From Salinibaculum litoreum (lineage in GTDB: Archaea; Halobacteriota; Halobacteria; Halobacteriales; Haloarculaceae): 64,000 nucleotides of DNA. The stretch covers positions 1,302,001-1,366,000 of the forward strand of contig CP046866.1 of NCBI GenBank assembly GCA_009789175.1, given 5' to 3'. Of this stretch, positions 1-64,000 are shown piece by piece (positions within the stretch are counted from its first letter, which is position 1; every line of letters begins with the position of its first letter). Below the pieces are notes generated by a model, which saw only the letters and a list, made by a program, of their open reading frames with translations, was not told where the DNA came from and did not search any database. The translations under genes and the position numbers were made by a program.

Positions 1-600
1 GTCGGCCCGAACCCGGCCGGGGTGGGCCAGCGAGACGACACCGCCGGCGGCCTGAATCGCCTCGACGACAGTCGCCGCGGGGACGCGTTCCATCGAGACA
101 AACGCTGCACCGTCAGCGCCCAAGTACTCGGCAAAGGCTTCGCCGACAGACCCGACGATACCGTCCTCTACTAGAATACCCGCGATGTGTGGCCGTCCGA
201 GGATGCCATCCGCCGTGGCACGTATCTCCTCGTAGGAGCGGTCGAAGTCAGCCACGTCCTGCAGACGGTCGACCAGCCGGCGATTGCGCTGTCGCCTGTA
301 GCTGCGGACTTCTTCGAGAACATCTTCGAGGCCGTGATCAGCCGGGTCGACATAGTAGCCCAGCAGTTCGACCTTCGTCTCCTGTACGTCGGCGCGAACC
401 TCGACGCCGGTCACGAGTTCGAGGTCACCGTGGACGCTGGTGCGGCCGTCGAGATCGCCGGAAATCGTGTCGTGGTCAGTGACGGCGATAGCGTCCAGTC
501 CGCGGTCCTGAGCCTGCTCGATGCGGTCAGTGACCGAGCAGGTCCCGTCGGAGGCGGTAGTGTGCATATGCAGGTCCGCGACTCCCTCACCGATGTCCAT
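1..600 (-). CDS. PHP-domain metal-dependent phosphoesterase, C-terminus cut by window edge
   Basis: The reverse-strand frame is open from an ATG at 600 to the window edge, giving 200 codons without a stop. It starts MDIGEGVADLHMHTTASDG, followed by a stretch ending AVTDHDTISG. These are the first two metal-binding motifs of the PHP (polymerase and histidinol phosphatase) family, HxH and TDHD. A later HIAGIL and a final SLAHPGRV segment fit the third and fourth PHP motifs. Stand-alone PHP proteins of this type hydrolyse phosphoesters, for example the 3'-phosphate of adenosine 3',5'-bisphosphate or RNA ends; the substrate here cannot be told from sequence. It is transcribed in the same direction as the sulfatase-like gene beginning at 1945. 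The C-terminus lies outside the window. Confidence 0.85.
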   Translation of the reverse strand, partial: MDIGEGVADLHMHTTASDGTCSVTDRIEQAQDRGLDAIAVTDHDTISGDLDGRTSVHGDLELVTGVEVRADVQETKVELLGYYVDPADHGLEDVLEEVRSYRRQRNRRLVDRLQDVADFDRSYEEIRATADGILGRPHIAGILVEDGIVGSVGEAFAEYLGADGAAFVSMERVPAATVVEAIQAAGGVVSLAHPGRVRAD

Positions 601-682
601 ATCCGAACAACGGTCAGGGCCTGCAAGAACACACCGGTTCTGTCTGGTGTTCGGACGTTGCTAGGGCCGTTGGGCTGGTCGC

Positions 683-1945
683 TCAGAGATAGCCGAGGTC
701 TTCGAGATGACCGCGGGTCTCCTCGTCAACCTCGTCGGCAGTGACGTAACGCTGGTCGTCGTCACCGATGCGCGCTTGGAGGCGCTCGAAGTACTCCTCG
801 GCCACCTCGGATTCGTCCTCGATGAGATTGCGCGCCTCGCCGGGGTCCTGTGCGATGTTGTAGAGTTCGACCGGTTCGAGGTCGCCGTTGGCCGTACAGA
901 TGAGTTTGTACTCGTTCGAGCGCAACGAGACCAGTGAGTCCAGTTCGTTCCAGCCGAAGTCGTAGTTCTCGTTCATCCGGTGGGTGAGCTTGTTCTCCGA
1001 GGTCAACTGGCCGTGATACGTCTCGGAGTAGGCGAACTCGGGACGGTCTCCCTCCAGCAGCGGGATGCCGTCAGCGTCGGGCATGTCGACGCCAAGCACC
1101 TCGGCCAGCGTCGGCACGATATCTATCGTGCGGACCATCTCGTGGACATCCACATCGGGCACGTCCGGGCCGTTGACGAACAGCGGAACTCTGAGCAGGT
1201 TTTCGTAGAGCTGAACAGCGCGGAACTGCGAGCCGACGCGGTTGCCCTCGCTGTCGTAGACCCACGGGTAGCCGTGTTCGCCGGGCATCTTCGAGCCGTG
1301 GTCGCCGGTGACGACACTCACGTCGACCTCGACGAGGTCCTGGAGCAATTCGAGCTGTCGGGCAACGAAATCGGCCTCCTCGTAGTAGCGGCGCTTCTGT
1401 CGGCCGATGTACTGCTCGACGTTCTCGTAGACGTGGTTCTCGTCGAAGTCCGGGCGCTCGCGCTTGCCGAACTCCGAGCGCAGCGTGAAGTGCAAGTCGA
1501 AGATGTGCAAGAAGACGAAGTTGTCCTCGCCCTCGTGGTCGTGGAGCCAGTTGACCGCACGATTGACCAGCAGGTTCGCCGGCCCGAACTCCTGGCGGCC
1601 TTCGTCGCGGTCCTCGTACTCGACGACGTGCTCGAACGTGTCGAAGCCATCGTCGAGGTTCCCCGTCGGCAGCGGATAGCCGCCGACGAACGCTGCCGTG
1701 TTGTAGCCCTCCTCGGAGAGGCGTTCGGGCAGCGTCGTCGCTTCAGTGTGATAATCGATGAGCCAGCGGACGCCGTGATTGTAGGGGTTTTGCCCCGTCA
1801 GCATCGACGTATGGGACGGGCTCGTAAACGGTGCCTGTACCACGCAGGTATCGAAGTGGGCACCTGATTCGGCCTGTCGCTCGAAGAACCGATGCGTGCA
1901 CGCGTCGGGGCGCAGACAATCGACCGAGGCGAGGACGACGTTCAT
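683..1945 (-). CDS. Sulfatase-fold (alkaline phosphatase superfamily) hydrolase
   Basis: This 420-residue protein has the alkaline phosphatase superfamily layout. MNVVLASVDCLRPD carries the first metal-binding aspartate near the N-terminus, a TSPSHTSMLTG segment occupies the nucleophile region, VVTGDHGSKMPGEHG carries the second metal motif, and the C-terminus ends LEDLGYL as in many haloarchaeal sulfatases. In classical sulfatases the nucleophile motif is C/S-x-P-x-R, with Cys or Ser converted to formylglycine. Here the aligned positions are Thr and His, so formylglycine chemistry is unlikely and the enzyme may be a phosphodiesterase, phosphotransferase or non-canonical sulfatase. There is no signal peptide. 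It lies beside surface-sugar genes, so a role on sulfated or phosphorylated glycans is an inference. Confidence 0.85.
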   Translation of the reverse strand: MNVVLASVDCLRPDACTHRFFERQAESGAHFDTCVVQAPFTSPSHTSMLTGQNPYNHGVRWLIDYHTEATTLPERLSEEGYNTAAFVGGYPLPTGNLDDGFDTFEHVVEYEDRDEGRQEFGPANLLVNRAVNWLHDHEGEDNFVFLHIFDLHFTLRSEFGKRERPDFDENHVYENVEQYIGRQKRRYYEEADFVARQLELLQDLVEVDVSVVTGDHGSKMPGEHGYPWVYDSEGNRVGSQFRAVQLYENLLRVPLFVNGPDVPDVDVHEMVRTIDIVPTLAEVLGVDMPDADGIPLLEGDRPEFAYSETYHGQLTSENKLTHRMNENYDFGWNELDSLVSLRSNEYKLICTANGDLEPVELYNIAQDPGEARNLIEDESEVAEEYFERLQARIGDDDQRYVTADEVDEETRGHLEDLGYL

Positions 1946-2024
1946 TTATAAGTGAACAGACGCTACGCAGGTGTTCAATCTACCGGTTTGCCACCCGGAG
2001 AAAGAGCACGGCCGACCGCCGCGC

Positions 2025-3086
2025 TCAGTTGCTTTGCTCGTACCTGTAGGCGGGGAAGTAACCCGACTCGGTGTCGACGCCGGCATCCTCAGCAGCGTCG
2101 ACCAGCCGGTCGTAGGTCTCCTCGTCGTGGACGCGTTTGCCGATGTAGAAGTCGCCCCTGTCCGGGGAAAAGCCCTTCTTGAACTTGAACACGCCCGGGC
2201 GACCGCCCTGGAAGTCAAACACTTCGCGGCCGGTCGCATGCATGTGGACCACGACCTCGTGGTAGAGCAGGTTGTTCACGCGCATGTCCCAGTAATCGGG
2301 GTTGGAGGCACTGAGGAAGTGGTGACTGTAGGTGTCGTCGTGAGCGATGAGGAAGCCGCCGACCACTTCATCCTCGTAGCGGGCAACCACGAGTGAGAAC
2401 AGGTCGGTCGCGAGCAGTCGCTCGAAGAAACCGAGCGTGAACCGATAGTGGTCGTCGGCATCGCGGGCCTCCATTGCGTTGGTATAGATGTCGTGGAACG
2501 CTTCGAGGTCACCGTCCCCGGGGTCCGTATCGATGCTCAATTCGGTATCCCGTGCTTGCTTGATGGCGCGCTGATTGCGGTCCTCGTAGCCCGCCCAGAT
2601 GTCGTCCTCAGACCCTGTCAAATCGACCGGTACGGTCTGGCGGTTGTGAATCGGGTCGAGGTCAGGGAACTCCGCGTGGTTCTCGACGTTCGGGTCAAAG
2701 CGCAGAAACTCAGCGACGATACCGCGCTCACGGCAGTGTTCGGAGAAGGCGTCGACGAAGGCGGACGCTGTCTCGTCATCTGCCCCTGGCGAGCACAACG
2801 GTCCGCCGTAGTACCACGAGGAGACGACATCGGAGTACGCCTCGGGGTCATCAACGGCATCCGCTGCAAACGGTAAGTCAGCGAGCGGACGGCGGATGTA
2901 GGGGTAGTAGACGAAGGCGTCCTCGTCGCCGTAGACGAACAGCTCCGCGTACTCGGTCTCGTACTCGAAATTACCGGCCAACTCGGCGACGTACTCGGGC
3001 GCGTGGTACGGCCCCGGGTCATCCAGCGCGTCGTACCACTCCTGCCAGGCTGCGAGGTCCTCGGCCGTGTACACCTGCCCGCTCAT
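2025..3086 (-). CDS. FemAB/BioF2-like GNAT acyltransferase
   Basis: The 353-residue product reads as a two-lobed FemAB-type GNAT protein. There is an N-terminal lobe (HAPEYVAELAG, then FVYYPYIRRPL) and a C-terminal GNAT lobe with VVARYEDEVVGGFLIAHDD followed by YHEVVVHMHATGREVFDFQGG and a FKFKKGF tail. That order is typical of proteins that transfer an acyl or aminoacyl group to amino-sugars or peptides in envelope biosynthesis. Its ATG lies 1 base from the stop of the epimerase gene (3088-4080), which is upstream on the same strand, so the two are almost certainly co-transcribed. The likely role is acylation of the sugar made by the epimerase. The donor and acceptor are not predictable. Confidence 0.8.
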   Translation of the reverse strand: MSGQVYTAEDLAAWQEWYDALDDPGPYHAPEYVAELAGNFEYETEYAELFVYGDEDAFVYYPYIRRPLADLPFAADAVDDPEAYSDVVSSWYYGGPLCSPGADDETASAFVDAFSEHCRERGIVAEFLRFDPNVENHAEFPDLDPIHNRQTVPVDLTGSEDDIWAGYEDRNQRAIKQARDTELSIDTDPGDGDLEAFHDIYTNAMEARDADDHYRFTLGFFERLLATDLFSLVVARYEDEVVGGFLIAHDDTYSHHFLSASNPDYWDMRVNNLLYHEVVVHMHATGREVFDFQGGRPGVFKFKKGFSPDRGDFYIGKRVHDEETYDRLVDAAEDAGVDTESGYFPAYRYEQSN

Positions 3087-3087
3087 C

Positions 3088-4080
3088 TCACATGTAGGGG
3101 TACGTCGAGTTGCGGTAGGTGTCCTGTTCGTAGTCGGTGATGTCGTTTTCGGCCATCCAGTCGGCTATCTCGCGGACGCCGTCCGCGATGTCGTACTCGG
3201 CTTCCCAGTCGAGAATGTAGTTTATTTTGTCGAAACTAACGCGATAGGTACGCTCGTCTTCCTTGTGTTCGACAAACCGAACCTCGGCACCGTCGATTTC
3301 GTCTTCGACGATGCGGCCGACCTCCTTAATCTGGTAGTTGAGGTCGTTGTCGCCGACGTTGAACACCTGGTGGTCGACCTTCTCCTCGTCAGCTTCGAGA
3401 ACTCTGACGAACGCGCTCGCCGCGTCCGCGACGTGGACGAGCGGGCGGTACTGCTCGCCGCCATAGACCGGAATATCGTCTTCCAGCACGGCTTTGGCCG
3501 TCAGGAGGTTCACGACGAGGTCAAAGCGCATCCGCCGGGACCACCCGAAGATTGTCCCCAGGCGGAGATGTGTGGCAGTGATGTCGCTATCGGTGAATTC
3601 GCCGTGAGTTTCGTGGAAGATGATGTCTTCAGACTCGATTTTGGACTCGGCATACAGTGAGAGGGGATTCAGGAACGACCCCTCGTTGAGTTCCATCAGT
3701 TCGCTCGCGCCGTAGACCGAGCAGGTGGAGGCGAAAACGAGTCGGTCGATGTCGTGGAGTTTGCAGACTTCGACCAACGTCTTCGTGGCCTCGATGTTGA
3801 CCGCTTGTGTCGCCTGTTCGTTTACGTCACAGGCCGGGTCGCCGACGATACCGGCCATGTGGATGACAGCATCGCGGTCCTCCATCGCGTACGAGAGGTC
3901 CTCGATGTGGCGGATATCGCCGTGCTGAATGTCGAGATTCTCGTGGTCGCACAGCGGGTCCAGTGCGTCGTCACCGAAGAGGAAGTTATCGAGCACGCGG
4001 ACATCGTGCCCGTTGTCCAGCAATTCCTCGACGATGTAGTTGCCGATGTAACCGGCACCACCCGTAACGAGTACTCGCAT
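3088..4080 (-). CDS. NAD-dependent epimerase/dehydratase (extended SDR)
   Basis: This 330-residue protein is an extended short-chain dehydrogenase/reductase acting on nucleotide sugars. The Rossmann motif VTGGAGYIGNYI is at residues 5-16, an acidic LDNFLFGDD follows strand 2, a STCSVYGAS segment provides the active-site Ser/Thr, and LYAESKIESE holds the catalytic Tyr-x3-Lys. Length and motifs match UDP-glucose 4-epimerase or dTDP-glucose dehydratase-like enzymes; the substrate cannot be fixed. A TATA-like ATTTATC on the reverse strand at 4103-4109 lies 23-29 bases upstream of the ATG, predicting a leaderless transcript. It heads an operon with the FemAB-like gene. Confidence 0.9.
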   Translation of the reverse strand: MRVLVTGGAGYIGNYIVEELLDNGHDVRVLDNFLFGDDALDPLCDHENLDIQHGDIRHIEDLSYAMEDRDAVIHMAGIVGDPACDVNEQATQAVNIEATKTLVEVCKLHDIDRLVFASTCSVYGASELMELNEGSFLNPLSLYAESKIESEDIIFHETHGEFTDSDITATHLRLGTIFGWSRRMRFDLVVNLLTAKAVLEDDIPVYGGEQYRPLVHVADAASAFVRVLEADEEKVDHQVFNVGDNDLNYQIKEVGRIVEDEIDGAEVRFVEHKEDERTYRVSFDKINYILDWEAEYDIADGVREIADWMAENDITDYEQDTYRNSTYPYM

Positions 4081-4102
4081 GTCTGCCCCAATTCTTTAGA
4101 TA

Positions 4103-4109
4103 GATAAAT
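4103..4109 (-). promoter_or_regulatory. TATA box for the epimerase operon
   Basis: The reverse strand reads ATTTATC here, 23-29 bases upstream of the epimerase ATG at 4080. This matches the usual haloarchaeal TATA-to-start distance for leaderless transcripts. Confidence 0.5.
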
Positions 4110-4224
4110 CCTTTTTGAAGAGGACCTCACCGACAGGTCGCCGATTGCTTGCCAACCGACTGTCACCGCCCGAATGGAAGCGGAACCGGTAGGCTAAAGA
4201 CCGCAGGCAAGACATCGGGCAACG

Positions 4225-4383
4225 ATGACGGCCAACCGCATCGGCGGGGACGACTCCGACGTTCGCTACCTGCTGTTGTACCTGCTCGGCGTCGTCCTGG
4301 GTAGTGGCATCCGGTTCGTTGCCTTTCTGTTCCCGACCAGCGTCGTGCGCACGCTCGAAAACGTTCTCTTGCCCTCCCCGTAG
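4225..4383 (+). CDS. Small single-span membrane protein upstream of sulfotransferase
   Basis: An ATG at 4225 opens a 52-codon frame that stops at 4381-4383, two bases before the sulfotransferase ATG. The product starts MTANRIGGDDSD, has one hydrophobic stretch (YLLLYLLGVVLGSGIRFVAFLF, about residues 15-36), and ends TLENVLLPSP. I recognise no family. The tight spacing to the next gene, matched strand and membrane-like composition support a real small protein. It may be a membrane partner of the sulfotransferase, but this is inference only. Confidence 0.5.
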   Translation: MTANRIGGDDSDVRYLLLYLLGVVLGSGIRFVAFLFPTSVVRTLENVLLPSP

Positions 4384-4385
4384 CC

Positions 4386-5426
4386 ATGTCAGGTATCGAC
4401 GACACTGACCACGACCCAATATTCCTGCTGTCGACCGAACGCTCCGGGTCGAACCTCGTCAGGAGCATCCTCGGGACACACTCTGCCATCTCCGCGCCAC
4501 ACCCGCTGGAGACTGCCTACCCCTGGGGCAAAGTGACGCCACCAGCCGAACTCGATGCGGACCGTGCTGGTCGGCTTCTGCGTGATGTCCTCGTCAACAA
4601 GCATTACTCCTACCATCCGCTGGAATCGTCCGTCGACATCGACAGCGTCATAGAACGGTTCCGACGCGGGAAACAGTCCCACTCGCTGTTCGATGTCCAG
4701 CAGGCGCTGTACGACGAGTACGCCGCCGAGGAAGGGGCCGAGGCGTGGGTCTCGAAGTACCCGGCGCTGTGGGAGTGTCTCGACGAGGGCTTTGACTACT
4801 ACGACGACCTGAAAATCGTCTACAACGTCCGAGACGCCCGTGACGTGGCACTGTCGTTCAAGCGCTCGAACGTCGGCCGCTATCACCCCTATTTCAACGC
4901 CGAGCGCTGGCAACGCGAGCAGGCCCGGGGAATCGACCTGCTAGAAGACCACGGTGCCAATGTCCATCAGATGCGGTACAAGGACCTCCTGCAGGACCCC
5001 GAATCTGTCGTCCGCGGGCTGTGTGACTTTCTGGACTACGAGTTCGAGGAGCAGATGCTCTACTACTACGAGACGGAGGAGGCACAGGCCGCCTCCGAGA
5101 GCGCCGGCGCCTTCGAGAATCTTACCTCTCCCATCATGGGCGACAACTACGACAAGTTCCGTGACCAGCTACCCGATGAGGAGGTTCGGCTCGTGGAGAA
5201 ACTAGCCGGTGACGAACTCCGATATTTCGACTACGGATTGACGACGACCGAGGCCGAGCGCGAGCGGTACGTGCTTGACCCCGACCGCTACGAGTCGCTC
5301 GACCGCAAACTTCGCTGGCGGGCAGCCGTCGAAGACTGGCGTCACGACCCCCGTGAGCAAATCCGCCGGCACACGACGCGCTCCTTTGCTGGCTACATGA
5401 TCTTCCGGTACGGCGTCTTCGGCTAG
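4386..5426 (+). CDS. PAPS-dependent sulfotransferase family protein
   Basis: The 346-residue product begins with FLLSTERSGSNLVRSILGTH, the 5'-phosphosulfate-binding loop of PAPS-dependent sulfotransferases (R/K-S-G-[ST]-x-[FL]). Further on, KIVYNVRDARDVALSFKRSN matches the 3'-phosphate-binding region with its conserved Arg and Ser. Enzymes of this fold transfer sulfate from PAPS to a hydroxyl on a sugar, lipid or protein. Haloarchaeal surface glycans are known to be sulfated, and the flanking epimerase and glycosyltransferases suggest a glycan acceptor. It follows the small membrane ORF by two bases on the same strand and converges with the GT4 gene. Confidence 0.85.
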   Translation: MSGIDDTDHDPIFLLSTERSGSNLVRSILGTHSAISAPHPLETAYPWGKVTPPAELDADRAGRLLRDVLVNKHYSYHPLESSVDIDSVIERFRRGKQSHSLFDVQQALYDEYAAEEGAEAWVSKYPALWECLDEGFDYYDDLKIVYNVRDARDVALSFKRSNVGRYHPYFNAERWQREQARGIDLLEDHGANVHQMRYKDLLQDPESVVRGLCDFLDYEFEEQMLYYYETEEAQAASESAGAFENLTSPIMGDNYDKFRDQLPDEEVRLVEKLAGDELRYFDYGLTTTEAERERYVLDPDRYESLDRKLRWRAAVEDWRHDPREQIRRHTTRSFAGYMIFRYGVFG

Positions 5427-5457
5427 ACTGCCAGAACGTCCCACAGCGGCCGGGTGA

Positions 5458-6648
5458 TTATGACAGGCCAGCAAGCAGTTCCCGGAACCGACCGACAGAG
5501 GCCTGATAACTGTAACTCTCGACAGCGAACTCCCGACAGTTTTCGCTCAACTCCGGCAGGTCATCACGAGATAGAATCTCCTCGATGTCAGCAGCGATTC
5601 GTTCCGGGCGTCTGTCGTCCATGTGAAAGCCGGTCTCACCGGGACGAACCACGTCAGGCACCCCGGAAACGGGTGTCGCATAGACCGGCGTCCCACAGGC
5701 GAGGGCTTCCTGAATCGCGGTCGGGAGTCCCTCGGTCGGCTCCGAGGCCAGCACGAACAGTTGCATTCGGTTGAGCAGGTCCGGAATCTCGTCGTGGTCC
5801 ACCCAACCGGTCAGTTCGACCCGCCCGCTCTCGATGTCATCGGCGAGTCGCTGCTCGACCCATTCCCGTCGGGAACCGTCGCCGACGAGCAAGAACTCCA
5901 CGTCGTCGGGAAGCAACTCAATGGCTCTGGTCACCTCCTCGATACCCTTCTCGACATCGAGGCGAGCGACCATCCCCACCCGCTTGTCGCGCTCCTCGCA
6001 GGGAGTCTTGGGGGCGAATTCGTCGATAGCGATATACCTGGTGCCACGGGTGTAGAGTTTGTCTTCAAAGCTGTCGAGACCGAGTTCACGAGCCATCGAC
6101 TCGGTGTAAGTGACGATACGGTCCGCCAGTGTGGCGCTTGCGTACTCGAGTGCACGGACGACGTTAGCGAGCATGCGCGCGACGATGTCTGGATACTCTT
6201 CTTCCCACTCCAGTTGGAGCGTCAGTGGCACGTCGCCGCGAGGCTGGACGACCACCGTCTTCCCCGCGAGTTTCGCGAAAGCGATGGGAATCGTGTAGGC
6301 CGTCCCCCCGAAAAAGTACACCAGCGATGCGTCGAGATTCCAGATAGCCCGGCACATCCGGAACTGGTTGCGTATAAACAGCAGTATCGTCCCCAGCAGC
6401 GAGTCAGCTTTCGAGCCGTGTGCGATCTCTGTTACATCGTATTCGCCGTGAATCGGTGACTCATCAGCGAGGGTAACCGTCACGAGCGAGACCGCTGTCA
6501 GCTCCGAGAGAACGTTTAACAACAGGTACGTGGCGTTCTGTGGCCGGGCGCCGCCACGCATCGTCACGACGGCCACGTCGGAGAACTCGTCGGGTTCGGC
6601 TGCCATCAGTGAGACACCCCGCTGACTGTCAGAGACGGTCGCTGCCAC
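5458..6648 (-). CDS. Family GT4 glycosyltransferase
   Basis: This 396-residue protein has the GT-B layout of GT4 enzymes. The acceptor-binding N-terminal half includes VVTMRGGARPQNATYLL. In the donor-binding C-terminal half, RVGMVARLDVEKGIEE, FLLVGDGSR, LTGWVDHDEIPDLLNR and ASEPTEGLPTAIQEALACG carry the E-x7-E motif of retaining glycosyltransferases. It likely adds a nucleotide-activated hexose to a lipid-linked or protein-linked surface glycan at the cytosolic membrane face. The start at 6648 is the longest; an in-frame ATG at 6606 (MAAEPDEF) is also plausible because residues 1-14 look weakly conserved. It lies 13 bases downstream of the GT2 gene on the same strand. Confidence 0.88.
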   Translation of the reverse strand: MAATVSDSQRGVSLMAAEPDEFSDVAVVTMRGGARPQNATYLLLNVLSELTAVSLVTVTLADESPIHGEYDVTEIAHGSKADSLLGTILLFIRNQFRMCRAIWNLDASLVYFFGGTAYTIPIAFAKLAGKTVVVQPRGDVPLTLQLEWEEEYPDIVARMLANVVRALEYASATLADRIVTYTESMARELGLDSFEDKLYTRGTRYIAIDEFAPKTPCEERDKRVGMVARLDVEKGIEEVTRAIELLPDDVEFLLVGDGSRREWVEQRLADDIESGRVELTGWVDHDEIPDLLNRMQLFVLASEPTEGLPTAIQEALACGTPVYATPVSGVPDVVRPGETGFHMDDRRPERIAADIEEILSRDDLPELSENCREFAVESYSYQASVGRFRELLAGLS

Positions 6649-6661
6649 CGGTCGACACAGC

Positions 6662-7573
6662 TTATCGCCATTTCAGGATGCCGTACAGGTAGCCAACGCC
6701 AGTCACGCCGAGCAAGGCAAGCAACATGACTAGCTGGTACAGTTTCGTCTCGGACGGTCTGAGCAGAAGTCGTCCGATACGGCCGGGGATGAACCGCAAC
6801 AGAAGCTTTCGCAACTGGTCGGACTCCTCGTCTGAAGAATCGGGCACCAGCGTCTCCATCGCCCGTTTGGAGTAGCCCTGCCAGAACGCCCGCTCCAGCA
6901 GCCAGCGGGGCTCAGTCCGGTACTCGTAGATTTTGTGTTCGACGACAGCGTCGGGGTTGTACTGGACACCCTCGCCGTACTGGCGGTTCATCCGCGCACA
7001 GAGTTCCGTCTCCCGGCCTTGCATGTCCGAGGGGGCGATGCCGCTTTGTTTGATACCGCCCAGTTTCATGTACACGTCCCGGCGAAAGGAGAGGTTCGCG
7101 CCGAAGGTGTTGCGGACCTCCTGTGGCTGCTCGGGAAAGCCGCGATGGGTCGCGCCGATGAGGAAGTAAAACTCCTCGGGGATGTACTCGGCTTCGCCGG
7201 CGACCCAGTCGGGGACGAGTTTCCCCCCGACAGCGATGGCATCGGTGCGTTCGTAGGTCTCGACGAGTTGTTCGACCCAGTCCTCGGCGGGGACGGCGTC
7301 GTCGTCGGTGAGTGCGACGATATCGCCGGTGGCCTGGACGGCACCCATGTTCGCGCGGCTGATAGCGCCCGCGTCGTCGTGGTTGCCGAAGATGACCACG
7401 TCCTCGTTGTCACCGTAGGTGTCCGCGACACGTTCGAGTACGGTGTCGTTGCCGTCGACGATGGCAACGACCTCGACGTTGTCGTAGGTCTGGTCGAGGA
7501 GGGCGTCGACACACTCACAGAAGTCGTCGAAGCGGTCCAGAGAGTACGTAGGAACGACGACAGAGACCTTCAT
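6662..7573 (-). CDS. Family GT2 glycosyltransferase with C-terminal membrane anchor
   Basis: The 303-residue protein opens MKVSVVVPTYSLDRFDDF, has the GT-A metal/nucleotide motif ALTDDDAVP near residue 93, and continues with FGANLSFRRDVY and DMQGRETELCARM. Hydrophobic residues at the C-terminus (LYQLVMLLALLGVTGVGYLYG) give one or two membrane spans. The architecture resembles haloarchaeal Agl-pathway enzymes such as AglG/AglE that build dolichol-phosphate-linked N-glycans, but I cannot assign a specific Agl symbol. It is the upstream gene of a two-gene unit with the GT4 enzyme. Confidence 0.88.
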   Translation of the reverse strand: MKVSVVVPTYSLDRFDDFCECVDALLDQTYDNVEVVAIVDGNDTVLERVADTYGDNEDVVIFGNHDDAGAISRANMGAVQATGDIVALTDDDAVPAEDWVEQLVETYERTDAIAVGGKLVPDWVAGEAEYIPEEFYFLIGATHRGFPEQPQEVRNTFGANLSFRRDVYMKLGGIKQSGIAPSDMQGRETELCARMNRQYGEGVQYNPDAVVEHKIYEYRTEPRWLLERAFWQGYSKRAMETLVPDSSDEESDQLRKLLLRFIPGRIGRLLLRPSETKLYQLVMLLALLGVTGVGYLYGILKWR

Positions 7574-7671
7574 GCATCGGGAGTCACGACCGGCGAAAGT
7601 ATGGGTTTCGCTTCGCGCGCGGCAGGCGTTTACACGAACTACTTTGAGGGTGGAATCCCTCTGTGCCGACC

Positions 7672-7677
7672 GGAGGT
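7672..7677 (+). promoter_or_regulatory. Strong Shine-Dalgarno site deciding a TTG start
   Basis: GGAGGT lies 9 bases upstream of a TTG at 7687. A perfect SD at this spacing argues for translation from the TTG rather than the in-frame GTG at 7663. Confidence 0.55.
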
Positions 7678-7686
7678 CTCACTACC

Positions 7687-8085
7687 TTGGAAATCTCGAA
7701 TCAACTCCTGTGTCTGTTCAGTGCCGACGTTACACCTGACGGCGACCGGTACGTCATCGAAGTCCCGAAACGAGAAATCGAAACGGGCTCGGTCGACCCC
7801 GAGGGGACGTACCGTGTCGCACTCATCGAGGCGGAGACGCCCGACTCGGAACCCGACGAAACCGAGGAGACGCCGCCTGGCGAACCGCAACCGCCAGTCG
7901 AAGCCGGGGAAATACGGTACGTCGAAATCGAAGATATCGGCAAACAGGGCGATGGCATCGCCCGCGTCGAGCGCGGCTATGTCATCATCGTCCCGGACGC
8001 CGAAATCGGCGAGCGCGTCAAAGTCGAAGTTACCGAAGTCAAATCCAACTTCGCCGTCGGAGAAATTCTCGACGAGGACGTATAG
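7687..8085 (+). CDS. TRAM-domain protein
   Basis: Translation from the TTG at 7687 gives 132 residues beginning MEISNQLLCLFSA; a GTG at 7663 would add eight residues. The N-terminal ~45 residues (IEVPKREIETG) form a short beta-rich segment, then comes a linker rich in Glu, Pro and Asp, then a C-terminal TRAM domain of about 60 residues (VEIEDIGKQGDGIARVERGY through VEVTEVKSNFAVGEIL). TRAM is a small RNA-binding beta-barrel found in tRNA- and rRNA-modifying enzymes. Stand-alone TRAM proteins are common in Halobacteria and methanogens and have been linked to RNA chaperone-like activity. It is probably a cytosolic RNA-binding protein. Confidence 0.85.
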   Translation: MEISNQLLCLFSADVTPDGDRYVIEVPKREIETGSVDPEGTYRVALIEAETPDSEPDETEETPPGEPQPPVEAGEIRYVEIEDIGKQGDGIARVERGYVIIVPDAEIGERVKVEVTEVKSNFAVGEILDEDV

Positions 8086-8221
8086 CGTTCGTACCACTCC
8101 GCGGTCCACGCACGGACCGCATCCCCGCTTTTGGGGATAGAACACCGCCAAACCACCAGAGGGCAGTCTGTTAACCGACTGTACCAAACTGGCTATACGT
8201 TCCCGGGCCGTCCATACGGAT

Positions 8222-8473
8222 ATGAGCGCGACGGCAACTGCCAGCGCGGACAGTCCAAGCCTGACAGATAAACAGCGACGCATTCTCGGCTACCTCCGTG
8301 AGAACCTCGACTCACAGACCTACTTCAAGTCCCGGCTTATCGGCGACGAGCTGGATATGTCCGCCAAGGAAGTCGGCACGAACATGACGGCGCTCCAGGA
8401 GCAGTCACTCGATATCGATGTCGAGAAGTGGGGGTACTCCTCCAGCACTACCTGGATGGTCACCTCCGCCTGA
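8222..8473 (+). CDS. Small winged-helix-like haloarchaeal protein
   Basis: This 83-residue protein has an N-terminal low-complexity tail (MSATATASADSPS) and then LTDKQRRILGYLRENLDSQ, DELDMSAKEVGTNMTALQE and KWGYSSSTTWMVTSA. The helix order and the final two-strand wing look like a winged-helix fold, and very similar short proteins are widespread in Halobacteria without an assigned role. It is preceded by a TATA-like CTATACG about 30 bases upstream of the ATG. It is single-gene, flanked by the TRAM gene on the same strand and a convergent regulator. A DNA-binding role is inferred from the fold only. Confidence 0.75.
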   Translation: MSATATASADSPSLTDKQRRILGYLRENLDSQTYFKSRLIGDELDMSAKEVGTNMTALQEQSLDIDVEKWGYSSSTTWMVTSA

Positions 8474-8567
8474 GACTACGGTCACGTCACCCCCAGCTAG
8501 GCCACGCCGCGACCGCTACACTGGTCGAGAGAGGTTCCAACTCCGGGGCTACAGTACTGTCTCGTTA

Positions 8568-9209
8568 TTACTCTTCGGCTGCGGCCCCTGGCTCGTAGGT
8601 CACCAGTTCGTCGGCCGACCCGGCCAGTTCGACGGCCCGTCCATCGAAAGAGTCCGCGTACTGGACGAGCAACATGAGCAGTGTTTCCGCACGCTTGAGT
8701 TCGTAGCCGTCTTCACGGGCGATGAGACCGTCTTCAGCCATCGCAGCAGCGTGTTTGCTCACTGTCGGTCGGGACACATTCAGCTGTGCGGAGAGGTCCG
8801 TCGAGGAACAGTCGGGGTCTTCGAGCAGGGCAGCGAGCATCCCACGGGGGGTCTCCTTGCGGAGGTAGCCAAGTGCCACCTGCTCGAACTCGCTGAAACG
8901 GCCGGCCGGGAAATAGCGGCTGTAGTCGCCGTCCTTCCGTCTCTCGATGGTCCCTTCACTTTCCATGCGGCGGAGATGGTGTTGTGTCTCGCCGGTCCCC
9001 AGTTGCAGGTCGTCACGTATCTTCGAGAAGTGAGCGCCGGGCGTCGCGGTGAGATAGCCGAGGATGGCATCAGGTGCGTCGCTGTCACTGTCACTGCCAC
9101 TTGCCAGGCCGACCAGTGGACTGGACGCACCAAGCGCGGCGAAACGGCGCAACGTCGCCCGCTTGGATTCGTCGATATCTCCACCCCGCTCCCGGGCCAT
9201 TACGCCCAA
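8568..9209 (-). CDS. Two-winged-helix transcriptional regulator
   Basis: The 213-residue protein contains two helix-turn-helix units. The first (ILGYLTATPGAHFSKIRDDLQLGTGETQHHLRRMESEG, written here in its parts: ILGYLTATPGAHF, KIRDDLQLGTGETQHHL) is followed by a wing ERRKDGDYSRYF. The second includes MLAALLEDPDCSSTDLSAQL and VSRPTVSKHAAAMAEDGLI. An N-terminal segment (RATLRRFAALGASSPLVGL) is mildly hydrophobic and may contact the membrane. Proteins of this build are common MarR/ArsR-like regulators in haloarchaea. The ATG at 9209 or the one at 9200 (MARERGG) could be used. The target is not indicated; it lies next to the SPFH/NfeD pair on the same strand. Confidence 0.8.
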   Translation of the reverse strand: MGVMARERGGDIDESKRATLRRFAALGASSPLVGLASGSDSDSDAPDAILGYLTATPGAHFSKIRDDLQLGTGETQHHLRRMESEGTIERRKDGDYSRYFPAGRFSEFEQVALGYLRKETPRGMLAALLEDPDCSSTDLSAQLNVSRPTVSKHAAAMAEDGLIAREDGYELKRAETLLMLLVQYADSFDGRAVELAGSADELVTYEPGAAAEE

Positions 9210-9381
9210 TTATGCGAGAGCGTGGGAAAACACCTTCGCTCCGTGTGATAGGCCCACACAGACACCCAATCGGGACCGGCCCGTCTTCTCGCCAGCGCCG
9301 GTCAAGGTAGCTTCTCGCGTGGAGGGTCACGTGCCACCGGTCTGTGGGGCGGACAGTGTGCAAGTGGTGGCGGTGGCAGCC

Positions 9382-10545
9382 TCAGGACTGCTGGTCGCCG
9401 TCCGAGTCGTCGGTGTTGAACTGCTGGCCGCCGCCGTCCATCTCGGAGTCCATCTCGTCGATGACCTCGTCCGGGTCACGGATGTCTGCGGCCGCCTCGC
9501 CGGATTTGACGGCCTGCGCTTCCTGTTCCATCTCCTCGACGTCGATGACGCTGTCCTCGTCGTCGAGTTCGCCCAGAATCTCCTGGATGTCGTCCAGACC
9601 GAGCATCTCGCGGGTCTCCTCGTCGAACTCTAGCCCTTCGAGGACGTGGCCGTTCTCCTTGGCATCGCTACCCTGGAGGTGCTTGCCGTACCGGCCGACC
9701 AGCGAGGTCAGTTCCTGGGGCAGGACGAACTTCGTGGACTCGCCCTTGCCGATCTCTTCGAGTGTCTCCATGCCACGCTCGATGACAGCACGCTCGCCCA
9801 TCGACTCGGCGGATTTGGCGCGCAGGACCGTCGAGATGGCGTCACCCTGTGCTTCCAGAATCTGACTTTGCTTTTCACCCTGTGCCCGGATGATGTTGGA
9901 CTGCTTGTCACCCTGTGCCTCCTCGATGGAGCTCCGCCGCTCACCCTGTGCCTCGAGAATCATGGCACGGCGGCGACGCTCGGCGGAGGTCTGTTGCTCC
10001 ATCGCCTGCTGGACATCCTTCGATGGGTTGACCTCACGGACCTCAACGGACTCGACCCGGATACCCCACTCGTCGGTCGGTTCGTCCAGTTCGGTGCGGA
10101 TTTTGGCGTTGATCTGCTGGCGCTTGTTGAGCGTGTCGTCCAGTTCCATGTCGCCCAGCACGGCACGGAGCGTCGTCTGGGCGAGATTCGAGACGGCACG
10201 CTTGTAGTCGTCGACCTGCAGGAACGCCTTCTCGGCGTCCATCACCTTGATGTAGACGACGGCGTCGGCAGTGACCGGGGAGTTGTCACGGGTGATTGCT
10301 TCCTGCCGGGGCACGTCGAGCGTCTGCGTACGCATATCGAAGGTGTAGGTCTTCGTGACGAACGGGAGCACGAAGTTCGGACCCGGCTCCAGCAGTCCCT
10401 GGTAACTCCCGAAGCGGGTGTAGGCCTGTTTCTCGTAGGCCTCAACGATCACGATACTTTTGTATGCTGTTATCAGCGCCAGAATGAGGATAATGCCCGC
10501 GATGAGCGGGAAAGTCCCACCTGACTGAAGTACTGCGGGGAGCAT
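9382..10545 (-). CDS. SPFH/Band-7 (stomatin-like) membrane protein
   Basis: The 387-residue protein has an N-terminal membrane span (LIAGIILILALITAY, about residues 15-29), then a Band-7/SPFH domain (YTRFGSYQGLLEPGPNFVLP, then DVPRQEAITRDNSPVTADAV and RAVLGDMELDDTLNKRQQI). A coiled-coil region follows, with an 11-residue repeat built on AQGE/DKQS, and finally an acidic tail rich in Asp and Glu. Stomatin-like proteins oligomerise on membranes and organise proteolysis or membrane domains. It lies 60 bases downstream of the NfeD gene on the same strand; NfeD-stomatin pairing is conserved across bacteria and archaea. The ~90-residue acidic C-terminal extension is longer than in typical stomatins. 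Confidence 0.92.
   Translation of the reverse strand: MLPAVLQSGGTFPLIAGIILILALITAYKSIVIVEAYEKQAYTRFGSYQGLLEPGPNFVLPFVTKTYTFDMRTQTLDVPRQEAITRDNSPVTADAVVYIKVMDAEKAFLQVDDYKRAVSNLAQTTLRAVLGDMELDDTLNKRQQINAKIRTELDEPTDEWGIRVESVEVREVNPSKDVQQAMEQQTSAERRRRAMILEAQGERRSSIEEAQGDKQSNIIRAQGEKQSQILEAQGDAISTVLRAKSAESMGERAVIERGMETLEEIGKGESTKFVLPQELTSLVGRYGKHLQGSDAKENGHVLEGLEFDEETREMLGLDDIQEILGELDDEDSVIDVEEMEQEAQAVKSGEAAADIRDPDEVIDEMDSEMDGGGQQFNTDDSDGDQQS
9843..9951 (-). repeat. 33-base-period repeat in the SPFH coding sequence
   Basis: The 10-mer CACCCTGTGC occurs at 9843, 9876, 9909 and 9942, exactly 33 bases apart. On the coding strand each copy encodes the AQG core of an 11-residue coiled-coil unit. The period of 11 codons indicates internal duplication within the coiled coil. 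Confidence 0.85.
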
Positions 10546-10605
10546 TTCGTCTCGGCTTGGGGTTAGCCGGTGAAAAGTGTTTACCTGCTTAGCCGTTTTC
10601 GGGGG

Positions 10606-11157
10606 TCAGGACTCGGATTCCGCTTCCCGTTCCGAGGCCTCCCGCTCGCGTGCCAGTTCGCGGTCGATATCGTCAGTCGCGTCGCTGAAAGATTCGACCG
10701 TGACGACGTTCCCCCCGCCGGGGTCGACTACCATGACGGTCTCGCCTTCGGGAATCTCCCCATCGACGCTGCGTGCCTCGTAGAATGGGTTGAACCCACC
10801 GTTGTCCAGTTTCACCTGTCCGTCCGATGTCGTCACTCGCTCCGTCACTCGTCCCGTCTCGCCACGCAGCGATGCGGAGTCCGTCGTCTTTCCCTTCCCC
10901 GTGTTCGTATAGAGGTCGAACTCCTTGGAGACATACAGCGTGATGCCCGTCGCAATCAGGACGGCAATCGCCATGATGACAAGCGCGATAGAGCCCAGGC
11001 CAGCAGGGAGCAAGACGCCGACGATTCCCGCAGTGAACAGCCCGATTCCGAGGACGAAGAAGTTCGCGCCGGGGGCAAAGGCCTCGGCCCCGATGAGGGC
11101 GGCACCGCCTAGCAACAACAGCATGGGAAGCTGTGACTGGAGCGTCTCGGCGACCAT
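10606..11157 (-). CDS. NfeD family membrane protein
   Basis: This 183-residue protein has three or four membrane spans in residues 10-80 (MLLLLGGAALIGAEAFAPG, FFVLGIGLFTAGIVGVLL, SIALVIMAIAVLIATGITLY) and then a C-terminal OB-fold domain (SLRGETGRVTERV, GGFNPFYEARSVDG, VMVVDPGGGNVVTV) typical of short NfeD proteins. NfeD partners with stomatin-like SPFH proteins in membrane quality control. It sits directly upstream of the SPFH gene on the same strand and is probably co-transcribed with it. There is no serine-protease (ClpP-like) domain, so this is the short form. Confidence 0.9.
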   Translation of the reverse strand: MVAETLQSQLPMLLLLGGAALIGAEAFAPGANFFVLGIGLFTAGIVGVLLPAGLGSIALVIMAIAVLIATGITLYVSKEFDLYTNTGKGKTTDSASLRGETGRVTERVTTSDGQVKLDNGGFNPFYEARSVDGEIPEGETVMVVDPGGGNVVTVESFSDATDDIDRELAREREASEREAESES

Positions 11158-11234
11158 ATGCCAGGGTTGGAGTGCTGGCCGGATAACCCTTCGGGGACCG
11201 GGTTTCAGCGGTTACCGACCCCTCGTGGACCCCT

Positions 11235-12299
11235 TCATGCGTCCCGCTCGATGACGAAACGCGTGAACTCCTTGAGGTGTGTCTCGCGTTCCGGTTCCAG
11301 GTCGAGGTCGCCCAGGTGAGCCCGCGCGCTCGCTGCGAGGTCCTGGGCGACCCGACGGGCGTGTTCGAGGCTACCGGCCTCCTGAATGATATCGACGGCT
11401 TCGAGGATTTCCTCGTCGGTATTGTTCTTGGCCCACAGAATTTCCTCCAGACGTGCTGCCTGCTCCGGGTGAGCGTTTTCAGCTGCGTGGATGACCATCA
11501 GTGTCTTCTTGCCCTCGCGGATATCGTTCCCGAATTCCTTGCCGAAATCGCCTGCCTCATCGAGCGTGTGCTCGATGTCGAGGATATCGTCCCCAATCTG
11601 GAAGGCGATGGACATCTCCTCGGCGTATCTGGCAAGCGTCCACTCGACGGACTCGGGCTGGTCGGTGACGATAGCAGCCAGGCGGGCGACGATGCGAGCT
11701 AGGCAGCCGGTCTTGCAGGCACACATCTCGAAGTACTGGTCTTCGGACACCTCGACGGCTTTCTGGTTGTGCCAGCGAATGTCCATCCCCTGTCCCAGGT
11801 GAGTCCTGTTGAGTTCGTGGGTGAGCATCTCGTATGCGTCGAGCTGGCGCTGTGGGGAGAGGTCAGCACTGTTGCGCGAGATGATTTTCAACGGGATGAA
11901 ATACATCGCGTTGCCGGCGTTGAGGGCGATGTCCGTGCCGTGTCCGTGATGCAGTGCTTGCTCTCCCCGACGCATGCTCGCCTCGTCTTCGACATCGTCG
12001 ACGATGATGGTGCCGTTGTGAAGAATCTCCGGAATGCATGCATAGGAGAGATACTCCTCGGGGTCGTCGCCGAGGGCGTCGACGATGAGCAAGAAGAGCA
12101 CTGCACGCCAGCGTTTCCCGCCCCGGTCCAGCAGGTCCCAGATGGGGTCTGCGAGGGCGCGTTGCATCGCCTCCGAGTGGTACTCGTAGGTCGGGTCGCC
12201 GAAGAAATCAGAGAGGAAGGCGTCATCGATGACACGGGGAAGAATCTCCGCGATAGTCTCGTCGACCACCGGACGCCACTCTGACAGCACGTCCTGCAT
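11235..12299 (-). CDS. idsA: Polyprenyl (geranylgeranyl/farnesyl) diphosphate synthase
   Basis: From the ATG at 12299 the product is 354 residues, the usual length for trans-prenyltransferases. GGKRWRAVLFLLIVD starts the conserved core, IIVDDVEDEASMRRG contains the first Asp-rich motif DDVED, and AFQIGDDILDIEHT the second, DDILD. These bind the Mg-diphosphate of the allylic substrate. In archaea the product feeds membrane ether-lipid and quinone side-chain synthesis. The open frame continues upstream of 12299, but that part is Arg/Pro-rich noise across a divergent promoter. An A-rich TATA-like element at 12325-12330 lies 26-31 bases upstream of this ATG and supports it. Confidence 0.92.
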   Translation of the reverse strand: MQDVLSEWRPVVDETIAEILPRVIDDAFLSDFFGDPTYEYHSEAMQRALADPIWDLLDRGGKRWRAVLFLLIVDALGDDPEEYLSYACIPEILHNGTIIVDDVEDEASMRRGEQALHHGHGTDIALNAGNAMYFIPLKIISRNSADLSPQRQLDAYEMLTHELNRTHLGQGMDIRWHNQKAVEVSEDQYFEMCACKTGCLARIVARLAAIVTDQPESVEWTLARYAEEMSIAFQIGDDILDIEHTLDEAGDFGKEFGNDIREGKKTLMVIHAAENAHPEQAARLEEILWAKNNTDEEILEAVDIIQEAGSLEHARRVAQDLAASARAHLGDLDLEPERETHLKEFTRFVIERDA

Positions 12300-12318
12300 G
12301 CGCAGGTGGTCGATGGGG

Positions 12319-12370
12319 GAGAGCAAAAAACTACGGTCGTCCGCCCGGGTGCGGAGGGTTTTTTGCCCTC
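12319..12370. promoter_or_regulatory. Mirror-image divergent promoter (inverted repeat) between idsA and NAD-kinase-like gene
   Basis: GAGAGCAAAAAAC at 12319-12331 is repeated in inverted orientation as GTTTTTTGCCCTC at 12358-12370, 12 of 13 positions matching. The T-tracts lie 26-31 bases upstream of the idsA ATG and 25-30 bases upstream of the divergent ATG at 12389. Each arm therefore reads as the TATA/BRE element of one leaderless gene. Confidence 0.6.
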
Positions 12371-12388
12371 TTCGTCCCAGGTTCCCCC

Positions 12389-13162
12389 ATGGCCGACGAG
12401 GTTGGGTCCGTGTCGAGTGTCGCCGTCGTCGGCGAGGACGCGGCAGTGGTCGAAGCGTTATCCTCCGCAGGACTCTCACCGACTGCCGAGGGGGCAGCAA
12501 CGGCGCTCGATAGCGACCCCGAGGTCGTCGTGGCGGTCGGCGAGCAAGCGCTGCTCGCGGTCGCCCGTCAGCGGCCGTCGGTGCCTGTCCTGCCGGTCGA
12601 TGCCGGTGCTGGCGTCCGGTCGGTTCCTCGCGAGCGCGCCACGGAAGCAGGGACACGACTCGCTGCCGGTGACTGGCGGACCGACACCCATCCGGTGCTG
12701 GCCATAGATGGCGGGACGGGGGCGTCTCACGCGCTGCTGGATGCCATGCTGGTCACGGCCGAACCGGCACACATCTCCGAGTTTACCGTTGTGGCAGGCG
12801 ACGACCACGTCGCACAGTTCCGGGCTGATGGCGTTGTCGCCGCGACGCCGGCGGGTTCGGGTGGTTACGCCCGTGCCGCGGGGACGCCGTTGATGGCACC
12901 GGGCCCGGAAGTACTGGCAATCGCGCCTGTCGCCCCGTTCGCGACGAATCTTGACCACTGGGTCGTCCCGGCCTCGGACCTGACGATAACCGTCGAACGG
13001 GACGCCGCTACGGTCGAAATCCTCGCGGACGACCGGACTGTCGGCCACGCCTCGGTCGGGACGGCGGTGAACGTCTCGACCGACGGGGCCGTCGAGACGG
13101 TTCACGTCCCGGAAGGGCGGTCACCGTTCGACCGTCACGGCGCGGAATTGGAAAAACTCTAA
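12389..13162 (+). CDS. NAD kinase-like protein lacking the GGDG motif
   Basis: The 257-residue protein resembles the C-terminal half of ATP-NAD kinases. PAHISEFTVVAGDDHVAQF, VVAATPAGSGGYARAAGTPLM and LDHWVVPASDLTITVERD line up with the NAD-binding beta-sandwich domain, where TPTGSTAY is the usual motif. The N-terminal half is short, and the catalytic GGDGT loop is replaced by VAVGEQALL, so the essential Asp is missing. It may be an inactive paralogue that senses NAD(P), or an enzyme with altered chemistry. It diverges from idsA through a mirrored promoter and is followed at 25 bases by a membrane protein gene on the same strand. Fold assignment is firm; activity is not. Confidence 0.75.
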   Translation: MADEVGSVSSVAVVGEDAAVVEALSSAGLSPTAEGAATALDSDPEVVVAVGEQALLAVARQRPSVPVLPVDAGAGVRSVPRERATEAGTRLAAGDWRTDTHPVLAIDGGTGASHALLDAMLVTAEPAHISEFTVVAGDDHVAQFRADGVVAATPAGSGGYARAAGTPLMAPGPEVLAIAPVAPFATNLDHWVVPASDLTITVERDAATVEILADDRTVGHASVGTAVNVSTDGAVETVHVPEGRSPFDRHGAELEKL

Positions 13163-13186
13163 TGTGCGAGGGTGCGAGCATCGAAT

Positions 13187-13645
13187 ATGGTACAGGTAAA
13201 TCTCTTCGGGCCCGTCGACAGCATCCTCGGCGCGCAGGTCGGTATTGGGGATGTCCTCGTCGTTGAGGCCGTCCTCCTCGTGTTGGTGGTCGGCAACTTC
13301 CTGACCCGGAAGCTCGCCCACAACCGCCACAAGGCACAGGCCGAGGAGGGTGCCGAGGCCATCACTCGGTTCCTTCCCCACGAAGCGATGAACGTCGTGT
13401 TGCTGCTGTTCGCCTTCTACTACGTCACCGCGTCCTACCACGGAGGCTTCATCACGTCGATGTTCGTCGTCGGTCTCGTCCTGACGGACTTCTTCGAGTT
13501 CGAAGCGCGCAAGGCCGAGGCACGGCGTGGCGTCGACCTGCAGGCACCGAAAGGCGCACTCGCAGCCGCAACCTTCACGCTCGCGTACGTGGCCTACCAG
13601 ACGTTGTTCTTCGTCATCGAAGGCCCAATCAGCGCCGTCATCTGA
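13187..13645 (+). CDS. Haloarchaeal multi-pass membrane protein of unknown function
   Basis: Starting at the ATG at 13187 (MVQVNLFGPVDSILG) the product has 152 residues; a GTG at 13172 would add five. There are about four hydrophobic segments (VLVVEAVLLVLVVGNFLT, AMNVVLLLFAFYYVTAS, FITSMFVVGLVLTDFFEF, LAAATFTLAYVAYQTLFFVI) separated by short charged loops including RKLAHNRHKAQAEEG. I recognise no functional family. It follows the NAD-kinase-like gene by about 25 bases on the same strand, so the two may share a transcript. Confidence 0.75.
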   Translation: MVQVNLFGPVDSILGAQVGIGDVLVVEAVLLVLVVGNFLTRKLAHNRHKAQAEEGAEAITRFLPHEAMNVVLLLFAFYYVTASYHGGFITSMFVVGLVLTDFFEFEARKAEARRGVDLQAPKGALAAATFTLAYVAYQTLFFVIEGPISAVI

Positions 13646-13819
13646 CGGCGACAGGCCGCTTCGCCGTTCTGTCGGGACCGCCACGGGTCCCGTCCTTGCT
13701 CCAAGCGAATACAGAGCGTGCACGTCACGCTTCGCCGTCTGCTTTTGATGTCTGCGACAGCTCGCCGTCGGGAATCGCCCGCGCATGGGACTGAAACCGG
13801 TTGTCCACGTCCGAAAGGG

Positions 13820-14116
13820 TCAGTCCGCCGGCTGCGGGTCTGACTGACTCGTCTGTCCGGACTCCGAGTTCCCGAATGTGGGACGTGGTGATCGCAAGGC
13901 CGCGATGAGACTCCAGATGAGTCCGGTCAACAGTGCCCCGACAGCGGAGAAGGTCATGTCCATCGTAAAGAACGTGACACCGTAGACGATGCCGATGGCC
14001 GCCGAGGGAAGACTGGTTCCCAGCGGGACGTTCGCGAGCGGGTCCCGGAGCGTGGGCACGAGTACGAGCAGGGAGAAGATACTGCCAGCCAGGAAGACGA
14101 AGTCCTGCCACATCAT
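13820..14116 (-). CDS. Small three-span membrane protein, SemiSWEET-like topology
   Basis: This 98-residue protein has three predicted spans: FVFLAGSIFSLLVLVPTL, AAIGIVYGVTFFTMD and AVGALLTGLIWSLIAAL. A hydrophilic tail rich in Ser, Gln and Pro follows. The length, the proline at the end of span 1 (LVPTLRDP) and three-helix topology resemble SemiSWEET/PQ-loop half-transporters, but the PQ signature itself is absent and the assignment is weak. A TATA-like CTTATACAC on the reverse strand near 14185-14195 could drive it. It stands alone, divergent from nothing obvious. Confidence 0.6.
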   Translation of the reverse strand: MMWQDFVFLAGSIFSLLVLVPTLRDPLANVPLGTSLPSAAIGIVYGVTFFTMDMTFSAVGALLTGLIWSLIAALRSPRPTFGNSESGQTSQSDPQPAD

Positions 14117-14410
14117 GTCGGTACACCTTCGTTACTGTCGAGTAGGCGATTCATATTGTTAGTCGGAGTAGGTTATCTGAGGAGTGTGTATAAGCATAGC
14201 GCTCGCATGCCCTCATTCTGATACTAAGTGTACGTTACTAGGTGTTGATTGGTCTGAGACTGAAACGTAGTTGTGGAGTGTAAGTACGAAGTGTGCAACC
14301 AGCGCTAGGCAACCAACAGAAAGCACGCGAAGCGAAATAGGGAGCGGCGAGGACAGGACTCGCCTGCCGATAGCAAACGCAGACGAACGGTCCAGGACGA
14401 TAGGGGCGGC
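14117..14410. other. Intergenic stretch without a recognisable gene
   Basis: About 290 bases between the three-span membrane protein and the end of ychF. The left part is relatively AT-rich and contains the likely promoter of the gene starting at 14116. I see no conserved frame, tRNA or repeat. Confidence 0.6.
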
Positions 14411-15592
14411 CTAGCTGGCGGTACTGACGATTTTGACCACGTCACCCTCTTCGAGTTCGTGGTCCTCGCCGATGCGGCGTTGCTCCCGCGCGTCGACCGC
14501 GTGCAGATACCCCTCGCCGATGTCGGAGTGGACGGCATACGCGAGGTCCAGGGGGGTCGACCCGTCGCGGAGCAGATGGGCGTCCGGGAGCATCCGCCCC
14601 TGACCGTCGGTCCACTTCGTCTCGTTCTCGACGGGGTAGACGGTTATCTGGTCCAGCACGTCGTAGACGACAGTATCGAGCGCCTGTTGGATACCAGTGC
14701 CGCCGTACTCGGCCATCACATCGCGGATGCGTTCCAGTCCCTGGGCCTGTGAGTCGCTCACGTCGCCGACAATATCGAAGCCGTCGTCACCGGGGTCGTA
14801 GTCGATGACGCCTGCCTCGACGGCACGGCGCAAGGCGAGTTCGCCGTCGGCCGTCGCCGGGATGACGACATCGGCGGCCTCGCGGAGTTGCTCGATGTTC
14901 TCGGATGGAGCCACGTCTGCCTTGTTCGCCACGACGATGATTGGTTTCGTCTCGGCTCGAATCTCGCTGGCCAGGCGGCGTCGGTCTTCATCGTCCCACT
15001 GCTGGGGGTCGGCGGGGTACTCGACACGGCGCAACACGCGGGCCACGTCCAGTTCGGTCGCGCCCACGCCTGTCAGCATCTCGGTCAGCGAGTCGTCGAT
15101 GTCGAACTCCGGCGACCGAGACTGGCGCTCGATGGACTCCCAGTTGCGGTCGACGATGCTTGCCAGCCAGCGGTCCATCTCCTCTTCGATGAAGTCAACG
15201 TCCTCGACCGGGTCGTGCTCGCCGACCTCGACGGGTTCTCCTTCCTCGTCGGTCCCGCCGGAGGCGTCGACGACGTGGAGAATCGCGTCAGCGTTGGTCA
15301 GTTCGTCCAGAAACTGGTTCCCCAGCCCCCGACCTTCGTGCGCGCCGGGGACGAGGCCGGCCACGTCGAGCAACTCGATGGGAACGTAGCGTTTGCCATC
15401 GTGGCAGTTCTCCATGCCACAGCGCTCGTCGCGGTCCACGCAGGGACAGGTCGTCCGGGCGTGGCTGACGCCGCGGTTCGGGTCGATGGTCGTAAACGGG
15501 TAGTTCCCGACCTCCACGTCGGCCATCGTCGCCGCCCGGTAAAACGTAGACTTCCCGGCGTTTGGCTTGCCGGCGAGCGCGATAGAGAGCAT
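14411..15592 (-). CDS. ychF: YchF/OLA1-family ATPase
   Basis: From the ATG at 15592 the product has 393 residues. The P-loop is GKPNAGKST at residues 8-16, switch II is LLDVAGLVPGAHEGRGLG, VVANKADVAPS is the NKxD motif, and the C-terminus is a TGS domain (QITVYPVENETKWTDG through LEEGDVVKIVSTAS). YchF proteins are Obg-family members that prefer ATP and associate with ribosomes. A four-cysteine insertion (C49, C51, C58, C63) follows the first strand and may bind zinc. The open frame extends further upstream but those residues are unrelated to the family. The gene diverges from the HExxH membrane protein. Confidence 0.93.
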   Translation of the reverse strand: MLSIALAGKPNAGKSTFYRAATMADVEVGNYPFTTIDPNRGVSHARTTCPCVDRDERCGMENCHDGKRYVPIELLDVAGLVPGAHEGRGLGNQFLDELTNADAILHVVDASGGTDEEGEPVEVGEHDPVEDVDFIEEEMDRWLASIVDRNWESIERQSRSPEFDIDDSLTEMLTGVGATELDVARVLRRVEYPADPQQWDDEDRRRLASEIRAETKPIIVVANKADVAPSENIEQLREAADVVIPATADGELALRRAVEAGVIDYDPGDDGFDIVGDVSDSQAQGLERIRDVMAEYGGTGIQQALDTVVYDVLDQITVYPVENETKWTDGQGRMLPDAHLLRDGSTPLDLAYAVHSDIGEGYLHAVDAREQRRIGEDHELEEGDVVKIVSTAS

Positions 15593-15662
15593 GCACACCA
15601 GTACCGGGGACGCTCGAAAACACCTTTTGGTTGCGCCCCCGCTGCCGCCACTATCATGGGTG

Positions 15663-17321
15663 ATGCCGTCGTTGGAGTCGGTGATGACGCCGGGACCTGG
15701 TGAGGACTCGACCGAGGACAGTGGCACTGGCGAGCGTGACAGCGGGCGTCGCGAGGTGACCACTGGGGACGGTGACGGGACCCAACGGTCAGGTGACGGG
15801 ACAGAACGGAGGGGTGACAGGCAGGACAGGAGCCACAGGAAAGGAGACACAGACCCACCACAGAACGGACGGCGCACAGGCGAGTCGAAGGCGTCGGGAC
15901 GCAGGCTCAACAGACGACGTATCCTGCGCCATGCAATCGTACTCGGCCTCGCCGTGACGCTGGCCGTTGCACCGCTGGCACTGATTAGCGGTGCGGTGGT
16001 CCCCGGGGACGCGCCGCCTGCACGCCAGGGCACCCTCGAGCAGCCCGGTTGTACGTCCGACACGGAGACGACACCGGAACCGAGCGTACAGGCGACGGTC
16101 GAGCGCGTCGAGGATGCACCACAGGTCCGGGTGACCTACGACTTCTCGGGACCGGAGGCACCGAACCGGTTTGCCGTCTCCATGGCCCAACTCGACCTCG
16201 ACGTGGTCGAATCACCGGGCTTCGAGAAAGCCGGTATCGAGTCGGGAACCTACGAGTGGACGGGCGAGGAGAACCCGTCGCTCACGTACACCGTCCCCGA
16301 GCGCGACGTGGGTACCAGCCTGGCCGAGGAGTCCCCGCGGTTCAACGTCGGCGAGGACTGGGCGCTGGCTCCCCTCCCGCGAACTATCGAGGAAACTGTC
16401 GAGTACAACCCAGCGCCAAACGGCGTGGTATCGCCCACCGAATCCGGGATACGGGTAGCATACATCGGCACACTCCGGACGGCGAACGCCTCTCAGGGCT
16501 GTCAGACCATCTCGATACACACGCCGCCCGACAGCGAGGTAGACGGCGAAACGCTGAGCAACGCGGTCGCCGACGCCGCAGCGGAGTATCCCGCCGGACA
16601 GCGCCCCGCACACGTCGAGGGGGTTGTCGTCCCGCTTCGTGGCGCTATCGGCGGCTACACTGTCGGGTCCTTCTTCACCGTGAACCCGACGAGTAACCTC
16701 TCGACGGAGACCATCGCCGTTCACGAGTACGTCCACACCCGCCAATCCGCCGAATACGAGTCGGAGATGCAGTGGTTCGTTGAGGGACAGCCCGCGCTTT
16801 ATATGTTCAAACTCCGCTATGACGCCGGGCAGCTAACGGCTGCCGAGTACAGCCTGCAGATGCACACCTTTCGTGACCGCGCCGAGTGGGACGGGTCGTT
16901 CCAGCCCGAGACGAACATCAACCACTACTACCGCGGAGCGAGCACGCTCGGGGCCCTCGATGTCCGCATCAGGGTAGCGACCGACGGAGAGCGCTCGCTC
17001 ATCGATGTCATACAGCGACTCGAACGCCGCGAGGGAGAGGTAGGTGTGGCGGAGTTTAAGACGACCGTCGAGAACACCACCGGCCAGTCGATGGACCCCT
17101 GGATAGACCGCCACGTCGTCGAGGGAAAACCGGTCGACGCGGCAGTCCCGGACAACGGTACCCTCTCGCGGGGTAGCTGGGAGATGCTGACCGCCTATCA
17201 GTACCTGACCGAGGCGACACCGGCCGCAGTCGTCTTCTACACCGTTATCTGGTATGGCTTGCTGCTGGTGGTGGGCAGGATTCTCGGCGGCCTTGCACAC
17301 TCCCTCCGAAACGTCCGCTAG
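15663..17321 (+). CDS. Membrane-anchored HExxH (gluzincin-like) metallopeptidase candidate
   Basis: With the ATG at 15663 the product has 552 residues. Residues 1-80 are low-complexity, rich in Gly, Asp, Thr and Arg. A membrane span follows (AIVLGLAVTLAVAPLALISG), then a large external domain and a second span near the C-terminus (AVVFYTVIWYGLLLVVGRIL). The external domain contains HEYVHTRQ, with HExxH at residues 354-358, and WFVEGQPAL with Glu about 16 residues later. Zn ligands H, H and E in the order HExxH...W-x-x-EG are typical of gluzincin proteases such as M61. The start is uncertain because the N-terminal region is unconserved in appearance; an ATG at 15696 is an alternative. The protein target is unknown. 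Confidence 0.75.
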   Translation: MPSLESVMTPGPGEDSTEDSGTGERDSGRREVTTGDGDGTQRSGDGTERRGDRQDRSHRKGDTDPPQNGRRTGESKASGRRLNRRRILRHAIVLGLAVTLAVAPLALISGAVVPGDAPPARQGTLEQPGCTSDTETTPEPSVQATVERVEDAPQVRVTYDFSGPEAPNRFAVSMAQLDLDVVESPGFEKAGIESGTYEWTGEENPSLTYTVPERDVGTSLAEESPRFNVGEDWALAPLPRTIEETVEYNPAPNGVVSPTESGIRVAYIGTLRTANASQGCQTISIHTPPDSEVDGETLSNAVADAAAEYPAGQRPAHVEGVVVPLRGAIGGYTVGSFFTVNPTSNLSTETIAVHEYVHTRQSAEYESEMQWFVEGQPALYMFKLRYDAGQLTAAEYSLQMHTFRDRAEWDGSFQPETNINHYYRGASTLGALDVRIRVATDGERSLIDVIQRLERREGEVGVAEFKTTVENTTGQSMDPWIDRHVVEGKPVDAAVPDNGTLSRGSWEMLTAYQYLTEATPAAVVFYTVIWYGLLLVVGRILGGLAHSLRNVR

Positions 17322-17340
17322 GTCGAAGTAGAACAGACCC

Positions 17341-18360
17341 TCAGTCGGCGTCCGTCGTCGCCGTCTCGTCCGTAGCCTCGGAATCGCCGTCTTCCGTGCT
17401 GTCGTCGGAGGATTCCTCCTCAGCCTCACTATCGGTCTCCTCGGAATCGTCCGGGGCGACGGACTCCTCGTCGGCCGTATCGTCGTCCGGGTCGACCGCC
17501 GCAGCGACGGAATCGTCAAGCACCGGCTCGTTGACGATGGTCATCTCCTCGCTGGCGCGGATGGACCCCTCGACGTCGGCATCCTGGTGGATTTCGACGA
17601 ACTCGCCGGAGACATCGCCACGAACGTCGGCATTGGGGCCGACGCGGATGGTCCCCTCACGGGTCGTGACGTTGCCGGTGACCTCCGTTCCGGCCCCGAC
17701 GGTGACTCCCTCCTTGCTGCGGAGGCTACCGAAGATTTCCGTCTCGCGGCCGACCACGAGTGACTCGGCACGGATGTTACCATGCAGTCGGCAGTCGTCG
17801 CCGATGCGGGCTGGCTTGGAGACGCGCCAGGAGTCGTCGCTCACGCGGGCCCCCCGTGGAACGATGGCTGGCTCGTGGTCCCGCTCGGTATCGACGAGGT
17901 CCGATAGCATCTCCTCGGCAGCCTCCTCCTCGCCGATGCGAAGCAGTTGCGAGAGGTAGACAAAGAGGAAGACGATGGTCGGCATCGGGTTGCGGATGAC
18001 AATCCACCCGTTGGCCTCGAACCCGTCCTCGATGTCGACATCGTCGCCAATGTCGAGGTCGCCCGCGACTTTCAGTTCGCCGCCGATGTGAACCCGTTCC
18101 CCGAGGTAGGCGTCCTCCCCCACGAGGACGTTGTCGGCCACGTCCGACCACATGTCGAGACGGCAGTCGCCCTCCGCCTCGATATGGCCGCCGAAGGTGA
18201 CGCGCTCGCCCGCGATGACGTTGTTGCCGCGGACGCCGAACTCCACGGTGGACTGGCCGCCGACGATGACATCCCCGTCCGTTACCAGGTCGTGCTCCTC
18301 GACGTGGGTCCCGTCCGGGACGACCAGTTCGTCGAGGGGGTCTGAGCGCAGTGACGGCAC
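17341..18360 (-). CDS. Bactofilin-like polymer-forming protein
   Basis: From a GTG at 18360 the product has 339 residues; an ATG at 18396 would add 12. The protein is built of short beta-helix turns with Gly/Val/Asp rhythm (GDVIVGG, GERVTFGGHIEAEGD, GELKVAGDLDIGDD, GNVTTREGTIRVGPNADVRGD), the pattern of the polymer-forming bactofilin domain. A hydrophobic stretch (WIVIRNPMPTIVFLFVYLSQ, residues 119-138) interrupts the helix, and the last ~70 residues are an acidic Ser/Glu/Asp tail. The TATA-like TTTAATA at 18384-18390 overlaps the upstream ATG and is 24-30 bases from the GTG, favouring the GTG. Bactofilin relatives (halofilins) act in haloarchaeal cell shape; whether this is an orthologue is open. 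CetZ lies 1 kb away. Confidence 0.8.
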   Translation of the reverse strand: MPSLRSDPLDELVVPDGTHVEEHDLVTDGDVIVGGQSTVEFGVRGNNVIAGERVTFGGHIEAEGDCRLDMWSDVADNVLVGEDAYLGERVHIGGELKVAGDLDIGDDVDIEDGFEANGWIVIRNPMPTIVFLFVYLSQLLRIGEEEAAEEMLSDLVDTERDHEPAIVPRGARVSDDSWRVSKPARIGDDCRLHGNIRAESLVVGRETEIFGSLRSKEGVTVGAGTEVTGNVTTREGTIRVGPNADVRGDVSGEFVEIHQDADVEGSIRASEEMTIVNEPVLDDSVAAAVDPDDDTADEESVAPDDSEETDSEAEEESSDDSTEDGDSEATDETATTDAD

Positions 18361-18383
18361 AGTGTAACAAGGGGATTCGACCG

Positions 18384-18390
18384 TATTAAA
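18384..18390 (-). promoter_or_regulatory. TATA box favouring the GTG start of the bactofilin-like gene
   Basis: The reverse strand reads TTTAATA, 24-30 bases upstream of the GTG at 18360. It lies inside the reading frame that would begin at the ATG at 18396, so that ATG is probably not transcribed. Confidence 0.5.
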
Positions 18391-18448
18391 GCCCATTGCA
18401 CCGTCTGACGCGCGTCTGACGGAGGGCTGACGGATGCCGCGACGGTTC

Positions 18449-19051
18449 TCAACAGGAGAGGAATTCGATAGAGCGCGACGCTGTGACAGACGGGTCGACT
18501 TGTGCGCCCGAGTCGTGGTCGGGCTCTGCCGGTTCGTCCTCGACAGGAGTTGCGGGGTTGCCTGTCACAGTGACGCCGGCAGGCACAGAGTCGACGACGA
18601 CGGCACCGGCACCGACGGTTGCCTCCTCGCCGATTGTGATGTCCCCGACCAGCGTCGCGTTCGCTCCGAGGACCGCCCCCTCCTCGACTGTCGGATGGCG
18701 CTTGACCGGTCGGGAGTCGTTGCCCCCGAGCGTAACCCCGTGGTACATGTGCACATCGTCGGCGATATCGGCGGTTTCGCCGATGACGACTCCCATCCCG
18801 TGGTCGATGAACACGCGCCGGCCGATGTTCGCTGCGGGGTGAATCTCGACACCAGTCAGCAGTCGCGTCACATGCGAGATGATACGGGCGAGTACCTGGT
18901 ACCCCCGGGACCAGAGCGCGTGCTCGATGCGGTGCATCCAGACAGCGTGAAGCCCCGGATAGGTCACCACCGCGAGCAGCGACTGCGCTGCCGGGTCCTT
19001 CTTGAGCGCTGTACAGACATCCTCTCTGAGGTAGGTCAGTATCCCTGGCAT
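18449..19051 (-). CDS. cysE: Serine O-acetyltransferase
   Basis: This 200-residue protein matches short archaeal/bacterial serine acetyltransferases. An N-terminal helical part (MPGILTYLREDVCTALKKDPAAQ) is followed by a left-handed beta-helix with hexapeptide repeats: VEIHPAANIGRRVFIDHGMGV, GVVIGETADIADDVHMYHGV, TLGGN, HPTVEEGAVLGANATLVGD and ITIGEEATVGAGAVVV. The catalytic HGMG region is present. It transfers acetyl from acetyl-CoA to serine, the first step of cysteine synthesis. The C-terminal ~30 residues are acidic. It is monocistronic, next to the bactofilin-like gene on the same strand and divergent from cetZ. The short N-terminus (EpsC type) suggests a trimer. Confidence 0.9.
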   Translation of the reverse strand: MPGILTYLREDVCTALKKDPAAQSLLAVVTYPGLHAVWMHRIEHALWSRGYQVLARIISHVTRLLTGVEIHPAANIGRRVFIDHGMGVVIGETADIADDVHMYHGVTLGGNDSRPVKRHPTVEEGAVLGANATLVGDITIGEEATVGAGAVVVDSVPAGVTVTGNPATPVEDEPAEPDHDSGAQVDPSVTASRSIEFLSC

Positions 19052-19313
19052 ATGTGAGTCGCTGCATCCGCGTGGGACGCCGGTTTATCCGGGGGTGCTG
19101 GCCGACGCACCTGCTCTGTCCGCCAATCTACTATGCTTGCGCAAGTAAACCCATCGCTGCGCCGTCACAGCCTCCGCGACGGCGGGCCGATCAGCCGACC
19201 CCACCGTTCCGATAGGTACTGCCGCGTTGATGGCGGCCCACAGCTCTGTGTCCCATCTCGAAGCGTCAACCGATGCCCAAATGTTCATTACCGGGAGACC
19301 CGAGCATGTCCGT

Positions 19314-20387
19314 ATGAAGGTCGTCCTGATTGGCGTCGGCCAGGCCGGGGGGAAGGTCACGCAGGCGCTGGCCGAGTTCGATTACGAAATGGGATTTGAG
19401 GCGGTACAGGGAGCGTTCGCCGTCAACACAGCGAAGTCCGACCTCGCAGAACTGAACATCGACACGATGCTCATTGGCCAGGACCGGGTGAAAGGCCACG
19501 GTGTCGGCGGCGACAACGAACTCGGTGCCGAAATCATGCAAGAGGAAGCCACCGAGGTCATGGACGAACTCGACCAGCGCATCATGACCGATGCCGAGGC
19601 TGTGTTCATCGTCGCAGGGCTGGGCGGCGGCACCGGCAGCGGCGGGGCTCCCGCACTGGCCAACGAACTGAACACGATCTACGATGTCCCCATCTACGCA
19701 CTCGGTATCCTGCCGGGCCGTGACGAGGGTTCGCTGTACCAGGCTAATGCCGGCCGGTCGCTGAAGACAATCATCCGCGAGGCCGACGCCTCCATTCTCA
19801 TCGACAACGACGCCTGGCGGGAAAGCGGCGAGAGCGTCGAGGAAGGCTTCGACCACATCAACGAGCAGATAGCGCAGCGTATCGGATTGCTGCTTGCCTC
19901 CGGCGAAGCCGTCGAAGGCGTCGCCGAAAGCGTGGTCGACTCCTCGGAGATTATCAACACACTCCGTGAGGGTGGCATCGCCTCGCTTGGGTACGCGACT
20001 GCCGAGGCCAGCGACGACCCCGAGGAGAACGTCAACACCATCACCTCGATTACACGCAACGCCCTGTTGACGAAGATGAGCCTGCCCGACGCAGTCAAAG
20101 CCGAATCGGCGCTGCTGGTCATCGCCGGCGAACCCGACCGCATCTCCAGGAAGGGTGTCGAGCGTGCCCGCAAGTGGGTCGAAGACGAGACCGGGTCGCT
20201 ACAGGTCCGTGGCGGGGACTTCCCGCTGAGTACGGACCGGCTGGGTGCGCTCGTCCTGCTCGGCGGGCTGGAACGCTCCCGTCGGGTTCAGGAGTTCATG
20301 GACCGCGCTCGCGAGGCCAGCCAAGAGCAGACGACAGTCGACCCGACCGAGGAATTCGAGAACGACGACCTCGACGACCTGTTCTAG
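19314..20387 (+). CDS. cetZ: CetZ tubulin-superfamily cytoskeletal GTPase
   Basis: From the ATG at 19314 the product is 357 residues. MKVVLIGVGQAGGKVTQAL opens the GTPase domain, FAVNTAKSDL is a CetZ signature region, and GLGGGTGSGG (residues 102-111) is the tubulin/FtsZ signature loop. INTLREGGIASLGYATAE lies in the C-terminal domain, and the end is the acidic tail EFENDDLDDLF. CetZ proteins are archaeal tubulin-family GTPases that control cell shape and motility in Haloferax. The upstream frame is open to 19227, but that part does not look like CetZ. Which CetZ group this belongs to cannot be told without a tree. Confidence 0.93.
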   Translation: MKVVLIGVGQAGGKVTQALAEFDYEMGFEAVQGAFAVNTAKSDLAELNIDTMLIGQDRVKGHGVGGDNELGAEIMQEEATEVMDELDQRIMTDAEAVFIVAGLGGGTGSGGAPALANELNTIYDVPIYALGILPGRDEGSLYQANAGRSLKTIIREADASILIDNDAWRESGESVEEGFDHINEQIAQRIGLLLASGEAVEGVAESVVDSSEIINTLREGGIASLGYATAEASDDPEENVNTITSITRNALLTKMSLPDAVKAESALLVIAGEPDRISRKGVERARKWVEDETGSLQVRGGDFPLSTDRLGALVLLGGLERSRRVQEFMDRAREASQEQTTVDPTEEFENDDLDDLF

Positions 20388-20454
20388 CTGCCGGATATTA
20401 CAGGCACATCGGCTTTCGGAAAACAGGGTAACGGACGCCCGAGCTTTCTCCCGC

Positions 20455-21807
20455 TCAGGACCGCTGGAGTAGACTGGAGCCGTCGAACTCAGTCTTGTCG
20501 TACTCGAACTCCAGCAGGTCCAGGATGGTCGGACCGATATCGTAGAGGTCGGCGTCGCCGACGCGAACGTCGTTGTCGTCGACGAATAGACAGGCGTTGT
20601 CGAAACTGTGCATGCCGTTGCGCGGGCCGACACCGAAGACATCCTCGCTGCCCTTGAATCCGGCCTTCAGGTCGAAGCCGTGGTTCGGGATGACCGTCAG
20701 GTCGGGGGCGATGTCGTCGTGTGCGCCGCGGTAGGCGGACTCTTTGGTCTCGACGCGGTCGGCGACAGGTTCGCCGTTCGGCCCTTCGAGATTCTCCAGT
20801 TTCTCCTTCAGCTCATCACGAACCGCCTCGTATTCATCTTCGGGGACCGCCCCATCGGGCTCGCGGCCCTCCAGATTGATGTAAAAGCGGCCAGGAATCA
20901 GCGAGTAGGCCTTCGTGTCCTCGTCGATATCGCCGAGTTCGCTGTGGTCGTCGTCCTCATAAGAGAGCCAGCCTTCCTGGCGGAGCCACTCGTTCAAGTG
21001 GACCTCGTATTCCAGCGTGGTGAAGCCGTGGTCGGAGGCGACGACCATCGTCACGTCCTCGGCGAGCATCTCACGGAGTTCGCCGAGATAGCGGTCGACC
21101 TTGGCGTAGAATTCGAGGAACTCCTCTTTGTACTCGCCGTCCTGCGCGTAGTGTTTGAACAGGAAGTGGTTGACCCGGTCGGTCGTCATGAAGACGCCAA
21201 AGAAGAGGTCCCAGTCGTCCTGCTCGATGTAGTGTTTGAACGCCTCGAAACGGGCATCGAGTGTCTCGTGGGCGTCCTCGATAAACTCGGATTTGTCGTC
21301 GTTGTGACCCAGTTTGGCGTTGACATCGATTTTGTAATCGTTGTCCTCAAGCGTGGTCCGCAGTTCATCGGGCTGGGCCGCACGGTCGACGCCCGGGGAG
21401 AGAAAACCCGAGACCATCCGCTGGACGTTCTCCTGTGGCGGGAACGTGACGGGGACGTTCATCACGGTCGCATTCCGCTGGGCACCCTCCACGCGGTCCC
21501 AGATGCGGGTCGCCTGCACGTCTCGGCCCATGGGGACGTAGGTGTCGTAAGAGCCGTTTTCGCGGTCCTGAAAACCGTAAACGCCAGTTTCGCCGGGGTT
21601 TACGCCGGTGGTGAGCGCGGGCCAGCAGGCACTGGATTCAGGGGGCACGATGCTGTCAATGGGGCCGGCACTGCCCTCTGACGCAATCGCATTCAGATTC
21701 TCGAACTCGTCGAGATTATCCTCGACGAGACTGTACGGAACGCCGTCGATACCGAAAAAGGCAACGCGAGGATTACCGTCGCCGCGTAGCCGGTCGAACA
21801 GACCCAT
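20455..21807 (-). CDS. Alkaline phosphatase-superfamily phosphodiesterase
   Basis: The 450-residue protein has the nucleotide pyrophosphatase/phosphodiesterase layout. VAFFGIDGVPYSLVED carries the first metal Asp, the nucleophile region is VPPESSACWPALTTGVNPGE, MTTDRVNHFLFKHY and MVVASDHGFTTLEYEVHLNEW give the second metal set, and VFGVGPRNGMHSFDN supplies the last metal His. Haloarchaea carry several such enzymes with unassigned substrates; nucleotide-sugar or phosphodiester hydrolysis are both possible. No signal peptide is seen, so it is probably cytosolic. It converges with cetZ. Confidence 0.85.
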   Translation of the reverse strand: MGLFDRLRGDGNPRVAFFGIDGVPYSLVEDNLDEFENLNAIASEGSAGPIDSIVPPESSACWPALTTGVNPGETGVYGFQDRENGSYDTYVPMGRDVQATRIWDRVEGAQRNATVMNVPVTFPPQENVQRMVSGFLSPGVDRAAQPDELRTTLEDNDYKIDVNAKLGHNDDKSEFIEDAHETLDARFEAFKHYIEQDDWDLFFGVFMTTDRVNHFLFKHYAQDGEYKEEFLEFYAKVDRYLGELREMLAEDVTMVVASDHGFTTLEYEVHLNEWLRQEGWLSYEDDDHSELGDIDEDTKAYSLIPGRFYINLEGREPDGAVPEDEYEAVRDELKEKLENLEGPNGEPVADRVETKESAYRGAHDDIAPDLTVIPNHGFDLKAGFKGSEDVFGVGPRNGMHSFDNACLFVDDNDVRVGDADLYDIGPTILDLLEFEYDKTEFDGSSLLQRS

Positions 21808-21906
21808 ATCCCGGGTTACTCAACTGGGGCACAAGAAGCTTCTTTTCCAAACTCCGCGTTGGTCAACAGCAACGCTGTGGGCCGCTCCTGTTGGAGATAT
21901 CGGCAA

Positions 21907-22017
21907 TTACTGCTCTGAGTCGGGGTCGTCTTCGTCCGCGCTCTCGGTCTCGGGCTCGAAGTTCGCCGGCCGAACCGTCGGGTGGTCCATACCCAGGGTG
22001 GGTTCTTTGGTCGACAT
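21907..22017 (-). CDS. 36-residue acidic small protein
   Basis: An ATG at 22017 gives MSTKEPTLGMDHPTVRPANF and an acidic tail ending SADEDDPDSEQ. A TATA-like AATTATA on the reverse strand (22047-22053) lies 30-36 bases upstream, giving a leaderless or very short-leader transcript. The acidic composition is typical of haloarchaeal proteins and unlike random reverse frames here. I do not recognise a family and the role is unknown. Confidence 0.5.
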   Translation of the reverse strand: MSTKEPTLGMDHPTVRPANFEPETESADEDDPDSEQ

Positions 22018-22046
22018 TGTATCTTGATGTACACCCCGAACACGCA

Positions 22047-22053
22047 TATAATT
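22047..22053 (-). promoter_or_regulatory. TATA box for the 36-residue ORF
   Basis: AATTATA on the reverse strand, 30-36 bases upstream of the ATG at 22017. Confidence 0.4.
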
Positions 22054-22206
22054 ACCCATGCTCATAATGTATCGGAAACGGTTGCTGGTATAACTGATGA
22101 GCATCTGCCCGTCACTCGACGAGAGGGTCACTGTCGAGTGCCGTTGGCTGTGGGTCAGTGATACAGCTACAGAGGTGTCCAACGCGAAGAAAACGCGGGC
22201 GAGGGA

Positions 22207-22743
22207 CTATTCGCCGAAGTTCTCGTCGTAGAGGTCTTGCGCGTGCTCGATAGCGTCCTTGGCGGCCTGTTTGTCTTCCCAGCCCAGCGTCTCGACTTCC
22301 TTGCCCTCTTCGAGGTTCTTGTAAGTCGCGAAGAACTCGTCGATCTCGTCAAGCGTCTGCTGTGGGATGTCTTCCAGGTCGTCGATGTGGTCGTACCGTG
22401 GGTCCTCAGTGGGGACGGCGATGACCTTGTCGTCTTGCTCGCCGTCGTCGTCCATCTTCATGAGCGCGACCGGGCGTGCCTCGATGACACAGCCAGGGAA
22501 CGTCTGGTCTTCGACGAGCACGAGCACGTCAAAGGGGTCCTCGTCGTCGTAGTAGGACTGCGGGATGAAGCCGTAGTCCGAGGGGTAGTGGACGTTCGAG
22601 TGAAGCACACGGTCGAGCATGACACCCGGGATGTCCTTGTCGTACTCGTACTTGTTGCGCTCGCCTTTGAGGCACTCGACGACTGCGTAGATTTCTTCCG
22701 GCGGATTCGGTCCCGTTTCGAGGTCTTCCCAGAGATTCACCAT
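22207..22743 (-). CDS. ppa: Inorganic pyrophosphatase
   Basis: From the ATG at 22743 the product is 178 residues, the standard size for a family I soluble pyrophosphatase. The active-site regions are present: IYAVVECLKGERNKYEYDK, the LHSNVHYPSDYGFIPQSYYD block and the signature DEDPFDVLVLVED. IAVPTEDPRYDHIDDLED and FATYKNLEEGKEV come later. It hydrolyses pyrophosphate to phosphate with Mg2+, pulling biosynthetic reactions forward. The frame remains open upstream to 22812, but the residues before MVNLWEDLE are not part of the family. It diverges from the PadR gene. Confidence 0.95.
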   Translation of the reverse strand: MVNLWEDLETGPNPPEEIYAVVECLKGERNKYEYDKDIPGVMLDRVLHSNVHYPSDYGFIPQSYYDDEDPFDVLVLVEDQTFPGCVIEARPVALMKMDDDGEQDDKVIAVPTEDPRYDHIDDLEDIPQQTLDEIDEFFATYKNLEEGKEVETLGWEDKQAAKDAIEHAQDLYDENFGE

Positions 22744-22927
22744 CACTCGGAAGTTCCCATGTCTACCAAAAACTACTTTCGGTCTCCGTTGCAAGTATCG
22801 TCTACACCCCACGACGCGGTTCGGGAACCGGGGCCTGCAAAATGGTTATTTTGTTTATATATCAGCTGCTTTGGACGCCTCTGTCCACGCCTTCATGCGT
22901 AACAACCCGCTGCCGATTTACCAACCG

Positions 22928-22934
22928 TTAAGTA
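22928..22934 (+). promoter_or_regulatory. TATA box for the PadR gene
   Basis: TTAAGTA lies 23-29 bases upstream of the ATG at 22957, predicting a leaderless mRNA. Confidence 0.45.
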
Positions 22935-22956
22935 GGAAGATGACATCCCGGCTACT

Positions 22957-23316
22957 ATGTCAGAGGCACAAGCGGTAGCCGATAGCCCTGGGATTGCACG
23001 AGAGCTTACTGCATTCCAACAGAACATTCTCACAATCCTCGCGGAGGAACCCCGGTACGGACTGGCAATCAAACGCGAACTCGAAACGTATTACGAATCC
23101 GAAGTCAACCACGGGCGGCTGTACCCCAACCTCGACGACCTCGTCGAGATGGACCTGGTCGAGAAAAGCGAACTCGACAAACGAACGAATCAGTACGAAC
23201 TGACCGAGGAGGGCTACAACGCAGTGCTGGACCAGCTCGGGTGGATGTTCGACAAAATCGTCACCGACGACGACCGCGCCGGTGACCTCGAAGACCTCAT
23301 CGCTCAGCACCAGTAA
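22957..23316 (+). CDS. PadR family transcriptional regulator
   Basis: This 119-residue protein carries a winged-helix domain. ARELTAFQQNILTILAEEPRY starts helix 1, YGLAIKRELETYYESEV forms helices 2-3, and NHGRLYPNLDDLVEMDLVEK followed by RTNQYELTEEGYNAVLDQL completes the recognition helix and wing. The G-R-L-Y-P-x-L-D-x-L pattern is diagnostic of PadR. The C-terminal dimerisation helix is short (IVTDDDRAGDLEDLIAQHQ). Such single-domain PadR proteins are frequent in haloarchaea. No target is indicated. Its 3' end overlaps the convergent gene (23297-23896) by 20 bases. Confidence 0.9.
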   Translation: MSEAQAVADSPGIARELTAFQQNILTILAEEPRYGLAIKRELETYYESEVNHGRLYPNLDDLVEMDLVEKSELDKRTNQYELTEEGYNAVLDQLGWMFDKIVTDDDRAGDLEDLIAQHQ

Positions 23317-23896
23317 CGTCAGCGTCTGCCGCCGTCAGTGTCAGGCGAACTGACTCCTCGACGACCGCTTTCTGGTCGTCAGAGGGAAACGCGTTCCGTG
23401 GGAAATACTCCGTGAGGAATTCCTCCCGTTCCTCGCGTGTGAGGTCGTCGATTGGCTTCGCGTAGTGATTGGAGGCAAAATCCGCGAGTGCGTGTGCGTT
23501 CTCGCCGTGTGGCGTGCCGTGTTCCGACGCGACAGCCTCAGCGAGCGTGCGGTTGTGTTCCTCGACTGGCTCCCACTCCTCGGCGGCACCGGGTCCCTCC
23601 AGCGGGCGCTCGATGCCGCGGTCGATATCGTCGATTTGGTCGGGATAGACTGTCCCGTCCTCGACCCACTCCTCGGGGTACAGCACTAGCGTATCACGGT
23701 CCTCCTCGCGGATGCGGGCGGTGTAGTCGTGGTCCGCAAGCAGGTCCGCACGCTCTTCTCGATAGACGGCTGCTTCGGCGTCGTCGACGACCTCACGGGC
23801 CAGCCGTGTCAGGCGTTCTGCCTCCTCGACGACGGGGTCGGGCAGGGTCTCCGACTCGTCAGTTGCAGTTTCGTCAGGTGGTGTGTCTTCAGGCAT
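23297..23896 (-). CDS. Conserved haloarchaeal acidic protein linked to RNase HI
   Basis: This 199-residue, strongly acidic protein starts MPEDTPPDETATDESETL. Its middle part has LTRLAREVVDDAEAAVYREE and DTLVLYPEEWVEDGTVYPDQ, and the end has GENAHALADFASNHYAKPI and LTREEREEFLTEYFPRNAFP. There is no membrane span, cysteine pair or nucleotide-binding motif. I know no function. It begins 8 bases before the stop of rnhA, upstream on the same strand, so translation is coupled; a role with RNase HI in nucleic-acid metabolism is suggested only by this overlap. Confidence 0.8.
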   Translation of the reverse strand: MPEDTPPDETATDESETLPDPVVEEAERLTRLAREVVDDAEAAVYREERADLLADHDYTARIREEDRDTLVLYPEEWVEDGTVYPDQIDDIDRGIERPLEGPGAAEEWEPVEEHNRTLAEAVASEHGTPHGENAHALADFASNHYAKPIDDLTREEREEFLTEYFPRNAFPSDDQKAVVEESVRLTLTAADADVTGAER

Positions 23897-24482
23897 CGTC
23901 CAGTGCGTCGTTAGCTAGGTCGTCGGCGCGGTCGTTTATCTCCCGCGGTACGTGCGCCAGCGACCACTCCGAGAACTCCTCGAGAAGCTGGCGGACTTCG
24001 ATTCTGTACTCCCGGAGTTGCGGGTCGTTGGTGTCGTACTCGCCGCGGACTTGCTTGACGATGAGTTCGGAGTCGCCCCGTACGTCGACCTCCTCGAAAC
24101 CGTACTCGCTTGCCACCGTCAGTGCCTGAATGAGGGCCTCGTACTCGGCCTGGTTGTTCGTCGCCCGTCCGATGGTGTCGTTGCCCTCGGCGACGATGCC
24201 GTCACTGGTGACGACCACCCAGCCGATACCGGCAGGACCGGGGTTCCCCCGTGATGCGCCATCGAAATAGACGTGCGCACGACCCCCGCCCTCGCGCAAC
24301 AGTGCCTCCAGTTGCTCGGGGGAGTCGCCCTGTATCACGACCTTGTCCTCGTAGGCGACAGCCGTCGCGTCACCGTACGCTGCTCGCCACTGTTCGTGGT
24401 CAGTGTTTCCCGCCGCTATCTCGACGCCGGCATCAGCCAGCCTGTCACGCGCCTCTTCGATATCACACTCGATGACGGGCAT
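23889..24482 (-). CDS. rnhA: Ribonuclease HI
   Basis: The 197-residue protein has an N-terminal ~68-residue domain and a C-terminal RNase H type 1 fold. The acidic catalytic residues are visible: D in VYFDGASRGNPGPAGIG, E in NNQAEYEALIQALTVAS, D in VDVRGDSELIVKQVRGEY and D in NDRADDLANDAL. It cleaves the RNA strand of RNA-DNA hybrids in replication, repair and R-loop removal. A stand-alone archaeal RNase HI with such an N-terminal domain is known from Halobacterium. A reverse-strand TATA-like TATTTACA near 24530 lies upstream of the ATG. It is the first gene of an overlapping pair. Confidence 0.92.
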   Translation of the reverse strand: MPVIECDIEEARDRLADAGVEIAAGNTDHEQWRAAYGDATAVAYEDKVVIQGDSPEQLEALLREGGGRAHVYFDGASRGNPGPAGIGWVVVTSDGIVAEGNDTIGRATNNQAEYEALIQALTVASEYGFEEVDVRGDSELIVKQVRGEYDTNDPQLREYRIEVRQLLEEFSEWSLAHVPREINDRADDLANDALDDA

Positions 24483-24626
24483 CCGCGCTTACCTCACGAT
24501 TCGACCGTTATTACCGTTTCCACTTGTAAATACCCCATATCCCAGACAATTCGACTTCTGTACAGCGGTTTTGGTTCGTTCCGTTGTACCCATAACCACA
24601 GAAGCCACAAAGTTTTTGCCCAAGGG

Positions 24627-24634
24627 TTTAAGTA
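24627..24634 (+). promoter_or_regulatory. TATA box for tfb
   Basis: TTTAAGTA lies 28-35 bases upstream of the tfb ATG at 24662. The intergenic region with rnhA is distinctly AT-richer than the flanks. Confidence 0.5.
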
Positions 24635-24661
24635 TCTCGCTCTTACTACTATAAAAGTGCG

Positions 24662-25624
24662 ATGACACGGTCCAGCCGCCAGCGGGAGCGCGAGCGCGAG
24701 TCCGAAAATGAACAAGAAGAGGAAGGCGTGCGTGACTGTCCGGAGTGTGGTTCGGATAATCTGATAAAGAGTTCTGACCGCGGAGAACTGATCTGTGATG
24801 ACTGTGGCCTGGTGGTCGAAGAGGGGAATATCGACCCCGGCCCCGAGTGGCGGGCGTTCAATCACCAGGAACGCCAGGAGAAGTCCCGCGTCGGAGCACC
24901 GACGACCCAGACGATGCACGACAAGGGGCTGACCACCACCATCGACTGGAAGGACAAAGATGCCTACGGTCGGTCAATCTCCTCGAAAAAGCGGAGTCAG
25001 ATGCATCGCCTGCGCAAGTGGCAAGAGCGCATCCGAACGAAAGACGCCGGGGAGCGGAATCTCCAGTTTGCCCTCTCAGAAATCGACCGGATGGCCTCCG
25101 CACTGGGCGTTCCACGGTCCGTGCGGGAGGTCGCGTCGGTCATCTATCGGCGGGCACTGAAAGAGGACCTTATCCGTGGCCGCTCCATCGAGGGCGTCGC
25201 CACATCAGCCCTCTATGCGGCCTGTCGAAAGGAAGGGATTCCACGGAGTCTGGAAGAGATTTCGGACGTTTCTCGGGTCGAACGCAAGGAAATCGGCCGG
25301 ACATATCGATACATCTCACAGGAACTCGGTCTGGAGATGGAGCCGGTCGACCCCAAAAAATACGTCCCGCGCTTTTGCTCCGAACTCGAACTCTCCGAGG
25401 AAGTACAGACCAAAGCAAACGAGATTATCGAAACGACGGCGGAGAAAGGCCTGCTCTCGGGGAAGTCCCCGACGGGCTACGCGGCCGCTGCCATCTATGC
25501 GGCCTCGCTGCTCTGTAACGAGAAGAAGACACAGCGGGAAGTCGCCGACGTAGCACAGGTGACCGAGGTCACCATCCGGAACCGGTATCAGGAACAAATC
25601 GAAGCGATGGGCATCCACAGCTAG
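24662..25624 (+). CDS. tfb: Transcription initiation factor TFB (TFIIB homologue)
   Basis: The 320-residue protein has the complete TFB layout. There is a basic/acidic N-terminal tail, then a zinc ribbon with C26, C29, C45 and C48 ([10 protein letters not shown] and [10 protein letters not shown]). A B-finger/linker region follows ([35 protein letters not shown]), and then two cyclin repeats ([21 protein letters not shown], and [20 protein letters not shown]), ending [20 protein letters not shown] recruits RNA polymerase to TBP-bound TATA promoters and contacts BRE. Haloarchaea have several TFBs with different gene sets; which one this is cannot be told. It has its own promoter and diverges from rnhA. 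Confidence 0.95.
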
Positions 25625-25716
25625 TCGCACTCTCGTTCCCGGTTTTTGCCGTCGGTAGCCCTGCTGTCAGAAACCCAAAACAACCGTTTAACACACTGGG
25701 CCCACGTTGTAATAGT

Positions 25717-26829
25717 GTGACAGGAGACGTGTTCGAGCCGGAGCGAGACGATTTGCCACAGGAAGGGATTCTGACGGCTCTGGCCGACGCCACCGACGAC
25801 ATCATCTGGCTGTTCACCGCCGACTGGGAGCAGGTCGTCTTCGTCAACGACGCCTACGAGGAGATTTTCGGTCGGCCGGTCGAGCGCCTCAGGGAGAATC
25901 CGGAAGACTTCGTGGCGGCGGTCCACCCGGACGACCGACAGGACCTGTATGAGATGATGGATGGCGTCGCTGCCGGGGATGCTCAGGAAGTAGAGGTGCG
26001 GGTGACCCACGATGATGGGACGCGCTGGCTCCAGATACAGGGCCGGCCGGTCAGAAATGGCGGCGAAGTGACCCACGTGGCTGGGTTCTCGCGGGACGTG
26101 ACCGACCGAAAGCGCCGGGAGCGTGAGCTACAGGAGACGAAAGCGAAGCTGGAACAGTCCAACGAGGAGCTACAGCATTTTGCCTACGTGGCCTCTCATG
26201 ACCTCCAGGAGCCTCTGCGAATGGTTCGCAGCTACGTGAGTCTGCTCGAAACCGAGTACGGCGACGAACTCGACGGGGAGGCCGAGGAGTTCATCGAGTT
26301 TGCCGTCGATGGTGCCGACCGGATGAAAAACCTCATCGACGGCCTGCTCCAGTTCTCCCGGGTCGAGACCCACGGTGAGGAGATTACACCGTGTGACCCG
26401 GAGCCGGTGCTTGAGGACGCACGGGAGTCGCTCGGGCTGAAAATCGAGGAGACGGACGCCACCATCAGCGTAGGGGACCTGCCGACAGTGCCGGCAGACG
26501 AACGACAGCTTCAGCGAGTGTTCCAGAACCTGCTCGAAAACGCCATCAAGTACGCAGGCGAGTCCCGGCCAGTCGTCGAGATACGGGCCGAGCAGCGCGA
26601 CGGAGCCGTCGTCTTCGCAATCGAGGACGAAGGCGTGGGTATCCCCGAAGACGACCAGGACAGAGTCTTCGATCTGTTCGAACGTGGGGCCAGCGTCGGG
26701 GACGAGGGAACCGGCATCGGGCTGGCAATCTCCAACCGTATCGTCGAGCGCCACGGCGGGGAGATGTGGGTCGACTCGACGGAGGGAGAGGGAACGACTG
26801 TCTACTTCTCGCTGCCGGAAGAGCAGTGA
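25717..26829 (+). CDS. Cytosolic PAS-domain sensor histidine kinase
   Basis: The 370-residue protein starts at a GTG. Residues 15-130 form a PAS domain with PAC-like end (DIIWLFTADWEQVVFVNDAY, VTHVAGFSRDVTDRKRR). A coiled region leads to HisKA with the phospho-accepting H161 in ASHDLQEPLRMVRSYVSL. The catalytic domain has the N-box FQNLLENAIKYAGE, G1 IEDEGVGIPEDDQD and G2 GDEGTGIGLAISNRI. No membrane span or receiver is present, so it senses an internal cue (redox, ligand or light) through PAS. No response regulator is adjacent, which is usual for haloarchaeal kinases. The nreA gene follows by 64 bases. Confidence 0.9.
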   Translation: MTGDVFEPERDDLPQEGILTALADATDDIIWLFTADWEQVVFVNDAYEEIFGRPVERLRENPEDFVAAVHPDDRQDLYEMMDGVAAGDAQEVEVRVTHDDGTRWLQIQGRPVRNGGEVTHVAGFSRDVTDRKRRERELQETKAKLEQSNEELQHFAYVASHDLQEPLRMVRSYVSLLETEYGDELDGEAEEFIEFAVDGADRMKNLIDGLLQFSRVETHGEEITPCDPEPVLEDARESLGLKIEETDATISVGDLPTVPADERQLQRVFQNLLENAIKYAGESRPVVEIRAEQRDGAVVFAIEDEGVGIPEDDQDRVFDLFERGASVGDEGTGIGLAISNRIVERHGGEMWVDSTEGEGTTVYFSLPEEQ

Positions 26830-26893
26830 CAATTCGGGACCGACTGGCCCAGGGGAGTCAGATTCATACCCCGCTGGCTCGTTCCCCCGACTG

Positions 26894-28147
26894 ATGCGGC
26901 TAGACGAGTTTGTCGACGGATTCGAGCGCGACGAGGCCGCCGAGCGCCGCCGCCTCGCCGAGGAGAAATCCTACGCTATCACGGACTACCTCGACGATGT
27001 CGAGCGGCAGTTCGAGCAGACCGTGCAGGGTGATGACCTCTACGGGTCGACCGCCCCGGAAATCTTCGTCGGGCGCTCGAACTATCCCTCGGTGTCGACG
27101 GGCCTGCTCTCGCCGATGGCCGAGGACGCCGACCCGACCCAGTATGCCACAAGTGGCGACTGGTACCAGGAGGGCTATGGCATCGACGACGTCCTCCAGC
27201 GCCGGACGGGGCTGCTCAACTCCACCCGGTCGGCACAGGTCGATGTCGACGACGTGTGGGACGGGTTCGTCGGCGTCCAACGGGAGGTCGCCATCGCCGA
27301 CCACCCCGTCGACGTGGAGGTGGGGCTGGATGCCAAACCCGAACTCGACCTCTCGCTCGACGATATCTCGACGCCGACGGGACCGCGTGCGCGGGCGACC
27401 GACGCCGACCTCGCGGAGAACCCCCACGTCCCCCGTCCCGTCGAAAAGACACTGGAGGACGACGACTGGCAGGCCGAGGGCGCGATGAACTACCTCTACC
27501 GGCGCGGCTTCGATGTTTACGATATCAACACCATCCTCTCGGCGGGCGCACTCGGACAGGGACGGAACCGACGCCTCGTCCCCACGCGGTGGTCCATCAC
27601 CGCGGTCGATGACACCGTCGGCCAGTACCTTCGGGGTGGAATCCGCAACGAGCAGACCGTCAACGAGGTACAGGTCTGGTACAACGAGTACGTCGGCAAC
27701 GACTACTGGGTCATCCTCGCACCGGGGAACTGGGAGTTCGAACTCGTCGAGCTCAAAGCGCCGGGCAGCATCTGGAACCCCGAACCCGATGGCTCCTACT
27801 ACATGGCCGCAGACGACGAGAGCTACGAGGGGCGCTCGAACTACGTCGACGAAACGTCCGGCGCGTACTACGCCTCCCGGCTCGCAGTGTTAGAACACCT
27901 CGAAGACATCGGGAGACAGGCGACGTGTCTCGTGATTCGTCACGCCAGCGAGTCCTACTGGGCACCGGTCGGCGTCTGGCAAATCCGGGAAGGCATCCGT
28001 CACGCCTTCGAGGGTGAGTACGCCACGGCTGAAACGTTCCACGACGCCGTCCAGCAACTCGCACCCGCACTCCCCGTCTCGCTGACCGATTTGCGCCGCA
28101 AATCAACCATGGTCTCGGGTATCCAGTCACAGATCGGCGACTTTTGA
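26894..28147 (+). CDS. nreA: NreA DNA repair protein
   Basis: From the ATG at 26894 the product has 417 residues. The sequence has the conserved archaeal NreA blocks: IFVGRSNYPSVSTGLLSPM, AEGAMNYLYRRGFDVYDINT, LGQGRNRRLVPTRWSITAVDD, WVILAPGNWEFELVELKAPG and EDIGRQATCLVIRHASESYW. The C-terminus ends QSQIGDF, a PCNA-interacting peptide-like motif, as described for NreA. NreA acts in repair of mitomycin C-type damage in Haloferax and Sulfolobus. Frames open further upstream to 26684, but they overlap the kinase gene and lack family similarity. It follows the kinase by 64 bases and ends 4 bases before the convergent small membrane gene. Confidence 0.92.
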   Translation: MRLDEFVDGFERDEAAERRRLAEEKSYAITDYLDDVERQFEQTVQGDDLYGSTAPEIFVGRSNYPSVSTGLLSPMAEDADPTQYATSGDWYQEGYGIDDVLQRRTGLLNSTRSAQVDVDDVWDGFVGVQREVAIADHPVDVEVGLDAKPELDLSLDDISTPTGPRARATDADLAENPHVPRPVEKTLEDDDWQAEGAMNYLYRRGFDVYDINTILSAGALGQGRNRRLVPTRWSITAVDDTVGQYLRGGIRNEQTVNEVQVWYNEYVGNDYWVILAPGNWEFELVELKAPGSIWNPEPDGSYYMAADDESYEGRSNYVDETSGAYYASRLAVLEHLEDIGRQATCLVIRHASESYWAPVGVWQIREGIRHAFEGEYATAETFHDAVQQLAPALPVSLTDLRRKSTMVSGIQSQIGDF

Positions 28148-28151
28148 GCGG

Positions 28152-28355
28152 TCAAGAGCCGTCAGTCTCACCCCAGAGGCGTCTGCGCCGCGTCCGCCAC
28201 AGGTCGACGCTGCCGACAAGAATGGCGACAGGCCCGAACGCTGCGGCGACACAGGAGACGATGTCGACGGCAGCGGCCCCGACCAGCACGAGACCGACGA
28301 GAATCAGCGCCACGTCGTGGAGCTTCGAGCGGGCGGCTATGTGAGAGTACCGCAC
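28152..28355 (-). CDS. Small two-span membrane protein
   Basis: This 67-residue ORF has a short cytosolic N-terminus (MRYSHIAARSKLHDV), a hydrophobic region with two short spans (ALILVGLVLVGAAAVDIV and AAAFGPVAILVGSVDLW), and a basic end RTRRRRLWGETDGS. The basic patch after the span suggests a cytosolic C-terminus. I recognise no family. It converges with nreA, only four bases away. Confidence 0.6.
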   Translation of the reverse strand: MRYSHIAARSKLHDVALILVGLVLVGAAAVDIVSCVAAAFGPVAILVGSVDLWRTRRRRLWGETDGS

Positions 28356-28385
28356 ACCTCAGCGCGAAGTATCTTCTCTAGACTC

Positions 28386-28850
28386 TCAGGCGATGGCGTG
28401 TTCGGACCCTCGCAACGTTCCAAAGAGGTCATCGACGTACTCGCCGGTCTCGGCAACGATGTCTGCCCACGTCTCGTCGTCGGGTGCCATCCCGACCAGT
28501 CGCGCGATGCGCATGATAGAGACGTGATACACGCGCTGCTGGCCCGGCTGTTCCTCCCAGATGATGACGTTGCAAGGAAAGAGCCCGCCGATACGTTTCT
28601 CGGAGGCCGACAGCGCCTGATTTGCCACGTCGGGGTTGCAAGCGCCCAGCACGTAGTAGGGGTCGCGGTCGGCATCGACTTTCTCGTTGAGCATATCGGA
28701 CGGCGAAAACTCGACGGGGATACCGAAGCCAGCGTCCAGGCAGGCCTCGCGGACGACCTCGATAGCCTCCTCGTGGTCCAGTTCGAGCGTGACTTGCTTC
28801 TCGCCGACATCCTCGGGGTCGACGACAGACGGGTCGATAGGGAGCGTCAT
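28386..28850 (-). CDS. DUF302-domain protein
   Basis: This 154-residue protein is a single DUF302 domain. VTLELDHEEAIEVVREACLD is the first helix, GFGIPVEFSPSDMLNEKVDA follows, then YYVLGACNPDVANQALSASE and GGLFPCNVIIWEEQPGQQ. The pair YVLGACNP and LFPCNV are diagnostic of DUF302, where the conserved Cys residues may bind a ligand or take part in sulfur/thiol handling. Role in haloarchaea is unknown; DUF302 proteins often sit near sulfur-metabolism genes, which is not the case here. It is upstream of the small membrane protein on the same strand, separated by 30 bases. Confidence 0.85.
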   Translation of the reverse strand: MTLPIDPSVVDPEDVGEKQVTLELDHEEAIEVVREACLDAGFGIPVEFSPSDMLNEKVDADRDPYYVLGACNPDVANQALSASEKRIGGLFPCNVIIWEEQPGQQRVYHVSIMRIARLVGMAPDDETWADIVAETGEYVDDLFGTLRGSEHAIA

Positions 28851-28928
28851 GTGAAGAGTGTGGTCGGGGACGGTGAAAAAGACAGTGGCGACCCCACCAG
28901 ACGCGTCGGGCCGTGTCGCTCGATTCCG

Positions 28929-29213
28929 TCACTCAGTCGGGACGGGGCCAGTGCCGATGACGTCTTCGACGGCATCGGTGAAGTCCTGCCGGGTCGCGAA
29001 GTACGTCTCGTCGACCTCGGCGAGTACCTCGGATAGCTCCTCGGGACCGTCGGGAGTGCGAACGACGGTGTCGCCTTCCCGGGCGTCGATTTCGCTCTTT
29101 TCGATGCCCCACATCAGGCGCTCGGCAACCCGGGCGACGGGCGCACCCTCTACGTCCTCGCCCTCACCGAGTGCTACGGCGGGTTCGTCCTCGCTTTCGT
29201 CCTCGTCAGCCAT
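28929..29213 (-). CDS. Small acidic haloarchaeal protein of unknown function
   Basis: From the ATG at 29213 the product has 94 residues: an acidic N-terminus (MADEDESEDEPAVALGEGED), then PVARVAERLMWGIEKSEIDA, GDTVVRTPDGPEELSEVL and a helical end with FATRQDFTDAVEDVIGTGPV. Proteins of this shape are frequent in haloarchaea, but no activity is known. The open frame continues upstream past 30100, but that part is a shadow of the gene on the other strand. It lies divergent from the membrane/zinc-motif gene. Confidence 0.7.
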   Translation of the reverse strand: MADEDESEDEPAVALGEGEDVEGAPVARVAERLMWGIEKSEIDAREGDTVVRTPDGPEELSEVLAEVDETYFATRQDFTDAVEDVIGTGPVPTE

Positions 29214-29333
29214 GTGCGGGCGTTCAGGCCCCCGATGATTAGAGCTTTCGAATCCCGAGCAGCAGGGCTCTGCCCCCGCCGTGTGACGCCCGTCTGACGG
29301 GTAGTTTTGTAGATGACTCGCATACACGCACGC

Positions 29334-30248
29334 ATGACCAGCCTGACAGATGTCTACGACGGGGGTGTCGGTGCGGTCGCTACCCGGCGACGCCGGGCCG
29401 TGGGGGCGAGCCTCTTTCTGGCCGGTGTGGCACTCGTGGTGGGAGCCATCCCCATCGCAACGACGGACCTCGCAAGCGAGTTGGGGCTGTCGGTGTTCGA
29501 GGCGCGGGAACTGGCCGGAACGATGGCCGGGTTCGGCCTGCCGGCCGTGTTCCTCGGTATCTTCACCGTCTTGCCGGCAGGGCGGGCGACGAGAGCGGCA
29601 GCGGCAATCGGTGCGAGCCTGGCGGTGCTCGGGATTGCGCTGTTCCGGTATGCCTACCCCTACAGGTGGGTGGCGACCAACCCCGAACTCGCCGTCGTGA
29701 CAGCGCTGCTGTATTCCGCAGGCACGCTCGTCACTTTCTGGTGTCTGTTCGCCGGCGTCGCGACGTTCAAGACCCGGACCGACCCCGGCGGCAACGCGCG
29801 ACTGGAGATAACCGACGAGGGGACAGTTCGCGTCGTCGAGGACGACACCGGCATTCCCGGAATGGGTGGCGTCGGCCTCTTCGGACGGGAGCCGGACGGC
29901 GATGTCGACACCCAGACGAACGACGAAGCCGACGAAGAGACGCTTGTGCACGAACCGACGGTGGGCGAATCGACGCCAGCGCCGGCGGGCAACGCGGAGC
30001 AGACCCCACCACCGGCGGGCGACGGTGCCGGCGGGGTGGCGACCGAAACCGGGGGACAGCCACCTGCCGCTGCGAGTGCTGACCTCGAACAGGCAGTCAC
30101 CGAGCGCGGTAGCCCCGACCGGTACTGCGGCAACTGTTCGCACTTCGACTACGTCCGGGCGGACGGCGAAATCACGCCGTACTGTGGCCTGCACGAGGAG
30201 CTGCTGGAAGATATGGACGCCTGCCGGGAGTGGCAGGGCAACAGTTGA
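29334..30248 (+). CDS. Four-span membrane protein with a cytosolic cysteine-rich tail
   Basis: From the ATG at 29334 the product has 304 residues. Four spans occupy the N-terminal half (GASLFLAGVALVVGAIPIAT, ELAGTMAGFGLPAVFLGIFT, AAIGASLAVLGIALFRYAY, LAVVTALLYSAGTLVTFWCL). An acidic linker follows, and then a short cysteine motif near the end: YCGNCSHFDYV, TPYCGLHEELL and DACREW. The CxxC...C...C pattern looks like a small zinc-binding knuckle. I recognise no function; membrane proteins with this tail occur throughout haloarchaea. TFS follows by 40 bases on the same strand. Confidence 0.75.
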   Translation: MTSLTDVYDGGVGAVATRRRRAVGASLFLAGVALVVGAIPIATTDLASELGLSVFEARELAGTMAGFGLPAVFLGIFTVLPAGRATRAAAAIGASLAVLGIALFRYAYPYRWVATNPELAVVTALLYSAGTLVTFWCLFAGVATFKTRTDPGGNARLEITDEGTVRVVEDDTGIPGMGGVGLFGREPDGDVDTQTNDEADEETLVHEPTVGESTPAPAGNAEQTPPPAGDGAGGVATETGGQPPAAASADLEQAVTERGSPDRYCGNCSHFDYVRADGEITPYCGLHEELLEDMDACREWQGNS

Positions 30249-30288
30249 ATCCGGGGAATTATATTCCTGACCGCGTTAGCTGACCGAC

Positions 30289-30612
30289 ATGGAATTTTGC
30301 GACGACTGCGGTTCGATGATGAAGACGGAGGGTGACCACTGGGTCTGTGGGAGCTGTGGCAACGAGACACTCCGCGATGACGCCAAAGAGGAAGCGATGG
30401 TGACGACGCAGGGCCAGGAGGAATCGGAAGTCGTGGACATGAGCGACACCGACGGCGAGGCCATCGGCCCGACGACGAACGCGCGGTGTCCGGAATGTGG
30501 TCACGATACCGCCCGCTACGAGATGAAGCAGATTCGCGCCGCTGACGAGTCCGAGACACGCTTTTTCACCTGCATCGAGTGTGAGCACAAGTGGCGCGAG
30601 GACGACCACTGA
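30289..30612 (+). CDS. tfs: Transcription factor S (TFIIS/RPB9-like cleavage factor)
   Basis: This 107-residue protein has two zinc ribbons: N-terminal CDDCGSMMKTEGDHWVCGSC and C-terminal RCPECGHDTARYEMKQ with CIECEHKW. The tip of the C-terminal hairpin is RAADESETRFF, keeping the acidic D-E pair that stimulates RNA cleavage in the polymerase active site. Together these identify TFS, which rescues backtracked archaeal RNA polymerase. It is followed after 3 bases by an unknown GTG-started gene, and the two are likely one operon. Confidence 0.93.
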   Translation: MEFCDDCGSMMKTEGDHWVCGSCGNETLRDDAKEEAMVTTQGQEESEVVDMSDTDGEAIGPTTNARCPECGHDTARYEMKQIRAADESETRFFTCIECEHKWREDDH

Positions 30613-30615
30613 ACG

Positions 30616-31215
30616 GTGACTGACCCCTCGTACCCCGACTTCGACGCCGACGCGCTCGATGACTGGACACGCATAGACGAGAGCGTCGAGACGCTGTTCG
30701 AACTCCCGACCATGCAGGTCCGGGGTGCGACCAGACGGTACGAGGACGAACGGGTCCGGGCCGCCGTCAGGGAAGCCACAGACGGGGATATCGACCACGA
30801 GTGGCGGTTCGTCGGCGCAACGAAACTGGGCTTTCAGCCCTCACTCCCGCCGGGAACGTTGCCCTCGATGGTCGTCCCGTCGGTCCGGAGCGAGGCGCGG
30901 CGGAATTTCAAACAGCGACTCACAGAACGCGGTGTAACGGAAGTCGAGCGAGGGAAACGCGAGCGGATGCGGGTCCGTTCGGGCAACCGGGCGCGGCTCA
31001 CCCGCTTCGACGGTATCGACCCGACGGGAGAGGTCGCAGTCGCTGGGTGGGTCGGGGCCTGGAACGACGGCCGTGACTTCTATGTCGTCACCGGGGGCTA
31101 CCCCGCAGCACCGCTCGGTGATGCACTCGGGCTGGACAGCGACGACGCAACGCTGTCGCTGCCACCGGCTACGATGCGCAACGAACTGCTGGAGCTTTTC
31201 CGGAGCGTCCGCTGA
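30616..31215 (+). CDS. Conserved haloarchaeal protein downstream of tfs
   Basis: The 199-residue protein starts at a GTG three bases after the tfs stop. Blocks with strong character are VETLFELPTMQVRGATRRYE, HEWRFVGATKLGFQPSLPPG, VVPSVRSEARRNFKQRLTER and FYVVTGGYPAAPL. It is mixed alpha/beta, soluble, with a basic central region. I do not recognise a family. The tight coupling to tfs suggests it is expressed with the transcription-elongation factor. Confidence 0.75.
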   Translation: MTDPSYPDFDADALDDWTRIDESVETLFELPTMQVRGATRRYEDERVRAAVREATDGDIDHEWRFVGATKLGFQPSLPPGTLPSMVVPSVRSEARRNFKQRLTERGVTEVERGKRERMRVRSGNRARLTRFDGIDPTGEVAVAGWVGAWNDGRDFYVVTGGYPAAPLGDALGLDSDDATLSLPPATMRNELLELFRSVR

Positions 31216-31231
31216 GAGTGCAGGCGGCCGC

Positions 31232-31954
31232 TCAGAGCAAGCGTGCGAAGGTCAGGTAGCCGGTGTGCCCGACGCCAGCGGTCGATGGCCGTGAGCCGCG
31301 GTCGTCGAAGTCCATCTCGCGCTGGATGGTCTCTAGCGTCTCGATTTCTTCGAGACCCGCGGTCTGGGCCGCCTCGACGACCTCGCGGGTCTGCTCGACG
31401 AACGGCGAGTAGACGGCGACGTAGCCGCCCGGTGCGAGCAGCTGTGGGGCGTGCTCGACGACGACAGCCGCATCTGCCGTATCCAGCGTGATGACGTCGA
31501 ACTCCCCGAGGTCGGGGAAGTGAGCAGCGACATCGCCGGTCCGCACGTCGACGCAGTCGTCGACGCCAGCCAGACGCATGTTCTCACGTGCCACGTCGGC
31601 GAAGTCGGGATCCCGCTCGTAGGTCGTCACGTCAGCGCCGATGCGACCGAGATAGGACGCGAGAACACCCGTCCCCGTGCCCGCATCGAGAACCCGGTCG
31701 GCAGTGCCGATACCGGTGTGGCCGACTACCAGACCGGCATCGCGGGGCATCATCGGCGCGCCGGTCCGTTCGAGGTGGTTGAACAGGTCCGGCCCGCGGA
31801 GTTCGCGTGCGACGAACTCGGTCCCGAGATGCGTCTCGACCGTCTCGCCTGCCTCGACGTCCTCGGGGACCTCCAGAATCCCGAGGTCGGTCTCCAGTCG
31901 GTCGCCAGGTGCCAGCAGGTACTCGCGGTCCTCGTAGACGAACAGGTAAGACAC
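31232..31954 (-). CDS. trmI: tRNA (adenine-58-N1) methyltransferase
   Basis: The 240-residue protein starts at a GTG whose first base overlaps the nac stop (TAGTG arrangement). The N-terminal beta domain has LFVYEDREYLLAPGDRLETD, and the class I methyltransferase core follows: MMPRDAGLVVGHTGIGTADRV, VLDAGTGTGVLASYLGRIG (SAM loop), DVTTYERDPDFADVA and FDVITLDTADA. It uses SAM to methylate A57/A58 in the T-loop of tRNA. PUA, NAC and TrmI genes form one operon here, so the enzyme is coupled to nascent-chain and translation functions. Confidence 0.9.
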   Translation of the reverse strand: MSYLFVYEDREYLLAPGDRLETDLGILEVPEDVEAGETVETHLGTEFVARELRGPDLFNHLERTGAPMMPRDAGLVVGHTGIGTADRVLDAGTGTGVLASYLGRIGADVTTYERDPDFADVARENMRLAGVDDCVDVRTGDVAAHFPDLGEFDVITLDTADAAVVVEHAPQLLAPGGYVAVYSPFVEQTREVVEAAQTAGLEEIETLETIQREMDFDDRGSRPSTAGVGHTGYLTFARLL

Positions 31955-32328
31955 TATTCGAGCCGCTCGACTGCTGCTGCGAGGTCACCGTCGGTCTCTT
32001 CGAGCGCCTCGCGGGCAGCCTCCTCGCCTGCACCCGTCCGCTGTGCGACGAGGTCGATGTCGTCCTGTGGGATACCCTCGTCGGCCTCGTCGCTCTCGGT
32101 CCCGCCGCCGGCCCCGCGCTCGCGGGACTCCGGCGAGCCGACGACCTGGTAGGTCTCCTGACCCTGTGCGTCCATCAACTGGACCTCGGCGTCGCTAAAG
32201 ACGAGTTCTTCGTCGGGGGTCTTGATGACGACCTCCTCGGCATCGATATCCTCGATGTCGATGCCCATCTGCTCCATCATTTGCTTCATTTTGCTCGGGT
32301 TCAGTCCGCCGCCGCCTCCTCCAAACAT
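31954..32328 (-). CDS. nac: Nascent polypeptide-associated complex protein (archaeal NAC)
   Basis: This 124-residue protein begins [20 protein letters not shown], then the NAC domain ([39 protein letters not shown]). An acidic Gly-rich linker follows, then a UBA domain at the C-terminus ([36 protein letters not shown]). Archaeal aNAC is a homodimer that binds ribosomes and emerging chains. It sits between a PUA-domain gene and trmI on the same strand, overlapping trmI by one base. Confidence 0.94.
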
Positions 32329-32403
32329 ATCCCCGGGTTCACGCCAGTCGATTAAAAGGTCTGCGTTGGCGGCCGACTCTCGGGACTCGGCTGGCGGACC
32401 CGC

Positions 32404-32871
32404 TTACTCCGGAACGCTCTCGCGAACCTCGACGGCCATACCGGTCTCGAACGAACGCATCCCGTCACCGGAGAGTTCGGCCCGACCGACTGCCAGCAGG
32501 TCGCCGGTCTCGTGTTCGACCAGCACCTCGTCGCGCGGGCGGATACCCTCGTCGGCCACGTCGACGAACTTCGAGAAGACGTTACGACCATCCCGGACGA
32601 ACGGTTCGCTCTCGTCGCCGACGACAACGCGATAGGCGCCTTCGTCGAGGACTGTCTGCAGTCGTTTCCCTCCGGTGATACCGAGTGTGAACCGGCCGTC
32701 GGTGCCGTAGGTAACGAGTCTCCCATCCGGCGTGCGGACCTGCCGTGGCCGGCCGGAACTGGTCCGGGTCACGGAGAGGTCTGCATCTGCCGGGAACAGT
32801 CGCTGCCCGACCCCACGACCGAACTGGTAATCGGCCACGCGCTGCAGGAATACCCGGTCACTGTCGTCCAT
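32404..32871 (-). CDS. PUA-domain RNA-binding protein
   Basis: The 155-residue protein has a C-terminal PUA domain: VVVGDESEPFVRDGRNVFSK, FVDVADEGIRPRDEVLVEH and GDLLAVGRAELSGDGM. The N-terminal ~70 residues (QRVADYQFGRGVGQRLFPAD, TPDGRLVTYGTDGRFTL) resemble the pre-PUA part of archaeal PUA proteins. PUA binds RNA, often tRNA or rRNA. It heads the PUA-nac-trmI operon. A TATA-like ATTTTACA on the reverse strand (32895-32902) is 24-31 bases upstream of the ATG, so the mRNA is probably leaderless. Confidence 0.88.
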   Translation of the reverse strand: MDDSDRVFLQRVADYQFGRGVGQRLFPADADLSVTRTSSGRPRQVRTPDGRLVTYGTDGRFTLGITGGKRLQTVLDEGAYRVVVGDESEPFVRDGRNVFSKFVDVADEGIRPRDEVLVEHETGDLLAVGRAELSGDGMRSFETGMAVEVRESVPE

Positions 32872-32894
32872 TGGGACCCTCTATCGGACTTCGA

Positions 32895-32902
32895 TGTAAA
32901 AT
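32895..32902 (-). promoter_or_regulatory. TATA box of the PUA-nac-trmI operon
   Basis: ATTTTACA on the reverse strand, 24-31 bases upstream of the ATG at 32871. Confidence 0.5.
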
Positions 32903-33045
32903 CACTCCGCTTTCCGTCTTGGTCACCTCTGTCTGGTATATGTTACCAGAGGCCAATAAAACAGGCTATTGTTATGGTATATCGTGCCAGTGCCCTACAG
33001 TCTCAACCAGACTTATACGATAGTAGACCGGAGAGAAACGTAGAT

Positions 33046-33237
33046 ATGAGCCAGTCGAATCAGTTCAAGATATTGGCCGGTGCAGCTTTGCTGCTTGCGT
33101 GTGCTGGTCTCATCGTATTCGTGAGTATGGCGGGCAAGGCAACCATCCCGGGAGTCGTCGGTAGCGTCGCCATTCTGGGCGTCGCTGCTGGGACATTGCT
33201 GCTTGGGACCTCCGAGAGCGACGGCCGCCCGGTCTGA
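33046..33237 (+). CDS. Small two-span membrane protein
   Basis: The ATG at 33046 gives a 63-residue protein, MSQSNQFKILAGAALLLACA followed by a first span, a short loop MAGKATIPG, a second span (VVGSVAILGVAAGTLLLG) and a polar end SESDGRPV. A TATA-like CTTATACG at 33011-33018 and a GGAG about 13 bases before the ATG support expression. I recognise no function. Earlier in-frame codons back to 32512 belong to a shadow of the PUA gene. Confidence 0.65.
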   Translation: MSQSNQFKILAGAALLLACAGLIVFVSMAGKATIPGVVGSVAILGVAAGTLLLGTSESDGRPV

Positions 33238-33276
33238 GCCGGCACTTCTTTGTAGGGATTCAAGTGAGCACGCCAG

Positions 33277-33783
33277 CTACAGCAGGAAGCGGTCGGTATC
33301 CGAACTCAGGTCCGTGAACTCGTGGGCGGCTTCGATGAGGTCGTCGGCAGTCGACTCCTGAAAGCTGTACGTCTCGACGCGAACCCCTTCGTGTTCGAGA
33401 TAGCGACAGAGCCGTGCGAAGTCACCGTCACCGGTACACAGCGCCACGGTATCGACGTGCGGTGCGAGCGAGACAGCGTCCAGGCTCATCCCCACGTCCC
33501 AGTCTGCCTTCTTCGAGCCGTCGCCGAAGGTGCGAATTTCCTTGATGTGTGTCTCGAAGCCGATATCGGTCAGTGCGTCGAAAAACGACTCCTCCTCGGG
33601 TGCGTCAGCGCGAACGACGTAGGCGAGCGCGCGTGTGAGTTTGCGGCCATCGACGGTCGCATCCAGTAGACTGTCGTAGTCGATATTCCGGGAGTAGAGA
33701 CTCTGCGCCGTATGATAGAGGTTCTGCGAGTCAGCGAGAACCGCGACCCGCTGATTCGGGTGAATCTCGGCCATGAACGCCAT
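33277..33783 (-). CDS. NYN-domain (PIN-like) putative RNA nuclease
   Basis: The 168-residue protein is a single NYN domain, related to PIN nucleases and LabA. RVAVLADSQNLYHTAQSLYS carries the first acidic residue (D) with the N-x-Y signature, GSKKADWDVGMSLDAVSL the second acid pair, and LCTGDGDFARLCRYLEHEG the third (GDGDF). These form the metal-binding site expected for RNA cleavage. The ATG at 33783 or at 33774 (MAEIHPN) could be used. It lies 35 bases downstream of htpX on the same strand and may be co-transcribed. Confidence 0.88.
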   Translation of the reverse strand: MAFMAEIHPNQRVAVLADSQNLYHTAQSLYSRNIDYDSLLDATVDGRKLTRALAYVVRADAPEEESFFDALTDIGFETHIKEIRTFGDGSKKADWDVGMSLDAVSLAPHVDTVALCTGDGDFARLCRYLEHEGVRVETYSFQESTADDLIEAAHEFTDLSSDTDRFLL

Positions 33784-33818
33784 AACCGGGCCGGCACAAA
33801 AAGGGCTTGCTACCGCAG

Positions 33819-34742
33819 CTAGTACGAGCGGAGTTTCTCGATGCGCTTCTCGACCGGCGGGTGGGTCGCGAAGATGGTCTGGAGGATGCCGCGGTCACCC
33901 TCGAAGATACAGAGTGCAGCAACCTCGTCCGGTGTGCCCTCGTTTTGCTGTTGGTTCCGGCCACGGCCTCGACCGCGGCCACGTCCGCCGCCACGGCCAC
34001 GGCTCGCAGCCTGCTGGCTGGCCTGTGCCTGCTTTGCACCCGAGCTGATTTTCTCCAGTGCGCGGGCCATCGCTTCGGGATTGTTGGTGTACTGGGCGGC
34101 GTCGCTGTCGGCGACGTACTCGCGGTACCGCGAGATGGCCAGCACGAAAATCGAGACGAGCATCTGCGCGATGCTCCCGAGTATCATCCCGACGAAGAGG
34201 TCCGCGATGCCGTTGTCGCTGGTCAGGATGACCGTCCACTGGACCACGATGCCGACGATAGACGCGATGGACTGGCCCAGCAACATCACGACTACGTCGC
34301 GATTGCTGATATGAGCCAGTTCGTGGGCGAGGACGCCGTTGAGTTCTGGTTCGTCCAGCAGGTCGATAATCTCCTTCGAGACGACCACGACGCCTGCACC
34401 TTTCCGACCGACGGCGAAGGCGTTCGGGACGCCCATGCTCGCGACCATCAGCCGGGGTTTCTCGATACCCATATCGCGGCTGAGGTGCTCGACTTCCTGG
34501 TGAATCTGCCTGTACCGCCCCTCCTGGGGCATGTCCTCGGCGCCGACGCTCCGCAGAGCCGCCCACTTCCCGAATTTGTACTGGAAGCCGACGAACGCAA
34601 GCGTCAGCACCAGCAATATAGCGAGGACGTTCGTCGTGGCACCGAACGTGAACATCACAAACCCGGCTACCGCCGCGTAGAAGGCAAACAGGATGCTTCC
34701 CGCCAGAATCATCCTGAGTTTGAGACCGATGTGTCGTACCAT
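33819..34742 (-). CDS. htpX: HtpX-type M48 membrane zinc protease with RG-rich insertion
   Basis: From the ATG at 34742 the product has 307 residues. Two N-terminal spans (MILAGSILFAFYAAVAGF and NVLAILLVLTLAFVGF) precede the catalytic HELAH at residues 140-144 in NGVLAHELAHISNRDV. Another membrane pair follows, with the third ligand E207 in SRYREYVADSDA. HtpX degrades damaged membrane proteins. Between residues 246 and 262 there is an unusual stretch of alternating Arg-Gly, followed by NQQQNEG. The TATA-like TTTTATA (34765-34771, reverse strand) lies 23-29 bases upstream and supports this start, so the open frame beyond it is noise. Confidence 0.92.
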   Translation of the reverse strand: MVRHIGLKLRMILAGSILFAFYAAVAGFVMFTFGATTNVLAILLVLTLAFVGFQYKFGKWAALRSVGAEDMPQEGRYRQIHQEVEHLSRDMGIEKPRLMVASMGVPNAFAVGRKGAGVVVVSKEIIDLLDEPELNGVLAHELAHISNRDVVVMLLGQSIASIVGIVVQWTVILTSDNGIADLFVGMILGSIAQMLVSIFVLAISRYREYVADSDAAQYTNNPEAMARALEKISSGAKQAQASQQAASRGRGGGRGRGRGRGRNQQQNEGTPDEVAALCIFEGDRGILQTIFATHPPVEKRIEKLRSY

Positions 34743-34764
34743 CACCCACAGATACGGTCCGACG

Positions 34765-34771
34765 TATAAAA
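34765..34771 (-). promoter_or_regulatory. TATA box for htpX
   Basis: TTTTATA on the reverse strand, 23-29 bases upstream of the htpX ATG at 34742. Confidence 0.55.
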
Positions 34772-34838
34772 AAGCGTGCGTTATAGAGAGTGTCATGGGA
34801 CATGGTACCCCACCACAGGCTGAGGAGTAGACACAATG

Positions 34839-34844
34839 TATAAG
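34839..34844 (+). promoter_or_regulatory. Forward TATA box upstream of the dapA leader ORF
   Basis: GTATAA in context AATGTATAAGTCC lies about 25-30 bases upstream of the ATG at 34869. Initiation is thus predicted at or next to that ATG, about 200 bases before dapA. Confidence 0.5.
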
Positions 34845-34868
34845 TCCCTCGCTGCTGGTGGTTGTGAT

Positions 34869-34946
34869 ATGTTGGTCGTCACGTCCGTGCACGGGTGCAA
34901 CCCGGACCAGCGTGGCGGCCGCTCGTTCTCGAAACGCAAACTGTAG
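34869..34946 (+). CDS. Possible 25-residue leader peptide before dapA
   Basis: An ATG placed where transcription should begin opens MLVVTSVHGCNPDQRGGRSF and ends SKRKL before a TAG at 34944-34946. It is followed by a stem GAGAC/GTCTC (34950-34954 with 34977-34981). The inverted pair CGGGT/ACCCG (34892-34896 with 34900-34904) lies inside the ORF. It holds two lysine codons near its end (SKRKL), which is notable before a lysine-pathway operon but is a small number. Function as an attenuator is a guess. Confidence 0.35.
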   Translation: MLVVTSVHGCNPDQRGGRSFSKRKL

Positions 34947-35068
34947 TGAGAGACTCGTGGCAGGCGTGGCAACCCTGTCTCGGGTCATGTTCGAACCACT
35001 CAGAGAGCGGTACGCAAACCGAACCACACAAGCAACACAACTGCGAGACAACACACAACGACATTCCC

Positions 35069-35965
35069 ATGACCGACATCGACACTTTCGGCGGCGTGTA
35101 CCCCGCGATGTGCACGCCCTTTAACGACGACGGCAGCATCGACTTCCAGACACTCCGCGACGACGCCAAGCGCCTCGAAGCAGCAGGCGTCGACGGCCTC
35201 GTCCCGATGGGTTCGACCGGCGAGTCCGCGACGGTCAGCCACGACGAACACATCGAGGTCATCGACGCCGTCATCGATGCCGTCGACGTGCCCGTCATCG
35301 CCGGGAGTGGCTCGAACAACACCGACGAGGCACTCTCCCTGTCACGCCGAGCCGCCGCGGCCGGGGCTGACGCGCTCCTTCTCATCTCGCCGTATTACAA
35401 CAAGCCCGAGCAGCGCGGGTTCGTCGAACACTACGAAACCATCGCAGACGAAGTGGACGTTCCACAGATTGTCTACAACGTTCCCTCCCGGACCGGGCAA
35501 AACATCGAGCCGGACACCGTTGCGACACTCGCGGAACACGAGAACATCCAGGGCTACAAGGCCGCAGGCGGTGACCTGAATCAGGTCGGCGAAATCGTCG
35601 AGAAGACCCGCGACGAGGAGTTCGACGTGCTCTCGGGCAACGACGGTGAGAACCTACCCATCATCTCGTTGGGTGGCACCGGCTGTATCAGCGTCGCAGC
35701 CAACGTCGAACCTGAGCGCGTGAGTGAGCTGGTCTGGGCCGCCCTCGATGGCGACTACGACCGCGCGCGGGACCTCCACCACGACCTCGGCCCGCTGTTC
35801 CGCGCACTGTTCTGGGAGACTAACCCAATCCCGGTCAAGGCCGCCACGGAGATTCGGGGCTGGAGCAACGGCAACCTCCGTGCGCCGCTGACGGAACTCT
35901 CCCCCGAGAACTACGACCGACTCGCGGACCTGCTCGCGGAATACGACACGATGGAGGCACAATGA
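35069..35965 (+). CDS. dapA: 4-hydroxy-tetrahydrodipicolinate synthase
   Basis: From the ATG at 35069 the product is 298 residues, a standard DapA. FGGVYPAMCTPFNDDGSIDF opens the TIM barrel, GLVPMGSTGESATVSHDEH includes the substrate T-T/S motif, LLLISPYYNKPEQRGFVEHY and IVYNVPSRTGQNIEPD carry the Tyr residues, and GYKAAGGDLNQV contains the Schiff-base lysine. It condenses aspartate semialdehyde and pyruvate in lysine synthesis. Its stop overlaps the dapB start by four bases, giving translational coupling. The open frame to the left (from 34895) includes leader sequence and is not DapA. Confidence 0.95.
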   Translation: MTDIDTFGGVYPAMCTPFNDDGSIDFQTLRDDAKRLEAAGVDGLVPMGSTGESATVSHDEHIEVIDAVIDAVDVPVIAGSGSNNTDEALSLSRRAAAAGADALLLISPYYNKPEQRGFVEHYETIADEVDVPQIVYNVPSRTGQNIEPDTVATLAEHENIQGYKAAGGDLNQVGEIVEKTRDEEFDVLSGNDGENLPIISLGGTGCISVAANVEPERVSELVWAALDGDYDRARDLHHDLGPLFRALFWETNPIPVKAATEIRGWSNGNLRAPLTELSPENYDRLADLLAEYDTMEAQ

Positions 35966-36717
35966 CGACGCTGGGGGTCAACGGCGTCGCAGGACGGATG
36001 GGTCAGACGGTCGTCGAGACGGCAGACGAGCGCGGCGACGTGGACGTGGCCTTCGGTATCGATGTCGACGGCGACGCCGACGTGGACGTGCCGGTGTACA
36101 GTCCTGCCGAAACGGGGGATGCACTGTCCGAGTACGACCCGGACGCCGTCATCGACTTCACAGTTCCCGAGTCCACGGTAGCGCTTGCCGAGGCGTGTGC
36201 TGGTGCAGGTGTCCCACTGGTCGTCGGGACCACGGGCGTCGACGAGGACCAGCTATCGGTTCTGCAAGAGGCAAGCGAGGCGGTCCCGCTGCTGAAGGCA
36301 ACTAACTTCTCGCGGGGGATTCAGGGCCTGCTTCGCGCGCTCGGTCCCGCGCTCGAAGCACTGGAGGGCTACGACGTGGAAGTCATGGAGACCCACCACA
36401 ACCAGAAACGGGACGCCCCCAGCGGGACGGCGAAGACGATTCTCGAAGAGATTAGCGAGCATCGGGACTTCGAGACGGTCCCGGGCCGCGAGGGCATCCA
36501 GCCCCGCGAGGAAGACGAGGTCGGCATGCTCGTCCGCCGGGCCGGAGACATCCGCGGGGAACACGAAGTCACCCTCGCCGACAACGACGAGGTGCTGACG
36601 ATTAGCCACCGTGCAGAGGACCGTGGGGTCTTTGCCGCCGGCGCAATCGACGCTGCCGTCTGGCTGGCGCGTCAGGACCCGGGGTGGTACGACTTCGGCG
36701 ACGTGGTCGACGCATAG
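35962..36717 (+). CDS. dapB: 4-hydroxy-tetrahydrodipicolinate reductase
   Basis: The 251-residue protein begins MTTLGVNGVAGRMGQTVVET, a GxxGxxG dinucleotide-binding loop, and includes PLVVGTTGVDED, PLLKATNFSRGIQGLLRAL, VEVMETHHNQKRDAPSGTAK (the DapB signature with catalytic His and Lys) and IRGEHEVTLADNDEVLTISH. It reduces the DapA product with NAD(P)H. It overlaps dapA by four bases and is followed 62 bases later by dapD. Confidence 0.95.
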   Translation: MTTLGVNGVAGRMGQTVVETADERGDVDVAFGIDVDGDADVDVPVYSPAETGDALSEYDPDAVIDFTVPESTVALAEACAGAGVPLVVGTTGVDEDQLSVLQEASEAVPLLKATNFSRGIQGLLRALGPALEALEGYDVEVMETHHNQKRDAPSGTAKTILEEISEHRDFETVPGREGIQPREEDEVGMLVRRAGDIRGEHEVTLADNDEVLTISHRAEDRGVFAAGAIDAAVWLARQDPGWYDFGDVVDA

Positions 36718-36779
36718 CTGAGTGTCTTTTCCCGTCCCGAGACGCAATCGACAAGTTCGGAGGGTGTGATTGGCGCGAT

Positions 36780-37610
36780 ATGAGTCTTCAGTCCGATATC
36801 GAAACCCTGTGGTCTCGCTACGACGACGGCCTCGCAGCCGACGAGGTGAATGCCGAGGAGCTGACGACGCTGGCGGAGTTTCTCGAAGCACTCGAAGCCG
36901 GCGAGATTCGGGCCGCGGAGAAATCCGGCGGCGAGTGGGAAGTCAACGAGTGGGTCAAACAGGGCGTTCTTCTGAACTTCGGGCTCCGGCAGATATCCAG
37001 CTACGAGTACGGGGACGTGACCTACAACGACGTGCTCCCGGTGCTTGATACAGACGACCTCGGCGACCGTGGCTCCCGGAATACGCCGACAGGCACCACT
37101 ATCCGCCGCGGTGCCTACCTCGGCGAGGATGTCATCATGATGAGTCCCTCCTTCGTCAACATCGGCGCACACGTCGGTGACGGCACGCTGGTCGACTCCT
37201 GTGACACCGTCGGCTCGTGTGCACAGATTGGCGACAACGTCAAACTCGGTGCAAACACGCTCATCGGAGGCGTCCTCGAACCCGTCGAGGACGCACCGGT
37301 CATCGTCGAAGACGGTGCCTCGCTGGGGGCCGGCTGTCGAGTCACGAGCGGCTTTGTCGTCGGTGAAAACAGCATCGTCGGCGAGAACACGCTTCTGACG
37401 CCGCGTATCCCCGTCTACGACCTCGTCGAGGAGGAAATCATCTACGGCCGTCTGCCACCGGAACGTCGTGCCTTCTCGCGGTACGTCGAGTCCTCAATCG
37501 CCGACCACGACCTCTTCGATGGTGGCGCGTACAAACCCGCCGTCGTCGCGACCGATGTCGAACAGGAGACGCTCGAAGGAACCGAACGCGAAGACGCACT
37601 GCGGGAATAG
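36780..37610 (+). CDS. dapD: Tetrahydrodipicolinate N-succinyltransferase
   Basis: The 276-residue protein matches DapD length. An N-terminal helical region is followed by GSRNTPTGTTIRRGAYLGED, a left-handed beta-helix of hexapeptide repeats (VIMMSPSFVNIGAHVGDGTL, VDSCDTVGSCAQIGDNVKLG, TLIGGVLEPVEDAPVIVEDG, SLGAGCRVTSGFVVGENSIV) and a C-terminal tail. Its presence indicates the acylated branch of lysine/meso-diaminopimelate synthesis. lysA and dapF genes are not adjacent in this window. It is the last gene of the dapABD run; a GAF-domain gene converges. Confidence 0.93.
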   Translation: MSLQSDIETLWSRYDDGLAADEVNAEELTTLAEFLEALEAGEIRAAEKSGGEWEVNEWVKQGVLLNFGLRQISSYEYGDVTYNDVLPVLDTDDLGDRGSRNTPTGTTIRRGAYLGEDVIMMSPSFVNIGAHVGDGTLVDSCDTVGSCAQIGDNVKLGANTLIGGVLEPVEDAPVIVEDGASLGAGCRVTSGFVVGENSIVGENTLLTPRIPVYDLVEEEIIYGRLPPERRAFSRYVESSIADHDLFDGGAYKPAVVATDVEQETLEGTEREDALRE

Positions 37611-37644
37611 GGAGCGACGGACTCGGGCCGGTCGCCGTCGGTGG

Positions 37645-38562
37645 TCAGGAGGTGGTCGTCGTCTCGTCCGCATCGACGGTAGCGGCGTCTCGGTCGGCGT
37701 AGATACCGTCGATGGCAGTTCCTGCGTGTGCGGTCAGGAGTTCGAGCAACTGCACGTCCTCGTCCTCGAAACGGGCGTCGGGACCCGCCAGCGCGACGAG
37801 GACGAACGATGCGTCGCCGACAGTCGTAATCTCGACGGAGACGACGGCGTTCGTCTGGTCGGCCAGCGGGTCCGGGACGGCGTCGTGGGTGACGACAGTC
37901 GCTCGCTCGCCATCGCCGGCGCGTTCGCCCAGCGAGCGCAACGTCTCCTCCGAGACGTTCAGAATGGTATCGTCGATGACCCGCGTCTCGTCGCCAAGGG
38001 CGAGCACCGCGACCTCGGAGACGCCAAGCAGCGCCTGCATCGCCTGGATACACAGCGCACTCACCTCATCGACGGAATCGCACCGGTTGACCGCACGGCC
38101 GTAGTTGTTGACATCCGCGGCTTTGTTGCCGAAGGCTTCGATTCTGTCACGCTCGCGTTCGAGTTCGCGCAGTCGCAGTCTGCTGCGGGCGTCGTAGATA
38201 CCGACCAGTATCCCGACGACACCGCCGACAGTAACGAAGTCGATAGCGACGTAACTCGACCGGTCGAGCGTCCCGAGAAAGACACGCTGGCTGAATAGCT
38301 GCAACGCCCCGATGGAAGCAAAGAGGACGATACCGCCAACTCCCCACGCGAGTATCCGCTCTATATCGTCGCCGAACTGTTCGTTGGTAGTGAGCCAGTA
38401 GCCGGCATATGAAAGTGTCAGCGCGACGAGCACGAAAGGAGCAGTCTCGAACAGCAAGACGAGGGGCCGGTCCGTCTGCTGGATACCGTGAAAGACCTGG
38501 ATAACTGCCAGTACGACGCCGACGACTGCGAGGCCGCCACCTGAGAGATGCCGTCGCTGCAT
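37645..38562 (-). CDS. Four-span membrane protein with GAF domain, no kinase
   Basis: The 305-residue protein has four spans in residues 1-125 (LSGGGLAVVGVVLAVIQVF, LLFETAPFVLVALTLSYAGY, ILAWGVGGIVLFASIGALQL, VAIDFVTVGGVVGILVGIYD). A helical linker RLRLRELERERDRIEAFGNK leads to a GAF-like domain of about 140 residues (DEVSALCIQAMQALLGVSEV, TVGDASFVLVALAGPDARFE, LLELLTAHAGTAIDGIYADR). This is the front half of a typical haloarchaeal membrane sensor kinase, but the HisKA/HATPase half is absent and replaced by a short acidic Thr-rich tail. The partner or output is unknown. It diverges from rnp2. Confidence 0.8.
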   Translation of the reverse strand: MQRRHLSGGGLAVVGVVLAVIQVFHGIQQTDRPLVLLFETAPFVLVALTLSYAGYWLTTNEQFGDDIERILAWGVGGIVLFASIGALQLFSQRVFLGTLDRSSYVAIDFVTVGGVVGILVGIYDARSRLRLRELERERDRIEAFGNKAADVNNYGRAVNRCDSVDEVSALCIQAMQALLGVSEVAVLALGDETRVIDDTILNVSEETLRSLGERAGDGERATVVTHDAVPDPLADQTNAVVSVEITTVGDASFVLVALAGPDARFEDEDVQLLELLTAHAGTAIDGIYADRDAATVDADETTTTS

Positions 38563-38677
38563 GTACTCTGCCCCTACGTGTGCAACGAGGCGTCTTCAAA
38601 CCTTCTACACCCAGGTGAGGCCCCGTCTCGGTGACGAGGAGCGCATGCTTGAAACACGCGGGGGCCAAACCGAGTGT

Positions 38678-39154
38678 ATGAAACACCTGCCCAAACACCT
38701 CCGGCCCCGGTGGCGATACCTTGCAGTCGGCATCGAAAGCTGGCCCGAGGCCGACCTCGACCGCGGGACAGTCCAGCGACACCTCTGGTACGGCGCACAG
38801 AACCTCGTCGGCGATGTCGGCAGTGCCGCCATCGACCTGCAGGTGATGTCGTTTTCGCATCGCGATGGATACGGTGAGGCAATCGTCCGGACCCGACGTG
38901 GCGAAACCGACCGGGCCCGGGCGGTCATCGCGAGCGTCGGGCGCATCGATGGCGAGGACGTGGCCCTGCGCGTACGCGGAATCAGCGGGACCGTGCGTGC
39001 CTGTGAAGAAAAGTATATGGGGCGCCGACCGGAAGGCCCAGAGCAGAGAGACGTGGCGTTCCGTGGGGCCGACCGGCCGGCCCACGTGGGCGAGCAGCGA
39101 GTCGACGTGGCCACCGACGGCGGCTTCGCGGGCGCGACGACGCTCGATATCTAA
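38678..39154 (+). CDS. rnp2: RNase P protein component 2 (Pop5/Rpp14 family)
   Basis: From the ATG at 38678 the protein has 158 residues and begins MKHLPKHLRPRWRYLAVGIE, the typical archaeal Pop5 start. GTVQRHLWYGAQNLVGDVGS, GYGEAIVRTRRGETDRARAV and ALRVRGISGTVRACEEKYM are conserved Pop5 blocks. A C-terminal extension of about 40 residues follows. It supports the RNA subunit in 5'-end maturation of tRNA. Its stop is two bases before the psmA ATG, and sdo1 follows psmA. Confidence 0.9.
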   Translation: MKHLPKHLRPRWRYLAVGIESWPEADLDRGTVQRHLWYGAQNLVGDVGSAAIDLQVMSFSHRDGYGEAIVRTRRGETDRARAVIASVGRIDGEDVALRVRGISGTVRACEEKYMGRRPEGPEQRDVAFRGADRPAHVGEQRVDVATDGGFAGATTLDI

Positions 39155-39156
39155 GT

Positions 39157-39927
39157 ATGCAGGGACAAAACCAACAGCAGGCCTACGACCGCGGGATTAC
39201 CATCTTCTCCCCGGACGGACGCCTCTATCAGGTCGAATACGCCCGCGAGGCCGTCAAGCGCGGGACCGCGAGTATCGGCGTGCGAACACCCGAAGGCGTC
39301 GTGCTTGTGGTCGACAAACGCATCCGCTCCCCGCTCATGGAGCGTGACAGCGTCGAGAAGATTCACAAGGCCGACGACCACATCGGCATCGCGAGCGCCG
39401 GGCATGTCGCAGACGCCCGCCAGCTCATCGACTTCGCCCGACGCCGGGCGCAGGTGAACGAACTCCGCTACGGTGAGCCAATCGGCGTCGAGACACTCAC
39501 CAAGGAAGTCACCGACTACATCCAGCAGTACACGCAGGTCGGTGGCGCTCGCCCCTTCGGCGTCGCGCTTATCATCGCGGGCATCGCCGACGGCGAACCC
39601 AAACTCTACGAGACCGACCCCTCCGGGACACCCTACGAGTGGAAGGCACTCGCCGTCGGTGCCGACCGCGGCGACATCCGGGAGTACCTCGAAGAGAACT
39701 ACGAGGAAGACCTCGACTTGGACGGCGGTATCCGCCTCGCGCTGGAGTCGCTGGCGTCGGTCAACGACGACGAACTCTCGCCAGAGGGTATCGGCGTCGC
39801 CACAATCGACGCCGAGACGGAGCAGTTCGAGGAACTTGCGGAGGCACAGCGGGAGTCCTACCTCGACGAATTCGGTCTGCTGGCCACCGAAGACGACGAG
39901 GACGACGCTGACGACACCGACGAGTAA
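39157..39927 (+). CDS. psmA: 20S proteasome alpha subunit
   Basis: The 256-residue protein has the alpha-type N-terminal helix and signature (YDRGITIFSPDGRLYQVEYA), then VKRGTASIGVRTPEGVVLVV, HIGIASAGHVADARQLIDFA, ARPFGVALIIAGIADGEPKL and ALAVGADRGDIREYLEE. The alpha subunits form the gated outer rings of the 20S core. The C-terminal tail is strongly acidic (DDEDDADDTDE). It is located between rnp2 and sdo1, as in many archaea. Confidence 0.95.
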   Translation: MQGQNQQQAYDRGITIFSPDGRLYQVEYAREAVKRGTASIGVRTPEGVVLVVDKRIRSPLMERDSVEKIHKADDHIGIASAGHVADARQLIDFARRRAQVNELRYGEPIGVETLTKEVTDYIQQYTQVGGARPFGVALIIAGIADGEPKLYETDPSGTPYEWKALAVGADRGDIREYLEENYEEDLDLDGGIRLALESLASVNDDELSPEGIGVATIDAETEQFEELAEAQRESYLDEFGLLATEDDEDDADDTDE

Positions 39928-39955
39928 CGCGGGCCCCGAGCGTCGGGAAACACCT

Positions 39956-39962
39956 TTTTATC
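39956..39962 (+). promoter_or_regulatory. TATA box for sdo1
   Basis: TTTTTAT lies 21-27 bases upstream of the sdo1 ATG at 39983, so sdo1 can also be transcribed on its own as a leaderless mRNA. Confidence 0.5.
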
Positions 39963-39982
39963 GGGGGGCAGTATCCTCGGCT

Positions 39983-40708
39983 ATGATTTCACTGGACGAG
40001 GCGGTGACGGCGCGCCTCGAATCCCACGGTGAACGGTTCGAGGTACTGGTGGACCCCGATGCGGCGCTGGCTATCAAACGCGGCGAGTTCGACGGCGACC
40101 TGGAGGAAGTCATCGCCGCAGAGGATGTCTTCGAGAACGCATCACGCGGTGACAGGCCGCCGGAGAACGCCCTGGAGGAGGTCTTCGGGACAACAGAGCC
40201 GATGGAGGTAATCCCGGAGGTCGTCGAGCGCGGGGAGATTCAGATCACAGCGGAGCAGCGCCGGGAGATGCAAGAACAGAAACACAAGAGCCTCGTCAAC
40301 CGCATCGCGCGCAACGCGGTCAACCCGCAGATGGACGACGCGCCCCACCCGCCGGAGCGCATCGAGAGCGCCCTGGAGGAGACGGATTTCCGTGTCGACC
40401 CGATGGAACCCGTCGAGAATCAGGTCGACGAGGCACTGGATGCTCTGCGGCCAGTGATTCCGATTCGGTTCGATACTGTCACCGTCGCGGTGCAGGTGCC
40501 AGCGGATTATGCCGGCAGCGCGCAGGCGAAGATTCGACAGTTCGGCGACCTCGAACGCGAGGAGTGGCAACCCGACGGCTCCTGGGTCGGTGTCACGGAG
40601 TTCCCCGCTGGTATGCAAAACGACTTCTATGACCTCGTCAACGAACACACCAGCGGCGAAGCCGAGACACAGATTATCGAGGACGAAGACGACATCAACA
40701 CGCGGTAA
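39983..40708 (+). CDS. sdo1: Ribosome maturation protein SBDS (Sdo1)
   Basis: From the ATG at 39983 the protein has 241 residues and three SBDS domains. An N-terminal FYSH domain has ESHGERFEVLVDPDAALAIK, EEVIAAEDVFENASRGDRPP and EVFGTTEPMEVIPEVVERGE. A central helical domain includes QITAEQRREMQEQKHKSLVN, with NAVNPQMDDAPHPPERIESA. A ferredoxin-like C-terminal domain includes LRPVIPIRFDTVTVAVQVPA. SBDS with EF2-like GTPase releases aIF6 from the 50S subunit. The frame upstream of this ATG overlaps psmA and is noise. Confidence 0.95.
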   Translation: MISLDEAVTARLESHGERFEVLVDPDAALAIKRGEFDGDLEEVIAAEDVFENASRGDRPPENALEEVFGTTEPMEVIPEVVERGEIQITAEQRREMQEQKHKSLVNRIARNAVNPQMDDAPHPPERIESALEETDFRVDPMEPVENQVDEALDALRPVIPIRFDTVTVAVQVPADYAGSAQAKIRQFGDLEREEWQPDGSWVGVTEFPAGMQNDFYDLVNEHTSGEAETQIIEDEDDINTR

Positions 40709-40724
40709 TTGGGTCTCAGAGCGT

Positions 40725-41036
40725 TCAGGCCCGTTTGAATCCGACGAAGAAACCGACAGCGAAGCCACCGCCGACACCGGCGGTCGTGATGAACGTCTCG
40801 ACGAGCGACTGGGCGCTCCCCGCGCCGTCGCGGGCGAGATTTTCGAACGCGCCGCCGAGTTCGCCCCAGTTCACCTGCAGGACGCCGCGTGATTCGAGGA
40901 ACTTGAACAGCATCAACTCCAGTCCGATGATGATAGCGATTATCTTCGCCACTTTCTTCGCTGTGAATCCGATTACTGCCCCGATGAGTGCACTCCCACC
41001 CATCTGGAAGCCAAGTCCGGGGAGGTCGATTGCCAT
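40725..41036 (-). CDS. FUN14-family small membrane protein
   Basis: From the ATG at 41036 (MAIDLPGLGFQMGGSALIGA) the product is about 103 residues; a GTG at 41045 is an alternative. Two or three spans are visible (GGSALIGAVIGFTAKKVAKI, IIAIIIGLELMLFKFLESRG, AGVGGGFAVGFFVGFKRA). The glycine-rich first and last helices and the middle amphipathic linker fit the FUN14 family. Archaeal members are of unknown function. A TATA-like CTTATAGG on the reverse strand near 41056-41063 fits the ATG at 41036. It converges with sdo1. Confidence 0.8.
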   Translation of the reverse strand: MAIDLPGLGFQMGGSALIGAVIGFTAKKVAKIIAIIIGLELMLFKFLESRGVLQVNWGELGGAFENLARDGAGSAQSLVETFITTAGVGGGFAVGFFVGFKRA

Positions 41037-41101
41037 AAGCACCACCTAACTCCGAGCCTATAAGGGTTTTATGCCCCCTACTCGCTGGCGGCAGGCCCGA
41101 A

Positions 41102-41109
41102 TTTATATA
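41102..41109 (+). promoter_or_regulatory. TATA box for hflX
   Basis: TTTATATA lies 26-33 bases upstream of the GTG at 41135, supporting a leaderless hflX mRNA. Confidence 0.55.
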
Positions 41110-41134
41110 CCGTGCCGCGCTAGTTCGCGAGTGA

Positions 41135-42454
41135 GTGACGGAGCGAACTATCACCCCTGAACGGGCGGTCGTTGCAAAGCGTGTCGACAGCGGCGAGGCA
41201 GACACGTCCGAAATCGAAGACCTCGCGCGTGCCGCCGGCTACGCTGTTGTCGAGACGCTGACACAGACACGCACCGAGGACCCAGCCTATCACCTCGGAG
41301 AAGGGAAAGTCGAGCGACTCGGGGGACTGGTCCAGCAAGCCGACGCACGAGCGGTCATCTTCGATAACCAACTGGGCCCGTACCAGACGTTCAACATCGG
41401 GAACAAACTCCCGGAGGACATCCGTGTCATCGACCGGTTCCGGCTCATCCTCGAAATCTTCGGCCAGCGCGCACAGACCCGGAAAGCACAACTCCAGGTC
41501 GAACTGGCCGAATTGCGGTACGAACTGCCGCGGGCGGAAGCGAAAGCCAGCCTCGCAAAGCGTGACGAGCGCCCCGGCTTCATGGGGCTTGGCGAGTACG
41601 ACGAGAGTCGCGAGCGGGACATCAAATCCCGTATCGCCCGTATCCGTGACGAGCTCGAAACCATCGAGCAGACAGAGCAACACCGCCGCGAGCAGCGCCG
41701 GGAGTCAGGCTTCGACCTCGTGGCGATGGCGGGATATACGAACGCGGGTAAGTCGACCCTACTGCGGCGACTGGCTGCCGACCTCGATGTCGACGAGAAC
41801 GACGACCTCCACCCGGACCTCGACACCACTGCAGAGTCCGAGGACCGACTCTTTACGACGCTCGGGACGACCACCCGACAGGCCGACATCGACGCCAGAG
41901 ACGTGTTGTTGACCGACACTGTCGGATTCATTTCAGATTTACCACACTGGCTCGTCGAGTCGTTCAAGTCGACGCTCGACGCCGTCTACCGGGCTGACCT
42001 CGTCTTGCTGGTGGTCGATGTGAGCGAGTCCGTCGAGGAGATGCGCGAGAAACTCGTCACGTGTCACGACACGCTCTATGAGCGCAACGAGGCACCCATC
42101 GTGACGGTGCTGAACAAAATCGACAAGGTCGACGACGAGGAGGTTACCCGCAAGCGTGAGGCGCTGTCGGCGCTGGCACCGGACCCGGCTGTTATCAGTG
42201 CGCGAACGGGCGAACACATCGATTCTCTGCGCGAGCGCATCCATACGGAACTCCCGGACTTCGAACAGGAGCGGCTCGTCCTGCCGATGACGGACGATAC
42301 GATGAGTGTCGTCTCCTGGATTCACGACAACGCCAACGTCCACTCCGTCGACTACGGCGACCAGGTGGTCATCGAGTTCGAGGCGCGACCCTCTGTCGTC
42401 CAGCAGTCCCGTTCGAAAGCGGGCGAGTTGGTCGAAACTGAAGCTTCAGCCTGA
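41135..42454 (+). CDS. hflX: HflX family ribosome-associated GTPase
   Basis: This 439-residue protein begins at a GTG. The HflX N-terminal domain includes ARAAGYAVVETLTQTRTED, YHLGEGKVERLGGLVQQADA, VIFDNQLGPYQTFNIGNKLP and VIDRFRLILEIFGQRAQTRK. A Gly-rich helical segment follows, and then the GTPase domain: G1 GYTNAGKSTLLRRL, G3 LLTDTVGFISDLPHWLVES, G4 TVLNKIDKVDD. HflX binds the 50S subunit and splits or rescues stalled ribosomes. It has its own promoter and is divergent from the FUN14 gene. Confidence 0.94.
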   Translation: MTERTITPERAVVAKRVDSGEADTSEIEDLARAAGYAVVETLTQTRTEDPAYHLGEGKVERLGGLVQQADARAVIFDNQLGPYQTFNIGNKLPEDIRVIDRFRLILEIFGQRAQTRKAQLQVELAELRYELPRAEAKASLAKRDERPGFMGLGEYDESRERDIKSRIARIRDELETIEQTEQHRREQRRESGFDLVAMAGYTNAGKSTLLRRLAADLDVDENDDLHPDLDTTAESEDRLFTTLGTTTRQADIDARDVLLTDTVGFISDLPHWLVESFKSTLDAVYRADLVLLVVDVSESVEEMREKLVTCHDTLYERNEAPIVTVLNKIDKVDDEEVTRKREALSALAPDPAVISARTGEHIDSLRERIHTELPDFEQERLVLPMTDDTMSVVSWIHDNANVHSVDYGDQVVIEFEARPSVVQQSRSKAGELVETEASA

Positions 42455-42458
42455 CCTG

Positions 42459-42737
42459 CTAGTCACAGGCGGCGTGAACAGTCCGGTCGTCGTCTACGGC
42501 GGCTTCGACGGTCCCGTCGCTGGTGACGACAACGGTACAGCCCTCGTACTGAAATCGAACGCAACCGGTTGACTCCACACCGTCTCCCGTCGACGGGAAC
42601 AGTGTATCGAGTGCATCCGGTTCGATCGTGTAATAGAGCGGCGAGAGACCCTCGACCGAAACGTCTCTGGCCGCTGCGACTGCTTCGACAACGCGGACAC
42701 CGAGTGAGTCGGTGTGGTCCGTGCTTCGTGCCATCAC
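42459..42737 (-). CDS. Stand-alone HalOD1 output-domain protein
   Basis: The 92-residue protein consists of a HalOD1 domain. LGVRVVEAVAAARDVSVEGL and SPLYYTIEPDALDTLF are the helix and first strand, and CVRFQYEGCTVVVTSDGTVE is the last part. In larger haloarchaeal proteins this domain is found after sensor modules as an output unit. Here nothing else is attached. The stop lies four bases from the end of hflX (convergent). The start may be 42737 or the next ATG at 42734. Confidence 0.8.
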   Translation of the reverse strand: MMARSTDHTDSLGVRVVEAVAAARDVSVEGLSPLYYTIEPDALDTLFPSTGDGVESTGCVRFQYEGCTVVVTSDGTVEAAVDDDRTVHAACD

Positions 42738-42849
42738 TCAGAGATGGCCGGAGACCCGGCAAAACGGTTGTCGTTTCGAAAACTCACCTTTAGAACCCAC
42801 TTATACCCAAAGTACGTTCGTCCGTGGGCGAACCGCGTGTGTCGTGGGG

Positions 42850-44286
42850 TCAGCTGTCTTCGATAGCCAAGGCCTCCGGAATCGCGTCAAGGAGGTCACT
42901 CGCCATCAAGCCGTTCCCGTACTCGTCGTAGATGATATCGCCGGCGCGACCGTTGACGAACGCTGCGATGCTGGCGGCATCTGTCGGTGCCTGCGTGGCA
43001 GCGAGCGCTCCCGTGATCCCCGCGAGTACGTCACCTGTCCCGCCAACGGTCATGCCGGGATTGCCGGTGCGGCTGACGCGGGTGGTGTCGCCGTCGGAAA
43101 TTACGTCGTAGTGGCCTTTCACGAGGAGCGTGTGTCCCACCTCCGCAGCAAAGTCCGCGACGAGGTCGCGGCGCTCACGCCAGTCGCTGCTCGTCTGTCC
43201 CCCCATATCGATCAGTTCGCCCTGGTGTGGCGTACAGATGAGGTCCGCCGTCGTCTCGATGTCGGGAACGACCGAGAGCGCGTCGGCGTCGACGACTGCG
43301 GTGCCGTCGTAGCTTTCGAGGATGGCGCGAGCAGCGTCGAGCGTATCCTCGTCTTTGCCGAGTCCGGGGCCGACGACGAGCGCGTCGTGTTCGTTGGCGA
43401 ATTCCATGACGGGTCCGACGTGGCCGGGTTCGAACTGCCGGCCCTCCATCGGGCGAACGATGAGGTCCTCGCTGTAGCCCTGAATCTCGTGGGAGACCGA
43501 GGTCGGACAGGTCACTCGAACGAGGTCGGCACCCGCTCGCAACGCGGCCTGGCCCGCGAGGGCAGGTGCGCCGACGTATGGGCCACCCCCGATGACTAGC
43601 ACCTCGCCGTGGTCGCCCTTGTGACTCGCCGGGTCACGCGTGACTCGCTGGAGATCACCGCGCTCGACGAACGCCTCGGCCGCCGCTGGGATGCCGATTT
43701 CCGCGACAGTCACATCGGCGTCGATATCGGCCAGGCCGGGTTTCGTGTCGTGGAAGGTGACGACGTGGTCGGCCTCGACAGCGTTGTCGGCAGCGACACC
43801 CTCGTCGGCATCCAGTCCCGAGGGCACGTCGACCGAGAGAACGGGCGCGTCGGTGCTGTTCATCCGCGCGGCAGCAGTGGCCGTCGGCTCCCGGAGCGCA
43901 CCGGAGATACCGGTGCCGAGCATCGCATCGACCACGAGGTCGGGGTCACCGAGGTCGAGCCCCGACGAGTCACGGACCTCCTCGGTGTCGTACTCGGCAG
44001 TCAAAAGCGCCTCCCAGTTCTCCCGGGCGATGTCGGTCGTAATAGACTCTGCCCGGCCAAGCAGGAGAACCCGGCACTCGAAGTCGTCGAGAAACCGGGC
44101 AGCGACGAAGGCATCGCCGCCGTTGTTGCCCCGGCCACAGACTACCGTGACGCTGTCTCCGGGCTCGGCGATGTCACGGACGCTGCGTGCGATGGCGTTG
44201 CCACTGGATTCCATCAGTTGTTTGCGCGGGACGCCCAGGGCCGCGGCGTTCTCGTCGACGACGGCCATCTCCGAACCGGTAATCAT
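42850..44286 (-). CDS. nnr: Bifunctional NAD(P)H-hydrate epimerase/dehydratase
   Basis: The 478-residue protein fuses two domains. The N-terminal YjeF epimerase domain (residues 1-210) has VTVVCGRGNNGGDAFVAARF, LVVDAMLGTGISGALREPT and LSVDVPSGLDADEG. The C-terminal ADP-dependent dehydratase domain, ribokinase-like, has GEVLVIGGGPYVGAPALAGQ, VVGPGLGKDEDTLDAARAIL, DADALSVVPDIETTADLICT and NPGMTVGGTGDVLAGITGAL. Together they repair damaged NADHX and NADPHX. It lies 46 bases downstream of the nuoH-like gene on the same strand. Confidence 0.95.
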   Translation of the reverse strand: MITGSEMAVVDENAAALGVPRKQLMESSGNAIARSVRDIAEPGDSVTVVCGRGNNGGDAFVAARFLDDFECRVLLLGRAESITTDIARENWEALLTAEYDTEEVRDSSGLDLGDPDLVVDAMLGTGISGALREPTATAAARMNSTDAPVLSVDVPSGLDADEGVAADNAVEADHVVTFHDTKPGLADIDADVTVAEIGIPAAAEAFVERGDLQRVTRDPASHKGDHGEVLVIGGGPYVGAPALAGQAALRAGADLVRVTCPTSVSHEIQGYSEDLIVRPMEGRQFEPGHVGPVMEFANEHDALVVGPGLGKDEDTLDAARAILESYDGTAVVDADALSVVPDIETTADLICTPHQGELIDMGGQTSSDWRERRDLVADFAAEVGHTLLVKGHYDVISDGDTTRVSRTGNPGMTVGGTGDVLAGITGALAATQAPTDAASIAAFVNGRAGDIIYDEYGNGLMASDLLDAIPEALAIEDS

Positions 44287-44332
44287 GGCCGGGCGTACGA
44301 CCGGCGGTGGGATAACTGTGGGGCCTGCCGGC

Positions 44333-45406
44333 CTACACGAACGGGACGAGCACTGCGGTCAACAAGAAGTTGACAAGCGAGAGGACGAGCATCCCTTTCC
44401 AGCCGATTTCGATGAGCTGGTCGATGCGAACGCGGGGTAAGGTTGCCCGCGCCCACTGCGTGAACAGGAATACCGCCCACATCTTTACGAGCAGCCAGAC
44501 AGGACCGGGCAAGACCGGGCCGGCCGGTCCACCGAGGAAGAGCACGGCAACCAGTGCCCCGCCCAGAAAGATGTGAATAAACTCGCTGAGATACAGCAAC
44601 ACGAAATACACCGACGAGTATTCGGTCATGTGGCCGGCGACGATTTCCTGGGGTGCTTCGGGAGTGTCGAATGGGTTGCGCCCGACTTCGGCGAGGTTCG
44701 CGGCCATGAACAACACGAACGCGAATGGGTTGATGAGTGCGTACCACGCGGGAACGACAAGGGGGCCGAGTGTCACCAGCGTGTCCCGCTGGGAGGCAAC
44801 GATATCACCAAGCTGTAGGGTTCCGAAAAACAGGGCCACCGACGCCCCGACGAGAACCAGGGGTATCTCGTAGGCGATGTTCTGGGCGGCAGCGCGCAAT
44901 CCGCCAAGAAGCGAGAACTTGTTGTTCGATGCGTAGCCTGCCATCACGAGCCCCAACGAGGCCATCGAGGCGACGGCGAAGACGAAGACGAGGCCGGTCT
45001 CGGGGTCGGCGAGCTGGATGTCGATGCCCGCAATCGTTCCGAAGGGAATGACTGCAAAGCCGAGCAGTGCCGACGCAGCCATCACGACCGGCGCGAGGTC
45101 GAAGGCGGGTCTGTCCACACCCTCTGGAATGACGAGTTCCTTCGAGAGCATGCGGACGGCGTCGGCAACGATAATGAGCAGGCCGGCCGGACCGTGTCTG
45201 CTCGGGCCGACTTTATCGATGAACGAGGAGTACACGCGGCGTTTCGCCCAGGGTCCGGCGACGGCGGCATTCGCAAGTAGGGCCGAGGCGATGATGACCG
45301 CCGCGACGAGTCCACCGGTGAGACTGCCGGCGACCGTGTCGGGCCCGAGCCCGACCGTTTCGGCGATAGCGTCCGGGAGCGGTGTCGCGAGTACGGGGAA
45401 GGTCAC
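44333..45406 (-). CDS. nuoH: NADH dehydrogenase-type complex I subunit H (isolated)
   Basis: The 357-residue protein has about eight to nine spans and NuoH signatures. RRVYSSFIDKVGPSRHGPAG is the first loop, followed by LLIIVADAVRMLSKELVIPE. AGYASNNKFSLLGGLRAAAQ and NIAYEIPLVLVGASVALFFG form the second conserved loop, EVGRNPFDTPEAPQEIVAGH carries the quinone-site acidic residues, and RATLPRVRIDQLIEIGWK is the end block. NuoH holds the quinone-binding cavity of complex I. No other complex I genes are next to it. Whether it works in the main complex or a hydrogenase-like module is unknown. nnr follows it on the same strand. Confidence 0.9.
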   Translation of the reverse strand: MTFPVLATPLPDAIAETVGLGPDTVAGSLTGGLVAAVIIASALLANAAVAGPWAKRRVYSSFIDKVGPSRHGPAGLLIIVADAVRMLSKELVIPEGVDRPAFDLAPVVMAASALLGFAVIPFGTIAGIDIQLADPETGLVFVFAVASMASLGLVMAGYASNNKFSLLGGLRAAAQNIAYEIPLVLVGASVALFFGTLQLGDIVASQRDTLVTLGPLVVPAWYALINPFAFVLFMAANLAEVGRNPFDTPEAPQEIVAGHMTEYSSVYFVLLYLSEFIHIFLGGALVAVLFLGGPAGPVLPGPVWLLVKMWAVFLFTQWARATLPRVRIDQLIEIGWKGMLVLSLVNFLLTAVLVPFV

Positions 45407-45554
45407 GGCGGGGCACCTCCGACTGTCGATGTAACTGTACGGCGGGCGTCACACCGCTGGGTGATGTGCATACACGGCTATCCGAGCGACAGTTCAGTAG
45501 CTCTGCTGCCCCGGAAGCGAGGCGCGTTTAAGAGAACGGGTGACGGCCAGACAC

Positions 45555-45833
45555 TTACCAGCGGACCCGGAACGGGTCCGCACCCTGTGGCTCCTCGTAG
45601 GTCACTTCGACATCTTCGACTTCGGCGGCGGAACTCCCCTCGTAACAGAAGTCGACCATCGCATCGACGGCGTCCTCGGGGCCTTCGAAGACCGCTTCGA
45701 CGCGACCATCTTCGAGGTTGCGGACCCAGCCGTCGAGGTCACGCTCCTGTGCTTCGTCCCGTGTCGTCGCACGGAAGTACACGCCCTGTACCTTTCCGGA
45801 GACGTACACGTGTGCTCGCGTGCGGTCTGCCAT
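45555..45833 (-). CDS. acyP: Acylphosphatase
   Basis: From the ATG at 45833 the protein has 92 residues, the usual length. [20 protein letters not shown] carries the catalytic Arg (R21) and [17 protein letters not shown] the catalytic Asn (N39). It hydrolyses acyl phosphates such as acetyl phosphate and 1,3-bisphosphoglycerate. A perfect 9-base inverted repeat (45561-45569 with 45573-45581) overlaps the last codons. The preceding frame to 45860 is not needed for the fold. Confidence 0.92.
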
Positions 45834-46003
45834 AGGTGGCTGTTCATGGGGCTGGCACAAAATGGTACGGTCCGGCAGGTCCCAATTCCCGTGTCATAGT
45901 GAGTACTGCGAGTCTTCACCGCTAGTGCCGCCCACAACCGCGCTGAGAGTCGTTGAAACGGCGTCTTTCGAGACTCTCTGTGAAAACAATCGAGTAATCA
46001 CTA

Positions 46004-46909
46004 TCAGTCCTCGTCCCTGTTCCGCAGATAATGGAAGACGTATGTCTGTGCGTAGCCGGCATACTCGCCGCCGAGTCGCTCTCGAATCGCCCGTGAGGTG
46101 TCCGCGTAGTTCCCGCGGTCACAGTCGGGGTAGTACTCCGAGATGGTTTTGCGTATCCAAGTGTCAAGCGGGACTGCCTCCAGATAGTCGAGCGAGAAAA
46201 GAAGCACGCAGTCAGCAACTTTCTGGCCGACGCCGACGAACTGGGTGAGCTGTTCACGGGCCTCTTCGTAGGGCAGTCCGCGCGCATTTTCGGGGTCTGC
46301 CTCACCGTCTGCGACCATCTCAGCCGAACGCTTGACGTAGGGAGCCCGGTAGCCGAGGCTGAGGTCACGGAGCTTCGCCTCGCTTGCAGCGGCCAGCTGG
46401 TCGGGCGTCGGATAAGCGTGGTAGGTCTCACCGTCGAAGGTAACTGGTGTCCCAAAGGCTTCCCTGAGCGCCTGTTGCATCCCGTGGATGCGGGTGACGT
46501 GCATCTGGGCCGAACAGATGAAGGAAATAAGTGCCCCGAAGGGCGGGTCACGGACGAGTCGCAGTCCCGCGTAGGTGTCATATGCTGCCGCGAGCAGGTC
46601 GTCGTCCGGGGTCCCATCCCGAATAGCCGGCAGGTCGTCGTCCAGCCGCAGCCGCCGGGAAAGCACGTCCGTGGCATCAATCGACGACTCCCACTCCAGA
46701 CGGCCGTCGCGCTGTCGAGTGCGGATGACAACGGGCTCACCGTCGACCCGTGCGGTCGTCACGTACCACGCGCTGCCACCGTACTGGTGGTCGTCCTCGT
46801 AGTCACGGCCGTCCGCCCGCCACCAGAGGTAGGACTGCCCGCTTTCGAGCGTCGACTGGAGGTCGAAACCCCCGGAGAGCGACCCAACGTCAATGGCGCC
46901 AGTGTGCAT
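46004..46909 (-). CDS. ogg: 8-oxoguanine DNA glycosylase (HhH-GPD family)
   Basis: From the ATG at 46909 the product has 301 residues. An N-terminal TBP-like domain (LQSTLESGQSYLWWRADGRD) is followed by the HhH-GPD core: FGALISFICSAQMHVTRIHG, GYRAPYVKRSAEMVADGE, FVGVGQKVADCVLLFSLDYL with the nucleophile K230, and EAVPLDTWIRKTISEYY with D249. This fits the Ogg1-type glycosylase/lyase that removes 8-oxoguanine. The usual S-N-N-N segment in Ogg1 reads C-S-A-Q-M-H here. It diverges from the DUF555 gene, with a short intergenic region of 85 bases. Confidence 0.9.
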   Translation of the reverse strand: MHTGAIDVGSLSGGFDLQSTLESGQSYLWWRADGRDYEDDHQYGGSAWYVTTARVDGEPVVIRTRQRDGRLEWESSIDATDVLSRRLRLDDDLPAIRDGTPDDDLLAAAYDTYAGLRLVRDPPFGALISFICSAQMHVTRIHGMQQALREAFGTPVTFDGETYHAYPTPDQLAAASEAKLRDLSLGYRAPYVKRSAEMVADGEADPENARGLPYEEAREQLTQFVGVGQKVADCVLLFSLDYLEAVPLDTWIRKTISEYYPDCDRGNYADTSRAIRERLGGEYAGYAQTYVFHYLRNRDED

Positions 46910-46994
46910 CGTCCGCACTGAGGAGTGGGGACTCTTCGGGGTTACGGAACGTGGCGGGCTAACCTTCATATTGGACGCCAGTCAAACAACAGGT

Positions 46995-47516
46995 ATGAAC
47001 TGCAGAGTTGTCGTGGAGGCTGCGGTCCCAGTATACGACGTGGAGTCACCGGACGAGGCAGTGCGTATCGCCATCTCGAAGACGGGGGAAATGCTGAATC
47101 CGGACCTGAACTACGTCGAAATCAACATGGGGGAACGAGCCTGCCCGCACTGTGGGGAAGAACAGGAGCCCGCCTTCATCGCCGCCGACGAGAGTCTCGT
47201 CGCTCTGGAACTCGAGATGACGGTGTTCAACGTCGAACGCGAGGAACACGCCGCACGTATCGCCCGGAAGGAAATCGGGCAGCGACTGGAGAATATCCCA
47301 CTGGATGTCCTCGAAATCGAGGAACTCGAGGACGAGAACGAAGAGACAGACGAGAGCGAGGACGAGACCGACACACTCGAAGAAGAAATCCCGACCGAGG
47401 AGACACTCGCATCCGAGAGTGGGGACGAGCAACCCGTCGAGTCAGGAGGGTCGACCGACCGCCGCTCCGACGACGACGAAGTCCTACCGGAGTTCGAGGA
47501 ACTGATTGACGAGTAG
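46995..47516 (+). CDS. DUF555 protein with acidic tail
   Basis: From the ATG at 46995 the protein has 173 residues. Residues 1-108 form a DUF555 domain: MNCRVVVEAAVPVYDVESPD, AISKTGEMLNPDLNYVEINM, RACPHCGEEQEPAFIAADES and LALE-type helices. The C-x-x-C pair may bind zinc. The last ~65 residues are a low-complexity acidic tail (EDENEETDESEDETDTLEEE). DUF555 is archaea-specific; its role is unknown, with ties to translation suggested by distribution only. It stands alone, divergent from ogg. Confidence 0.88.
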   Translation: MNCRVVVEAAVPVYDVESPDEAVRIAISKTGEMLNPDLNYVEINMGERACPHCGEEQEPAFIAADESLVALELEMTVFNVEREEHAARIARKEIGQRLENIPLDVLEIEELEDENEETDESEDETDTLEEEIPTEETLASESGDEQPVESGGSTDRRSDDDEVLPEFEELIDE

Positions 47517-47574
47517 AGACAGCGTCGCCACTGAGTCGTCGAGAGGAGTTATAGGAAGGGACCTCGAAAAACGT

Positions 47575-47811
47575 TCAGTCTGCAGTAGCGGAGACGCGTT
47601 CGGTCTCGTCGCTGGTCATCTCTGAGGTAATGCCATCAGCAATAGCAAAGACAGCCGCTTTGTGGTCCGTTTTCGATTTGTGAATCGATGTCGGCTGTAC
47701 ACCAAGTTCCGCATATTCGTCGTGTTCGACGTTGTTTCCTGTCTCTTCTTCGTAGTGATTCTGTACCTGTGCGAGCAGGCCGTGAAGATGAATGAGCTCC
47801 TGCTTCTTCAT
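47575..47811 (-). CDS. UPF0058 family protein
   Basis: From the ATG at 47811 the product has 78 residues and starts MKKQELIHLHGLLAQVQNHY, followed by YAELGVQPTSIHKSKTDHKA and VFAIADGITSEMTSDETERV. These match the archaeal UPF0058 family, small alpha-helical proteins of unknown role. The earlier ATG at 47823 would add four residues (MQVT) and is less likely. It lies alone; a long intergenic region is upstream. Confidence 0.88.
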   Translation of the reverse strand: MKKQELIHLHGLLAQVQNHYEEETGNNVEHDEYAELGVQPTSIHKSKTDHKAAVFAIADGITSEMTSDETERVSATAD

Positions 47812-48192
47812 GGTCACCTGCACCTAACAACTGGAGGGTTATAGTAGTACCCCGAGACACGTTAACATGATTCTTCCTGAGATGCCACCTCAGACCTTCT
47901 ACTCCCGATGTGGTTGTCTGCAGAAAGACAAACCGAAAACACATAGTGTGAACCCTAAGCTTGATATGGAGGGGTTAGCCAGGACATACCACTATCCGTG
48001 GCGACTAGGTTTGAGATAGTTATCACTTATTTGCATTTTGACACCTGCGGCGCGGTTCCAGCCTTCGAACTGTTCGGGAGCACCCTCGGACGGGCACACG
48101 CTTCGTCGTGAACAGGACGAACGGACATCGCGCAGCTAACGATGCGCAGGTAACGGTCGGCTCGAAAGTCAGGGGGTTTACAGCCAGCGGAG
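47812..48192. other. 381-base intergenic region with hairpins
   Basis: Between the UPF0058 start and the mscS stop there is no recognisable gene. The right half contains two perfect stems with 8-base loops (48102-48121 and 48130-48147), and CCTGCG (48044-48049) is complementary to CGCAGG (48145-48150). The left half is AT-richer and likely carries the UPF0058 promoter. Confidence 0.55.
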
Positions 48193-48981
48193 TCAGTCAC
48201 GAATCCGCACGATGCCCGAGCGAAAGACCTGCTGATTCGGGATGATGTACTCCTCGCCGTCGGCCTCGACGTGGGTGACGAACATATCGACCTCCTGGAC
48301 GATACCGCGCTTGTCGTCGATTTTCACCTTGTCGCCGATGGCGTACGGTTCGGCAAAGAGCAGGTAGATACCCGCCGCGCCGGCAGAGAGCAAGTCTTTG
48401 AACGCCAGCCCCGAGAGAAACACCAGTCCGAACGCGTACGCAGCCAGCAAGACGAGTAACGCGTCGGTCGCAACGCCAATCTGAGAGAGGGCGAGCAACG
48501 CGGCGATATAGAAGATGCTGTATTTGACTATCTCGGGAATCAACCCGGCTTCCGGAAGCTTGACGCTCCGGAGACGGTCACTGACGACTAATTTCGCCTT
48601 GTCACCGGCGACCAGTCCGAGGATGACCGCGAGGATGGCAATGAAAAGACGCGGGAGATAGCCGGTCAACTGGGCCCAGAATAGCTGGACGTCCATCAGC
48701 TGGGCGACGTTGAGCGCGAGGATGATTGCCGTGATGTAGACAAACAGCGCCGCAAGCTGGGAGAGAATGCTGATAGTTGAGGTTCCAAAGCTCTGTGCGG
48801 TTCGCTCGAAGGGAGTTCCTTCGACGATATCATCCACACCTGCGGTCTGCAACACGGTGTTGACCCACCGCCAGGTCCAGTAGGCGACGATGATACCGAG
48901 AATCAGAATAGCGATTGAGACGGTAAAGGCTGTCTCCTCGGAGAAGATACGCCGGATGTAGCGGGCCCACTCGGTCTGCAT
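48193..48981 (-). CDS. MscS-type mechanosensitive channel
   Basis: The 262-residue protein has about four to five spans (FTVSIAILILGIIVAYWTW, ILSQLAALFVYITAIILAL, LPRLFIAILAVILGLVAG, YSIFYIAALLALSQIGVA, LLVLLAAYAFGLVFLSGL). The last, Gly/Ala-rich, span leads into the MscS beta domain with FKDLLSAGAAGIYLLFAEPY, IGDKVKIDDKRGIVQEVDM and EYIIPNQQVFRSGIVRI. MscS channels release ions and solutes on hypo-osmotic shock. Its ATG immediately follows the dacZ stop on the same strand, a pairing that links c-di-AMP to osmotic control. The cytosolic part after the beta domain is short. Confidence 0.9.
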   Translation of the reverse strand: MQTEWARYIRRIFSEETAFTVSIAILILGIIVAYWTWRWVNTVLQTAGVDDIVEGTPFERTAQSFGTSTISILSQLAALFVYITAIILALNVAQLMDVQLFWAQLTGYLPRLFIAILAVILGLVAGDKAKLVVSDRLRSVKLPEAGLIPEIVKYSIFYIAALLALSQIGVATDALLVLLAAYAFGLVFLSGLAFKDLLSAGAAGIYLLFAEPYAIGDKVKIDDKRGIVQEVDMFVTHVEADGEEYIIPNQQVFRSGIVRIRD

Positions 48982-49797
48982 CTAGTACTCCTCCGGGTCG
49001 ATTTCGAGGATGAGTTCACCTGCCTTGAACGCTCTGACCATCCCGTCGCTCTCGGAGAGGACGATGGCGACGGCGTTCGTATCCCGCGTGACAGCCCCGG
49101 CGGCCATGTGGCGGGCACCCAACCCCTTGGGGATGTCAACACCCTCCGCCGACGGTTCGAGATATCGGTACGCGGAGACGATTTTGCCCGAGTCAGAGAT
49201 AACGAAGGCCCCGTCCAGCCGGGAAAACTCCTTCAACATGACGTTCACGATGGGGTCGCCGACGTGGACGTGGGACTTCTCGAAGGGGTTGTACGACAGC
49301 GGCCGGGACTTGTTCATCACCTTGCCCGCATCGCCGACGACGAACAGCGCTCCGACGCGTTTGCCCTTCTGGCCCTTCTTGCCGAGTTCGATGGCCACCT
49401 CGAAGACATCGCGGATGACGGCGGCCTCCGCGCGGGAATTGACGAACAGGTCGTAGACGCCCGCGCGGGTGAACTCGTCGGCGTGGACCCTGACGACTGT
49501 ATCCATGCCATCGTCAAACAGCGTGGTGACACAGGCGACGACGTCCTCGTCACCGACCAGGTCCTGCTCGACGGCTCCCTCCAGTCCGAACCGGATGCGC
49601 CCCGTCACGTCGGTGAACTCCAGCGGGAGTTCGACGTAGTGTTCGGCTTCGACTGTGTTTTCGGGCGCGACAACGACAGTCGTTTCCTCCCCACCATCAT
49701 CCTCAAAGGTCTCGTACGTCGACACGCTCGGCGAGAACAGCAGAGTCGCGTCGACGTCGGCGACCACGTCAGCCGACAGATCCTCCAGCGCGGTCAT
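48982..49797 (-). CDS. dacZ: Diadenylate cyclase DacZ
   Basis: The 271-residue protein has an N-terminal ~130-residue archaeal regulatory part and a C-terminal DAC (DisA_N) domain. The nucleotide-binding motifs are visible: RLDGAFVISDSGKI (D195-G-A) and KGLGARHMAAGAVTRDT (R229-H230). GALFVVGDAGKVMNKSRPLS is the domain start. It makes c-di-AMP from two ATP; in Haloferax DacZ is essential and linked to osmotic stress. It abuts mscS with no gap. The promoter is presumably in the 64 bases before 49797. Confidence 0.93.
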   Translation of the reverse strand: MTALEDLSADVVADVDATLLFSPSVSTYETFEDDGGEETTVVVAPENTVEAEHYVELPLEFTDVTGRIRFGLEGAVEQDLVGDEDVVACVTTLFDDGMDTVVRVHADEFTRAGVYDLFVNSRAEAAVIRDVFEVAIELGKKGQKGKRVGALFVVGDAGKVMNKSRPLSYNPFEKSHVHVGDPIVNVMLKEFSRLDGAFVISDSGKIVSAYRYLEPSAEGVDIPKGLGARHMAAGAVTRDTNAVAIVLSESDGMVRAFKAGELILEIDPEEY

Positions 49798-49861
49798 TGT
49801 CGTATCAACTCATCCGACAGGAAAAAGCCTTGCGGCCTGTCTGACGGGCGTCTCGCGGATG

Positions 49862-51181
49862 TCACACGTCAGAGGGGGCCGCTCGACGCGCGAACGTGTC
49901 GAACGTCGATGCCGCTGCGTGGCTGTGACAATATGTCCCAATTGTTTGATATTCGGTAAGTCCGTCAGCCTCGCCGGTAATACCGTCGCCCCGAGTCACG
50001 TCAAACGCCAGTCGGGCATCGCCGTCGACGGTCACCGTCGAGTAGTGAAATTCGTGGCCCCGGACCCGCCCGCCGGTGTCCGCAATCGGCGTCCGGTCAC
50101 GCGCCCGGAGTTCCACGTGGTCCAGTGCCTGATAGCGGTCATGCATCTCGACAGTCGCCGGGAGGACACCGGCCATCGAGACAGTTTCGCCGTCGACGCC
50201 GGTCAGGGTCTCACAGAGCGCCATCAGCCCACCACACTCGCCGAACACTGGCACCCCATCGGCAGCGCGCCCCGCAATTGCTGACAGAGTGGGATTGTCA
50301 TCCAGCGCCTCAAGGTGGAGTTCGGGATAGCCACCTGGCAGGTAGATAGCGTCGGCCTGCGGGAGCGCATCGCCAGCGACTGGGGAAAACGTCTCGACTG
50401 TCCCGATAGTCCGCAGACGCTCCATCACGGCCGGGTAGACGAACGCGAAGGCGCTGTCACGCGCGACGGCAACAGTCGGGTCGTCTACGCTTGCACGCGG
50501 TGACAGGGGCCCCTCTGGTGGTGGCGGAGTCTCGGAAACGGTCACCAGCCGTTCTGTTCGAACTGTCGCCGCCGCCTCGTCGATTGTCTCCTCGGGCAGC
50601 GAACTCTCCGTGCCCATCTCCAGTCCGAGGTGTCGGTCCGGTATCTTCAATTCCTCGCTCGGCGGAATCCGCCCGAAATACGCCATCTCTTCGGGGAGTG
50701 CGGCACGGATGCCGTCCTCGTGGCGGCCACCGTGAGCGCGCTGTGCGAGTACGCCCGCCACCTCGATGTCCCGACCAATTCGGTCCGCAAACTCCTTGAA
50801 ACCAAGCGCCGTCGCCGCGACGCTTTCCATCCCTGCTTTGGCGTCGACGACCAGCACGACCGGCAGGTCGAGCGCTTCGGCCACCATCGCAGTACTGGAT
50901 TTGTCGCCGTCGTACAGGCCCATGACACCCTCAATGACGCAGATGTCGCCATCGCCGCGGTGGTAGTTCCGGCGAAGGCCGTCGGTGCCTTCCAGCCAGC
51001 AGTCAAGCGTCCGGCTTGGCGTGTCCGTCACGGCACGGTGATGACTTGGGTCGATGAAGTCCGGCCCCGCTTTTGCGAGTTGGACATCGTAGCCGGCCGT
51101 AGCCAGTGCACGAGCGACCACGAGCGTGGCCACAGTCTTGCCCACACCCGAGCTAGTGCCACCGAGGACGAACCCCTTCAC
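49862..51181 (-). CDS. cbiA: Cobyrinic acid a,c-diamide synthase
   Basis: The 439-residue protein has the CbiA/CobB layout. A P-loop-like dethiobiotin-synthetase-type ATP domain is at the N-terminus ([20 protein letters not shown]), [20 protein letters not shown] carries substrate residues, and [20 protein letters not shown] the DxxE-type motif. The C-terminal class I glutamine amidotransferase domain has [16 protein letters not shown] and [16 protein letters not shown] with the catalytic Cys. It amidates side chains a and c of cobyrinate in the cobalamin pathway. Its first bases overlap the cobT-like gene by four bases. Confidence 0.93.
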
Positions 51182-52200
51182 GAACGCATCCCCGTCTCCT
51201 CACCCAGTTCGTCATCGACCAGCCGGGCATACACTGTCTCGATACGGTCACGGATATCGGCCATGTCCAGACCTGCTCGGTCGGCGAGAGCCAGTGCCCC
51301 ACCCATGCCGACGCCTTCCTTGGCTTCGCCCGCAGCGTAGGCAGCCATCGCCGGGTGGTTACTGCCATCGAAGCCGGGGTCCGTCGCCGTCACGTCCACC
51401 GCGAGGTCAGCGGCGAGCGCCGCAACGTCTGCAGACGGGTCAGCAGCGACGAACGAAGTTGTAGTGAGTGCAAGCGACCGCCCGACATCGGCGTGGCGGA
51501 GCAATGCGGCGACGGTCAGCATCTGCGTCCCGCCAGCGAGTGTAACGGCGGTATCGGACTCGATGGCTCCGAGTGCGAGACCGGCACTGACTGCCAGCAC
51601 CGAGTCGCCCATCTCGCGGACGGCACGCGTCGGGTCGCCGGCCGCATCGCCGGGTTCCATCGAACTGGCAGCCAATCCCTCCTCGACGACCGCCTGCTTG
51701 CGTTCTATCGGGTTTTCCGGGAGCGACGAGGAGACGACCCCACGCTCGCCGAGCGCCCGGAGAACGCCAAGTGCGGTCGTCGTGCCGCCGGGGACTGTTT
51801 CGGCCAGGACGATTTCATCGTCGGGCAGTGCCTGGCCGAACTGACGGGCCGCTGCGAACGCTCCTGGTGCAGTCGGGACCGGGTCCTGCTCCCGGATATC
51901 GTCCCCGGCGCTGGCCCCCACAGTCACCGTCGGCGCACCAGTCGGCTGGGAAAGCCCACCATCGACGACAGTCACCTCGAAATCGAGTGCTTCCCGCGCG
52001 GCACGAGTTATCACCGCAGGACTCGGACAGCCCGTCGGGCTCACCGGAACGACCGGCGACCGAACGGGCTCACCGTAGGTGAGGATTTCGGCGTCTGCAC
52101 TCGGCGTATGTGCCATCAGGTCGGGGTCGGCCCCCGCGGCGCTGATACCTTCGATGGTCGCCGTCTCCGTCGTCCCGGCGACCAGTACGAAGCGAGTCAT
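51178..52200 (-). CDS. cobT: NaMN:base phosphoribosyltransferase (CobT family, archaeal type)
   Basis: The 340-residue protein fits the archaeal CobT-like family. [100 protein letters not shown] and [20 protein letters not shown] are conserved blocks. It activates the lower-ligand base by transferring the phosphoribosyl group of nicotinate mononucleotide. It overlaps cbiA by four bases on the same strand, so both act in one cobalamin unit. It has its own short upstream region before 52200. Confidence 0.88.
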
Positions 52201-52368
52201 TGCGATGCCACCCCGGAGTGAATCGTAACGCTACTCATCCTTTCTGAAGTTATTGCAAGTCTGGTTTAATAGCTGTGACTATCGAGAGCCAGCGGGAATG
52301 GAGAAGTCACCGTTGGGGTGACTCGTTGGCACGGACGCCACGATTGGCGTCGCTGCCTTCGTGTTCGG

Positions 52369-52836
52369 TTATTCTACGAGGTCGAATTCAATGTCGCCGT
52401 CGATGCGAGCCTGCAGGGAAATGTCCTCACCGGTTACGTCAAAGTCAGACTCACCGGACGGCCCGTCCGCAACACTGACCGACAGGGTCACCGACCCATC
52501 GGACGGGAGGACATCGTCCCACTGGGACCCGTCTCCGGCTTCGATTGTCGCCTCTTCGGAGAGTAGGCTCTCGCCGTCACTGGCAGTGAGTTCAACCTCG
52601 GCCGTCAGCGCACTATCTTGCTTGTTGAACACGACGACATCCGGTGAGGAACTGAGCAGTCCGCACCCAGCGAGCAGTACTGCACCGGCTGTACTCATCC
52701 CCTCGAGGACGCGGCGTCGACTGAGGACAACAGCGCCGTGTCCAGTATGCGACGGAGACGCTGCGAATGTTCGACGGCGACTATCAGCGGCGCGTATCCG
52801 GCATTGCCGCCGTTGTGGAGGGCCTATCTGAACCAT
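52369..52836 (-). CDS. Tat-exported lipoprotein of unknown function
   Basis: A Tat motif with lipobox (SRRRVLEGMSTAGAVLLAGC) occurs at residues 39-58 of this 155-residue frame. After the Cys come about 95 residues with a beta-rich pattern (DVVVFNKQDSALTAEVELTA, GDGSQWDDVLPSDGSVTLSV). Haloarchaeal lipoproteins use this Tat/lipobox arrangement. Between 52836 and the RR motif no ATG, GTG or TTG is in frame, so the start at 52836 would leave an unusual 38-residue extension. A frameshift or a non-standard start just before the RR is possible. Extracellular role unknown. Confidence 0.65.
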   Translation of the reverse strand: MVQIGPPQRRQCRIRAADSRRRTFAASPSHTGHGAVVLSRRRVLEGMSTAGAVLLAGCGLLSSSPDVVVFNKQDSALTAEVELTASDGESLLSEEATIEAGDGSQWDDVLPSDGSVTLSVSVADGPSGESDFDVTGEDISLQARIDGDIEFDLVE

Positions 52837-53131
52837 GACTTCTTATTTCAGTGCTCGGCCCTTGCTGAAAAACCGACAGTCGGATATGCGGCCTCGGCAT
52901 GTCAACGATACATTTATTTCAGACAACTTTTAGCATACTGCCATCAGGTGTGGTTCCCGTGGCGTGCGCTCCCGTCACTGTCGTAGCTTGGTCACTGTTG
53001 TCAAGAAGGTCACTCATGCGCGGGACCGGATTTGAACCGAATGAACCCTCGCTGCGCTCGGTTTCCAGGGTTCGAATCGGCCCTGCTCTGTCACTCCGAA
53101 CTGCTCGCTACGCTCGCCGTATTCCGTTCAG
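52837..53131. other. Intergenic stretch including tRNA-derived repeat
   Basis: About 295 bases between the lipoprotein gene and tRNA-Leu. It is AT-richer at its left end and contains the 23-base tRNA-Leu copy at 53017-53039. No gene is seen. Confidence 0.55.
53017..53039 (-). repeat. 23-base copy of the tRNA-Leu 3' end (attachment-site scar)
   Basis: These 23 bases are identical to 53132-53154, the last 23 bases of the adjacent tRNA-Leu (T-arm half and acceptor stem including the discriminator base). The first mismatch lies on each side of this block. Such a partial duplication is left by integrases that use a tRNA 3' end as attachment site. Confidence 0.75.
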
Positions 53132-53216
53132 TGCGCGGGACCGGATTTGAACCGGCGGACCCCTACGGGATAGCGTCCTAAGCGCTACGCCTTTGGCCTG
53201 GCTCGGCTACCCGCGC
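53132..53216 (-). tRNA. tRNA-Leu (anticodon UAG)
   Basis: The reverse strand folds into an 85-base class II tRNA. The 7-base acceptor stem is GCGCGGG with CCCGCGC (53210-53216 with 53133-53139), the anticodon stem is TAGCG/CGCTA with loop CTTAGGA, and the anticodon TAG lies at 53178-53180. There is a long variable arm (TCCCGTAGGGGT) and a T-arm with CCGGTTCAAATCCGG. The discriminator is A (53132). No CCA is encoded and no intron is seen. UAG reads CUA (and CUG by wobble) codons for leucine. Confidence 0.95.
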
Positions 53217-53342
53217 GCACCTCTCCCTTCATGCGACCCACCCAAGAATCTGCCGTTTGCACTTTCACTCTCCGGCGAACATTTAACTAGAGATTACCGC
53301 GCATTGGGTCCGTAGTTCGGCCACCCCGGTGCGCACAAATGC

Positions 53343-53348
53343 TATAAT
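53343..53348 (+). promoter_or_regulatory. TATA box for the one-cyclin TFB-like gene
   Basis: TATAAT in context TGCTATAATCG lies 23-28 bases upstream of the GTG at 53371. This supports the GTG as the start. Confidence 0.5.
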
Positions 53349-53370
53349 CGTCAGGCCAGTACCACCTGCC

Positions 53371-53679
53371 GTGTACAGAGCCAGCGACCGGGTGGATAAC
53401 GAAGAATACATCGAGGAGCTACAGGAGGCGGCCGACCGTCTCGACCTCGGGACCGACGCACGCTCGCGGGCGACAGACGTGTTTCTCTCGAATCTCCCCG
53501 GCGAAAATCGGTCCAAGCGTGCGACGCTCGCAGCGGCGCTGTATGTCGGTGCGCTCGTCGCAGGACAGGAACGCTCACAGAGTGCCGTGGCAGACGCTGT
53601 CGGCGTCTCGCGGCTCTCGGTGCAACAACACTGGAAAGAGTTACTCGAAAGTGTCGGGCTGGACGCACCCGACTGGTAG
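53371..53679 (+). CDS. One-cyclin TFB-like protein
   Basis: From the GTG at 53371 the product has 102 residues. It resembles one TFB cyclin repeat: EELQEAADRLDLGTDARSRA, TDVFLSNLPGENRSKRATLA, AALYVGALVAGQERSQSAVA, DAVGVSRLSVQQHWKELLES. There is no zinc ribbon and no second repeat. The final helix-turn-helix (SQSAVADAVGVSRLSVQQHW) is the DNA-binding half that, in full TFB, touches BRE. It may act as a small DNA-binding regulator or a TFB antagonist. It converges with coaD, the two stops abutting. Confidence 0.75.
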   Translation: MYRASDRVDNEEYIEELQEAADRLDLGTDARSRATDVFLSNLPGENRSKRATLAAALYVGALVAGQERSQSAVADAVGVSRLSVQQHWKELLESVGLDAPDW

Positions 53680-54177
53680 CTACTGCTCTTCGGTCGTTAC
53701 CGGCCTACCGTCACGCTCGGGCGTGAGATTGCCGTGTTCGTCGATTTCGCCACGGACGATGCGCGTCGAAGAGATGACATCGCCATCGTCTGCGTAGATG
53801 TGGTCGACGACTTCGATGTCGAGTTCGTCGTGGCCGCGCTCGCGTCGGATTTCGTTGATGCGTTTCCCACCGGTTTCGGTCTCCGGCGAGACGACCAGCA
53901 CGTCGAACTGCTCTTCGCTGGCGATGCCCGTCGGCTCGTCGAGTTCCCGGACGTCGTACTCGCGGTCGTGTTCCTCGGCGTAGGTCGAGAGTTCGTTTTC
54001 GAGGTCACGCTTGCGTCGGTCGAACGAACGGACCTCTCTGTCCTCGCGGCGTGTCTTCGGGGCCAATTCGTCACTCGTCAGACCGACAGTCACGTCACCG
54101 AGCTCGAACGCCCGTTCGAAAAGCGCCCGATGGCCGTCATGAATGGGGTCGAACGTCCCGCCCAGCGCGACCTTCAT
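53680..54177 (-). CDS. coaD: Phosphopantetheine adenylyltransferase (archaeal type)
   Basis: From the ATG at 54177 the protein has 165 residues and starts MKVALGGTFDPIHDGHRALF, the T/H-x-G-H nucleotidyltransferase motif. GLTSDELAPKTRREDREVRS and FDVLVVSPETETGGKRINEI are typical of archaeal PPAT, and DGDVISSTRIVRGEIDEHG is the C-terminal ISST(R) motif. It forms dephospho-CoA from phosphopantetheine and ATP. The preceding frame to 54252 overlaps the upstream regulator by four bases and is not needed. Confidence 0.92.
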   Translation of the reverse strand: MKVALGGTFDPIHDGHRALFERAFELGDVTVGLTSDELAPKTRREDREVRSFDRRKRDLENELSTYAEEHDREYDVRELDEPTGIASEEQFDVLVVSPETETGGKRINEIRRERGHDELDIEVVDHIYADDGDVISSTRIVRGEIDEHGNLTPERDGRPVTTEEQ

Positions 54178-54248
54178 GTCTCTCGCCACGGCACCTCGAC
54201 GTTTAGAGTCTTCGACTTCTCGTGTCCGGTCACAATCACGCGACCGAC

Positions 54249-54764
54249 TCACTCCGTGTGTTCTTCTTCGACGGTAATCGTGACCGGCTCGTCGCTGTCC
54301 GGCGTGTCAGACCCGTCGAGGTGGTCGTCAAGGTTACAGATGGCGTTCAACTGGTCCTGAACGTCCTCGACGGCCTCACCGACCAGGTCACTCGGCGCAA
54401 TCGCGCTGTACTCGTAGGGGTTGTTCCCGGCCCCGTCGTTCTCGCGTTTCTGTCGCTGGACGGTCGATTCCTCGTGCAGGTCCGCGAGCGCCTCCCGAAC
54501 GGTGCTGGGATAGAGCCCCGTTCCGTCGGCGACTTCTTCGCTGGTACTGCGCGGGTTCTGACGCAGATAGACATAGATACGCGCCCGCGTCTCGGTGTCG
54601 AGGAGCCACCCGAGGACATCGACGACACCCTCGTCGAACTGTTCTATCGCCCGGTCGGCCTCACGCTCGATACGTCCACGCACATCCCCACCCGACCCGT
54701 TCCCATTCGGGTCGACGCCACTCTCGTCCCCGTCACCACGTTCTGACGTATCATCTGTAGACAT
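54249..54764 (-). CDS. Winged-helix transcriptional regulator upstream of coaD
   Basis: The 171-residue protein has an acidic N-terminal tail, then a helical segment (IEREADRAIEQFDEGVVDVL) and a winged helix: GWLLDTETRARIYVYLRQNP, RSTSEEVADGTGLYPSTVRE, ALADLHEESTVQRQKREND. The C-terminal part is a helix and acidic tail. The winged helix resembles ArsR/TrmB-type DNA-binding domains. A TATA-like TTTTTAAC on the reverse strand lies about 35 bases upstream. coaD follows 71 bases later on the same strand. The target is unknown. Confidence 0.8.
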   Translation of the reverse strand: MSTDDTSERGDGDESGVDPNGNGSGGDVRGRIEREADRAIEQFDEGVVDVLGWLLDTETRARIYVYLRQNPRSTSEEVADGTGLYPSTVREALADLHEESTVQRQKRENDGAGNNPYEYSAIAPSDLVGEAVEDVQDQLNAICNLDDHLDGSDTPDSDEPVTITVEEEHTE

Positions 54765-55006
54765 ACGTTGCTTCTATGAGGACGAAAGCGATACCCTGTT
54801 AAAAATCCTTGGCTCCGCCGCCAACGCGGGCTGCTGGCTTGCTGACGAACAGCACATGCCATATTTGCCCAGAATATATTACAAAAATAATGTTTTGTGA
54901 GGGTGGATACATCCGAACCCAGTGACCGTGAACGGCCGGTAGCAAAGTGGTTCCTCGGGACTTGCTCAGGGCGGGCAGACACCAGCGACACGGGGTAGCC
55001 GGGCCG

Positions 55007-56089
55007 TCAGTGTTTTTCCAGCAGGAGTGACTGACAGAGAGTGTCGATTCCCTCGTCGTCGTGCAGGCGGCGCTGTCGTGTTGCCCCACTCTCCCGCTCG
55101 ATGAGGGGTCGGAGCGCCGTCACGCCAAGGCGGTCGATTTCGTCTTCGACGAGGGCCTGCAGTGGGACCGATTGGTCGAACTCCCTGTCGAGCAGGTCGG
55201 CATCGTGGCCATGGCGCAGTGCCCGCCACTTGTTCTCATCGAGCAGTTCGCGGCGATGCTCGGAGCCGGACTCGCCGTCCTCGTAACGCTCACAGAGGTC
55301 GATGACGAGCGCGTGAACGTACTCGACGAAAGCGAGTACACGGTCGGGGTCTGCCTGCCCGTCCGGCGCTCGCACTTCAACGGTCCCGTGACCGGTGTGG
55401 GGCCGCACGTCGTACCACAGTTCCCCCCGGTCACGAATCGAATCGGTTTCGAGCATGGTTCGCTCGAAGCGCTCGAACGCATCGTAGTCCTCGAAGGCGG
55501 TGGGCATCCCGGTGTTAGGTAGTGCTTCGAAAATCTTCGCCCGTGCCGACTGCAGGCCCGTATCGAAGCCATTCCAGTACGGGGAATTCGCCGACAGCGC
55601 GAGCAACAGCGGCACGTACCACCGAAGCTCGTTGGCGACCCAGACGGCCTTATCGGCGTCGTCAACCCCGACGTGGACGTGCAGGCCGGCGGTCGTGTTG
55701 CGGTGCTGTGGGTACTGGATGCGGTCGAGTTGTTTTCGGTACCGTGGCTTGTCGGCGTGTTCCAGTTCCCGCCAGCGTGCAGTCGGATGGAGACCTGCCG
55801 CGGCTATCTGGTAGCCGTGTTCGCGGGCGTGGTCGACCAGGGCATTGCGAACCGCAAGCAAGTGCTCGCGGGCGTTGTCGGGATTCTCGATGAGGGGTGT
55901 CTGCGTCTCGATGACGCATTTGAACAGTTCGTGGTCGAGTCGGTCGTCGAGAATCTCGGGCGGTTCGGATTCGTAGACGAGTTCGTCCGTTCCCGAGGTG
56001 GGTCGCCCACGCTCGTCGACGACGTAAAACTCCTCTTCGATTCCGAGTGTGCCCATCCGGCTGAAGTTCTCGGCAGCGCCGCCTTCCAT
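55007..56089 (-). CDS. gshA: Glutamate-cysteine ligase (GCS2 family)
   Basis: The 360-residue protein begins [20 protein letters not shown]; a second ATG at 56056 ([10 protein letters not shown]) is also possible. The GCS2 blocks are visible: [80 protein letters not shown] and [20 protein letters not shown]. It joins glutamate and cysteine to make gamma-glutamylcysteine, the main low-molecular-weight thiol of haloarchaea. No gshB is near, in line with the lack of glutathione in these organisms. Confidence 0.93.
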
Positions 56090-56155
56090 CTCGTCGCTGC
56101 TTGGCCCGCACGCGGCTAAAGTATACTGGTGTGACGACGACCGGTGGCGACGCCG

Positions 56156-56860
56156 TTACTCGTCATCGTGGCGCGACCCCAGCCAGACGCCGGGTTCGAC
56201 GAACGCGTCGGACTGCCGGGCCCGGTTGCGCTCGGCGAGGGTTTCCCACTCGGCCAGGCCTGCCTCGATATCCTCGGCGGGGATTCCGATTTCCTCGCCC
56301 AGCGCAGCCAGTTCCCGGGGTCCACGGAGGTGGAGGTGGCTGTCAGGGTCCCCGGTGACCACGTACGGCGTGTCGTAGTGAGTGAGGAGTTCGTGTAGCT
56401 TCACCAGCCCGCGGATGGCCTGTACTCGCTGTCCGCCGTCCCGCCGGAGAACGTGGCGAAAGGAGAGTTCGACCCGAACGCCGTTCTCGGCGGCCTCACG
56501 AGCGAGGACGTGATTGAAATCGCCGTCACCGGCCATCGGATGTGCGAGGACATCGACGGACGGCTGTTCGACTGCAAACCGGTTCATCGTCGGGTCACCG
56601 CCGTGGACGGCGACAATCGTCTGCTTCTCGCGGTGGTTGCCGACGAAGCCACTTGCACGGGAGGGGTCGTCGGTCCTGACCTCGACGCCGGTCACCACGT
56701 CGATATCGTAGGTCTCCCGAATCGTCTCGGGGTCGTAGGGGGCCGGCGCATCGCCGTGGTTACGGACGACGATGCCGTCATAGCCGGCCTCGCTTGCGGT
56801 CAGCGCCATCCTGGCGACGGTGCTCTGGCCGTCCGGGTGCGCGTGGACCGACTCGTACAT
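56156..56860 (-). CDS. rnp3: RNase P protein component 3 (Rpp30)
   Basis: This 234-residue protein has the Rpp30 TIM-barrel (PHP-like) pattern. MYESVHAHPDGQSTVARMAL, YDGIVVRNHGDAPAPYDPET, IDVVTGVEVRTDDPSRASGF, KQTIVAVHGGDPTMNRFAVE and VDVLAHPMAGDGDFNHVLAR are conserved, and VRVELSFRHVLRRDGGQRVQ is the catalytic-side loop. It supports the RNase P RNA together with Pop5. Its ATG overlaps the stop of the RNA-binding gene by one base (TAATG arrangement). Confidence 0.92.
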   Translation of the reverse strand: MYESVHAHPDGQSTVARMALTASEAGYDGIVVRNHGDAPAPYDPETIRETYDIDVVTGVEVRTDDPSRASGFVGNHREKQTIVAVHGGDPTMNRFAVEQPSVDVLAHPMAGDGDFNHVLAREAAENGVRVELSFRHVLRRDGGQRVQAIRGLVKLHELLTHYDTPYVVTGDPDSHLHLRGPRELAALGEEIGIPAEDIEAGLAEWETLAERNRARQSDAFVEPGVWLGSRHDDE

Positions 56861-57291
56861 TACAGGTCCTCGAAGACTTCGTCGGCGTTCTCGATGGCCG
56901 ACTCCTTCTTCGCGGGGTAGGCCTCGACTTTGCCCCGGAGCGTGATGCCGTCCCCGAGTTCGACCTCGCCGTTGTATGCCGCCTGTTTTGACAGCGTCAG
57001 AAAGAACGCACAGTTGTCGTTGACCCGCTCGTCGAGTTCGTCGCGAACCCGGTCGAGTTCCGCAGCAGCGAGGTCACCGAGTGCGTCGAGAACCGTCCGC
57101 ATCCCATCGGCATTCTCGACGCGGGCCGAGAGGACGAGAATCCGGTCGCCGTGGTGGCCTTCGGATGTCGCGCGGTTGACCTCGAACTCCTCGGGGAGGA
57201 AGGTACGCAGGGCATCCTCGACCCGTTTGTCGTCCTCAGTGACGTAGCAGAAAGCGCGCAAATCGAGGTAGTGAAACGGGACCGAGGACAT
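56860..57291 (-). CDS. RNA-binding protein of the rnp3 operon
   Basis: The 143-residue protein belongs to the archaeal RNA-binding family encoded with RNase P component 3. MSSVPFHYLDLRAFCYVTED, KRVEDALRTFLPEEFEVNRA, HGDRILVLSARVENADGMRT, NDNCAFFLTLSKQAAYNGEV and GITLRGKVEAYPAKKESAIE are conserved. It is an ~140-residue alpha/beta protein thought to act in RNA processing. It overlaps rnp3 and starts 6 bases after the DUF1918 gene. Confidence 0.88.
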   Translation of the reverse strand: MSSVPFHYLDLRAFCYVTEDDKRVEDALRTFLPEEFEVNRATSEGHHGDRILVLSARVENADGMRTVLDALGDLAAAELDRVRDELDERVNDNCAFFLTLSKQAAYNGEVELGDGITLRGKVEAYPAKKESAIENADEVFEDL

Positions 57292-57297
57292 CTGGAC

Positions 57298-57480
57298 CTA
57301 CTCGTCTACCGCGTCGAGGTTGTCTTCGGGCACGCCCTGCTCTTTCCCGTCTTCGAAGCTGACGGTGTAGGTGGCGTCGCCGAACATCGTCTCCATCACC
57401 TGCGTGACGGTCCCCTGCTCGCCGTCGTACTCGCTGTGTTCGTCGTGCAAGACGACTTCGTCGTCTTCTTCGAATGTCAT
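57298..57480 (-). CDS. DUF1918 small beta-barrel protein
   Basis: From the ATG at 57480 the product has 60 residues: MTFEEDDEVVLHDEHSEYDG, then EQGTVTQVMETMFGDATYTV and SFEDGKEQGVPEDNLDAVDE. The SH3-like strand pattern (VVLHDEH, EQGTVTQV, TYTVSFEDG) fits DUF1918. Role unknown; short domains of this fold often bind nucleic acid or protein tails. It leads the rnp3 operon. Confidence 0.85.
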   Translation of the reverse strand: MTFEEDDEVVLHDEHSEYDGEQGTVTQVMETMFGDATYTVSFEDGKEQGVPEDNLDAVDE

Positions 57481-57649
57481 ACCCAGCGTTACTGGATGAC
57501 TCGACAAAAAGGGAATGATTCGACATGGGGTGTGGTGTCGAAAGCTTATAACGCCGACGCACGAACGCCCACCCAATGATTTCCCCATCTCGACGCACTC
57601 ATGGTCCGGCCCCCGAGGAGTCGTCACGCCCCCGGCTACACGACCGGCG

Positions 57650-58213
57650 ATGACGTCCGTCGACGACCTCTGGTATCTCTCCGACGAGGCCGACCAGCAG
57701 GCCGAGCAGACACACCATCGGGTCAGCGAGCGCTACGACGATTTCCTGACCTTCGAGACGACCAAACACGTCTCCAGGCCCCGTTTTCGGACCGTCGCCA
57801 ACCGCATCCAGGGCAACGGTGCCCCCTATGGCGCACACACGCTCGTCCACCGGGAGACCGGCGAATTGCTCCTGGTCCGTCACGAGGGCGTCGACATGTG
57901 GGTCCTGCCCGGCGGTGAGACCGACGGCGACGAGTCGTTCCGTACGGCCGCCGAGCGGGAACTCCACGAGGAAGCCGGCCTGGGCGCGACGTTCGACGGG
58001 CTTGGCCTGCTCGGTCGGGTGACCTTCCACTGTGACGGCCACACGACGTGGGGTGTCCTCCCGATATTCGAGGCGGCGGCAGGCGCCGACACGTCCGAAC
58101 CGACTGTCGAGGACCCCGACGACGAAATTTCGGCTGCCCGGTGGTTCGACGAACTGCCGGAGGACACGCGCGACCGGGCGGTGCTGCAGCGGTGGCGGCG
58201 GGAGCGACTCTGA
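57650..58213 (+). CDS. NUDIX hydrolase
   Basis: From the ATG at 57650 the product is 187 residues. The N-terminal ~60 residues are helical (LWYLSDEADQQAEQTHHRVS). The NUDIX box is complete: the G-x5-E-x7-R-E-x-x-E-E-x-G-L pattern is visible in GGETDGDESFRTAAERELHE and EAGLG. It is expected to hydrolyse a nucleoside diphosphate linked to another moiety; the substrate is unknown. Its stop abuts the stop of the convergent FAD oxidoreductase gene. Confidence 0.9.
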   Translation: MTSVDDLWYLSDEADQQAEQTHHRVSERYDDFLTFETTKHVSRPRFRTVANRIQGNGAPYGAHTLVHRETGELLLVRHEGVDMWVLPGGETDGDESFRTAAERELHEEAGLGATFDGLGLLGRVTFHCDGHTTWGVLPIFEAAAGADTSEPTVEDPDDEISAARWFDELPEDTRDRAVLQRWRRERL

Positions 58214-59632
58214 TTACTCTTCGAGGGTCCCACGGAGCACCTTCGCGGCGACCAGCACGGGGTCCCAGACCGGGCTAAAGGGTGGTGCATACGCGAGGTC
58301 GAGACGCTCCAGTTCGGCGACGGTCATGTTGGCTTCGATAGCCGTCGCGAGCGTATCGGTACGGATAGCCGCACGGTCCTCGCCGACGATTGCGCCGCCG
58401 AGAAGTTGCCCAGTCGTCCGGTCGCCGACGAGGTGGACTGTCGTCTCCTCGTTGCCGGGGTAATAGCCCGACCGCGAGCCGGCAGTGACTGTCTCTGCGA
58501 CGGGTTCGAAGCCGGCCTCACGCGCTTTCTCGTGGTCGAGGAGACCGACCCGGCCACACTCCAGTTCGAACGCTTTGACGACCGCGGTGCCGGCCACATC
58601 GCCGACGGGTTCGGGGTCGCCAGCGACGGTCTGGCCGATAGCCCTGCCCGCCCGGTTGGCCGTCAACCCCAGTGGCACCCAGTCGTGCGTGCCGGTGACT
58701 GCATGACGCATCTCGGCAACGTCGCCGGCGGCATAGACGCGCTCGGCATCCGTCCGGCCGTAATCGTCGACGAGGATTGCGCCCGACTCGCCGAGTCTGA
58801 CCTCCGTCCCCGAGACGATGTCCGTATTCGGGGTGATGCCGACACCGACGAGCGCACAATCGACGGGGACGCGGTGGGCATCGGTGACGACGGCCTCGAC
58901 GTGGTCGTCACCGTCGAGATGGTCGACCTCCTCGTCGAGATGGAGGGTGACGCCTCTCTCCTCTAGCCGGTCGCCGACGGCCGTCCCGACGGCCTCGCCG
59001 AAGGGTTTGAGGACCCGCTCGCCGCGCTGGAACAGGTGGATATCGAGGTCGTGGGCCTCGAACGCCTCGGCCATCTCGACACCGACGTACCCGCCACCGA
59101 CGACGGCGACGGTCTCTGGGGGTTCCATCGCGGCGTACTGCTCGACGAGCGCATCGTCGACGAACTCGGCGTCGATGCCCGGGTCGTCCGCGGGGTCGGT
59201 GAGGTACGCACGGATGGCAGCCGCCGAATCCATGTGATGCAGCGTGAAGGCACCATCGAGGTCCTGCCCCTCGAATGGAACCGAGGCGCTGGCACCGGTC
59301 GCGACGAGCAAATCGCCGTAGCTCTGCCTGACTGTCTTCCCGACGCGGGTGTTGTAGGTGACGTACTGTTGGTCGGTATCGATGCCGGTAACCTCGTGGT
59401 TGCGCCGGAGGTCGATACCGCGGTCCTCTATCTCCTCGGGCGACAGCGAGGTCATATCGAGCAGGGAGTCGATGTCGCCTTTGACGTAGTAGGGCATCCC
59501 GCAGTGGGCATAGGAGACCCACTGCCCGCGTTCGAAGACGATTACCTCCCGGCCCGGGTCCTCGCGTTTGCACTTGCTCGCGGCACTCAGGCCGGCAGCG
59601 TCCCCACCGACGACGACGAACGGGTTGGACAT
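58214..59632 (-). CDS. CoA-disulfide reductase/NADH oxidase-like flavoprotein
   Basis: The 472-residue protein is a two-dinucleotide-binding flavoprotein. FVVVGGDAAGLSAASKCKRE is the FAD motif, C44 in SYAHCGMPYYVKGD is the redox cysteine of CoA-disulfide reductases and NADH oxidases, VAVVGGGYVGVEMAEAFEAH is the NAD(P)H motif, and DDYGRTDAERVYAAGDVAEM closes the FAD site. A C-terminal domain (AFELECGRVGLLDHEKAREA) includes Pyr_redox_dim features. It could reduce CoA-disulfide or the gamma-glutamylcysteine dimer, or oxidise NADH. It converges with the NUDIX gene and diverges from DUF211. Confidence 0.87.
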   Translation of the reverse strand: MSNPFVVVGGDAAGLSAASKCKREDPGREVIVFERGQWVSYAHCGMPYYVKGDIDSLLDMTSLSPEEIEDRGIDLRRNHEVTGIDTDQQYVTYNTRVGKTVRQSYGDLLVATGASASVPFEGQDLDGAFTLHHMDSAAAIRAYLTDPADDPGIDAEFVDDALVEQYAAMEPPETVAVVGGGYVGVEMAEAFEAHDLDIHLFQRGERVLKPFGEAVGTAVGDRLEERGVTLHLDEEVDHLDGDDHVEAVVTDAHRVPVDCALVGVGITPNTDIVSGTEVRLGESGAILVDDYGRTDAERVYAAGDVAEMRHAVTGTHDWVPLGLTANRAGRAIGQTVAGDPEPVGDVAGTAVVKAFELECGRVGLLDHEKAREAGFEPVAETVTAGSRSGYYPGNEETTVHLVGDRTTGQLLGGAIVGEDRAAIRTDTLATAIEANMTVAELERLDLAYAPPFSPVWDPVLVAAKVLRGTLEE

Positions 59633-59735
59633 ATCCGTACCATGACGGGCGACGTACCTAATGGTTCGCCATCAGGTAGGGCAGTGTCTATCATATCGAC
59701 ACCAACGTTTTGTCCCTCAGTGTCGCATGCGTACC

Positions 59736-60023
59736 ATGGGCCAGATACATCGGCTCGTGGTCGACATCCTCAAGCCACACGAGCCACCGCTCGTAGAGTT
59801 TACCCAGGAAATTGACGGCATCGAGGGGGTCGACGCGACGACCAGTTCGCTCATCGAACTCGACCAGGAGGTCCAGAACGTGAAACTCTCTATCGAGGGC
59901 GAGGAACTGGACCTCGAACGCCTGGAAGACGCCGTCGAGAACCTCGGTGGCACGGTCCACTCCGTCGACGAAGTCTCCTGTGGGGAGTACATTGTCGAGG
60001 ACCGCCCGACGCTCCAGGACTGA
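59736..60023 (+). CDS. DUF211 small protein
   Basis: From the ATG at 59736 the product is 95 residues, MGQIHRLVVDILKPHEPPLV, then EFTQEIDGIEGVDATTSSLI, LDQEVQNVKLSIEGEELDLE and LENLGG-type helices with a single Cys in EVSCGEYIVED. The ferredoxin-like alpha/beta pattern and the start sequence fit DUF211, an archaeal family of unknown function. It is followed after two bases by the CCC1-like transporter gene, so a metal-linked role is suggested by context only. Confidence 0.85.
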   Translation: MGQIHRLVVDILKPHEPPLVEFTQEIDGIEGVDATTSSLIELDQEVQNVKLSIEGEELDLERLEDAVENLGGTVHSVDEVSCGEYIVEDRPTLQD

Positions 60024-60025
60024 CC

Positions 60026-60604
60026 GTGTCGCGGCTGTCTACCCTCCGGGCGCTGCTTGGCAAGGAGGAAGTCCGCGCTATCTCCCGGCGGTACTTCGTC
60101 TCGAACGGCTTCGACGGCACGTTGACCTGTATTGGCGTCGTCATCGGGGCCGTCCTGTCCGGGGTTCCCTCGGGCTGGGTCGTCGTCAAAATCGGGCTGG
60201 GTGCGGCCATCGGCCTCGGTACGTCGGCCCTCTGGAGTGTCTGGGAGATAGAACGCGCGGAGACGAAAGCCGAGGTGCTCCGCATGGAGCAGGCGATGTT
60301 GACCGACCTCGGAGACACCCGCATCGAGCGCCAGCATCGGGGCGAGCGTGCTCTGCACGCGCTCATGAGCGGGCTGGGTCCCACCATCGGTATCCTGCTG
60401 CCACTCTCCCCGTTCACACTGGAAGGCGTGCTGTTCACGATGGTGGAGGCCGCCGTTCTCTCGGTCGGTATCGGAGTTTTAATCCTCGCCACGTTCGGGG
60501 CGTATATGGGTTCTATTTCGGGGCAGCGGTGGTACGTGGCCGCTGCACGGATGGGTGCTGCCGGGCTGGTCGTCGCCGCGTTGAACATCCTGCTCCCGGG
60601 GTGA
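60026..60604 (+). CDS. VIT1/CCC1-family transporter-like membrane protein
   Basis: The 192-residue protein starts at a GTG two bases after DUF211. ISRRYFVSNGFDGTLTCIGV, followed by VIGAVLSGVPSGWVVVKIGL and AAIGLGTSALWSVWEIERAE, is the VIT1/CCC1 core; further spans are GLGPTIGILLPLSPFTLEG, MVEAAVLSVGIGVLILATFG and VAAARMGAAGLVVAALNIL. The family moves Fe2+/Mn2+. It converges with the P-type ATPase gene, two bases apart. Confidence 0.85.
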   Translation: MSRLSTLRALLGKEEVRAISRRYFVSNGFDGTLTCIGVVIGAVLSGVPSGWVVVKIGLGAAIGLGTSALWSVWEIERAETKAEVLRMEQAMLTDLGDTRIERQHRGERALHALMSGLGPTIGILLPLSPFTLEGVLFTMVEAAVLSVGIGVLILATFGAYMGSISGQRWYVAAARMGAAGLVVAALNILLPG

Positions 60605-60606
60605 GT

Positions 60607-63159
60607 TTACCCGGGTGTCGTCTCCCGACGACGGCGTCTTGCCAGCAGCCCAACCCCCAGCAGTAGCGGCGCGCCGACGAGTGCCGTCACTCCCAGTATT
60701 CCCCAGTCAGTTGCCGAGAGCGCCACAGTGCCGAAAAAGTCCGACAGCGGCGTGTACAGCACCGCCAGATGCAGGAGAAAGGAAGTCCCCACGGCGACGG
60801 CCAGCCACGGGTTCGTCGCGAGTGGCGTCTCCCGGGTCCACCGGACGACGTAGAGTTTGACGAACTCGAAGACGACGAAGCCGGTAAAGACCATGGTCAC
60901 CGCATACGGGGTTGCGATCGCGGCACCGTCCAGACTGTAGACCATCAGGCCGAGCATACAGGCGGTGGTCACGGCTCCGGCCGCGCCGATGAACGTGAGC
61001 ATCTCCCGGCCGATGATACCGCTGTCGGCGTCCCGCGGGGGCCGGTCCATCACGTCACCGCCGGGGTCCGCCCCGAGCGCCAGCGCAGGGAGTCCGTCGG
61101 TCAGCAGGTTAATCCACAGCAGTTGGACCGCGGGGAGGATGAGATACCCCCAGAGCGCGGCCAGGAAGACCAGCGCCACCTCGGCGATGTTCGCGCTCAA
61201 CAGATACGCGACGAACTTCCAGACGTTGTCGAAAATCGTCCGACCGCGCCGGACTGCGTTCTTGATCGTCGCGTAGTTATCGTCGAGCAGGACCATATCG
61301 CTCGCCTGCTGTGCCACGTCCGTGCCGCGGACGCCCATCGAGATGCCGACATCGGCCTGTTTGAGCGCCGGGGCGTCGTTGACGCCGTCGCCGGTCATCG
61401 CCACGGTGTGACCGCTCGCCTGTAACGCCCGCAGAATCCGGACCTTGTGGGTCGGCTCCGCCCGGGCGTAGATATCGACCGACTCGACGCGCTCCCGGAG
61501 TTGGTCGTCCGAGAGCGCCGCGACATCCTCGCCGGTCAGGACCGGCCCCTCGATACCGACTTCGGCCGCGATGGCCCGGGCGGTCGCCGCGTTGTCACCC
61601 GTTATCATCTTCGCGTCGATACCGGCCCTGTGTGTGTCCGCGATAGCGTCGGCGACTTCCTCGCGGGGCGGGTCAAGCAGTCCCTGTAATCCAACGAAGG
61701 TTAGCTCGGACTCCGGGTCGCCATCGGGGTCTTTCCTGGCGAACGCGAGCACGCGCAGTGCGTCGCCGGCAAACTCCTCGACCCGCCGTGTGACCAGTTC
61801 GCGTCTGTCCTCGGTCATCGCAACGGTGCCATCGGCAGTCCGTATCCGGGAACACCGCGCGAGGACGACCGCCGGTGCGCCCTTGACGAAGACGGCGTCG
61901 TCGTGAACGGTGGCCATCCGCTTGCGCTCGCTGGAAAACGGGCGTTCGTCGACGCGTGGCCGGTCGCGTCTGAGACCCTCGACGTCGAGACCGTGCTGGC
62001 TGGCGGCAGCGACCAGCGCGCGCTCTGTCGGGTCGCCACCGTCGCCCTCGACGGGTGAGTCGTTACAGACCGCCCCGATTTCCAGTACCTCACTGACCCG
62101 CTCGCTGTCCGCGGTTGGCTCGTATGCGTCGTCGGGGACCCAGACCCGCTGGACGCGCATCTCGCCTTCGGTCAGCGTCCCCGTCTTGTCCGTACACACC
62201 ACGTCGACCGACCCCAACCCCTCGACGGCAGGGAGCGTCCGCACGAGTGCGTTCTCGTCGGCCATCCGGCGCACACCGAGTGCGAGAGTGAGCGTCACGA
62301 CCGCCGGCAAGCCCTCCGGAATCGCCGCGACAGCCAGCGAGATAGCCGTCAGTCCGGCGACCAGCGCCGAAGTCCCGCTGAGCAGGAGAAAGGCGACGAC
62401 GAACACGGCGAGGACGGCGACACCCATGCCGAGTCGGCGACCCAGTGAATCGAGGTCGCGCTGGAGTGGCGTCTCCTTGTCTTCGGTCCCGGCGAGTTCG
62501 TCGGCGATTGTTCCCATCTCCGTCGACATCCCCGTCTCGACGACGACGGCCTCGGCCCGGCCCCGTGTCACGTTGGTTCCCTTGTAGACCAGATTCGACC
62601 GCTCGGCCAGCGGGGTGTCCGGGGCGACGGTCTCGGTCGATTTCCCGACGGGAACGCTCTCGCCTGTCAGGGGAGCTTCGTCGACTTCGAAGCTCTGTGT
62701 CTCCAGGAGTCTACAATCCGCCGGCACCACGTCACCTTCCGAGAGCAAGACGACATCACCGGGGACCAGTTCGGTCGCGTCGACGACTCGTTCGCTCCCG
62801 TCGCGTCGGACGCTCGCTTCGGGGGCGGCCATCGCACGGAGCGCGGCCAGACTCTGCTCGGCGCGGTACTCCTGTACGAATCCAAAGACACCGTTACCGA
62901 GCAGGATGATGGCGATGAGAACTGCATCGACCGTCTTTCCGACCAGAAACGAGATTGCCGCAGCGGCGAGCAACACCCAGATGAGCGCGCTCGCAAACTG
63001 GGCGAGAAAGACCGACAGCGCTCCCCGTCGTTCCCCCGCAGTGATTTCGTTTGGCCCGTGTTCGTCCCGCCGGGAATCCACCGCTTCGGCAGTGAGACCG
63101 TCACGGTCGGCCGACAGCGCATCCAGAACCGTCCCGACGGGTTCCGCGTGCCACTCCAT
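60607..63159 (-). CDS. P-type cation-transporting ATPase (PMCA/SERCA-like)
   Basis: The 850-residue protein has the full P-type ATPase plan. An N-terminal cation-ATPase domain ([20 protein letters not shown]) is followed by the actuator domain with [14 protein letters not shown], the PEGL motif (P281-E-G-L) in span 4, the phosphorylation motif [14 protein letters not shown] (D324), the nucleotide domain [14 protein letters not shown], the [20 protein letters not shown] hinge, and a C-terminal set of six spans. PEGL with this layout is typical of Ca2+ or Na+/K+-type pumps; the ion is not certain. It has no adjacent partner and converges with the CCC1-like gene. Confidence 0.93.
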
Positions 63160-63203
63160 GGGGCGGGTGACGCCCGGCCGAGTAAAAGAGGTTCTGCAGG
63201 ACC

Positions 63204-64000
63204 TTAGGTGTCCTCGGTGTCGACGCCATGAGTGACACCGTCACGCTCGTCGGCCTGCATCCGCCGGAGTGTGGCGCGGGCCTGGGAAGCATCGTAGCCG
63301 AAGAGGACAGTCTCGGCGTAGGCGTCTGCCACTTCGACAGCGCTGATGAGGTTATCGATGTCCACCTCCACTGCGTAGAGTTCGATGCTGACGGGTGCAG
63401 GCAGGCGGTCGGCGAAGCCGCTGGCGATGACCTCCACCCAGTAGGTCGTCGTATAGGCCATATCGTAGAGGGGCACGACGAACTCGTCGACGTACTCGGC
63501 GAGCGCATCGATGTCCAGCCCTGCGCGGTCATAGAGGTGACCTTCGTAGGGGTCGGGGTACAGGGTGAGATAGAGGTCACCGGGCACGCGCTCGCGGGCC
63601 TCGGCGACGAAGTCGGTGATGACGCGTGCGCGCCACGCGTCCCGGTCCTCGAAGTCGCTGTCCGCGAAGCGAGCATCACACCGGTCACAGTGGCAGTACT
63701 CGGGGCGTGCGAAGCCGACATCGTCGAGGCGAACGTCCGGGTTGGCGGCGGCCGCATCCTCGACCATCTCCAGGATGCCCCGCCGATACTCCTCGTGAGT
63801 GGGACAGATATAGTCCCAGTCGAAGTACCGCCGGTCGCGGGTAGCGAGGTCGCCCTCGCGGCTCACCGACGCCACGTCGGGGTTCCCCTCGACGGCGGCA
63901 TTGTCACCGAAGCAGGAAATCATGTTGATGCCGTCTTCGGCCGGCTCTGTCGCGCGGCCCGTGACATCTTTCATCTCGAAGAACGCGCGGTCGAACTCGG
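63204..64000 (-). CDS. Unknown protein with cysteine motif, N-terminus cut by window edge
   Basis: The reverse frame is open from the window edge to a stop at 63204. An in-frame ATG at 63974 (MKDVTGRATEPAEDGINMIS) exists, but the frame continues past it as EFDRAFFE, so the real start may lie outside. The visible ~265 residues have CHCDRC in ARPEYCHCDRCDARF, a basic/acidic helix EYRRGILEMVEDAAAANPD, and repeated beta/alpha blocks (DLYLTLYPDPYEGH, EFVVPLYDMAYTTTYWVEVI, SIELYAVEVDIDNLISAVEV) that look like a TIM barrel. A glycosidase-like fold is possible but I cannot name a family. Confidence 0.7.
   Translation of the reverse strand, partial: EFDRAFFEMKDVTGRATEPAEDGINMISCFGDNAAVEGNPDVASVSREGDLATRDRRYFDWDYICPTHEEYRRGILEMVEDAAAANPDVRLDDVGFARPEYCHCDRCDARFADSDFEDRDAWRARVITDFVAEARERVPGDLYLTLYPDPYEGHLYDRAGLDIDALAEYVDEFVVPLYDMAYTTTYWVEVIASGFADRLPAPVSIELYAVEVDIDNLISAVEVADAYAETVLFGYDASQARATLRRMQADERDGVTHGVDTEDT

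Follow-up and report, generated by a model that had tools for sequence, protein, structure and literature searches.

A leader peptide with conserved lysine codons precedes the haloarchaeal dapA operon: a putative ribosome-sensed attenuator

The window analysed here is a stretch of 64,000 nucleotides from Salinibaculum litoreum (assembly GCA_009789175.1, contig CP046866.1, positions 1,302,001 to 1,366,000), and all coordinates below are window positions. The leader under study is placed between a divergent gene for an HtpX-type protease (minus strand, start near 34742; its NCBIfam HtpX matches are below the cut-offs) and the operon dapA-dapB-dapD. The features of the locus are the following.

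34832..34845, plus strand: predicted BRE/TATA core promoter of the leader transcript, CACAATGTATAAGT, at conserved positions relative to the ORF ATG (window letters checked)
34869..34946, plus strand: leaderless 25-codon leader-peptide ORF, coordinates with the stop included, MLVVTSVHGCNPDQRGGRSFSKRKL; counterpart in 80 of 81 leaders
34873..34884, plus strand: 5' arm of hairpin HP1, a 12-bp helix, in codons 2-6 of the leader ORF
34910..34921, plus strand: 3' arm of the 12-bp HP1 helix, inside the leader ORF
34932..34934, plus strand: Lys codon AAA, codon 22 of the leader ORF, read from the sequence
34938..34940, plus strand: Lys codon AAA, codon 24 of the leader ORF, 14 nt before the HP2 foot
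34952..34986, plus strand: hairpin HP2 with a GURGC-type conserved loop and a fixed G.U wobble pair, from comparison and covariation
34987..35016, plus strand: region 3' of HP2 that pairs with the ORF tail (pairing P0), selected class-wide and weak in the window
35020..35068, plus strand: A/C-rich, T-poor stretch before dapA without a Shine-Dalgarno (SD) motif, from leader comparison
35069..35965, plus strand: dapA, 4-hydroxy-tetrahydrodipicolinate synthase (NCBIfam TIGR00674, 332 bits, cut-off 206)
35962..36717, plus strand: dapB (TIGR00036, 202.9 bits, above cut-off), overlapping the dapA stop, as in an operon
36684..37610, plus strand: dapD (NF008808, 276.8 bits, above cut-off), given as the listed ORF, whose true start is perhaps further in

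The leader ORF runs from the ATG at 34869 to the TAG at 34944-34946 and would encode 25 amino acids (MLVVTSVHGCNPDQRGGRSFSKRKL) with the C-terminal end S-K-R-K-L. HP2 (GACTCG..CGGGTC) begins 5 nt past this stop, and the distance from the stop to dapA is 122 nt. An in-frame ATG at 34836 would extend the ORF to 36 codons, but it overlaps the TATA box, and for this reason the 25-codon form is preferred. The original prediction, made from the sequence alone, had claimed that a TATA box predicts a transcript starting at the ATG of a 25-residue ORF ending S-K-R-K-L, and that a stem lies right after the ORF stop, about 120 bases before dapA. Both claims held, the coordinates and description being right, and the transcription start is still a predicted one. 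Single-sequence folding would not flag this leader as special, since the window's whole leader is no more stable than its shuffles (z -0.19); it is comparison with relatives that does so.

For this comparison we used a set of 81 leaders, comprising the window and 80 named haloarchaeal loci found via DapA. The 80 loci are the best-scoring of 186 relatives and are biased to near relatives; the breadth of the observation rests instead on class-wide model searches. HP2 is present in all 81 leaders, and an ORF ending at the HP2 foot is present in 80 of them (the exception is L033), where an ORF was required to start with ATG and to have at least 12 codons, and Lys was not used in choosing it. The stops of these 80 ORFs fall between 16 nt inside HP2 and 9 nt before the scripted hairpin start. 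The leader of a congener of the window's genome matches at 79% over 160 of 328 bases.

A covariance model of the ORF tail together with HP2 (model R1) matches 368 of the 391 genomes of the class (E<=0.1), including 30 of 30 chosen genomes from other families, all of which were already positive in the class-wide search. Within a phylum sample (E<=0.001), matches were obtained in 17 of 19 in-class genomes and in none of the 101 others. The gene directly downstream is dapA in every one of the 60 loci fetched from the R1 searches, with DapA proteins 61-73% identical to that of the window. A corresponding ORF is found in 35/35 loci of other families, all with Lys, although the frame there was picked by Lys count and this result is biased accordingly. 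The original prediction had proposed leader conservation in species sharing the operon as a check, and the leader is conserved: the ORF and hairpin recur before dapA across haloarchaea, and the observation is real and stronger than a single sequence could show.

There is no R1 match in 23 of the 391 genomes, of which 20 were followed up. Five of these 20 (G180, G084, G322, G086 and G286) carry the element beside dapA under laxer filters, and in one (G309) dapA is truncated at the contig start. Another five, from one genus of family f4 (L172, L173, L174, L178 and L182), have an ORF with a K-containing tail and a diverged hairpin, as judged by eye; their leaders are mostly GTG-started, with GKRSKR-type tails and a different hairpin. 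Three genomes (G161, G228 and G291) contain only DapA paralogues that are 36-37% identical, and the element is absent from them too. Loss of the lysine pathway has been described for Halobacterium salinarum (PMC8305020), and the state of these three genomes would fit a joint loss of element and pathway. The remaining six (G072, G136, G158, G164, G321 and G374) are without the element by these criteria, and in G164, G321 and G374 DapA is only 54-56% identical to that of the window.

The promoter of the leader transcript is held at a constant distance from the leader ATG. In the window, CACAATGTATAAGT places T-A-A at -28 to -26. Across 36 thinned leaders the conserved positions relative to the leader ATG are C-37, A-34, A-33, T-28, A-27, A-26, G-25 and T-24, with A-34 and A-27 in 36/36, C-37 and T-28 in 97%, and G-25 and T-24 at frequencies of 0.86 and 0.89, respectively. 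Because the spacing of the BRE/TATA box to the leader ATG is right for it, a leaderless start is predicted. No comparable box precedes the dapA ATG in the same 36 leaders.

Several features of the ORF itself indicate that it is very likely coding and related to lysine, translation being inferred. Reading frame 0 is open in all 80 ORFs, with frames +1 and +2 open in 36 and 35, respectively. The share of Lys among the last ten codons is 0.209, compared with 0.011 in 80 dapA genes, which is a 19.6-fold enrichment; the next most enriched tail residues are R (3.6-fold) and F (3.2-fold), and no other residue exceeds 3.6-fold. Every one of the 80 ORFs has at least one Lys, and two have no Arg among the last ten codons. 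In shifted frames the Lys share drops to 0.02-0.03 (36 thinned leaders). The order of residues in the tail varies (KRKR, KKRV, KPKPTDDE, SAKKCAQ, RGKRSKR), and only Lys, and mostly Arg, is conserved. Codon choice is reversed relative to the downstream gene, with an AAA:AAG ratio of 149:28 in the leader ORFs versus 23:239 in dapA. Frameshifting at AAAAAAC was rejected by inspection, as most leaders read AAACGCAAACG and the structure is too far downstream.

These observations bear on an alternative in which the leader encodes a nascent-chain arrest peptide, so that its K and R residues, once inside the exit tunnel, or else a bound metabolite would stall the ribosome regardless of the charging of Lys-tRNA. 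The K/R-rich tail and the enrichment of R favor this reading. Against it, the peptide sequence is not fixed across leaders, and the excess of AAA over AAG is a codon-level signal, although an unstructured A-rich linker could also favor AAA. We consider an arrest peptide unlikely.

The Lys codons are also held in place relative to HP2. In 80/80 ORFs, 12-19 nt separate the last Lys codon, counted from its first base, from the HP2 foot, with a mode of 15 nt (40/80), whereas the stop codon can end anywhere between 18 nt inside HP2 and 6 nt before its foot. In the 35 loci of other families, where the frame was picked by Lys count, the spacing is 14-24 nt in every case. Five ORFs without the usual stop (L057, L059, L064, L067 and L068) terminate inside HP2, at or near its loop, and still keep the Lys-to-HP2 spacing. 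Since this spacing is tight, the stop wanders and the five ORFs without the usual stop keep the spacing, it is the Lys codon rather than the stop that is position-held. Counted from the first base of its A site, the RNA shielded downstream by a ribosome is about 12-13 nt long, and a ribosome waiting at the last Lys codon would therefore abut HP2. We also considered whether a UAG located in the HP2 loop serves as a second stop; it is in frame in the five leaders without the usual stop, but the frame relation is not kept (gaps of 3, 4 and 6), and this candidate was rejected.

HP2 is supported as an RNA structure by covariation, with 113 double-change cells against 35.8 (sd 8.6) in shuffled alignments and 0/500 shuffles as high. 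Its cells are paired in 95.7% of cases, and all slid versions score far lower. In 35 loci outside the model there are 41 double-change cells versus 17.1 (sd 3.2; 0/500), with the caveat that the alignment was fitted to the model. One G.U pair and the neighboring C-G are fixed in 80/80 and 35/35 leaders, and another pair, U.G, is invariant in the 80 and retained in 25 of the 35. Judged from conservation alone, the fixed wobble and the conserved GURGC-type loop suggest recognition by some factor.

Two alternatives would assign HP2 a role of its own. The first is that HP2 is the binding site of an RNA-binding regulator or a small-molecule riboswitch, with the ORF being secondary. In its favor, the GURGC loop and the fixed G.U pair (80/80 and 35/35) are conserved beyond what a bare stem needs. 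However, no Rfam family matches at E<=10 over 34780-35100, and neither the lysine riboswitch nor the T-box leader reaches the gathering score over the window, so HP2 is not the known lysine riboswitch, and this reading leaves both the Lys-to-HP2 spacing and the Lys-codon bias unexplained. We regard it as improbable; an RNA-sensing (riboswitch) alternative raised by the original prediction is likewise not supported, as no Rfam family matches at E<=10. The second alternative treats HP2 as a palindromic DNA operator bound by a transcription factor, and has in its favor that HP2 is an imperfect inverted repeat. It appears very unlikely, because HP2 lies downstream of the promoter and because G.U pairs that never vary (T facing G in the DNA) and compensatory changes suit a folded RNA rather than a pair of equivalent half-sites in DNA.

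HP1, inside the ORF, has a mean best-helix score of 23.7, whereas permuted codons give 14.8 (sd 0.29) and leaders with exchanged halves 18.0 (sd 0.40). Its arms are diverse in sequence (CGTCGCTCAC/GTGAGCGACG, GACGACGCC/GGCGTCGTC, CACACCA/TGGTGTG). Since the HP1 arms were chosen as the best pair, the corresponding row of the pairing test is circular, and the evidence for HP1 is the permutation and half-swap scores. Pairing between the ORF tail and the 30 nt after HP2 (P0) is stronger within a leader than across leaders (z -4.89, 0/2000; 36 thinned leaders), although the window's own P0 is only average (-12.3 kcal/mol, with mismatched pairs averaging -11.98). There is no support for a trp-type 2:3 antiterminator, as the HP1 3' arm pairs with the HP2 5' arm no better than mismatched arms do (z +0.68).

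HP2 is not a bacterial-type intrinsic terminator, since the U-tract that should follow it is absent: a T run of at least 4 follows it in 3 of 36 leaders, with 1.5 expected, and the window's leader contains no terminator-like sites. The lack of a U-tract means that either factor-dependent termination or translational control is required. The latter constitutes a rival in which the Lys-sensing peptide is the same and the HP2/P0 state decides access to the dapA ATG, reached either by small subunits leaving the leader stop or by subunits loading on the A/C-rich region. Besides the missing U-tract, it is favored by the rarity of SD-like motifs within 20 nt of dapA (GGAG 1/80, AGGA 1/80) and by the A/C-rich, T-poor composition of the 45 nt preceding the gene. 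In addition, the stretch from HP2 to dapA (34987-35068 in the window) is poor in ATG triplets, with 7 occurrences versus 19.8 in shuffles (sd 3.4; 0/500) over 36 thinned leaders. CAT, its reverse complement, is depleted in the same stretch (25 vs 48.0), so the depletion need not reflect scanning and is not used as proof of it. Also against this rival, none of the leader segments tested shows specific pairing with the last 40 nt ahead of dapA (all |z| < 1). A translational output remains a contender that we rate as less likely than not.

Taken together, what is shown comprises the anatomy of the leader, its conservation, the specificity for Lys, the fixed Lys-HP2 spacing, the covariation of HP1 and HP2, and the selection for pairing between the tail and the region past HP2. 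The best explanation, which we consider likely, is a ribosome-sensed lysine attenuator of the dap operon; there is no wet-laboratory evidence for it, and the stalling, the direction of the switch and the output are inferred. In this view, the transcript would start on the leader ATG or immediately beside it, and its very 5' end would be where a 70S ribosome initiates the 25-codon peptide. HP1 would probably delay RNA polymerase or limit reloading, keeping translation and transcription in step. When Lys-tRNA is charged, the ribosome would pass the AAA codons, reach the stop and leave, and the ORF tail could then pair with the region past HP2 (P0), lengthening the HP2 stem and keeping dapA low. 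When Lys-tRNA is scarce, the ribosome would halt between HP1 and HP2, its A site on a Lys codon and its leading edge at the HP2 foot, covering the tail and blocking P0, so that the dapA transcript would be completed or translated. The putative output is either early transcription termination, for which aCPSF1/FttA is a candidate archaeal factor, or control of dapA translation. As HP2 itself would stay folded under a Lys-stalled ribosome, switching has to depend on P0, on HP1 or on the stalled ribosome being recognized.

The element probably works like a leader-peptide attenuator, but its full membership in this group is unsettled, as its output and lysine response are inferred and the terminator feature is unmet. 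It has a short 5' ORF, the translation of which is inferred, with end-product codons that are fixed relative to a downstream hairpin. For mutually exclusive structures the result depends on the pairing considered, with z +0.68 for the trp-like 2:3 pairing and z -4.9 for the helix between the ORF tail and the downstream region. An intrinsic terminator with a U-tract, which defines the transcriptional subtype, is lacking. The suggestion in the original prediction of attenuation-like control of lysine synthesis is thus supported by the Lys enrichment in the tail, the anchoring of Lys to the hairpin, the covarying hairpins and the class-wide linkage to dapA, with the response to lysine itself inferred.

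A differential RNA sequencing study of Haloferax volcanii from 2016 reported uORFs of 15-31 aa in 150-250 nt leaders, including those of pheS (26 aa) and a tryptophan-tRNA ligase (23 aa) (PMC4983044). As this study reports uORFs before these two genes, we examined pheS in 29 genomes; three were dropped for lack of a recognized start, leaving 26 loci. In 18 of them (L284-L289, L291-L297, L303-L306 and L308), the stretch before pheS holds an ATG-started ORF of 24-29 aa whose tail is rich in Phe (e.g. MASEPHSRCPARKQQDGPGFGFFFAA). The ORFs were selected by having at least two Phe in the last 9 codons, and the Phe fraction is biased accordingly; in 17 of the 18 loci, the Phe ORF is the sole 18-35 aa ATG ORF in the stretch. 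These leaders share the promoter spacing of the dapA leader, with A-34 and T-28 in 18/18, and contain an intra-ORF hairpin, scoring 24.3 compared with 15.7 (sd 0.65; maximum 17.7) for permuted codons. The association of another amino acid with the matching synthetase gene provides strong support for codon sensing, which is inferred from sequence. Rough scans of trpD (21 loci), hisG (22), trpC (19) and ilvB (20) revealed no consistent Trp-, His- or branched-chain-rich leader, only scattered single ORFs; the gene start is misplaced in some of these loci, and the negative result is weak. A bolder reading is that haloarchaea have leader-peptide attenuators of a class of their own, with Lys at dapA, Phe at pheS and perhaps further members, which combine leaderless ORFs, an intra-ORF hairpin and an attenuator that lacks a U-tract and is read by a 70S ribosome as it stalls. 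For this joint claim the balance of evidence tips only modestly in favor.

The Haloferax volcanii study does not name dapA in its 16 uORF cases, a list that covered only 97 transcripts with 150-250 nt leaders, and its uORF section describes no pattern of Lys or Phe codons, hairpin or attenuation (PMC4983044). According to a 2021 paper, archaea are not known to use transcription attenuation or antitermination (PMC8448881), and we did not find leader-peptide attenuation in haloarchaea in the open-access literature searched (titles and abstract starts, with subscription papers and preprints outside the scope). If the proposed mechanism is true, archaea would gain their first case of ribosome-mediated attenuation, one whose output is factor-dependent or translational and differs from that in bacteria. 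It would further mean that leaderless 70S initiation can act as a sensor and that attenuation is possible without a bacterial terminator. A class-wide Lys leader with a Phe counterpart at pheS would show that archaea couple the progress of a leader ribosome to downstream expression. As haloarchaea can be manipulated genetically and lysine auxotrophs of them are available (PMC10433800), the attenuator idea is testable at once.

Among known systems, the lysine riboswitch (L-box) resembles the dapA leader in its position upstream of lysine genes, and the leader would likewise respond to lysine status. That riboswitch is a five-helix junction; the dapA leader differs in consisting of two simple hairpins and an ORF, without an Rfam match. 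In bacteria, the pheST leader has a Phe-rich peptide upstream of pheS. The haloarchaeal pheS version differs from it in being leaderless and in having its own HP1, and it supports the generality of the arrangement, not the dapA case directly. The bacterial trp, his, thr, leu and ilv attenuators share with the dapA leader a short 5' ORF with codons for the product, an intra-ORF hairpin, a second hairpin and a biosynthetic operon. Unlike them, the dapA leader is archaeal, its ORF is leaderless, it has no U-tract, an antiterminator pairing is unsupported, and its Lys codons come after HP1 rather than inside region 1. In pyrBI-type attenuation, the position of the ribosome itself blocks the attenuator stem, and the direct competition between ribosome and stem proposed here, without an antiterminator, is similar. 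The output at dapA is inferred, and the signal would be charged Lys-tRNA, in contrast to the UTP level sensed in pyrBI-type systems.
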